DNA of 32,079 nt from Lysobacterales bacterium (GTDB lineage Bacteria > Pseudomonadota > Gammaproteobacteria > Xanthomonadales > Xanthomonadaceae): contig JAATFG010000011.1 of the NCBI GenBank assembly GCA_015655355.1, positions 1 through 32,079 of the forward strand, in the 5' to 3' direction. A program made the translations under genes and the position numbers. The notes beneath the pieces were generated by a model. That model did no database searches and was not told the origin of the DNA. It saw only the letters and a list, made by a program, of their open reading frames with translations. Of the stretch, positions 1 through 32,079 are shown piece after piece (positions within the stretch are counted from its first letter, which is position 1; each line of letters starts with the position of its first letter).

Positions 1-2949
1 ACGAAATCCCTCGCAGGCATGAGTATCACCAAGCTCAACGCTGCGCCAACGGATACGCAAGCGCATTTGCGCGTGACCTGTGCGCTGCAGGCGAGGGAAG
101 ATGGGTATGTTGTGGGGATCCCGGTTGCGTTGTACTCAACCGGGATAACGCAGACTCACCCATCTATTGGAATCGCAAATTATTTTGACAGCGCCTATAA
201 GCCAGATCCGATTGGGGATGGGACTCTGCTGGCCCAGATCATTGCGGGGAAACCGCTGGATGCATGGAATGGTGGGGTTGCACCAGGTAGCGATCTGACC
301 GATATCAGGATCATTCCTGAAAAACCAACGGCGGGTAATCCATTTGGCCAAGTGACAATGGAGGCAGGTTTGAGTTGGTTGGAGAACGAGCTTAAATTTT
401 TGACCGGGGATCCGATTGCGCGCATCAGTGCATTTGGTTGGGATGGTGGTTTTGCCGGGCAGGACGCCACAATGGATCGATTAGCTGCAGACTTCAATGC
501 TTACATGGAGGGCCATGGGTCGAAATATCCCGATAGCGAGGGCATGGTGGTGTTTGCTGCTGGCGATGGTGGAGATGCTGATCCGACGCAGATGGCGGGA
601 TTGCCTAGCGGCAGAGACCAGATGTATCGACAGTGGATTACCGTGGCTGCCGTGGATACTGCGCATCCAGATACGCTTGCCAGTTATTCCAATGCGTGTG
701 GTGTTGCCAAGGATTATTGTTTGGTGGCGCCGGGAGATGTGGTAGTCACCGGCGCCGATTCCACTTCGGATCACGTGACTTACGAAGAAATCCACAGCAC
801 GCAAGCAGCGATGGCACAAGTGGCTGGCGCGGCGAGCGTATTGTTCGCAGAGTATCCGTTTCTTTCTGCTGCCAATGTGACTCAAATTTTGCTTGGAACC
901 ACGACCGATTTGGGCAAGCCGGGCGTTGATGCGGTTTTCGGACAAGGCTTGTTGAACGAAGCCAAGGCGGTACACGGCCCAGGTCGTCTTGATTACGATA
1001 TGGCCATCAATTTGGGTGGGTGCTCCAATGGGTGCGTGATTTCGCAGTTGTCTTCCGACCGCGGGACCTTGGAATTCAGCAATGACATGAGCGGAACCGG
1101 AGGTCTCTCGATTACTGACGTTCGCCCAGGCCCTGATTTTGATGATGGGTACAAACTGATTCTTTCAGGGAAGAATACTTATACGGGCACGACCACAATG
1201 ACAGGTGGGACGCTGACCGTTACAGGCTCTCTTGATTCGCCGGTTGTGCTCAACGCAGGTTTGTTCGATCTGGATAGTGGTCAACTAAATGCTGGAGTTA
1301 CCATCAGCGACAGCTATGTAGCCAACGGCTACGGTCCGGATTTCATTTCTGAAAATGGAAAGGTGATTGGTGATTTCTCTAGCGCTTGCCTGACGTCCAT
1401 CTGCCGCGTGACGTTGACCAATACCATCATTACCGGCAATGTCAGCAATGCGGGCATGGGCACAGTTAAAGCAACCGATTCGACCATCAATGGCAACGTA
1501 ACCGCGACCGATACCAGTGTGCTCTCGACGCGTGGCAACGTCACGATCAACGGCGATCTTTCGTTGGGTGCACAGACAGTGCTCGATTTCCAAGCGGGCA
1601 ATCCGGCCCTGCAGATTACCGGGATCACAACAATCGACACGGGTGCATCGTTGGGTTATGCAGGTACGGTCGATGGCTATGTGACTTCCAGCCATGAAGT
1701 CGTGTTGCAGGCCGGTGGCGGCGTGAGCGGCGCATTTGCAAGCATCGTTCAACCCGATGCCAGTGGAAGTTACGTCAATTCGACAGTTTTCACCAATGCC
1801 AGCATTGGCCAGGACGCAAACAGCGTATGGGTCGATTTCGCACGCGATGATGTTGCCGCCACTGCCGCGAAGTTCGATGGCATCAAGCCGGCCTCGCTCG
1901 CTTCCGCGCAACGGGTCGAAAAAACCTTCGAGAATATCGACGCGCAATTGAACAATGGTGGCAACGCCATCGGCAGCGGTTTCATCGCCGACGCAGGCCA
2001 CATCGAATCTGCTGCGAATGAAGCCATCGCCAAGTCCTCGCTGCAAAGCCTCTCCGGCGAACTGCACGCGCGCGCTGACGCGCAGACCTTCGACGGCATC
2101 GACGCCAACCGTCGCGCGCTATCGATGCGCTTCGGCGCGTTAGCTGCGCAGCCGACCACGTTGGGCGCGTGGTCGCGGCAACTCGGCGATGCCGGCGAGG
2201 GCAGCACGAACAACGCCACCTTCGCTGCCAACGGCTGGATGATGGGCACGGATGCGGCGCTGGGCTTCGACCGATTCGCCGGCATCGCTTTCGGCGAAAC
2301 CGGCAGCAACGGCTACATGGACGGCGGACGCGACAATGCGCGCCAGCGGCAGACGCAGATGCAGTTCTACACCGGCGCGGTGCGCGGCAATGCGTATGCG
2401 TTGGGCCAGCTCGGCGCCGGCCAGTACCAGCGGCAGATGCGCCGCGGCCTACAACTTGGCGACGTCAACCAGTACGTCGGCAGCGATTACGCCGGCCGCT
2501 TCTTCGATGCGAACCTCGAAACTGGCTACCGCCTCGGCGCCGTCACTCCGTACGCGGGCGTTGATTACCAGCGCCTGCAGCGAGACGGCTTCGACGAGGC
2601 CGGCGGCGACGGTTTCGGTCTGAAGGCCGATGCCAGCTTGGCGCAACGCACGCAGGCGTTCGTGGGCGTGCGCGCGCAACGCGCGTTCGGGCGTATCGCG
2701 TTGCATGGTTTCGTCGAATGGCAGCAGGCGCTAGACCAGAGCGGCATGTACATTGACGCCAGCTTCGTCGGCGCCGATGCGTGGTCGCCGCTGTATGGTG
2801 ATGGCTTCGACAAGTCGGTGGGCCTGTTCGGCGCCAGCTTCGATGCGGCCTTATCGCGGTGCGCTTCGCTGAGCTTCGGCTACGACCGGCGCTTCGCTTC
2901 GTCCTTCGACGATCATCAGTGGATGACGAAGCTGCGTTACGGGTTCTGA
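1..2949 (+). CDS. Autotransporter with degenerate subtilisin-like (S8) passenger, 5' truncated
   Basis: The frame is open to the left edge, so the signal peptide and true start lie outside; the first ATG inside is at 19. Numbering from that Met, residues 28-315 follow the S8 subtilase scaffold (VALYSTGI, DGTLLAQIIAG, VVFAAGDGG, STQAAMAQVAGAA). All catalytic positions are changed: Asp to S40, His to D67, oxyanion Asn to D183, Ser to Q262. Residues about 379-400 (LSGKNTYTGTTTMTGGTL) match the autotransporter-associated beta-strand repeat. Residues about 673-976 are a C-terminal autotransporter barrel ending in Phe, as outer-membrane barrels do. The family normally exports a serine protease to the cell surface; this copy is predicted to be exported but not proteolytic. 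The passenger half is visibly AT-richer than the barrel half. Fold and barrel are confident; the role of the passenger is unknown. Confidence 0.88.
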   Translation, partial: TKSLAGMSITKLNAAPTDTQAHLRVTCALQAREDGYVVGIPVALYSTGITQTHPSIGIANYFDSAYKPDPIGDGTLLAQIIAGKPLDAWNGGVAPGSDLTDIRIIPEKPTAGNPFGQVTMEAGLSWLENELKFLTGDPIARISAFGWDGGFAGQDATMDRLAADFNAYMEGHGSKYPDSEGMVVFAAGDGGDADPTQMAGLPSGRDQMYRQWITVAAVDTAHPDTLASYSNACGVAKDYCLVAPGDVVVTGADSTSDHVTYEEIHSTQAAMAQVAGAASVLFAEYPFLSAANVTQILLGTTTDLGKPGVDAVFGQGLLNEAKAVHGPGRLDYDMAINLGGCSNGCVISQLSSDRGTLEFSNDMSGTGGLSITDVRPGPDFDDGYKLILSGKNTYTGTTTMTGGTLTVTGSLDSPVVLNAGLFDLDSGQLNAGVTISDSYVANGYGPDFISENGKVIGDFSSACLTSICRVTLTNTIITGNVSNAGMGTVKATDSTINGNVTATDTSVLSTRGNVTINGDLSLGAQTVLDFQAGNPALQITGITTIDTGASLGYAGTVDGYVTSSHEVVLQAGGGVSGAFASIVQPDASGSYVNSTVFTNASIGQDANSVWVDFARDDVAATAAKFDGIKPASLASAQRVEKTFENIDAQLNNGGNAIGSGFIADAGHIESAANEAIAKSSLQSLSGELHARADAQTFDGIDANRRALSMRFGALAAQPTTLGAWSRQLGDAGEGSTNNATFAANGWMMGTDAALGFDRFAGIAFGETGSNGYMDGGRDNARQRQTQMQFYTGAVRGNAYALGQLGAGQYQRQMRRGLQLGDVNQYVGSDYAGRFFDANLETGYRLGAVTPYAGVDYQRLQRDGFDEAGGDGFGLKADASLAQRTQAFVGVRAQRAFGRIALHGFVEWQQALDQSGMYIDASFVGADAWSPLYGDGFDKSVGLFGASFDAALSRCASLSFGYDRRFASSFDDHQWMTKLRYGF

Positions 2950-2963
2950 TGCGTTCGATGCAT

Positions 2964-2993
2964 CGCAGGGGCGGTTCGCGAACCGCCCCTGCG
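2964..2993. terminator. Perfect 30-bp palindrome between convergent genes
   Basis: The half-site CGCAGGGGCGGTTCG is followed directly by its exact reverse complement. It lies 14 nt after the autotransporter stop and 11 nt beyond the rlmJ stop on the other strand. It could act as a bidirectional terminator, though neither strand has a long T-run. It could also be a member of a dispersed REP-like palindrome family. Confidence 0.55.
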
Positions 2994-3004
2994 GATGTTG
3001 GCAA

Positions 3005-3862
3005 TTAGGCCGCCACTTTCAGCCATTCCAGCCGTGTCGAGGCGCCTTGCTCGCCGAGCAGTTTCCGCAACACCGGCAGCACCGGTGCGATGTCGGCATC
3101 GAACTGCCACGGCGGATTGAGCAGCAGCATGCCGCTGCCGTTGAGGCGCAATGGCGAATCGTCGGCACGCACCAGCAATTCGATGTCGAGCACGGACTTG
3201 GCCGGCAGCTTGAGGATTTCGCGCAGGAACGAATGCAGGCTGCGGCGCTGCTTGACCGGATACCACACCGCGTACGTCGCGTTCGGCCAGCGTTCGAGGC
3301 CTTCGCGCAGCGCGGCGATGACGCGTGGATATTCGGCGTCCTGCGCCTCGTAGGGCGGATCGATCAGGACCAGGCCGCGCGCTAATCTGGTCGCGCCATG
3401 CTTCGGCGGCAGCAAGGCCTTGATCGTGCCGTAGCCGTCGCGCGCATGCACTGCGACGTTTCCCGCATGCGCGAACAGCGCCTTCAGCGCCGCGGCTTCT
3501 TCCGGCTGCAATTCGCAGGCGGCGAGGTAGTCGTGTTCGCGCAACGCCTGCGCGACCAGCAGCGGCGAACCCGGATACACCTCGAAGCGGCCATCGGGAT
3601 TGAACGCGGCCACCGCGTCGAGATAGCGCCGGATGCCTTGCGGCAGGCCGGTTTGCACGGCCAGTTTGCCGATGCCGTCGCGCGCTTCGCCGGTCTTCGC
3701 GCTTTCCTCGGCGGTCAGTTGGTAGCGCCCGCGCCCGGCGTGGGTGTCGAGCACGAAGAACGGCGATTGCTTGCGCTTGAGCGCATCCAGCAGGGCGAGC
3801 AGCACGAGGTGCTTGAGCACGTCGGCGTGGTTGCCGGCGTGGAAGGCGTGGCGGTAATTCAT
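3005..3862 (-). CDS. rlmJ: 23S rRNA (adenine(2030)-N6)-methyltransferase RlmJ
   Basis: RlmJ methylates A2030 of 23S rRNA using S-adenosylmethionine. The 285-residue product starts MNYRHAFHAGNHADVLKH, the family's N-terminal signature. It has the SAM-binding segment VLDTHAGRGRY at about residues 37-47 and the N6-adenine methyltransferase motif DPPY at 168-171. The start at 3862 is preferred over an in-frame ATG four codons upstream. It places the family's conserved N-terminus first and sits 7 nt from a TATGCT -10-like element. Length matches the family (about 280). It is divergent from creB, sharing a 46-bp intergenic region. Confidence 0.93.
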   Translation of the reverse strand: MNYRHAFHAGNHADVLKHLVLLALLDALKRKQSPFFVLDTHAGRGRYQLTAEESAKTGEARDGIGKLAVQTGLPQGIRRYLDAVAAFNPDGRFEVYPGSPLLVAQALREHDYLAACELQPEEAAALKALFAHAGNVAVHARDGYGTIKALLPPKHGATRLARGLVLIDPPYEAQDAEYPRVIAALREGLERWPNATYAVWYPVKQRRSLHSFLREILKLPAKSVLDIELLVRADDSPLRLNGSGMLLLNPPWQFDADIAPVLPVLRKLLGEQGASTRLEWLKVAA

Positions 3863-3908
3863 GGCGCGCAGCATAGCGGCGAACGAAGGGCGCGACTATG
3901 CTGGCGCC
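3863..3908. promoter_or_regulatory. Divergent rlmJ/creB promoter with mirrored -10 elements
   Basis: This 46-bp gap is nearly symmetric: GGCGCGCAGCATAG at 3863-3876 is mirrored, with one base inserted, by CTATGCTGGCGCC at 3896-3908. Each arm puts TATGCT 6 nt (creB) or 7 nt (rlmJ) before an ATG. A transcript would therefore start at or next to the first codon, giving leaderless mRNAs. No convincing -35 is seen for either gene and there is no Shine-Dalgarno sequence. This is inference from spacing. Confidence 0.5.
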
Positions 3909-4580
3909 ATGCCGACGACAATCCTGATCGCCGAAGACGAAACCGCCATTGCCGATGCCGTGCTCTACGCGCTGCGCAGCGAGGGCATGGAGGCGCGGCA
4001 TTGCCTGCTCGGACGCGAGGCGCTGGCGGTCGTGCGCGGCGGCGGCATCGACGTGGTGGTGCTGGACGTCGGCTTGCCCGACCTCAATGGCTTCGAGGTG
4101 TGCCGGCAGATCAGGGCCTTCAGCGAGGTGCCGGTGATCTTCCTCACCGCGCGCAACGAGGAGGTCGACCGCGTGCTCGGCCTCGAACTCGGCGCCGACG
4201 ACTACGTCGCCAAGCCCTTCTCGCCGCGCGAACTGGTTGCCCGGGTACGGGCGCGGCTGCGTCGCAGTGCGGCGCCCGACGATTTCGTCGAACGCGGGGA
4301 TTTCGGCATCGATCGCGCAGGACATCGGATCCGCTGGCGAGGCAAGCCCCTGGAGTTGACCCGCTACGAATACGCCGTGCTCGATGCCTTGCTGCAGCGG
4401 CCCGGCGCGATCTTCAGCCGCGCGCAACTGATGGACCGCGGCTGGGACAGCCACGCGGAAAGCGCCGACCGCACCATCGACACCCACGTCAAGACGCTGC
4501 GCGCGAAACTGCGCGCGGCCGGCGCCGACCCGGAGCGCATCCGCACCCATCGCGGCCTCGGCTATTCGCTGGAGCCCTGA
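3909..4580 (+). CDS. creB: Two-component response regulator CreB (OmpR family)
   Basis: This 223-residue cytoplasmic regulator has a receiver domain at about 1-115 with acidic pocket E9/D10, phosphoacceptor D53 (VVVLDVGLPD) and conserved K102 (VAKPF). A winged-helix DNA-binding domain fills about 125-223 (LTRYEYAVLDALLQRPG, RTIDTHVKTLRAKL, HRGLGYSLEP). Length and order match CreB. The next gene, creC, starts 1 nt after the stop, followed by creD, which fixes the assignment. CreBC responds to metabolic and envelope signals in enterics and Stenotrophomonas. The start at 3909 gives the normal N-terminus MPTTILIAEDE; an upstream in-frame ATG at 3861 would overlap the rlmJ start. Confidence 0.92.
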   Translation: MPTTILIAEDETAIADAVLYALRSEGMEARHCLLGREALAVVRGGGIDVVVLDVGLPDLNGFEVCRQIRAFSEVPVIFLTARNEEVDRVLGLELGADDYVAKPFSPRELVARVRARLRRSAAPDDFVERGDFGIDRAGHRIRWRGKPLELTRYEYAVLDALLQRPGAIFSRAQLMDRGWDSHAESADRTIDTHVKTLRAKLRAAGADPERIRTHRGLGYSLEP

Positions 4581-4581
4581 C

Positions 4582-6018
4582 GTGCGCCTCGGCTTGCGCC
4601 TGATCCTCGGGTTTTTCCTGATCGTCGGCCTCGCCGCGTTCTTCGTGATGCGCGTGTTCGTGGGTGAAGTGAAGCCGGGCGTGCGCCAGTCGATCGAATC
4701 CACCCTGGTCGACAGCGCCAACCTGCTCGCCGCGCTGGCGGCCGACGATCTGCGCAGCGGGCGCATCGCCGACGGGCGTTTTGCCGCGCAGGTGGCGCGC
4801 GCGCAGCAGCGCGATCCGAACGCGCACATCTGGCAATTCGCCAAGCACCGCATCGACTTGCGGGTGACGGTGACGGACGCGCGCGGCATCGTCGTCTATG
4901 CCTCCGACGGGCGCGACCTGGGCCGCGACGATTCGCGCTGGAACGACGTGTTGCGCACCTTGCAAGGGCAATACGGCGCGCGTTCCAGCCCGGTGATTGC
5001 CGGCGACAGTTCGGGCAACGACACGGTGATGCACGTTTCCGCGCCGATCCGCGACGACGACGGGAAATTGATCGGCGTGTTGAGCGTGGCGCAGCCGAAC
5101 GCCGCGTATGCGCCTTTCATCGCCGCCAGCCAGAACGCCATCATGTTGCGCGGCGTGTGGCTGGTCGGCCTGTCGGCGCTGATCGGCTTGCTGGTCACGG
5201 TGTGGCTGATGCGCCGGATCAACCGCCTGACCCGCTACGCGCGCGCGGTCAGCGCCGGCGAGCCGGCTCCGCCGCCGCCGCAGGGCAAGGACCAGATCGG
5301 CACGCTCGGCCGCGCGCTGCAAGCGATGCGCAGCAAGCTCGAAGGCAAGGCCTATGTCGAGCACTACGTGCAGTCGCTGACCCACGAGATGAAAAGCCCG
5401 CTGGCGGCGATCCGCGGCGCGACCGAATTGTTGCAAGGGCCGATGCCCGAAGCAGACCACGCGCGCTTCCTGCGCAACATCGCGGCGCAGGAACAGCGCC
5501 TGACCGCGATGATCGACAAGCTGCTGGCGCTGGCCGAAGTCGAGCAGCATGGTTGGCTGCAGGCGCGCGAGCGCATCGACGTGGGCGAACTGCTCGACGC
5601 CGTGGTCGAAGCCGCGGTGGACAAGGCGTCGCTGCGCAACCTGCGCATCGTCGGCAACGCCGATGGCACGTTGCAGGTGCAGGGCGACGCGTTCCTGCTG
5701 CGGCAGGCATTGTCGAACCTGCTCGACAATGCGATCGCGTTCGCGCCACCCAACAGTGTGATCGAGATACGCGTGCAGCGCGAAGGTGGCGAGGTCGCGA
5801 TCCGCGTGCGCGACCATGGCCCCGGCATGCCGGATTTCGCCCTCGGCAAGGTGTTCGAGCGCTTCTATTCGCTGGCCCGGCCCGACACCGGCCAGCGCAG
5901 TTCCGGCCTCGGCCTGCCGTTCGTGCGCGAGGTCGCGCGCCTGCATGGCGGCCGCGTCGCGCTGGGCAACCACGCCGATGGCGGTGCCGAGGCCCTGCTG
6001 CAACTGCCGGCGGCCTGA
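4582..6018 (+). CDS. creC: Sensor histidine kinase CreC
   Basis: This is the partner kinase of CreB, 478 residues, starting at GTG 1 nt after creB. A membrane segment at about 7-24 is followed by a periplasmic sensor region of about 165 residues and a second membrane segment at about 190-210. A HAMP-like linker follows. The H-box is LTHEMKSPLAAIRG with phosphoacceptor H268, the N-box is LSNLLDNAIAFAPP with N383, and the G-boxes are DHGPGMP and SSGLGLPFV. E. coli CreC has similar size and order. It would autophosphorylate and pass phosphate to CreB D53. Assignment is strong from synteny plus sequence. Confidence 0.92.
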   Translation: MRLGLRLILGFFLIVGLAAFFVMRVFVGEVKPGVRQSIESTLVDSANLLAALAADDLRSGRIADGRFAAQVARAQQRDPNAHIWQFAKHRIDLRVTVTDARGIVVYASDGRDLGRDDSRWNDVLRTLQGQYGARSSPVIAGDSSGNDTVMHVSAPIRDDDGKLIGVLSVAQPNAAYAPFIAASQNAIMLRGVWLVGLSALIGLLVTVWLMRRINRLTRYARAVSAGEPAPPPPQGKDQIGTLGRALQAMRSKLEGKAYVEHYVQSLTHEMKSPLAAIRGATELLQGPMPEADHARFLRNIAAQEQRLTAMIDKLLALAEVEQHGWLQARERIDVGELLDAVVEAAVDKASLRNLRIVGNADGTLQVQGDAFLLRQALSNLLDNAIAFAPPNSVIEIRVQREGGEVAIRVRDHGPGMPDFALGKVFERFYSLARPDTGQRSSGLGLPFVREVARLHGGRVALGNHADGGAEALLQLPAA

Positions 6019-6019
6019 C

Positions 6020-6064
6020 TTCACCCTGGCCCCACATTGGCCACGCATTGGCCACGCATTGCGC
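6020..6064 (+). promoter_or_regulatory. Candidate CreB operator upstream of creD (11-bp repeats)
   Basis: The creC-creD gap holds TTCAC-N6-CCCAC at 6020-6035, a near match to the enteric cre tag TTCAC-N6-TTCAC. It is followed by 2.5 copies of the 11-bp unit CATTGGCCACG (6035-6064). Eleven-bp direct repeats are the usual binding format for OmpR-family regulators. The block ends 47 nt before the creD ATG. The repeats are seen directly; CreB binding is inferred. Confidence 0.45.
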
Positions 6065-6111
6065 CCATGCCCGCGGCGCAGGCTGCACGCACCTTCCAAC
6101 GGAGCGTGCCC

Positions 6112-7431
6112 ATGAAGTCCACCCGCTTGTTGTCGCGTTTCGCCGTCATCGGCGGCCTGATGCTGTTGCTGCTGGTGCCCTTGTCGATGATCAGCGGCCT
6201 GATCCACGAGCGCGAGGCGTATCGCGCCGAAGCGGTGCAACGGGTGACGCAGAACGTCGCCGGCGCGCAGCGCTTCGTCGGCCCGCTGCGGGTGGTGCCG
6301 TGGGTCGATACGCAAACCGTCAGCTACACCGACAACGATGGCGTGCCGCGCAGTCGGGTCGAACGCAGGAACGGCTACACCTTGCAGACCCCGGCGACGC
6401 TTGACGTCGTCGGCGCGCTCGAACCGCGCAAACTCCGTTCCGGCCTGTTCGAGGTGGCCGTGTACGAATGGCGCGCGACGTTGCAGGCGAGCTTCGTCGA
6501 CCGCCTGCCGGCGGCGGCCGAGGGCGTGCAGCGCGCATACGGCAAGGCGTACCTCGCGTTCGGCATCTCCGACGTGCGTGGCCTGGTCGGCACGCCGACG
6601 CTGGCGCTCGACGGCCATGCGCTGCCGCTGCAGGCCGGCACGGGCGAAGTGAAAAACCTCGACGGCCTGAGCGCCGCGTTGCCCGAGAGCAAGGGCGATG
6701 GCACGGTGCACGCGCTGCGGATGCAGTTCGTGCTGAAGGGCACGCAGGCGCTGGCGATCGCGCCGGTCGCCGACGCCAACCACATCGCGCTGGATTCGCC
6801 GTGGCCGAGCCCGCAATTCGACGGCGGGCCGCGCAGCGAAGTCGGCGCCGATGGCTTCCGCGCCACATGGGACGTGCCGGCGCTGAGCAGCAACCTGCAG
6901 GCGCGCTTGCAGCAGGGCGATTTCGACACGGGCGACGTCGGCGTGAAACTGATCGAGCGCATCGACGTCTACACGCTGGCCGATCGCGCCAGCAAGTACG
7001 GCATCCTGTTCGTCGCGCTGACCTTCGTCGGCTTCGTCCTGTTCGAGCTGCTCAAGCGCCTGCCGATCCATCCGCTGCAATACCTGTTGGTCGGGTTCGC
7101 GCTGGCGATCTTCTTCCTGCTGCTGCTCAGCCTGTCCGAGCGCATCGCGTTCTGGCAGGCGTACCTGGTTTCGGCGGCGGCGTGCATCGGCCTGCAGTTC
7201 GCGTACCTGTCCGGCGTACTGAAAAGCCGGGCGCGTGCGACCGGTTTCGCGGCGATGCTCGCCGCGCTGTATGGCGTGCTCTACGGCTTGCTGGTTTCGG
7301 AGGACAACGCGCTGTTGATGGGCTCGTTGCTGCTGTTCGGCATCCTCGCCGCGATCATGCTGGCCACGCGCAAGCTCGACTGGTACGAACTGGGCATTGC
7401 AAGTCGCGGAGACGGCCATGTTGAATCCTAG
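6112..7431 (+). CDS. creD: Inner membrane protein CreD
   Basis: CreD (formerly Cet) is the main CreBC-regulated target and affects envelope integrity and, in Stenotrophomonas and relatives, beta-lactam phenotypes. The 439-residue product has one N-terminal membrane segment (about 8-30). A long extracytoplasmic domain follows, with the family's VVPWVDTQTVSY and FDGGPRSEVGADGFRATW segments. A cluster of about five or six membrane helices sits near the C-terminus (about 295-425). The start at 6112 is preceded by GGAG at 6101-6104. An in-frame upstream ATG at 6037 would run through the repeats and add a non-hydrophobic tail. The next gene starts inside its last codons. Confidence 0.9.
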   Translation: MKSTRLLSRFAVIGGLMLLLLVPLSMISGLIHEREAYRAEAVQRVTQNVAGAQRFVGPLRVVPWVDTQTVSYTDNDGVPRSRVERRNGYTLQTPATLDVVGALEPRKLRSGLFEVAVYEWRATLQASFVDRLPAAAEGVQRAYGKAYLAFGISDVRGLVGTPTLALDGHALPLQAGTGEVKNLDGLSAALPESKGDGTVHALRMQFVLKGTQALAIAPVADANHIALDSPWPSPQFDGGPRSEVGADGFRATWDVPALSSNLQARLQQGDFDTGDVGVKLIERIDVYTLADRASKYGILFVALTFVGFVLFELLKRLPIHPLQYLLVGFALAIFFLLLLSLSERIAFWQAYLVSAAACIGLQFAYLSGVLKSRARATGFAAMLAALYGVLYGLLVSEDNALLMGSLLLFGILAAIMLATRKLDWYELGIASRGDGHVES

Positions 7432-7831
7432 CCGCGTGCATGAGCGCGCTTGCCGGGTATTGCCGGAGGTCATCCGGACCTCCGGCATCGTGCTCGACGA
7501 TGCGAGCGAAGCGGGACTGGCCGCGCTGCTGTTCCCGCTGCGCCGCCCGAGCCGCGGCAGCGTGAGCTTCCGCCTGTGCGAAGCCAGCGCGGGCGAATTG
7601 CAGGCCGATCCGCATGGGTTCCTGCAGCGCGCGACGGTCGCGCGCTGCGCGCTGTCGCGCTTTGGCGAACCGGCCAACTACGCGCCGTGGCGCCGCGTGC
7701 GATTGCCGTGGGGCGACGACGCGTGGTTCACGGCGCGTTGCGACGGCCGCGGCGTCCTCGTCGTGTTGCCGGCGGAATGCAGGGTCGTGTATCTCTGGTT
7801 CGACCGCGGCACGGGTAAACTCCGTGCATGA
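7418..7831 (+). CDS. Conserved-looking hypothetical protein, 137 aa
   Basis: I do not recognise the family. The ORF starts at 7418, inside creD (14-nt overlap), with a GGAG Shine-Dalgarno at 7408-7411. Its stop overlaps the next gene's start as ATGA (7828-7831). The product is soluble, with no signal peptide or membrane segment, three Cys in its C-terminal half and one earlier, and a Trp/Arg-rich stretch (YAPWRRVRLPWGDDAWF). The overlaps on both sides argue it is translated as part of the creBCD transcript. Function is unknown. Confidence 0.7.
   Translation: MLNPSRVHERACRVLPEVIRTSGIVLDDASEAGLAALLFPLRRPSRGSVSFRLCEASAGELQADPHGFLQRATVARCALSRFGEPANYAPWRRVRLPWGDDAWFTARCDGRGVLVVLPAECRVVYLWFDRGTGKLRA
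7816..7821 (+). promoter_or_regulatory. Possible -10 element for a leaderless GNAT transcript
   Basis: TAAACT is followed by exactly 6 nt and then the ATG at 7828. This spacing repeats at creB and ppx. No good -35 is visible, and the gene can also be translated from the upstream transcript by ATGA coupling. Confidence 0.3.
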
Positions 7832-8421
7832 GCCATCGCATCGAGATCTTCCGTGGCAACGAAGTGGCGCCGTGGCTGGGCCATGTCGATCGCCTGCGCA
7901 TCGCGGTGTTCCGTGATTGGCCGTATCTGTACGAAGGCGATCTGGAATACGAGCGGGATTACCTCGCCACTTACGCGAAATCGCCCGGCAGCTTGTTCGT
8001 GCTCGTGATCGACGGCGACGAGGTCGTCGGCGCTTCGACCGGCGTGCCGCTGGGCGACGAAACCGAAGCGTTCAAGCGGCCGTTCGCCGCGCGCGGCATC
8101 GCCGCCGCCGAGGTGTTCTATTTCGGCGAATCGGTGCTGTTGCCGTCGCATCGCGGGCGCGGCATCGGCCACGCGTTCTTCGATGCGCGCGAAGCATGGG
8201 CGAAGGCGCTGGGAAAGCGCATCACCGCGTTCTGCGCGGTCGATCGTGCCGATGAGGATCCGCGCAAGCCGGGGAATTACCGGCCCAACGACGCGTTCTG
8301 GACGAAACGCGGTTACCTGCGCCAGCCCGGCATGCAGATGCGCCTGGGCTGGAAGGAAATCGGCCGCGGCGAAGTCGAGAACACGCTGACATTCTGGCTG
8401 CGCGATTGGAGCACGCAATGA
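7828..8421 (+). CDS. GNAT family N-acetyltransferase
   Basis: The 197-residue protein carries the GNAT acetyl-CoA binding motif A at about 98-118 (YFGESVLLPSHRGRGIGHAF), with the pyrophosphate-binding R/HRGRGIG at 108-114. The substrate is not predictable from sequence. It starts at 7828, overlapping the previous stop (ATGA), and its own stop overlaps the next start (ATGA at 8418-8421). It is therefore probably co-translated with the downstream carbon-nitrogen hydrolase. GNAT domains are found beside or fused to such hydrolases in other bacteria, which suggests related chemistry, but the pathway is not established here. Confidence 0.85.
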   Translation: MSHRIEIFRGNEVAPWLGHVDRLRIAVFRDWPYLYEGDLEYERDYLATYAKSPGSLFVLVIDGDEVVGASTGVPLGDETEAFKRPFAARGIAAAEVFYFGESVLLPSHRGRGIGHAFFDAREAWAKALGKRITAFCAVDRADEDPRKPGNYRPNDAFWTKRGYLRQPGMQMRLGWKEIGRGEVENTLTFWLRDWSTQ

Positions 8422-9326
8422 ATCGTGTTGTCTTGAAGCTGGCAGTCGGCAAGTATTTCATCGAAGCGCCGCGAAGCTTCGCCGAATTCGCGGCGAAGCA
8501 GGAGCGCCTGCTCGGCGAAGCGAAGGCACGAGGCGCGCGCATCGCGGTGCTGCCCGAATACCTGTCGCTGGAACTGGCGGCGACGTTCGCGGCGGAAATC
8601 GGCGGCGACCTGCACGCCTCGCTGCGTGCGATCCAGCAGCATCGCGAGGCGTGGCTTGCGCTGTACGCGAAGCTCGCGCGGCAATTCGACATGCACATCG
8701 TCGCCGGCACCTTCCTGCTGGCGCGGGACAACGGCAATTATCGCAACCGCAGCGACCTGTTCAGCGCCGATGGCAAGCATTTCTGGCAGGACAAGCTGCA
8801 ACTCACCGCGTTCGAGCGCGCGCTGGCCAGAGGCGGGGCGCAGGTCATCGAACCGGGCGGTGAATTGAAAGTCTTTGAACTCGACGGCATCCGCGCCGGC
8901 ATCGCGGTCTGCTACGACAGCGAATTCCCGTTGCCGGTGCGCGCGCAGTACGAAGCCGGTGCGCGCCTGCTGCTGGTGCCCTCGTGCACCGACACCGAGG
9001 CCGGCGCCACCCGCGTGCGCGTCGGCTGCCTGGCGCGGGCGCTGGAGAACCGCATCTTCGTCGCCCAATCCGTCACCGCCGGCATTGCCGAATGGTCGCC
9101 GGCGCTGGACGTCAACAGCGGCGAAGCGGCGATCTTCGCGCCGATGGATCGCGGTTTCCCTGCCGATGGCGTGCTCGCGCAGACGCAGGGCGATGCGACG
9201 TGGGCGATCGCGGAGCTCGACTTCGATGCGTTCGAGGCCTCGCGCGCCGATGCGCAGGTCGCCAACGATCGCGACTGGCGTGGGCAGTTGCAGCCCGGCG
9301 CGTTGCGCGCGACGTTGCAGCGCTGA
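8418..9326 (+). CDS. Carbon-nitrogen hydrolase (nitrilase superfamily)
   Basis: This 302-residue amidase-type enzyme has the Glu-Lys-Cys triad of the nitrilase superfamily: E47 in AVLPEYLS, K126 in WQDKLQLT and nucleophile C165 in GIAVCYDSEFP. The conserved LLVPSCTDT and RALENRIFVAQS segments follow. Such enzymes hydrolyse linear amides or nitriles; the substrate here is unknown. The start at 8418 is chosen because it forms the ATGA overlap with the GNAT stop; an in-frame ATG four codons upstream also exists. It is the last gene of the creB-led run and is followed by a clear terminator. Confidence 0.9.
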   Translation: MNRVVLKLAVGKYFIEAPRSFAEFAAKQERLLGEAKARGARIAVLPEYLSLELAATFAAEIGGDLHASLRAIQQHREAWLALYAKLARQFDMHIVAGTFLLARDNGNYRNRSDLFSADGKHFWQDKLQLTAFERALARGGAQVIEPGGELKVFELDGIRAGIAVCYDSEFPLPVRAQYEAGARLLLVPSCTDTEAGATRVRVGCLARALENRIFVAQSVTAGIAEWSPALDVNSGEAAIFAPMDRGFPADGVLAQTQGDATWAIAELDFDAFEASRADAQVANDRDWRGQLQPGALRATLQR

Positions 9327-9329
9327 AGT

Positions 9330-9359
9330 GAAAAAGGCCAGGAATTCGCGGCCTTTTTC
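9330..9359. terminator. Bidirectional intrinsic terminator
   Basis: GAAAAAGGCC at 9330-9339 pairs with GGCCTTTTTC at 9350-9359 around a 10-nt loop. T-runs occur on both strands. It sits between the convergent hydrolase (stop 9326) and PAP2 gene (stop 9376) and can serve both. Confidence 0.85.
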
Positions 9360-9375
9360 CGGTTGCCGTCGGTGC

Positions 9376-9927
9376 TCAGAACAGATACAGCGTCGTGCCG
9401 GCCAGCGCGAAGCCGATGCCGGTGGCGGCAAGCACGTCGCTCGGATAGTGCATGCCGAGCACCACCCGCGAGACCGCGATGCAGGCGCTGAACGGAATCA
9501 GCGCGATCGCCAGCCACGGGTAATACGCCAGCGCGACGAGGGTGAACGACACCGCGTGCAAGGTGTGGCCGGACGGGAACGAGAATTCGTCCAGCGGCGC
9601 GATCCAGGCGGTGATGCGGCCGTCGGCGGCGAACGGGCGCGGGCGGCGGGTCCAGCGTTTCAGGGCCTTGTACAGGGTGAGCGCGACGATGCCGGCGGCC
9701 GCCATGTGCGCCGCGGCGATCAGGCCGTGTCGGCCGTCGAGCACGACCATCGCACCCATCAGCGCATACCAGAACACGCCGTCGCCCAGGCGGCTGACGA
9801 TGGAAAAGAAACGGCGCACGCGATTGGCTTCGCCCCAGCGGTTGGCGACGAGGCACCAGCCGAGGTCGCGGCGGGCGATGAAATTGCGGCTTCGGGCGGA
9901 CGTGTCAGGCTGCGGCAGCGAGGACAT
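9376..9927 (-). CDS. PAP2 family membrane phosphatase
   Basis: The 183-residue membrane protein has all three PAP2 signatures: K90-x6-R97-P98 (KRWTRRPRP), P118-S-G-H121, and S153-R-x5-H160-x3-D164. The last His is the family nucleophile and H121 the acid. About four or five membrane helices surround these motifs. The family removes phosphate from lipid phosphates or undecaprenyl pyrophosphate outside the membrane. The ATG at 9927 has a purine-rich AAAGGA upstream, and its first 23 nt overlap the end of the glycosyltransferase gene. The pair is thus one transcription unit, and a lipid or polyprenyl substrate linked to glycan transfer is plausible. Confidence 0.88.
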   Translation of the reverse strand: MSSLPQPDTSARSRNFIARRDLGWCLVANRWGEANRVRRFFSIVSRLGDGVFWYALMGAMVVLDGRHGLIAAAHMAAAGIVALTLYKALKRWTRRPRPFAADGRITAWIAPLDEFSFPSGHTLHAVSFTLVALAYYPWLAIALIPFSACIAVSRVVLGMHYPSDVLAATGIGFALAGTTLYLF

Positions 9928-11050
9928 GGCGATTCCTTTCGTTGGCGAGCTGGGTGAGCAGGGCATCGAAATCGGCGGCGACCTGTTCCGGGCGCAGCAC
10001 CTGCATCGCGTCGTGCGCGGCGGTGCCCATCGTCCTGCGCGCGGTGGCATCGCTGGCGATGCGCACCGCGGCGCCGATGAATTCGGCATCGTTGCGTACC
10101 GCGGCGCCATGCGCGCCGTTGATCAGGTGTTCGCGCGCGGCGCCGTAATCGAAGGCCACGGTCGGCACGCCGCTGGCCATCGCCTCCAGGGTGACGTTGC
10201 CGAAGGTTTCGCTGTGGCTGGGGAACAGGAACAGGTCGCCGCTGGCGAAGTGCCGCGCCAGCACTTCGCCGCGCTGGATGCCGCAGAAGATGAAGTCCGG
10301 GTTTTCCGTGGCGAGCTGTTCGCGCATCGGGCCGTCGCCGACCCAGACGAACTTCGCGCGCGGTTGCTGCTTTTGCAATTCGCGGAAGGCCCGTACCGCC
10401 AGCGACAGGTTCTTTTCCGCGGCGATGCGGCCGACGTAGATCGCGACGACGTCGTCATCGTTCGCGCCCCATTGCGCGCGCAGGCGCGCATCGCGCTTGG
10501 CCGGGCTGAAATGCTGCGCATCGACCGCCCGCGCCAGGCACACCACTTTGTGGAAGCCGGTGTCTTGCAGGAAGCCGGCCAGTTCGCGCGTCGGCACCAG
10601 GGTCGCATCGGCGCCGTTGTGGAAGCGGCGCATCCAGCGCAGCGCGGTGTTCTGCAACCACGGCAGGCCGTAGTCGCGCATGTATTCGTCGAAGCGGGTG
10701 TGGAAGCCGGTGGCGACCGGGATGCCGAGCTTGCGCGCGGCGCGCAGCGCCGACCAGCCGAGCGGGCCTTCGGTGGCGATGTAGATCGCGTCGGGCGTCC
10801 ACTCGCTCCACAACTTGGCGAGCGTGCGCGGCGCCGGCAGGCCGAACTTCAGGCCCGGGTAGCGCGGCAGGCCCATGCCGCGCACGAGCAATTCGTTTTC
10901 GCGCAGTTCGATGCCGCCGTCGTTCTGGCGCGGACGCACCACCTGCACCTCGTGGCCGCGCGCGCGCAGGCCGTGCTCCAGGCTCTGCACCGTGAGCGCG
11001 ACGCCGTTGACCTCCGGCGGGTAAGTCTCGGTGACGATGGCGTAGCGCAT
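9905..11050 (-). CDS. GT4 family glycosyltransferase (GT-B fold)
   Basis: The 381-residue cytoplasmic enzyme opens with the GT4 acceptor-domain start (MRYAIVTETYPPEVNGVA). A donor-binding Rossmann domain begins near VAIYVGRIAAEKNL, and the retaining-GT motif E-x7-E is seen in SETFGNVTLEAMASGVP. It resembles mannosyl- and glucosyltransferases that modify membrane lipids, of the MgtA/PimB/SqdX type. Donor and acceptor are not readable from sequence. The ATG at 11050 begins the conserved N-terminus; in-frame upstream ATGs would add a tail overlapping the hairpin at 11082. It overlaps the PAP2 gene downstream. Confidence 0.87.
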   Translation of the reverse strand: MRYAIVTETYPPEVNGVALTVQSLEHGLRARGHEVQVVRPRQNDGGIELRENELLVRGMGLPRYPGLKFGLPAPRTLAKLWSEWTPDAIYIATEGPLGWSALRAARKLGIPVATGFHTRFDEYMRDYGLPWLQNTALRWMRRFHNGADATLVPTRELAGFLQDTGFHKVVCLARAVDAQHFSPAKRDARLRAQWGANDDDVVAIYVGRIAAEKNLSLAVRAFRELQKQQPRAKFVWVGDGPMREQLATENPDFIFCGIQRGEVLARHFASGDLFLFPSHSETFGNVTLEAMASGVPTVAFDYGAAREHLINGAHGAAVRNDAEFIGAAVRIASDATARRTMGTAAHDAMQVLRPEQVAADFDALLTQLANERNRHVLAAAA

Positions 11051-11081
11051 CTGCGGTGCCCCAAGGCCTTTTGGCATGAGG

Positions 11082-11103
11082 GCATGTTCAAGGAGGAACA
11101 TGC
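11082..11103. other. Hairpin in the ppx-glycosyltransferase gap
   Basis: GCATGTTC and GAACATGC form a perfect 8-bp inverted repeat around a 6-nt centre, 32 nt upstream of the glycosyltransferase ATG and 37 nt after the ppx stop. There is no T-run. It could be an operator, an RNA leader hairpin, or a weak terminator of the pho operon. Confidence 0.4.
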
Positions 11104-11140
11104 AAGCGCTGTTGCGGTTTGGTTACCGCGAGATGACGCC

Positions 11141-12658
11141 TCAATCCACGAACGGCCGGAACGCGATGCCGAGGCCGGCGATGTATTCGGGTTCGGCGAT
11201 CAGGTCGGTCTTGAGCAGCGGGCGCGAATCGATCCAGTCGCGCGCCACCACCAGTTGCAGCGAATCGCCGTGCACGGCCAGTTCCAGTTTCGGGATCGCG
11301 TCCGGGTCGTGCGAACGGTGCAGCAGCACCGCCAGGCGCAACAGCGCGGTGGTGCGCTTGGCCTTGAGCAGGACGCGGTCGGGCAGGGCGTCGAAGGCGT
11401 TCTTGACGATGTTGCGGCGGTGGTTGCGCACCAGCGCGGCGAGCAGCAACTGTTCCTGCCGGGAGAAGCCGGCGATGTCCGAATGCTCCAGCAGGTAGGC
11501 GCCGTGCAGGTGGTACTGGCTGTGGGCGATGGCCAGGCCGATCTCGTGCAGGCGCGCGGCCCAGCCGAGCATCAGCGCATCGTCGTCGTCCAGTTGCCAC
11601 GCCTGCCGCACCTGCTCGAACAGGCGCAGCGCGGTGGCTTCGACGCGCGCCGCCTGAATCTCGTCGATGCCGTAGCGCTGGGTCAGCGCGGCGACCGAAG
11701 CGTCGCGCGGGTCCTTGTCGCTGCGCCGGCCGATGATGTCGTAGAGGATGCCTTCGCGCATCGCCGCCTTGCTCACCAGCAGGCGTTGCAGGCCGAGGGC
11801 CGAAAATGCCGCTTCCAGCACCAGCACGCCGCCGGCGATGATCGGCTTGCGGTCCTTCTCCAGTCCGGGCAGGTTGATCTTGTCGATGCTGTCGGCCTGC
11901 AGCAGTTGTTCGCGCAGCAGCGGCAGGGCGTCGGCGGTGATCGCGCCCTTGGTCAGCTTCATCGCGGTGAGGATGTCGCCGATCGCCTTGTGCGTGCCCG
12001 AGGTGCCGATCGCCTCCTGCCAGCCGAGCGCGCGGTATTGCGCGGCGAACTGCTGGAATTCGGCGCTGATTTCGGCCAGGCCGTCCTTCCAGCGCTTCTT
12101 GCTCAGGCGGCCGTTGGGGAAGAACCGGCGCGTGCTGGCGATGCACCCGGCCTGCAGGCTTTCGCGCTCGATCGGCTCGAAGCCGCGGCCGATGATGAAT
12201 TCGGTGCTGCCGCCGCCGATGTCGATGACCAGGCGCAGTTGCTCCGGTTTCGGCGGTTGCGCGTGGGCGACGCCGAGGTAGATCAGGCGCGCCTCCTCGC
12301 GGCCGCTGACCACTTCGATCGGTTTGCCCAGCGCGGCTTCGGCCGGCACCAGGAAATCCTGCGGCGCGGCGAGGCGGCGCACGGTGTTGGTCGCCAGTGC
12401 GCGCACGCGCGTGGCCGGCACGTCGCGGATGCGCTGGCCGAAGCGGGCGAGGCAATCGATCGCGCGCTTGCGTGCCGAATCCGACAGCCGGCCCTTGCGG
12501 TCGAGGCCATCAGCCATGCGCACGTTTTCGCGCAGGCGATCGACCACGCGCAACTGACCGAGCGAGGTGCGCGCGACGATCATGTGGAAGCTGTTGGAGC
12601 CGATGTCGATGGCGGCGAACTGGTCGCCATCGGCGGGTGCGGGGGAGGTCTGCGGCAT
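11141..12658 (-). CDS. ppx: Exopolyphosphatase
   Basis: Ppx removes terminal phosphate from inorganic polyphosphate. The 505-residue product has the ASKHA fold signatures AAIDIGSNSFHMIVA (about 15-29) and VIDIGGGSTEFIIGR, and a C-terminal HD-like helical region (GWAARLHEIG, HSQYHLHGAYLLEHS). Length fits Ppx (about 510). The close homologue GppA is possible, but position directly after ppk favours Ppx. The start at 12658 puts the ATG 6 nt from a TACCAT element. It follows ppk with a 63-nt gap and is the last gene of the phoB-phoR-ppk-ppx run, so synthesis and degradation of polyphosphate are placed together. Confidence 0.92.
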   Translation of the reverse strand: MPQTSPAPADGDQFAAIDIGSNSFHMIVARTSLGQLRVVDRLRENVRMADGLDRKGRLSDSARKRAIDCLARFGQRIRDVPATRVRALATNTVRRLAAPQDFLVPAEAALGKPIEVVSGREEARLIYLGVAHAQPPKPEQLRLVIDIGGGSTEFIIGRGFEPIERESLQAGCIASTRRFFPNGRLSKKRWKDGLAEISAEFQQFAAQYRALGWQEAIGTSGTHKAIGDILTAMKLTKGAITADALPLLREQLLQADSIDKINLPGLEKDRKPIIAGGVLVLEAAFSALGLQRLLVSKAAMREGILYDIIGRRSDKDPRDASVAALTQRYGIDEIQAARVEATALRLFEQVRQAWQLDDDDALMLGWAARLHEIGLAIAHSQYHLHGAYLLEHSDIAGFSRQEQLLLAALVRNHRRNIVKNAFDALPDRVLLKAKRTTALLRLAVLLHRSHDPDAIPKLELAVHGDSLQLVVARDWIDSRPLLKTDLIAEPEYIAGLGIAFRPFVD

Positions 12659-12664
12659 GCGGCG

Positions 12665-12693
12665 ATGGTATTGGAAAAAGGGACCGGAGTGAA
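12665..12693 (-). promoter_or_regulatory. Candidate internal promoter for ppx
   Basis: On the minus strand TTCACT (12693-12688), a 17-nt spacer and TACCAT (12670-12665) are followed by 6 nt and the ppx ATG. The spacing predicts a leaderless ppx transcript that could be made independently of the Pho box. Confidence 0.4.
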
Positions 12694-12721
12694 TTTCCAC
12701 CCTCTTTCCGCTATCCGGCGA

Positions 12722-14824
12722 TCAGATCTGGGCGAGCAGCGTGCCCTGCGCCGAATGCAGCGCCTCGCCGGGCGCCGGCGCGACGCGGCGGTATTCGCCG
12801 CTGGAATCGAGCCGCCAGGCCTGGGTGTTGTCGGCCAGATAGTTGAGCAATGCCTGTTCGTGCACGCGCCTGGCGAGTTTCTGGTCGAGGATCGGGAATG
12901 CCACTTCCACCCTGCGCAGCAGGTTGCGGTCGAGCCAGTCGGCGCTGGCGCAGTAGATTTCAGGCGCGCCGTCATTGCCGAACCAGTACACGCGGCTGTG
13001 TTCGAGGAAACGGCCGACGATGCTGCGCACGCGGATGTTCTCGCTCACGCCGGCCATGCCGGGGCGCAGCGTGCACGCGCCGCGCACGATCAGGTCGATC
13101 TGCACGCCGGCCTGCGAGGCCGCGTACAGCGCGCGGATGACGTGCGGCTCGTTGATCGCGTTGATCTTGATGATGATCCGGCCCGGCTTGCCGGCGCGCG
13201 CCAACTGCGCTTCGCGCTCGATCTTGCGCAGGATTTCCTTGTACAGGGTGAACGGCGATTGCAGCAGGCGCTTGAGCTTGGTTTCCGGCGCCATCGCCGA
13301 GATCTGCTGGAAGATCATGTGCACGTCGTTGCCGATGTCGTCGTCCGCCGTGATCAGGCCGAAGTCGGTGTAGAAGCGCGCGGTGCCACTGTGGTAGTTG
13401 CCGGTGCCGAGGTGGCAGTAGCGGCGCAGTTTCTTGCCTTCGCGGCGGATGATCATCAGCATCTTGGCGTGGGTCTTGTAGCCGACCACGCCGTACACGA
13501 CCTGCACGCCGGCCTGCTGCAGCTTGTCGGCGACGCCGAGGTTGGCGTCCTCGTCGAAGCGCGCGCGCAGCTCGACGACGACGGTGACGTCCTTGCCGTT
13601 GCGCGCGGCCAGCACCAGCGCATCGACCAGCGGCGAATTGCTGCCGGTGCGGTACAGGGTCTGCTTGATCGCCAGCACGTTCGGATCGTTCGCGGCCTGG
13701 CGCAACAGTTCGGTGACCGGCGCGAAGGCATCGTAGGGATGCTGCAGCAGCACGTCGCGTTCGCCGACCACGTCGAACAGGTTGTCGCCGTCGAGCTTGT
13801 TGCGCTGGACGAAGGGCAGGTACTTCAGGTCGGGGCGGTCGGCCAGGTCGCAGACCTGGATCAGGCGATGCAGGTTGACCGGGCCGTCGATGTAATACGC
13901 GGCGTTCTCGGTCAGCTCGAAATTCTGCAGCAGGGTCCTGACGATTTCCTGCGGGCAGTCGTTGGCGATTTCCAGGCGTACCGCCGGGCGATAGCCGCGG
14001 TCGGAAAGCTCGTGGCGCAAGGCGGAGGCGAGGTTCTCCATTTCGTCCTCGTCCAGTTCCAGTTCCGAATCGCGGGTGACCCGGAACTGGTAGGCGCCTT
14101 TCACTTCCATGCCGGGGAACATGTCCTCGGCGAAGGCGACCAGCACCGAGGAGAGCAGCACGAAATCGTTTGGCCCGCCGCTGATGTCCTCGGGCAGGTG
14201 GATGATGCGCGGCAGCGAGCGCGGCGCGCGCACGATGGCCAGGTGCCCGCTGCGGCCGAACGCGTCCTGGCCTTTCAGCACCACCGCGACGTTGAGCGTC
14301 TTGTTGAGGATCTTCGGGAACGGATGCGACGGGTCCAGGGCCAGGGGCGAGAGCACCGGCATGATTTCGTTGCGGAAATGCGCGCGCAGCCAGCGGTTCT
14401 GTTCGGCGTTCCATTGCGCGCGGTGCATGATGTGCACGCCGGCCTTGTCCAGTTCCGGCTGCAGCACTTCGTTCCAGCACTTGTATTGCGCTTCGACCAG
14501 TTGCGCGGCGCGGTCGTGGATGCGGGTCAGCAATTCGGCCGGGGAGATGCCGTCGGGGCCGGGCGGCAGGCCGAACTGCTGCGCGTGGCGGACGATCGCC
14601 GCGCGGATCTCGAAGAACTCGTCGAGGTTGGTGCAGGAAATGCACAGGAACTTGAGCCGTTCCAGCAGCGGCACGTTCGCGTCCAGCGCCTGCGCCAGCA
14701 CGCGGAAGTTGAAGTCCAGCTGCGACAGTTCGCGGTTGATGTAAAGAGCCGGGTCGCGCAGCGGATCGGCGTCGCTGTGCGGCATCGCCACTTCGGGAAT
14801 CGGGGTGAGAGGGGAGGCGTTCAT
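12722..14824 (-). CDS. ppk1: Polyphosphate kinase 1
   Basis: PPK1 reversibly polymerises the gamma-phosphate of ATP into polyphosphate. The 700-residue product has the N-terminal helical domain starting YINRELSQLDFNFRVLAQA. Two phospholipase-D-like catalytic domains carry the autophosphorylated His (H452 in YKTHAKMLMI) and the second active-site His (H609 in GRFLEHSRVYWF). Size matches PPK1 (about 690). The ATG at 14824 overlaps the phoR stop as ATGA, so it is translationally coupled to the sensor kinase. A much longer in-frame extension upstream lies inside phoR in another frame and is not coding. Pho-box control of the operon would raise polyphosphate capacity under phosphate starvation. 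Confidence 0.94.
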   Translation of the reverse strand: MNASPLTPIPEVAMPHSDADPLRDPALYINRELSQLDFNFRVLAQALDANVPLLERLKFLCISCTNLDEFFEIRAAIVRHAQQFGLPPGPDGISPAELLTRIHDRAAQLVEAQYKCWNEVLQPELDKAGVHIMHRAQWNAEQNRWLRAHFRNEIMPVLSPLALDPSHPFPKILNKTLNVAVVLKGQDAFGRSGHLAIVRAPRSLPRIIHLPEDISGGPNDFVLLSSVLVAFAEDMFPGMEVKGAYQFRVTRDSELELDEDEMENLASALRHELSDRGYRPAVRLEIANDCPQEIVRTLLQNFELTENAAYYIDGPVNLHRLIQVCDLADRPDLKYLPFVQRNKLDGDNLFDVVGERDVLLQHPYDAFAPVTELLRQAANDPNVLAIKQTLYRTGSNSPLVDALVLAARNGKDVTVVVELRARFDEDANLGVADKLQQAGVQVVYGVVGYKTHAKMLMIIRREGKKLRRYCHLGTGNYHSGTARFYTDFGLITADDDIGNDVHMIFQQISAMAPETKLKRLLQSPFTLYKEILRKIEREAQLARAGKPGRIIIKINAINEPHVIRALYAASQAGVQIDLIVRGACTLRPGMAGVSENIRVRSIVGRFLEHSRVYWFGNDGAPEIYCASADWLDRNLLRRVEVAFPILDQKLARRVHEQALLNYLADNTQAWRLDSSGEYRRVAPAPGEALHSAQGTLLAQI

Positions 14825-16152
14825 GCGGAAACGGTCTGCAATTGTGTGTGGGTGTCGCGCGGATGGATGCGGTCGGCACCGAAATGCACGGAGAAGGTGC
14901 TGCCGTGGCCGACTTCGCTGTCGATGGTCAGCCGCGCCTGGTGCAGGTTGAGCACGTGCTTGACGATCGACAGGCCGAGGCCGGTGCCGCCGGTTTCGCG
15001 CGAGCGACTGGTGGAGACACGGTAGAAGCGTTCGGTCAGGCGCGGGATGTGTTGCGCGGGAATGCCGTAGCCGGTGTCGTGCACGCTCAGGACCGCGCCC
15101 TTGCCTTCGCGTGCGAAGCGGATGCCGATGCTGCCGCCGGCCGGGGTGTAGCGCACCGCGTTGCTGACCAGGTTCGAGAACGCGCTGTGCAGTTCCTTGT
15201 TGCTGCCCCACAGGTCGATGCCGGCTTCGTCGCTGACCGCGATGGCGTGCTTGCCGCCGCTGAGCGCCTCGGCCTCGCGCCTGAGCGTGGCCAGCATCGA
15301 GGCCATCGGCACGTCTTCGTCGGGCAAGTGATCGCGCGCTTCAAGCCGGGAGATGGTGAGCAAATCCTCGACCAGCTGGGTCATGCGCTGCGACTGCTTC
15401 TGCATTTCCACCAGCATCGGCGCCCACTCGGGCATGTCCTGCGGGTCGAGCATGTCGAGGTAGCCGTGCACGACGGTCAGCGGCGTGCGCAGTTCGTGCG
15501 AGACGTTGGCGACGAAATCGCGGCGCATCTGCTCCAGCCGCAGCAGCTTGCTGACGTCGCGCGCGACCAGCAGCCAGTAATCGTCCGAATACGAGATCAG
15601 GCGCAGGTTCAGGCGCAGGGTTTCGTCGATCGGCGAGGCCACGTCGTGCAGCGGCTCGGCGTTGCGCCCGGCGGCCAGCCAGTGCGCCAGCGGCAGCGGT
15701 TGCAGGCGGGCGACGATGGACTGGTCGATGTCGTCCGGATACTTAAGGCCAAGCAGGGCGGTCGCGGCCTTGTTGAACCACAGCGCGCGCTGGCTGTTGC
15801 GTTCGACCACGACCACCGCGTCGGGCAGGGCGGCGGCGGCGGCACGGTACGCGCGCAGGATCGCCAGCAGGCGGCGCTTGCGGCTGCGCATTTCGTTCTG
15901 GCCGCGGTACAGCACGCGGTCCAGTTCGTTCCACACGCCGACGCCCTGCGCCGGGGCGAGGCGCTGGCGCGAACTCAGGCGTTGCAGCAGCTTGCGCAGG
16001 CGCCAGTAATGCCACGCGACCATGCCCAGGCAGACCAGCGCGACCACCGGCCAGACCTGGTGCACGAGCAAGCCGAGCAAGGCCGCGCCAGCCAGGATCA
16101 GGGCCAGTTCGCCGAGGGTTTTCAACCAGGCCGAGCGCAGGTGGGTGGGCAT
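14821..16152 (-). CDS. phoR: Phosphate regulon sensor histidine kinase PhoR
   Basis: The 443-residue kinase has two closely spaced N-terminal membrane helices (about 13-30 and 34-49) with almost no periplasmic loop, typical of PhoR. A PAS domain follows at about 100-200 (ALPDAVVVVERNSQRALWFN). The H-box is FVANVSHELRTPLTVVHGYL with H219, the N-box is FSNLVSNAVRYTP, and the G-boxes are DTGYGIP and GGTGLGLSIVKHV. It signals to PhoB, encoded 65 nt upstream. Its stop overlaps the ppk start. The paired regulator and the Pho box set this apart from the CreC kinase in the same window. Confidence 0.93.
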   Translation of the reverse strand: MPTHLRSAWLKTLGELALILAGAALLGLLVHQVWPVVALVCLGMVAWHYWRLRKLLQRLSSRQRLAPAQGVGVWNELDRVLYRGQNEMRSRKRRLLAILRAYRAAAAALPDAVVVVERNSQRALWFNKAATALLGLKYPDDIDQSIVARLQPLPLAHWLAAGRNAEPLHDVASPIDETLRLNLRLISYSDDYWLLVARDVSKLLRLEQMRRDFVANVSHELRTPLTVVHGYLDMLDPQDMPEWAPMLVEMQKQSQRMTQLVEDLLTISRLEARDHLPDEDVPMASMLATLRREAEALSGGKHAIAVSDEAGIDLWGSNKELHSAFSNLVSNAVRYTPAGGSIGIRFAREGKGAVLSVHDTGYGIPAQHIPRLTERFYRVSTSRSRETGGTGLGLSIVKHVLNLHQARLTIDSEVGHGSTFSVHFGADRIHPRDTHTQLQTVSA

Positions 16153-16217
16153 AATGAATGCGATTCTGGCAGATGCAGATGACGCCTGTTGTGCAGGCGA
16201 TCATTCCTGCTCCGCGC

Positions 16218-16922
16218 TCACATCGAGGCGGAGAAGCGATAGCCGGAGCCGCGCACGGTCTGCACCATGTTCTCCACGCCGAACGGCTCGAGGGTCTTGC
16301 GCAGGCGGCGGATGTGCACGTCCACCGTGCGCTCCTCCACGTACACGCTGCCGCCCCAGACGTGGTCGAGCAGTTGCGTGCGGGTGTAGACGCGCTCGGG
16401 ATGGGTCATGAAGAAGTGCAGCAGGCGGTATTCGGTCGGGCCGATGGACACCGGCGCTTCGCTCACGAACACGCGGTGCGCGGCGCCGTCGATGCGCACG
16501 CTGCCGACCTGCACGCTGCCGTCCTCATCGTCCTCGCGCGAGCGGCGCATCACCGCGCGGATGCGGGCGAGCAGTTCGCGCGCGGAGAAAGGCTTGACCA
16601 CGTAATCATCGACGCCGGCCTCGAGCCCGCCGACGCGGTCGTTCTCTTCGCCGCGCGCGGTGAGCATGATGATCGGCACGTCGCGGGTGAGCGCGTCCTT
16701 GCGCCAGCGCCGCGCCAGTTCCAGGCCGCTGGTGCCGGGCAGCATCCAGTCGAGCAAAATCAGATCGGGCACGCGCTCGGCGATCGCGTTCTGCGCCTCG
16801 CGCGCGTCGCCGGCGTGGATCGGCTCGAATTCGCCCTTGCGCAGGGCGAAGGCAACCATGTCGCGGATGGCCGGTTCGTCGTCGACGATCAGGATGTTCT
16901 TCTGCACGGCGGGGACCGTCAT
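16218..16922 (-). CDS. phoB: Phosphate regulon response regulator PhoB
   Basis: The 234-residue OmpR-family regulator has a receiver domain with acidic D14/D15, phosphoacceptor D58 (LILLDWMLPG) and K110 (YVVKPFS). A winged helix carries the PhoB-like recognition segment RTVDVHIRRLRKTLEP and ends VRGSGYRFS. It is followed by phoR. The start at 16922 (MTVPAVQKNILIVDDEP) fits PhoB length; upstream in-frame Met codons lie in or near the Pho box. No strong Shine-Dalgarno is seen, and a Pho-box-driven transcript would have a leader of only about 10-15 nt. Confidence 0.93.
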   Translation of the reverse strand: MTVPAVQKNILIVDDEPAIRDMVAFALRKGEFEPIHAGDAREAQNAIAERVPDLILLDWMLPGTSGLELARRWRKDALTRDVPIIMLTARGEENDRVGGLEAGVDDYVVKPFSARELLARIRAVMRRSREDDEDGSVQVGSVRIDGAAHRVFVSEAPVSIGPTEYRLLHFFMTHPERVYTRTQLLDHVWGGSVYVEERTVDVHIRRLRKTLEPFGVENMVQTVRGSGYRFSASM

Positions 16923-16935
16923 CGGGAAAGGGTGG

Positions 16936-16974
16936 ATGACAGTAAACGACATTTTTGTGACGGACAGGTGACAT
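16936..16974 (-). promoter_or_regulatory. Pho box upstream of phoB
   Basis: On the minus strand three 7-mers lie at exact 11-bp steps: ATGTCAC (16974-16968), CCGTCAC (16963-16957) and ATGTCGT (16952-16946). They are followed by a perfect CTGTCAT (16942-16936). The PhoB consensus is CTGTCAT repeats with 4-bp spacers. The site ends 14 nt before the phoB ATG, implying autoregulation. TACTGT, overlapping the last repeat, may be the -10. Confidence 0.75.
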
Positions 16975-16997
16975 GCGGGCAACGATGTGCCCTGTTC

Positions 16998-18668
16998 CTA
17001 CTGCTTGCCGAGGTCCGGATCGTTGATGCCCTGGCTGCGCAGGTCCAGCACCTGCGGGGTGATGTCGGCGATGCGGGCATCGATGCGCGAGCGCGCGTAA
17101 TAATCGAGGTCATCGCGCTTCTTCAGGTTCTGCAACTGCACCAGCGCCAGTTCCGGGCGGCCGCTGAGGAAGGCGGTCTGGGCATAGGCCTCGCCGGCGC
17201 GGATCGGGTCGCCGGCCAGTTCGTTGGCGCGGGCATAGGCCTGCTGGAAGATCGGGTCGTCGGCGGATGTCGCCAGCAGTGGCCGCAGCACCGTCTGCGC
17301 GTGCTGGCCCGCGGCCTGGCTGCCCTGCTTGTTGAGCGCTTCGGCAAAGCCCAGGGCCACCGCGCGGTTGAGCGGATGCCGTTGCAGCAGGGCGGCGTAG
17401 CGCTGGTTGGCCGCATCGTGCTGCCCAGCGCTGGCCTCGGCGTCAGCCTCGGCCAGTTGCAGCCACAGGTCGTCCGGGTCGTTGCGCAGCAGGGCCTGCA
17501 GGTGTTGCTGCGCGGCGGCGGTGTCGCCGGCCGCGGTCCGGGCCAGGGCCAGGCCGTATTCCTGCGCATCGTCCAGTTGTCCGCCGTTGCCGCGGCGCAT
17601 CGCTTCGTATTCGTTGATCGCCTGCATCGGCGTGTTCGCGCTGAGCACGCGCAGGCGCTCGCGCGCCCATTCGAACTGTCCGGTTCCGCCGCTCGGCGGC
17701 GCGCTGGGCGGCAGCTTCAGGTTGGTCGGCAGCAGCGGGTTCTGCGCCGGCAGCGCGTTGCCGGCATAGTTCGGCGCGGCGGCGGGGATCTTCTCGGTGC
17801 GCTGGCCGCCGGGCGTGGTCACGGTGCCGGTGATCTCGCCGCGGCTGCGCTTGATCTGCTCGGCGCGGTCCTTGGCCTCGCCGATGCGCGCCAGGGTGAC
17901 CGGGTGGGTCTGCAGGTAATCGGGAATCTGCAGGCGCGGGTCGTTGCCGGTGTTGGTGCGCATCGCCTGCTGCAGCTTGACGAAGAAGTCGGCCATCGCG
18001 TCGACGTCGTAGCCGGCGCGGGCGAGGGTGTAGATGCCGACGCGGTCGGCCTCGGCTTCGTTGCTGCGGGTGTAGTTGATCTGCTTCTGCTGGATCAGGC
18101 CCATGCCGCTGGTGATCGCCGCCATCGTCGCATCGCCGCTGGAATTGCCGTGCGAGGCCTGCGCGGCGATGATCGCGGCGAGCATGCCGAGCAGGATCGG
18201 CACCTGGTCGTGTTGCGCCCGTACCGCCGCGCGCAGCACGTGCTGCTGGGTGACGTGGGCGAGTTCGTGCGACAGCACCGCCGCCACCTCGTCCTCGCGG
18301 TCGGCGGCGAGGACCAGTCCCGAGTTCACCGCGACGTAGCCGCCGAGCGTGGCGAAGGCGTTGATCTCGCGGTCGCGCAGCATGAAGAAGGTGAAGGGCT
18401 GCTTCGGGTCGTTGCTGGCGGCGCCCAGGCGCCTGCCCAGTTCCGACAGCCATTGGTCGATCAGCGGGTCGTCGAGCAGGTAGCCGTAGTTGCGCAGCTC
18501 TCGCTCCAGCATCGCGCCGTATTCGGCCTGCTTGGCCGGGGTCAGCAATTCGCCGGCCGCCGAACCCATGTCCGGCAACTGCGGGTCGGACACCTGCGCG
18601 CCGGCCATGCCGAGGGGCAGGGCCAGCAAGGCGGCGAGGAGTGCAACCACGAGCGGGGAACGGCGCAT
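16998..18668 (-). CDS. bepA: Periplasmic M48 metalloprotease BepA (YfgC) with TPR domain
   Basis: BepA is a periplasmic zinc protease and chaperone that helps LptD assembly and clears misfolded BAM substrates. The 556-residue product starts with a signal peptide (about 1-24, cleavage near MAGAQV). The zinc motif is H134-E-x2-H138 (SHELAHVTQQH) with third ligand E204 (NEAEADRVG). H255 in YLQTHPVTLARI matches the regulatory His switch of E. coli BepA. About residues 330-530 are helical TPR repeats. It is longer than E. coli BepA (487), through a Pro/Ala-rich linker near 300-320 and extra C-terminal sequence. It is upstream of phoB on the same strand, but the Pho box separates them. Confidence 0.92.
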   Translation of the reverse strand: MRRSPLVVALLAALLALPLGMAGAQVSDPQLPDMGSAAGELLTPAKQAEYGAMLERELRNYGYLLDDPLIDQWLSELGRRLGAASNDPKQPFTFFMLRDREINAFATLGGYVAVNSGLVLAADREDEVAAVLSHELAHVTQQHVLRAAVRAQHDQVPILLGMLAAIIAAQASHGNSSGDATMAAITSGMGLIQQKQINYTRSNEAEADRVGIYTLARAGYDVDAMADFFVKLQQAMRTNTGNDPRLQIPDYLQTHPVTLARIGEAKDRAEQIKRSRGEITGTVTTPGGQRTEKIPAAAPNYAGNALPAQNPLLPTNLKLPPSAPPSGGTGQFEWARERLRVLSANTPMQAINEYEAMRRGNGGQLDDAQEYGLALARTAAGDTAAAQQHLQALLRNDPDDLWLQLAEADAEASAGQHDAANQRYAALLQRHPLNRAVALGFAEALNKQGSQAAGQHAQTVLRPLLATSADDPIFQQAYARANELAGDPIRAGEAYAQTAFLSGRPELALVQLQNLKKRDDLDYYARSRIDARIADITPQVLDLRSQGINDPDLGKQ

Positions 18669-18715
18669 GAAATCCCAAGTGGAACGAAGCGGTGTTGCTG
18701 GCGCGCAGGATGCCG

Positions 18716-18743
18716 GTTCGCCGCGGCGAACGAGTGAACGAGT
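18716..18743. other. Palindrome and tandem repeat in the bepA-grx divergent gap
   Basis: GTTCGCCGCGGCGAAC (18716-18731) is a perfect 16-bp palindrome. It is overlapped by two tandem copies of GAACGAGT (18728-18743). The gap is 190 bp between divergent start codons, so an operator is possible. I match it to no known regulator. Confidence 0.3.
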
Positions 18744-18858
18744 GGTTAAGGGCCGGCCGGACAGGCGCCGGCGTGCCGCTCTGTTCCATCATGCACCGGT
18801 TTGATTCGGGCGAAGCGTGTCACCATATCCGCATCACGATTCCCTGCGGAGAGCCGAC

Positions 18859-19125
18859 ATGAGCGCGCCGAAAATCACCCTCTATTCCACCGCCGTGTGC
18901 CCGTACTGCAACGCGGCCAAGAACTTCCTCAAGTCCAAGGGCCAGACCTGGGACGAAGTCCGCGTCGATGTCGACCCGGCGATCCGCGAAAAGATGATCG
19001 CGATGACCGGCCGCACCAGCGTGCCGCAGATATTCATAGGCGAAACCCACGTCGGCGGCTACGACGACATGATGGCGCTGCACCGCGAAGGCAAGCTCGA
19101 ACCCTTGTTGGCGGACAACGCATGA
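18859..19125 (+). CDS. grxC: Glutaredoxin 3 (GrxC type)
   Basis: The 88-residue glutaredoxin has the dithiol active site C14-P-Y-C17, the glutathione-binding TSVPQIF with cis-Pro, and the C-terminal GGYDDMMALHREG. It reduces disulfides with glutathione in the cytoplasm. The start at 18859 has a strong GGAGAG Shine-Dalgarno at 18848-18853; an in-frame ATG 14 codons upstream would only add a tail. The stop overlaps the next ATG (ATGA, 19122-19125), coupling it to an AhpD-like protein. Confidence 0.94.
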   Translation: MSAPKITLYSTAVCPYCNAAKNFLKSKGQTWDEVRVDVDPAIREKMIAMTGRTSVPQIFIGETHVGGYDDMMALHREGKLEPLLADNA

Positions 19126-19535
19126 GCGCGCCGGTTTCCGGCGACGGCGACAACCGCGTCAAGGAATTCACCGAATTCCGCCAGCGCATGAACCAGCGCA
19201 TCCTCGCCGAACCCAATCAAGTGGTGCGGCGCTTCTTCGCGCTCGACACGCAGGCGTATCAGGCCGGCGCGCTCGATGAAAAGACCAAGGAACTGCTCGG
19301 CCTGGTCGCCTCGATGGTGCTGCGCTGCGACGATTGCATCAGCTACCACATCGCCCAGTGCAAGGACGTTGGCGTGAGCCGCGACGAGTTCTTCGAGACC
19401 TTCTCGGTCGGCCTCGTCGTCGGCGGTTCCATCGTCATTCCGCACCTGCGCCGCGCGGTCGACTTCCTCGACCAGCTTGAGCAGGCCGGTGACAGCGGGG
19501 CCGACGCGCAAAAACCGCTCGAACACGGGCATTGA
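19122..19535 (+). CDS. Carboxymuconolactone decarboxylase family (AhpD-like) protein
   Basis: The 137-residue protein is a single CMD/AhpD domain. It has the redox motif C69-D-D-C72-x3-H76 preceded by E57 at the usual distance, and the helix VGLVVGGSIVIPHLRRAVDFL. In AhpD this Cys pair supports alkylhydroperoxidase activity and needs a thiol reductant. It starts inside the glutaredoxin stop codon and is translated from the same mRNA, which makes GrxC a possible reductant. True carboxymuconolactone decarboxylases lack the CxxC, so a redox role is more likely. The substrate is unknown. Confidence 0.87.
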   Translation: MSAPVSGDGDNRVKEFTEFRQRMNQRILAEPNQVVRRFFALDTQAYQAGALDEKTKELLGLVASMVLRCDDCISYHIAQCKDVGVSRDEFFETFSVGLVVGGSIVIPHLRRAVDFLDQLEQAGDSGADAQKPLEHGH

Positions 19536-19549
19536 GCCGCGCCGCGGCT

Positions 19550-19578
19550 TGACTGCATCGCGTGCCAACGCGCACAAT
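19550..19578 (+). promoter_or_regulatory. Sigma-70-type promoter for mgtE leader
   Basis: TTGACT (19550-19555), a 17-nt spacer and CACAAT (19573-19578) form a good promoter 15 nt after the upstream stop. The predicted transcription start near 19585 gives a leader of about 150 nt before mgtE. Confidence 0.6.
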
Positions 19579-19584
19579 CCGCCC

Positions 19585-19605
19585 GCGCCGGGTCTGGCCC
19601 GGCGC
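19585..19605 (+). ncRNA. 5'-terminal hairpin of the mgtE leader
   Basis: GCGCCGGG pairs perfectly with CCCGGCGC around the loop TCTGG. By promoter spacing it would be the very 5' end of the transcript, where it could stabilise the mRNA. It is followed by CATTCCTTTC, too poor in consecutive T to be an obvious terminator. Confidence 0.45.
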
Positions 19606-19627
19606 ATTCCTTTCGGAGTTTCCCGAC

Positions 19628-19684
19628 ATGTCCAGCGACAGTTGCTCTAGAACCAGGTTGATGCCGGCGACGGCGACCGTCTGA
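19628..19684 (+). CDS. Candidate 18-codon leader peptide upstream of mgtE
   Basis: An ATG at 19628 follows a GGAG Shine-Dalgarno (about 19615-19618) at good spacing and encodes MSSDSCSRTRLMPATATV before TGA at 19682. It lies wholly within the mgtE leader. Its bases 19660-19666 (GATGCCG) are exactly complementary to 19705-19711 inside the downstream hairpin, so ribosome position on this ORF could choose between RNA folds. No homologue is known to me; translation is inferred. Confidence 0.4.
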   Translation: MSSDSCSRTRLMPATATV

Positions 19685-19693
19685 GGGCTGGAC

Positions 19694-19731
19694 GTTCGCC
19701 TGCGCGGCATCGGCCGCAAACACAGGCGAAC
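19694..19731 (+). promoter_or_regulatory. Start-occluding hairpin of the mgtE leader
   Basis: GTTCGCCTG (19694-19702) pairs perfectly with CAGGCGAAC (19723-19731), enclosing a second stem GCGGC-ATCG-GCCGC (19704-19717). The 3' arm holds the only purine-rich ribosome-binding candidate (AGGCGAA) and ends 4 nt before the mgtE ATG. Folding should block mgtE translation, and pairing of 19705-19711 with the leader ORF would open the inner stem. I do not recognise it as the M-box or another known magnesium riboswitch. Confidence 0.5.
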
Positions 19732-19735
19732 CACG

Positions 19736-21106
19736 ATGAACCTTGCAGATGACCTGCGGCTGCCGGAAGGCGTTGCCGCATTGCTCGCGCCGCTGGCCGA
19801 GCTGAACACCGCCGACGCGGTCGAATACCTCAACACGCTGGACCGCGAAGATGCCGTCGCGGCGATCGGTGCGTTGTCGTCCGCGCGCGCGGTCAAAATT
19901 CTCGAACAGCCGGAACTGCACCACGCCGGCGAGATCGTCGCGCTGCTTGCGCCCGAACGCGCCGCCGAACTGCTCGGGCTGATGGCAGACGACCGCGCCG
20001 CCGACCTTTTCCACGAACTGGACGAGACCGAGCGCGAACAACTGTTCGCGCGCCTGGGCGCCGAATCGCGGCAGGCGATCCGCAAGCTGATGCGCTATGC
20101 GCCGGCCACCGCGGGCGCGCTGATGACCACCGAATTCGTCGCCGTGCCGGCCGACTGGACGGTCGGGCAGACCCTGCAATACGTGCGCGACGTCGAGCGC
20201 AGCCGCGAGACGGTGTACGCGATCTACCTGCTTGACCCGCGCCAGCGCACGCTGCAGCAGGTGGTGACGATGCGCCGCCTGATCACCGGCGACATGGAGG
20301 CGCCGATCCTGAGCGTGGCCCAGGTCAATGCGCCGGTCACGGTCGAGCCGAATCTCGACCAGGAAGAAGTCGCGCGGCTGATCCGCCGCCACAACCTGCT
20401 GGCGATTCCGGTGGTTGACGTGCAACGCCGCGTGCTCGGCATCGTCACCGTCGACGACATCCTCGACACGCTGATCGCCGAATCCACCGAGGACGTGCAG
20501 AAGTTCGGCGGTGTCGCCGCGCTGGACAAGCCGTACATGCAGATCGGCTTCTTCGAGATGCTGCGCAAGCGCGCCGGCTGGCTGAGCGTGCTGTTCCTGA
20601 GCGAAATGCTCACGGCCAGCGCGATGCAGTATTTTTCCGACGAACTGGCCAAGGCGGTGGTGCTGACCTTGTTCATCCCGCTGGTGATGAGTTCCGGCGG
20701 CAATTCCGGCTCGCAGGCCACCTCCTTGCTGATCCGCGCGCTGGCGCTGCGCGAACTGCGCCTGCGCGACTGGTGGAGGGTGGCGCTGCGCGAATTGCCG
20801 ACCGGCGCGGCGCTGGGCGCGATCCTCGGCGTGCTCGCCATCGTGCGCATCGCGGTCTGGCAGCAGGCCGGGTTGTACGATTACGGCCTGCACTGGCCGA
20901 TGCTGGCGCTGACCATCGGCGCGGCGCTGGTCGGCATCGTCACCTTCGGTTCGCTGTCCGGTTCGATGCTGCCGTTCCTGTTGCAGCGGTTGGGCTTCGA
21001 TCCGGCCAGCGCATCGGCGCCGTTCGTGGCCACGCTGGTCGACGTGACCGGGCTGGTGATCTATTTCAGCATCGCCGCGCTGATCCTCGGCTGCACCCTG
21101 CTGTAG
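19736..21106 (+). CDS. mgtE: Magnesium transporter MgtE
   Basis: The 456-residue protein has the full MgtE layout. The N-terminal helical superhelix (about 1-130) contains repeated AAELLGLMADDRAADLF-like units. Tandem CBS domains (about 135-260, TPV-type LLAIPVVDVQRRVLGIVTVDD) sense cytoplasmic Mg2+. Five membrane helices (about 290-456) include the pore signature VMSSGGNSGSQATSLLIRAL and the Asp of TLVDVTGLVIYF that lines the Mg2+ site. It imports Mg2+ and closes when Mg2+ is high. The gene has its own promoter and a structured leader that may give a second layer of control. Start at 19736 is well supported by family alignment. Confidence 0.94.
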   Translation: MNLADDLRLPEGVAALLAPLAELNTADAVEYLNTLDREDAVAAIGALSSARAVKILEQPELHHAGEIVALLAPERAAELLGLMADDRAADLFHELDETEREQLFARLGAESRQAIRKLMRYAPATAGALMTTEFVAVPADWTVGQTLQYVRDVERSRETVYAIYLLDPRQRTLQQVVTMRRLITGDMEAPILSVAQVNAPVTVEPNLDQEEVARLIRRHNLLAIPVVDVQRRVLGIVTVDDILDTLIAESTEDVQKFGGVAALDKPYMQIGFFEMLRKRAGWLSVLFLSEMLTASAMQYFSDELAKAVVLTLFIPLVMSSGGNSGSQATSLLIRALALRELRLRDWWRVALRELPTGAALGAILGVLAIVRIAVWQQAGLYDYGLHWPMLALTIGAALVGIVTFGSLSGSMLPFLLQRLGFDPASASAPFVATLVDVTGLVIYFSIAALILGCTLL

Positions 21107-21223
21107 GCACGAAATCCGCGGAAAATGCGCGGTTTGCCGAGGTCGGTCGTGGCGCGGGCGGCGAAAACCGCTGGGCGGGGCAGGGCGCCTTGCGGCATAA
21201 TATGCGGCACTGAATCCATCCGG

Positions 21224-21251
21224 CGCGCGTGCTGGCAGGCACGCGCGTTTT
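21224..21251 (+). terminator. Terminator-like hairpin in the idh 5' region
   Basis: CGCGCGTGC (21224-21232) pairs perfectly with GCACGCGCG (21239-21247) and is followed by TTTT. It lies 118 nt after mgtE and ends 28 nt before the idh ATG. A possible -10 (TAATAT, about 21198-21203) sits upstream of it, so it may be an attenuator in the idh leader rather than only the mgtE terminator. The rest of the 173-nt gap shows nothing else clear. Confidence 0.5.
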
Positions 21252-21279
21252 CACGCTCCCCCAACTTGGAATCTCGAAT

Positions 21280-22287
21280 ATGACCCAGACGATTACGGTC
21301 ATCCGCGGCGACGGCATCGGCCCGGAGATCATGGACGCGACCTTGCTCGTGCTCGCAGCCCTGAACGTGGGCTTGAATTACGAGGAGGCCGACGCCGGTC
21401 TGGTGGCATTGGAGAAGCACGGCGACCTGCTGCCGCAGGCGACCCTGGACTCGATCAAGAAGAACAAGGTGGCGTTGAAGTCGCCGCTGACCACGCCGGT
21501 TGGCGGCGGTTTCAGTTCGATCAACGTGGCCCTGCGCCGCCATTTCGACCTGTACGCCAACGTGCGCCCGGCGACCTCGTTCCCGAACACCAAGTCGCGC
21601 TTCGCCAGCGGCGTGAATCTGATCACCGTGCGCGAAAACACCGAAGGCGCGTACCTGAGCGAAGGCCAGAGCCTTTCCGAAGACGGCGAAGTCGCGCTGT
21701 CCAGCGTGCGTGTGACCCGCAAGGGCAGCGAGCGCATCGTCCGCTACGCCTTCGAGCTGGCGGTGAAGACCGGCCGCAAGAAGGTCACCGCGGTGCACAA
21801 GGCCAACATCATCAAGTCGACCTCGGGCCTGTTCCTCAACGTCGCCCGCGAAGTGGCCAAGGAATACCCGGCCATCCAGTTCGAGGAAATGATCGTCGAC
21901 AACACCTGCATGCAGTTGGTGATGCGTCCGGAACAGTTCGACGTGATCGTCACCACCAACCTGTTCGGCGACATCCTGTCCGACCTGTGCGCCGGCCTGG
22001 TCGGCGGCCTCGGCCTGGCGCCGGGCGCGAACATCGGCGAGACCGGCGCGATCTTCGAGGCCGTGCATGGTTCGGCGCCGGACATCGCCGGCAAGGGCCT
22101 GGCCAATCCGTGCGCGCTGCTGCTCGCCGCCGCGCAGATGCTCGACCATGTCGGCCAGCCGGAAAACGCCACGCGCCTGCGCAACGCCATCGTCGCCACG
22201 CTGGAAGCCAAGGACAACCTGACTCCCGACCTCGGCGGCACCGGCAGCACCATGAGCTTCGCCAAGGCGATCGCTTCGCGGGTGTAA
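21280..22287 (+). CDS. NAD-dependent isocitrate dehydrogenase
   Basis: The 335-residue enzyme oxidatively decarboxylates isocitrate to 2-oxoglutarate in the TCA cycle. Substrate residues of the family are present: S80, N82, R86, R96, R118, Y125 and K174, with metal ligands D208, D231 and D235. S80/N82 in the phosphorylation loop mark isocitrate rather than 3-isopropylmalate as substrate. At the cofactor site D268-I269 (HGSAPDIAG) replace the Lys-Tyr of NADP enzymes such as E. coli Icd, pointing to NAD. Xanthomonas has a short NAD-IDH of this type. The start at 21280 (MTQTITVIRGDGIGPE) matches the family; an upstream in-frame ATG at 21229 would read through the hairpin. Confidence 0.92.
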   Translation: MTQTITVIRGDGIGPEIMDATLLVLAALNVGLNYEEADAGLVALEKHGDLLPQATLDSIKKNKVALKSPLTTPVGGGFSSINVALRRHFDLYANVRPATSFPNTKSRFASGVNLITVRENTEGAYLSEGQSLSEDGEVALSSVRVTRKGSERIVRYAFELAVKTGRKKVTAVHKANIIKSTSGLFLNVAREVAKEYPAIQFEEMIVDNTCMQLVMRPEQFDVIVTTNLFGDILSDLCAGLVGGLGLAPGANIGETGAIFEAVHGSAPDIAGKGLANPCALLLAAAQMLDHVGQPENATRLRNAIVATLEAKDNLTPDLGGTGSTMSFAKAIASRV

Positions 22288-22310
22288 GCGCGCAAAACCG
22301 TGCCGTCATC

Positions 22311-22337
22311 GAAAAGGCGCCGGATGGCGCCTTTTTC
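22311..22337 (+). terminator. Intrinsic terminator after isocitrate dehydrogenase
   Basis: GAAAAGGCGCC and GGCGCCTTTTTC form a strong stem with loop GGAT and a T5 run, 23 nt after the stop codon. Confidence 0.9.
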
Positions 22338-22374
22338 GTTAGAATGTGGCCATTGAACCGAATGCACCACGCAT

Positions 22375-22451
22375 CGGGGTATAGCGCAGTCTGGTAGCGC
22401 ATCTGCTTTGGGAGCAGAGGGTCGGGGGTTCGAATCCCTCTACCCCGACCA
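22375..22451 (+). tRNA. tRNA-Pro (anticodon TGG)
   Basis: Acceptor arms CGGGGTA/TACCCCG, anticodon loop TTTGGGA with TGG at positions 34-36, T-loop GGTTCGAATCC and encoded CCA. The 77-nt cloverleaf is complete. It is the first of four tRNA genes and is probably co-transcribed with tRNA-Arg 37 nt downstream. Confidence 0.96.
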
Positions 22452-22488
22452 CTTGGTTCAATTCCGCCAACCCGTGCCGGCGGTACAT

Positions 22489-22565
22489 GCGCCCATAGCT
22501 CAACCGGATAGAGCACCGGCCTTCTAAGCCGGCGGTTGCTGGTTCGAGTCCAGCTGGGCGCACCA
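22489..22565 (+). tRNA. tRNA-Arg (anticodon TCT)
   Basis: Acceptor arms GCGCCCA/TGGGCGC, anticodon stem CCGGC/GCCGG with loop CTTCTAA giving TCT, T-loop GGTTCGAGTCC and encoded CCA; 77 nt. Confidence 0.96.
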
Positions 22566-22592
22566 ACTATCGAACCTCATTGTCAACGAATT

Positions 22593-22607
22593 CCGCGCGC
22601 GGTTTTT
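22593..22607 (+). terminator. Weak terminator-like palindrome after tRNA-Arg
   Basis: The 10-bp palindrome CCGCGCGCGG is followed directly by TTTTT, 28 nt after the tRNA. The loop must come from the stem itself, so strength is doubtful. Confidence 0.3.
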
Positions 22608-22676
22608 CTCTTTACGATAGAGAATCGACGCAATCACTGCCATCGGCAGGATGCGTGCATTGCGCACGGAAAGGTG

Positions 22677-22705
22677 TGGACGCGGCACCGCAAGACCCGT
22701 AAAAT
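22677..22705 (+). promoter_or_regulatory. Candidate promoter for tRNA-His
   Basis: TGGACG (22677-22682), a 17-nt spacer and TAAAAT (22700-22705) lie 42 nt before the tRNA. It is consistent with separate transcription from tRNA-Pro/Arg. Confidence 0.5.
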
Positions 22706-22747
22706 GCGCAGCCCGCACCGGACAGGCGCGGGTTGCAGGTTCCCCGT

Positions 22748-22825
<78 letters not shown>

Positions 22826-22861
22826 TTCCCGCGGAATTCCACGGGAAATCCCGCAAAAAGT

Positions 22862-22890
22862 TTGCAAGATGTTTTTGCAGGCGCTACAAT
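22862..22890 (+). promoter_or_regulatory. Promoter for tRNA-Lys
   Basis: TTGCAA (22862-22867), a 17-nt spacer and TACAAT (22885-22890) place transcription start 1-2 nt before the mature tRNA at 22899. Confidence 0.65.
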
Positions 22891-22898
22891 TCATACAC

Positions 22899-22974
22899 GG
22901 GCCGTTAGCTCAGTTGGTAGAGCAGTTGACTCTTAATCAATAGGTCCACAGTTCGAATCTGTGACGGCCCACCA
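22899..22974 (+). tRNA. tRNA-Lys (anticodon CTT)
   Basis: Acceptor arms GGGCCGT/ACGGCCC, anticodon stem GTTGA/TCAAT with loop CTCTTAA giving CTT, T-loop AGTTCGAATCT and encoded CCA; 76 nt. An integrase remnant ends 15 nt past its 3' end, so this gene is the likely integration target. Confidence 0.96.
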
Positions 22975-22982
22975 AACAAATG

Positions 22983-23016
22983 AGGCGCTTAGGTTAAAAC
23001 CTGAGCGCCTTTTTTC
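22983..23016 (+). terminator. Intrinsic terminator after tRNA-Lys
   Basis: AGGCGCTTAGGTT (22983-22995) pairs with AACCTGAGCGCCT (22998-23010) with one T-G wobble, followed by a long T-run to 23016. It overlaps the last codons of the integrase remnant on the other strand, so its sequence may have come with the element. Confidence 0.9.
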
Positions 23017-23323
23017 TTTCCTCCCGAAAATGCATCTTCGGCGTTGATGTCCGCTGGCATCACGATTGGCACGTCGTGGTCGCCTGCTTGTGGCCGTTGG
23101 CATCACGCTTGTCGTCGGTCTTGGTGCCTTTGGTGACGCCCATGCGCTTGAGACCATGCGGACCGAATTTCCGCGTAGGTTGCAGTACGCCGGCTTCGCG
23201 TGCCAATTCTTTCAAGTGCTGCATCGCTTGATGCAACGCGCAGCGTCGCAATGGTTGTCCGCCAATGCCGATCATCTCCGCCACATGCGTGCGATGAGAA
23301 GTCGCTCGAAATGTGATTTTCAT
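22989..23323 (-). pseudogene. Tyrosine integrase remnant (C-terminal end, frameshifted, no catalytic Tyr)
   Basis: The minus strand reads RKFGPHGLKRMGVTKGTK then DDKRDANGHK, the box-II region of phage-type tyrosine recombinases (F-G-x-H-x-L-K-R-x-G ... A-x-GHK), at about 23087-23175. In that frame it stops at 23060. One base over, the expected tail continues from 23081 as DHDVPIVMPADINAEDAF and ends with TAA at 22989. Only 5 nt separate GHK from DHDVP, where the family has roughly eight or nine residues including the nucleophile Tyr (YDHDVP-like). A small deletion therefore removed the active site and shifted the frame. The N-terminal half and core domain are absent. The ATG at 23323 is only the first Met of the leftover frame. 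The gene points toward tRNA-Lys, the usual island arrangement. Confidence 0.72.
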
Positions 23324-23327
23324 CACG
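23312..23327 (+). promoter_or_regulatory. CRP/Clp-type binding site
   Basis: TGTGA-TTTTCA-TCACG matches the CRP/Clp consensus TGTGA-N6-TCACA at nine of ten defined bases. It lies 99 nt upstream of the giant YD-repeat gene. Clp is the CRP homologue that controls surface and virulence genes in xanthomonads. No strong promoter hexamers are seen next to it. Confidence 0.5.
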
Positions 23328-23381
23328 AATGCAAGACTTCCTCCTAAACCGGTCCCTTCTTCCGGGGATTGAGTCCAAAAG

Positions 23382-23398
23382 CCCGGCAATTGGCCGGG
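23382..23398 (+). other. Hairpin upstream of the YD-repeat gene
   Basis: CCCGGC and GCCGGG form a 6-bp stem around AATTG, preceded by AAAAG and followed by only TT, 28 nt before the ATG. It may be a leader hairpin or a weak terminator of what lay upstream. Confidence 0.35.
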
Positions 23399-23426
23399 TT
23401 AGGACATCGCCGAGGGAGAGAAGGTC

Positions 23427-26400
23427 ATGGTGGCAGTGTTTACGGGCAATGGTCTGGGCTTGTTCAACTCGTCCTTGACCCAGTTGGGTGGAGCGCTGGG
23501 TGGCAGTGCGGGCTTGGGCCAAGGGGCGGACCGGCAGTACGTGAATCTGGCCACCGGCAACCTGCTGCTGCAGGGGCAGGACGAGTTCCTGACCTTCCGT
23601 GGCCTCGGCGTGGGCATGACGCGGACCTACAACAGCCTGGGTACGGCGAACGACGTCGGTGCCGACGGCTGGGTTACCGGTTTCGAGCGCAATGTCACGC
23701 TGCTCAGCGGTACCTTCAACACCAGCGGCAGCGTGATGCGCCGCTACACCGGTGATGGCGGGTATCAGGATTTCACCTGGGTCAGCGCGAACGCCTATCA
23801 GTCCACCACCGGCGATGGCGCCCACGACACGCTGACGTGGTCCGCGTCCACCTCGACCTGGACCTACGTGGAAGGCAGCACGCGCTACGAAGAGCAATAT
23901 GCCGACCATGCCGATGCCACGCTGCAAGGGCGGCTGACCCGGATCGTGAACCCGAGCAGCGACGGGACCACGCCTGTCGCATGGAATGTCGTCTACAACG
24001 GCAGCAACCAGATCACCGAGATCCGGGCCGACGATGGCACGACCTCCGGCGATGCCTTGTTGTTCACCTATGACGGCAGCGGGCGTGTGACCGGCGTTTC
24101 GACCCGGGAGAACGGCGCCACCAAGACGCAGGTGTTCTATACCTACGATACCCAAGGTCGCCTGTCCAGCGTGACCACGGACCTGACCCCGACGAATGCC
24201 GCCGACAACACCTGGAGTTCGACGGCATCGGCCAACGACGGCCATTTGTTCCGAACCACGTACGCCTACGATGGCAATACGCTGCGGGTGACTTCGGTCC
24301 AGCAGAGCGATGGCACCAAGGCCAGCTATACCTACGATGGCAACGGCCGGGTGAAGACGGTCACTCGCGGCGACACGAATGCCGACGATACCGATGGCGC
24401 CGGCGAAACCGTCACCTACGCCTATGGAACCAACAGCACCACGGTTACGGACAGCGTGGGTCGTGCCTGGACCTATGCTTTCGACGCCAACGACCAACTG
24501 ACGCAGGTGACCGGGCCGGCCGTATCCGGGCAATCGGGCGTCACCACCTATGCCTACGACGCCTCGGGCAATGTCACCCAGATCAAGACCGTAAGTGGTT
24601 CGACCGTCCTGTCCCGCCAGGATTACAAATACGACGCCAATGGCAACGTGACCGACGAATGGGATGCGTTGGGCAATGCGGTCAATCGAACCTACAGCGC
24701 CACCAACCAGTTGTTGACCGAGACCCGCTATGCCGTATCCGATGCCGACGGTCCGGGTACGGCTTCCGCTCCCGGCGGAGGACAGACGACCCATTACATC
24801 TACGATGCGCAGGACCGCGTTCGTTTCGTGGTGGATGCGGCAGGAGACGTCACCGAATTCACCTATGCGACCAGTGGCAATGGCATTGGCCAGCAAAGTG
24901 CCGTGCGGACTTATCTGGGCGCGGCCTACGGCGGCAACTGGACGTTGTCGGATCTGACTGCATGGGCCACCGGCGCGCAAAAAGCCAGCAGCACGCTGAG
25001 CGAATTCGGCTACGACGCGTGGGGACGGCTGTCGCAGCGCACCGACTACGCCACGGTCGATGCGAACGGTGCCGGGGTGCTGGACACGGCCACCGGCATT
25101 ACCCGCTACACCTACGATGCCCAAGGTCTCTTGCGCCAGCAGATCAGCGTGCTCGGCAGCGGCCGGACCCTGGCCGGATCGGCACCGTCCGGCAGCGCAG
25201 TGACCGATTACGCCTACGACGGCCTGGGGCGCTTGCTCGGCGTCACCAGCAGCGCTTCGGGGAGCACGATCACCGATGCGAATTCGACCCAGACCACGTA
25301 TGCCTACACCGATTCGGGGTCGAAGATCGTCACCACCACCGATGCCGGCGTCGTGCGGACCGAGGCCCGCAATGCGGCCGGTCGCGTGCTGTCCGTCAGC
25401 GAAGTGGGGAATGCAGGCGGCGGCACGCAAACCCGCACGACGACCAACGTTTACGACAGTGCCGGCGAGTTGCGGATCAGCCAGGATGCGTCCGGTGGCC
25501 GCAGCTACTATTTCTATGACGCCAGGGGCCGGCTGGAGGCGACGGTGGATGCGACCGGCGCCGTCGTCCAGTCCGTCTACGATGGCGATGACCGGGTCGT
25601 GCAGGCCCGTGCCTATTCCAATCGCGTCACCACCACGGCGTGGACCAGCCTCGGCGGCGTGCCTGCGAATTTCGCGGGGATCGGCGTCGTCGCCGATGAT
25701 GCGGCGGATCGGGTGACCGGCACGACCTACGATGCGGCGGGGCGCGTTGCCAGCGTCACCGATGGACTGGCCAGCAGCACGGATCGCACGATCACCACCT
25801 ACAGCTACAACGGCCTGGGCCAGTTGCTGGGTGCAAGCACGACCGATGCGGCCGGGACGGCGAGCACGGCGCGTGTCGAACGCTATTTCTACGACGCGAC
25901 GGGCCATCAGATCGCGACACTGGATGCCGCAGGCTATCTGACCGAATCCAGGTACGACCGGGCCGGCCGATTGGTCTCGCAGACGAGTTACGCCACGGCG
26001 ACCGCGACGGCGCAGCGCGCCAGCGGCACGTTGGATCAGCTCCGGCCGGCGACGAATGCGGCGGCGGACCAGAGCACGTATTTCTACTACAACGGCCGCA
26101 ATCAGCTGGTGGGCACGGTGGATGCCCAAGGTTATTTGACCGAGAACGTCATCGACGATGCGGGCAATACCCGTGCCGAGCGCCGGTACGCGACGGCGGT
26201 GACGGTCAATGCGGCCAGCGACACGCTGTCCAGCGTGCGCAGTCGCGCCGGCAGTTACCGCGAGTCCCGGATGGCCTACAACGGGCTGGGCCAGCTGACG
26301 ACCCAGACCAACCCGGAAGGCACGGTCACGGCGTACACCTACGATGAAGCCGGTCGTCTGGTGAAGACCGACACGGCGCAGGGCACTACCGAAGTACGGG

Positions 26401-29400
26401 AAAACAACGAGCGTTACAACGCCTTCGGCGAGTTGATCGGCGAATTGGATGGTGAAGGATCGACCCACCTGCAGGCGGGCATGACCGATGCCCAACTGGA
26501 TGCGGTGTATGCGCAGTATGGGGTTCGTCACGGCTACAACGTGCTGGGGCAGCGGATCGAAAGCACGGACGCGGCGGGGAACAAGACCTGGTACTTCTAC
26601 GATGGCGACGGCCGCATGACCTTCACGGTCAAGGGCCAGGCGGATGCTGCCGGGGTGGCCAATGCCGAAGGCGAGGTGACGGAAAACCGCTACGACGCCT
26701 TCGGCGACGTGGCTACCGCCATCACCTATACCGGCCGCATCAGCATTCCGACGCCGGGCGACCGCAACAGCCTGCAGGGCGCGATCGGTACCCTGTCATA
26801 CGACGCCGACACCGATGCGGTGCAGACTTTCGCCTACGACACGCGCGGCCTGTTGACCGGCACGGTAGGCATCCGTGGTTGGCAAACCAGCTACGTGCGC
26901 GATGCGTTCGGTCAGGTGACCGAACAGGATGCGCAGATCAGCGACGACACCACGATCCGCAGTACCTATGCCTACGACGCGCGCGGCCTGACGCTGGCCC
27001 GGACAGACGGCGCGGATGGTTCGACGCGTACCCAGGGCTGGAACTACGACGCGTTCGGTCGCGTGATCGGACAAACCGACGCCAAGGGCCAGACGATCAC
27101 CTACGGCTACGATCGCCTGGGGCAGTTGATCAGCACTTCCCAGACCGTCCAGGGGCAGGCCCAGGCCACGCACAGCACCTATGACGCCTATGGCCGGGTG
27201 TTGACCACGGTCGATGCCGACGGCCACACCACCAGCTACGCGTACAGCGATGCCAATCGCACGGCGACGGTCACCACGCCGGAGGGCGTGGTGATGACGA
27301 CCCAGCTCAACCGGCATGGCGAAACGTGGAAAGTCACGGACGGCGATGGCGCGACAGTCGAGTACAGCTACAACCTCGACGGACAACTGGTTCAGACCAA
27401 GGACGCCGAAGGCGGTATCCAGACGCAGTCCTACGATACGCGTGGGCTGCTGACCCGCACGCAGGATGCGACCGGGCATGTCGTCGAATACACCTACGAT
27501 GCGGTCGGTCGCGTGTTGACCCGTGTTGAAGACCCCGATGGATTGGCGCTTGCGACCCGTTACGCCTACGACGGCCAGGGGCGAACGGTCAGCGTCACCG
27601 ATCCGAAGGGCGTTGTCACCACGACGACCTACTCCTGCCAGAACCGTGCGGGCACGGTGACCCAGGACGCCAATGGCCTGGCCCTAGTGACCGAGTATTC
27701 GTGGGATGCCCTGGGCCAGGAACTGGACGTCACCCAGGCCAAGGGCAGCGATGCCGAGCGCAAGCTGCATTACACCTACGACAGCTTTGGGCGCCGCACC
27801 AGCGAGACGGTGGACCCCGATGGCCTGAACCTGACCACCCGCTACACCTACGATGCGAACGACAACGTCGTCGCGCGCACCGATGCGGCCGGAAACGTCA
27901 CCCGGTACGCGTACGACGAGGCCAACCAACGGGTGTTCGTCGTCGATGCCGCCGGAGACGTTACCCGCAACTGGTACGACGCCGACGGGCAGGTGATTGC
28001 GACCCGTGCTTATTCGCAGCCCATCAGTCTGACCAGTTTGCCGGTGTCGGCATCACTCAGCGCGATCCAGGGCCTCGTGGTCGCCAACGACGGCAGCGAT
28101 CATCAGGGCTACACGATTTACGATGCTGACGGGAACATCCGTTATGCCATGCAGGCAGACAGCGCCACGACGCTTGCCGTGCAGGAATACCGTTACGACG
28201 CCGATGGCCATGTCGTGGAAACGATCGCCTATGGCGTCGACATCCCGGCATCGACGGCCAAGACCGTTGCCGCCGTGGCCAGTGCGCTGGGCAGTGCAGG
28301 TGGCACTGCGGACGACAAGCAGCGCGTCACCCGCAATGTCCATGATGCGGACGGTCGACTGCGCTTCGTCGTGGACGACACGGGCAGCGTGACCGAGCAG
28401 CGCTATGACGCGCAGGGGCGCGTGGTGGAAACGCGCAGCTATGCGCAGGCATTGCCGAGCGGCACGGCGATGACCGAAACCGCCGTGGCGGCGGCGCTCG
28501 CCAGCCAGACCGGCGACAACGTGCGCTCGACCAGGACCGCGTACGACAACGTCGGCCGCGTCGTGCAGGTGACGGACGCGGCGGGCAAGACGGAAAGCTA
28601 TGCCTACGATGCGCAAGGCAACCGCATCGGTTACACCGACAAGCTCGGGCAGCAATGGACCTATGCCTACGATGCGGCCGGACGCATGGTGGCGGAAACC
28701 AGTCCATCGGTACAGGTCGCCAGCGTGGATGCCGCCGGCAACGTCACCACCGCCACGCGCGCGATCGTGACCCGGATCGGCTACGACGCCCTCGGCAACG
28801 TGATCAGCCGTACCGAGGACGCGGATTCCTCGCAGGCGCGGACCACGCTGTATGCCTACGACAGCGCAGGCCACCAGATCCGGACCACCTTCCCGGATGC
28901 CTACGCGATCAATGCGTCGACCGGAACATTGGTCGCGACCAACAGTACGCCGACGATCGACGTCACGTACGACGCATTGGGCCAGGCGGTGGTGCAGAAG
29001 GACGCCAACGACAATTACAGCTACAAGGTGTACGACACCGCTGGCCGGCTGGCGTACGACATCGATCAGGAGGGCTATGCCACCAGTTACGGTTACGACG
29101 CCTTCGGCAACCAGACCCGGTTGACGCGTTATGCGACCAGGCTCAACACGGCTGCGTTGCCGGGGTGGAGCGCCGGCCAGGCCCTGACCCAGGCGCAAGT
29201 CGCTTCGGCGCTGGTTCCGAATGCGGCGGCGGATCGCACGCTGACCACGGCCTACGACGCGCTGGGACGGAAAACCAGCGTCACCCAGTCGGCGCTGGCC
29301 TACTACAAGGACGATGGAACTTCGGCCAACGGCAGCCCGGTCACGCGTTACGCCTATGACCGGTTCGGCCAGTTGTTCGAGGAGTCCGTGCTGCTGCAGG

Positions 29401-32079
29401 GAACCGCCGGGCAGTCGGATGCCGTCTGGGCCAACACCTGGCACTACTACGACGCGGTGGGACGCGAAGTGTTCACCGTGGACGCCGACGGCTATGCCAC
29501 CGGCAACGTCTACGATGCCATGGGCGAGTTGGTCAGGCAGACCGAATACGCGCGCGCGTTGGCGGCGAATGCCGTGGGCACGAGCACGCCACCGGCAGCG
29601 CCCCAGGCGGGCGACGCCGATACCGGCTACGACCGGGTTTCGAGCTGGACCTATGACGCGCTGGGCAGGAAGACCAGCGAAACCGTTTCCCGCCATTACC
29701 AACTGTCCAATGGCACCCCAGAGACCGAAAATGCGGTCACCCAGCTCGAATACGACGCCGCAGGGCAGGTGATTTCGACGACGACGGATGCCGGCAAGAC
29801 GTTTACCCGGTATGACGCGCTGGGACACGTGATCAGCGTGCAGGAGCCGACGCGCAAGGTATTGACGGCCTCGGCCGACAACAGCCTGCAGGTTTCGACC
29901 CAGGTCGATCTGACCCCCGGCACGAGCTTGTATGAGGATGCATCGCCGTACACCACGATGAGCTACGACGCGTTCGGCAACGTGGTGCAGACCCGTCGTT
30001 ACGCCAATGGATTGAAGCCGGGGCAGAGCGCCCCGGTGGCGGACAATGCGCGCGACCAGATCGAGACCGTGCTGTACGACCATCAGGGTCGTGCCGTCAT
30101 GACCAAGGATTCGACCGGGAGCAAGCGGTATACCGCGTACGACAACACCGATCATGTCCTGGGAACGTGGTACACGCTCAGCGGCAGCGACGCGAGCCGC
30201 AACGCGACCATCCGCGACACCTACACCTACGACAAGGTCGGCCAGCAATTGAGCACCGTGCAGGTGCGCGCGACGACCGTCGGCACGACCACCGAGACGT
30301 CAGAAGCGGTGACCTACAACGCCTTCGGCGAAATCACCCTGAAAACCTACGCGGGCTTGAGCGGAACGCTGAACTACGGCTATGACGCGGCGGGCCACCT
30401 GGTTTCGTCCAACGAGGGCGGGGCCACCAAGAGTTTCGGCTACAACCTGGCCGGCTATCAGGTGCGTGAATCGCACATGGCTTATCTGCAGGACGGCCAG
30501 GATGTCGCGGCCGTCACCCAAACGCAGACCGACAAGCTCGGCCGCGTGCTTGCGGTCAGTTCGCCGTCCGCCGCAGGTGGATCCAGCACCGTGCAACAGA
30601 CCCTGGATCGATGGGGCAACGTGATCGAGGTCATCGACCCGCGCGGTTACCAGACCGACTATCGCTACAACGAATTCAACCAGGTTGTCAGGGAAGAACA
30701 GCCGTGGGTGGAAGTGATGGACGAGCATGGCCAGGCATCGTTGGCGCGGCCGGTCAACCAGTGGTTCTACGATGCGATGGGGAACCTGGTCGGCACCGAG
30801 GATGCCAACGGCAACATCCGCGCCAACGAGTTCGACGCCTCGGGCCAGTTGACCAAGTCGATCGACGCGCTTGGCAACGTGACGCTCTATGCCTATGACG
30901 CGATGGGCAACCAGCGCATGGTGCAGAACGCGCTCGGCTACCTGACGTTCAAGGAATACGATCGCGAAGGCCGCATCGTCGCCACCGGCGATTATCTGGC
31001 GAATGGCACGGGCCGGACCAAGACGGCGCTGCAGCAGTACGTCCTCGACGAGAACGGTGATCGCCTGAGCGTCACCGACGTGCAGAAATTCAAGTCGCTG
31101 TACGACTACGACGGCAACGGGCAGATGATCCGCAGCCAGACGGCGACGGGCGTGGCCATGAATTACGCCTACGACGTACAGGCCAAGAAGACCCTGGAGC
31201 AGTATCCGCGGGTCACCGACATGAGCTACACGCCGCCATTTGCGGGCGGTGGCCCATTGACGCCGAATGAGCAGATCCCATGGCAGGACGACGGCAACCG
31301 TGTCGACCATGATGGCGAGACGGCCCGGGTCGACCAAAACACCTGGGCCTACGATGCGTATGGCCGGCTGATCGACCATGACAACCTGAGCGCACAGGAC
31401 AGCGACTATGGCTACGACAGTGCGTCGGGGCAACTGGTCAGCGAGTCGGACTACGGAACCACCTATCGTTACGATCCGGAAACCACGAGTGTCGTGGCGA
31501 CGGACAATCCGGTCGGGAAGACCTACACCTACTACGCCAATGGCCTGGTGAAGTCGGTCACCCAGAGCGATGGCACGCAATACCTCTACGAATACGATGC
31601 GGCCGGCAACAAGACCCGCGAAGAATCCAGCACCACCGATGGCGATGGGCATCTGGTCCATACCGTCACCCAGACCACGTACGACAGCCACGGCCGGATC
31701 AAGGAAGTCATCCAGGACGACCTGTCCGACACCACTCCGAAGCGGATCTTCGACGTCACCTACGATTACGACGCGGTCGGCAACCGTCGTCACGTCGATG
31801 CGAAGTCGGGCTACGGCGTCAATGTCGATGCGGTGCCCGACACGGCGATCACCTTCACCGGGGACCAGGGCAAGGCGGTGTCGTGGACCGTGCCGAGCGG
31901 AGTGTTCAGCAACGCCAACGGCGGCGGCCTGACCTACGCGCTGCAGGTGCTGGAACCGGCCTATACCACGACCGATCCGGACGCATTGGCGACAACGCAA
32001 GTAGCCAGTATGTCGCTCGACGGCACCGACGGCATGATGCAGCCGGATGCACCGCCAGGGGGCACGATCACCGTGCCGG
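23427..32079 (+). CDS. Giant YD/RHS-repeat protein, 3' truncated by window end
   Basis: The frame runs without a stop from ATG 23427 (GGAG Shine-Dalgarno at 23414-23417) to the window edge, at least 2,884 codons. Residues about 1-75 (MVAVFTGNGLGLFNSSL, ATGNLLLQGQDEFLTFRGLG, TRTYNSLG) form the head typical of large YD proteins; no clear signal peptide is seen. From about residue 205 on, dozens of YD units (YTYDANGRV, YAYDAAGRMV, YGYDRLGQL) should build a hollow beta-cocoon, as in RHS and Tc toxins. Near 31835 the repeats give way to DTAITFTGDQGKAVSWTVP...GGGLTYALQ, like a cadherin/putative-Ig domain, so more domains lie beyond. My reading finds one Cys in the whole segment. The class includes secreted or surface toxins, adhesins and wall-associated proteins; the C-terminal effector, if any, is outside the window. 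Confidence 0.9.
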   Translation, partial: MVAVFTGNGLGLFNSSLTQLGGALGGSAGLGQGADRQYVNLATGNLLLQGQDEFLTFRGLGVGMTRTYNSLGTANDVGADGWVTGFERNVTLLSGTFNTSGSVMRRYTGDGGYQDFTWVSANAYQSTTGDGAHDTLTWSASTSTWTYVEGSTRYEEQYADHADATLQGRLTRIVNPSSDGTTPVAWNVVYNGSNQITEIRADDGTTSGDALLFTYDGSGRVTGVSTRENGATKTQVFYTYDTQGRLSSVTTDLTPTNAADNTWSSTASANDGHLFRTTYAYDGNTLRVTSVQQSDGTKASYTYDGNGRVKTVTRGDTNADDTDGAGETVTYAYGTNSTTVTDSVGRAWTYAFDANDQLTQVTGPAVSGQSGVTTYAYDASGNVTQIKTVSGSTVLSRQDYKYDANGNVTDEWDALGNAVNRTYSATNQLLTETRYAVSDADGPGTASAPGGGQTTHYIYDAQDRVRFVVDAAGDVTEFTYATSGNGIGQQSAVRTYLGAAYGGNWTLSDLTAWATGAQKASSTLSEFGYDAWGRLSQRTDYATVDANGAGVLDTATGITRYTYDAQGLLRQQISVLGSGRTLAGSAPSGSAVTDYAYDGLGRLLGVTSSASGSTITDANSTQTTYAYTDSGSKIVTTTDAGVVRTEARNAAGRVLSVSEVGNAGGGTQTRTTTNVYDSAGELRISQDASGGRSYYFYDARGRLEATVDATGAVVQSVYDGDDRVVQARAYSNRVTTTAWTSLGGVPANFAGIGVVADDAADRVTGTTYDAAGRVASVTDGLASSTDRTITTYSYNGLGQLLGASTTDAAGTASTARVERYFYDATGHQIATLDAAGYLTESRYDRAGRLVSQTSYATATATAQRASGTLDQLRPATNAAADQSTYFYYNGRNQLVGTVDAQGYLTENVIDDAGNTRAERRYATAVTVNAASDTLSSVRSRAGSYRESRMAYNGLGQLTTQTNPEGTVTAYTYDEAGRLVKTDTAQGTTEVRENNERYNAFGELIGELDGEGSTHLQAGMTDAQLDAVYAQYGVRHGYNVLGQRIESTDAAGNKTWYFYDGDGRMTFTVKGQADAAGVANAEGEVTENRYDAFGDVATAITYTGRISIPTPGDRNSLQGAIGTLSYDADTDAVQTFAYDTRGLLTGTVGIRGWQTSYVRDAFGQVTEQDAQISDDTTIRSTYAYDARGLTLARTDGADGSTRTQGWNYDAFGRVIGQTDAKGQTITYGYDRLGQLISTSQTVQGQAQATHSTYDAYGRVLTTVDADGHTTSYAYSDANRTATVTTPEGVVMTTQLNRHGETWKVTDGDGATVEYSYNLDGQLVQTKDAEGGIQTQSYDTRGLLTRTQDATGHVVEYTYDAVGRVLTRVEDPDGLALATRYAYDGQGRTVSVTDPKGVVTTTTYSCQNRAGTVTQDANGLALVTEYSWDALGQELDVTQAKGSDAERKLHYTYDSFGRRTSETVDPDGLNLTTRYTYDANDNVVARTDAAGNVTRYAYDEANQRVFVVDAAGDVTRNWYDADGQVIATRAYSQPISLTSLPVSASLSAIQGLVVANDGSDHQGYTIYDADGNIRYAMQADSATTLAVQEYRYDADGHVVETIAYGVDIPASTAKTVAAVASALGSAGGTADDKQRVTRNVHDADGRLRFVVDDTGSVTEQRYDAQGRVVETRSYAQALPSGTAMTETAVAAALASQTGDNVRSTRTAYDNVGRVVQVTDAAGKTESYAYDAQGNRIGYTDKLGQQWTYAYDAAGRMVAETSPSVQVASVDAAGNVTTATRAIVTRIGYDALGNVISRTEDADSSQARTTLYAYDSAGHQIRTTFPDAYAINASTGTLVATNSTPTIDVTYDALGQAVVQKDANDNYSYKVYDTAGRLAYDIDQEGYATSYGYDAFGNQTRLTRYATRLNTAALPGWSAGQALTQAQVASALVPNAAADRTLTTAYDALGRKTSVTQSALAYYKDDGTSANGSPVTRYAYDRFGQLFEESVLLQGTAGQSDAVWANTWHYYDAVGREVFTVDADGYATGNVYDAMGELVRQTEYARALAANAVGTSTPPAAPQAGDADTGYDRVSSWTYDALGRKTSETVSRHYQLSNGTPETENAVTQLEYDAAGQVISTTTDAGKTFTRYDALGHVISVQEPTRKVLTASADNSLQVSTQVDLTPGTSLYEDASPYTTMSYDAFGNVVQTRRYANGLKPGQSAPVADNARDQIETVLYDHQGRAVMTKDSTGSKRYTAYDNTDHVLGTWYTLSGSDASRNATIRDTYTYDKVGQQLSTVQVRATTVGTTTETSEAVTYNAFGEITLKTYAGLSGTLNYGYDAAGHLVSSNEGGATKSFGYNLAGYQVRESHMAYLQDGQDVAAVTQTQTDKLGRVLAVSSPSAAGGSSTVQQTLDRWGNVIEVIDPRGYQTDYRYNEFNQVVREEQPWVEVMDEHGQASLARPVNQWFYDAMGNLVGTEDANGNIRANEFDASGQLTKSIDALGNVTLYAYDAMGNQRMVQNALGYLTFKEYDREGRIVATGDYLANGTGRTKTALQQYVLDENGDRLSVTDVQKFKSLYDYDGNGQMIRSQTATGVAMNYAYDVQAKKTLEQYPRVTDMSYTPPFAGGGPLTPNEQIPWQDDGNRVDHDGETARVDQNTWAYDAYGRLIDHDNLSAQDSDYGYDSASGQLVSESDYGTTYRYDPETTSVVATDNPVGKTYTYYANGLVKSVTQSDGTQYLYEYDAAGNKTREESSTTDGDGHLVHTVTQTTYDSHGRIKEVIQDDLSDTTPKRIFDVTYDYDAVGNRRHVDAKSGYGVNVDAVPDTAITFTGDQGKAVSWTVPSGVFSNANGGGLTYALQVLEPAYTTTDPDALATTQVASMSLDGTDGMMQPDAPPGGTITVP
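24060..31800 (+). repeat. YD-repeat coding array with interspersed longer modules
   Basis: The DNA repeats variants of TACGATGCG/TACGACGCC, coding Y-D-A, roughly every 60-130 nt. A second, longer module recurs: (R/T/S)-x-Y-A followed by 15-40 divergent residues and then a new YD unit. Examples are near 25040, 25609, 25984, 26185, 28009, 28437, 29129, 29550 and 30000. Units are diverged, so recent tandem duplication is not evident. Confidence 0.8.

Follow-up and report, generated by a model that had tools for sequence, protein, structure and literature searches.

What is a subtilase autotransporter for when every residue of its active centre has been replaced, and is such a gene kept by evolution or merely broken? 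The question is raised by the first gene in the stretch of DNA analysed here (the window; 32,079 nucleotides), which is the whole of contig C87 in a draft genome of 2.65 Mb (138 contigs, 94.2% complete and 7.5% contaminated). The gene lies at positions 1..2949 of the forward strand, where 982 open codons are visible. Because it runs past the 5′ end of the contig, its start and roughly 80 N-terminal residues are unseen, the latter figure being estimated from the related gene L050, in which the first Met is residue 26 and residue 108 matches residue 4 of the window protein. A sequence-only reading had proposed selection for a surface protein with a non-proteolytic role, encoded in a frame intact through a complete barrel. 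The comparisons described below support that interpretation, with the intact frame applying to the visible part of the gene.

Domains and catalytic positions

The subtilase scaffold that had been claimed for the passenger is recovered by Pfam, which places Peptidase_S8 (PF00082) at residues 42-316 (124..948, forward strand; E 2.7e-19, with 70 bits against a cut-off of 21.8). The C-terminal β-barrel of a type Va autotransporter is likewise present (PF03797, 2170..2886, forward strand, residues 724-962; E 1.7e-31), and in the stalk there is a weak match on the same strand to the PATR repeat (PF12951, 1156..1221), which at 20.5 bits falls below the curated cut-off of 27. EprS, the best NCBIfam model, reaches only 109 bits where its cut-off is 1700. 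Among solved structures the best sequence match is 8e7f, entitled 'Extracellular serine protease', which we take to be the Ssp of PMC9977779.

All four catalytic positions, which we take to be D32/H64/N155/S221 in the numbering of subtilisin Carlsberg, were located with MAFFT, which aligned 58 rows (57 different) that included the window gene. The catalytic Asp is Ser at residue 46 (136..138) and the catalytic His is Asp at residue 73 (217..219), in each case against the canonical residue in all 57 other rows. At residue 189 (565..567) the oxyanion Asn is Asp, and at residue 268 (802..804) the nucleophilic Ser is Gln; 55 rows have Asn and Ser at these two positions, the same replacements being found in L050 and in a second relative, L051. 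An independent phmmer comparison sets the same four window residues, all encoded on the forward strand, opposite the catalytic positions of subtilisin Carlsberg, so that the substitutions read earlier at these codons are confirmed by two methods. Nor does an intact triad lie elsewhere in the passenger, an outcome that would have undone the earlier reading: neither HGT nor GTS turned up when the whole visible protein was scanned for motifs, and DTG and DSG occur once each, at residues 546 and 425 respectively, both outside the S8 domain. Compared with an active S8 peptidase, the window protein thus has the subtilisin-like domain but neither the Asp/His/Ser triad (S46, D73 and Q268 instead) nor the oxyanion Asn (D189). 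It is almost certainly catalytically dead, as far as can be judged from its residues, and it serves as a caution that profile matches may label as peptidases proteins that are unable to cut.

Altered relatives

A family-level look at the genomes of the window gene, L050 and L051 (the trio), together with targeted searches and reading of residues, yielded 12 S8 autotransporters with a replaced nucleophile. These comprise the window gene and 11 others, spread over nine genomes (eight besides that of the window), six genera and two families, and the S8 fold with a replaced nucleophile, the mark of an S8 pseudoprotease, therefore recurs across species. In the order Asp/His/Asn/Ser the catalytic positions read SDDQ in the window gene; DHDQ in L050 and L051; DHDG in L138, L189_3, L186_1 and L229_13; DHDD in L181_9 and L188_2; DHDE in L187_4; SVDA in L180_8; and DE-G in L139, where the Asn column is gapped. 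Ser has given way to Q, G, D, E or A in every member and the oxyanion Asn to Asp in 11 of the 12, with Asp retained in ten and His in nine. Only L180_8 (genome G121) has lost all four residues as the window gene has, and L229_13 (G630) comes from another family of the order (f12).

The two best matches to the window gene among 395 family genomes are L050 (54% identical), from a 3080-base contig of the named isolate Luteimonas salinisoli (G387), and L051 (48%), from the single-contig genome G312. All three genes keep the subtilase scaffold and the barrel and lack the nucleophile and the oxyanion residue. Because relatives in other genomes share these two replacements, the window gene is no isolated recent mutant and an assembly error is unlikely, two possibilities that had been raised against the earlier reading; L050 and L051 have two of its four losses in common. 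Whether orthologues would show the full S/D/D/Q set had also been asked, and here the answer is divided, as both share the D and the Q but keep Asp and His. Given how widely Asp and His are retained among the 12, their loss in the window gene was probably a later step. It was most simply added in the window lineage, and among the closest trio it is specific to this gene. Each of the three genomes also encodes an S8 autotransporter whose four catalytic positions are intact; in the genome of the window this is a paralogue of 990 amino acids on contig C119.

The changes extend beyond the catalytic residues. The window gene, L050 and L051 agree in a new residue at each of six columns that do not vary among the active rows (55 in all, 54 of them different): D112G, G114P, N145F, N189D, G266S and S268Q. 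Residues 112-114 (334..342, forward strand) thus carry Gly and Pro in place of Asp and Gly, and N145F falls within the substrate-strand motif NNSWGG of the active rows, which is altered at residues 144-149 (430..447, forward strand). A conserved Cys pair, C233 and C240 (697..720, forward strand), is kept, being part of the 62 columns that the window gene retains out of 97 whose conservation among active rows is 95% or more; L050 and L051 retain 78 and 71, the window gene being the lowest. When 11 altered rows are set against 38 active ones, Asn189 is Asp in ten (the remaining one has a gap) and Pro272 is Ala in nine. Of 88 columns invariant in the active rows, 25 are kept by all 11 altered genes and four (189, 268, 290 and 291) by none.

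An Asp at the oxyanion position raises the question of whether the cleft has been retooled for other chemistry, for instance through the side chains of Asp or Gln or by a mechanism like that of the sedolisins (S53). Sedolisins have Asp at the oxyanion position and Ser as nucleophile. The presence of this Asp in 11 of the 12 members agrees with such an arrangement, but none has the nucleophilic Ser, and the position it would occupy varies among five residues, which is unlike the behaviour of a catalytic residue. We consider a retooled enzyme very improbable. Identity of the window protein as a sedolisin was rejected, as D189 fits but Q268 stands in place of Ser and the GTS motif is missing.

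The frequency of altered genes depends on how they are sought, and none of the following counts is an unbiased rate. All four residues were kept in 28 of 28 homologues in a first set (the own-genome paralogue and 27 others, five of them distant) and in 27 of 29 rows of a second, five of these 27 repeating genes of the first and the exceptions being L050 and L051. Judged by score, which misses divergent members, window-like genes occur in 3 of 395 family genomes, 1 of 52 in the genus of L. salinisoli and 1 of 12 in that of G312. At scores that tell window-like from active genes apart, only G000 stands out in searches of 398 order genomes and 369 class genomes, G387 and G312 being unmatched there. 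A broader profile applied to the same 12 genomes of G312's genus gave 22 matches, of which seven, in four genomes, were altered and 15 read DHNS. Residues were read for a minority of the lower-scoring family, order and targeted-search matches. Among 48 S8 open reading frames at 40 loci hand-picked from earlier match lists, eight of them chosen for two copies close together, 47 read DHNS and one was altered. A search for related loci confirmed no relative when made with the window gene alone and one locus, in L. salinisoli, when made with alignment A1. Viral contigs gave no match, and 38 plasmid records matched by similarity, all below 60% identity.

Histories of passenger and barrel

In a tree of S8 domains with the catalytic columns included, the window gene, L050 and L051 form one group on a starred branch (100/99); with the four catalytic columns removed, the three group with L229_13 (99/94, starred). 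The 12 passengers are set apart together by a branch with support of 87/85, which is not starred, and this split occurs in 88% of 200 bootstrap trees, again with the catalytic columns left out; earlier sets gave 79/86 for five altered genes and 92/72 for 11. As long branches are present, these trees make a common origin of the 12 passengers likely, without proving it.

The barrels tell a different story, with starred branches of their tree forcing at least six label changes. The window barrel pairs with that of the active paralogue in its own genome (100/98), a pair joined by L186_1 (99/97); the L050 barrel pairs with active L114 of its own genome (99/84), that of L229_13 with its active neighbour L229_10 (100/100), and that of L051 clusters with those of six active genes from the same genus (99/92). 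The seven remaining altered barrels, from G312's genus and G120, form a single clade (100/96). All of these branches are starred. A similarity comparison places the approximate switch, from likeness to altered passengers to likeness to the own-genome active paralogue, at about position 2040 of the forward strand (residue ~680), and L050 and L051 also switch before the barrel, near window residue 680. Either the barrels would have been overwritten by the resident active gene or the passengers spliced onto it. Through this discordance, modular evolution in type V secretion can be put to the test.

A switch within one gene might also be produced by assembly or binning, either in a chimeric contig or by attaching a foreign passenger to a native barrel. 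The genome is a contaminated draft, the contig ends inside the gene and composition shifts along it, as such an artefact would have it. However, L050, L051 and L229_13 show the same discordance in separate genomes, the frame runs unbroken through the switch, and an altered gene in genome G335 occupies the same rlmJ-creBCD neighbourhood. An artefact is very unlikely. In the window this neighbourhood consists of rlmJ (3005..3874, reverse strand; PF04378, E 2e-74), which faces the window gene, followed by creB, creC and creD (3909..7431, forward strand; NCBIfam CreB, CreC and CreD above cut-off), and the G335 gene sits between rlmJ and creB.

The composition shift is considerable: GC3 is 0.53 in the passenger/S8 part (1-2040) versus 0.84 in the barrel (2170-2886), and the passenger value is also far below that of neighbouring genes. 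Ten other altered genes (L229_13 left out) have passenger GC3 of 0.75-0.91, none as low as the window gene. In view of these ten genes and of the G335 gene, which lies in the same neighbourhood on the other side of rlmJ, horizontal transfer of the passenger is probably not a full account of the low value.

Low GC3 would also suit a spare, inactive S8 autotransporter that is simply drifting, its frame open by chance or through the need for a barrel that inserts harmlessly. The end branch of the window gene is, in addition, the longest of the trio (1.81, 1.96, 1.21 and 1.11 in four trees, versus 0.36-0.95 for L050 and L051), and together with the lowest motif retention this fits weakened constraint, which may indeed apply to the window copy. 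Against drift as the whole explanation, replacements at the same columns are shared in other genera, and ω = 1 on the window branch is rejected (likelihood ratio 21.2; five rows, 290 codons), an approximate test that, with synonymous sites saturated, gives direction only; on the same data a single ω for all branches is not rejected (0.02). Moreover, the window gene and L050 are separated by 19 gap runs with both frames open and no stop. When neutral mutation of the 680 passenger codons was simulated in 2000 runs, 7.9%, 1.1%, 0.05% and 0% remained free of stops at 0.05, 0.1, 0.2 and 0.3 changes per site, respectively. We regard a drifting duplicate as unlikely. The earlier statement that the gene is not decaying thus holds in so far as neutrality is rejected and losses are shared, and is tempered by the signs of weakened constraint. 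A comparison of dN/dS between passenger and barrel, proposed at the same time, could be realized in part: ω between the barrels of the window gene and its own-genome paralogue is 0.14, and saturation of dS deprives the pairwise passenger values of numerical meaning. Taken on its sequence, the window gene looks like one for a non-cutting surface protein that evolution has kept, rather than one freshly broken.

Possible role and genomic setting

Subtilisin-like autotransporters such as NalP, SphB1, EprS and Ssp (Group 15 in PMC9289746) likewise combine an S8 domain with a PF03797 barrel, and are called there among the least understood. They are described as proteases, whereas the window lineage has no nucleophile. 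NalP is reported to be lipidated, the lipid holding it for a time at the cell surface, where it releases other surface proteins (PMC5472700). The other altered members similarly carry a lipobox-like signal: a pattern defined for this analysis occurs in 10 of the 11 (it is absent from L229_13) and in five of six active rows tested. For S8 pseudoproteases, a precedent is given by CspA and CspC of Clostridioides difficile, made beside active CspB and with two catalytic residues replaced (PMC6636752), which are stated to act in signal sensing (PMC12880746), so that S8 pseudoproteases beside an active homologue can be sensors. CspA and CspC, however, are soluble spore proteins that lack a barrel, whereas the window lineage consists of outer-membrane autotransporters with up to four sites replaced. 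A survey of serine proteases in prokaryotes reports 42 putative inactive homologues among 966 proteins (five families, 91 genomes; 15 subtilisin-autotransporters) (PMC2605481). For the terms searched, no description of a subtilase autotransporter pseudoprotease was found in the open-licence literature.

Our favoured reading, to which we attach a good probability, is that these genes form a lineage of surface pseudoproteases derived from S8 autotransporters, which would bind without cutting and perhaps work with an active paralogue. By analogy with the ten lipobox-bearing members, the window protein would carry a lipid, leave the cell by way of its own barrel and be exposed at the outer membrane. 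Having no nucleophile, it cannot cut itself free and would remain attached there unless released by a different protease. Its remodelled cleft might then hold a ligand, such as a peptide, and leave it uncleaved, the likeliest targets being the active S8 autotransporter of the same cell or its substrates, and the protein could serve as a substrate shield, a decoy or a regulator. A second, more tentative and unlikely proposal is that the old active centre became an acidic site for a ligand or metal, so that the lineage would consist of surface sensors or carriers on a protease framework, with the passenger as an exchangeable module; in addition to the oxyanion Asp of 11 members, the nucleophile position is now Gln, Asp or Glu in six of the 12 genes, five of which keep the His alongside. 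Dead but conserved clefts beside an active enzyme in several genomes would provide natural controls for what a passenger does without cutting.

The partnership envisaged in our favoured reading rests on shared barrels and on the tandem arrangement of altered and active genes in 4 of the 12, an arrangement that is only suggestive of a non-proteolytic function. In G312, G220 and G121 the altered gene is directly downstream of the active one at a locus marked by a thiolase gene (acetyl-CoA acyltransferase family), and in G630 it precedes the active one. In the fetched flanks, thiolase genes adjoin 21 of 22 and 25 of 27 active loci and 39 of the 40 hand-picked loci, 18 of which also have an acyl-CoA dehydrogenase gene in the flank. 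An active paralogue, which the earlier reading had suggested looking for just upstream of the window gene, does exist, but between thiolase and acyl-CoA dehydrogenase genes on a contig other than C87; the window gene is not adjacent to it, and the sequence immediately upstream is off the contig. In L. salinisoli a further tandem, of L050 with active L114, is probable across unjoined contigs: the L050 contig opens with a barrel-like C-terminal end and a stop, and that of L114 breaks off within a barrel, the final 30 residues of which match exactly those at the end of the L050 contig.

Several smaller features of these loci were recorded. At the thiolase locus (L217, L218, L219 and L221) an active gene occupies the second autotransporter slot in G202, and altered genes fill it in G312, G121 and G220. 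In the short spacer between active and altered genes, GC-rich inverted repeats can be seen by eye at 3250-3440 of L180 and 3250-3430 of L181. At 5791-8367 of L080 (G312:C1:113000-132000) there are five 65-base direct repeats, presumably attC-like, between small open reading frames; this array resembles integron cassettes and ends about 0.9 kb before the L051 gene. In the window itself, a cluster of four tRNA genes lies in a GC dip at 22375-22971 on the forward strand.
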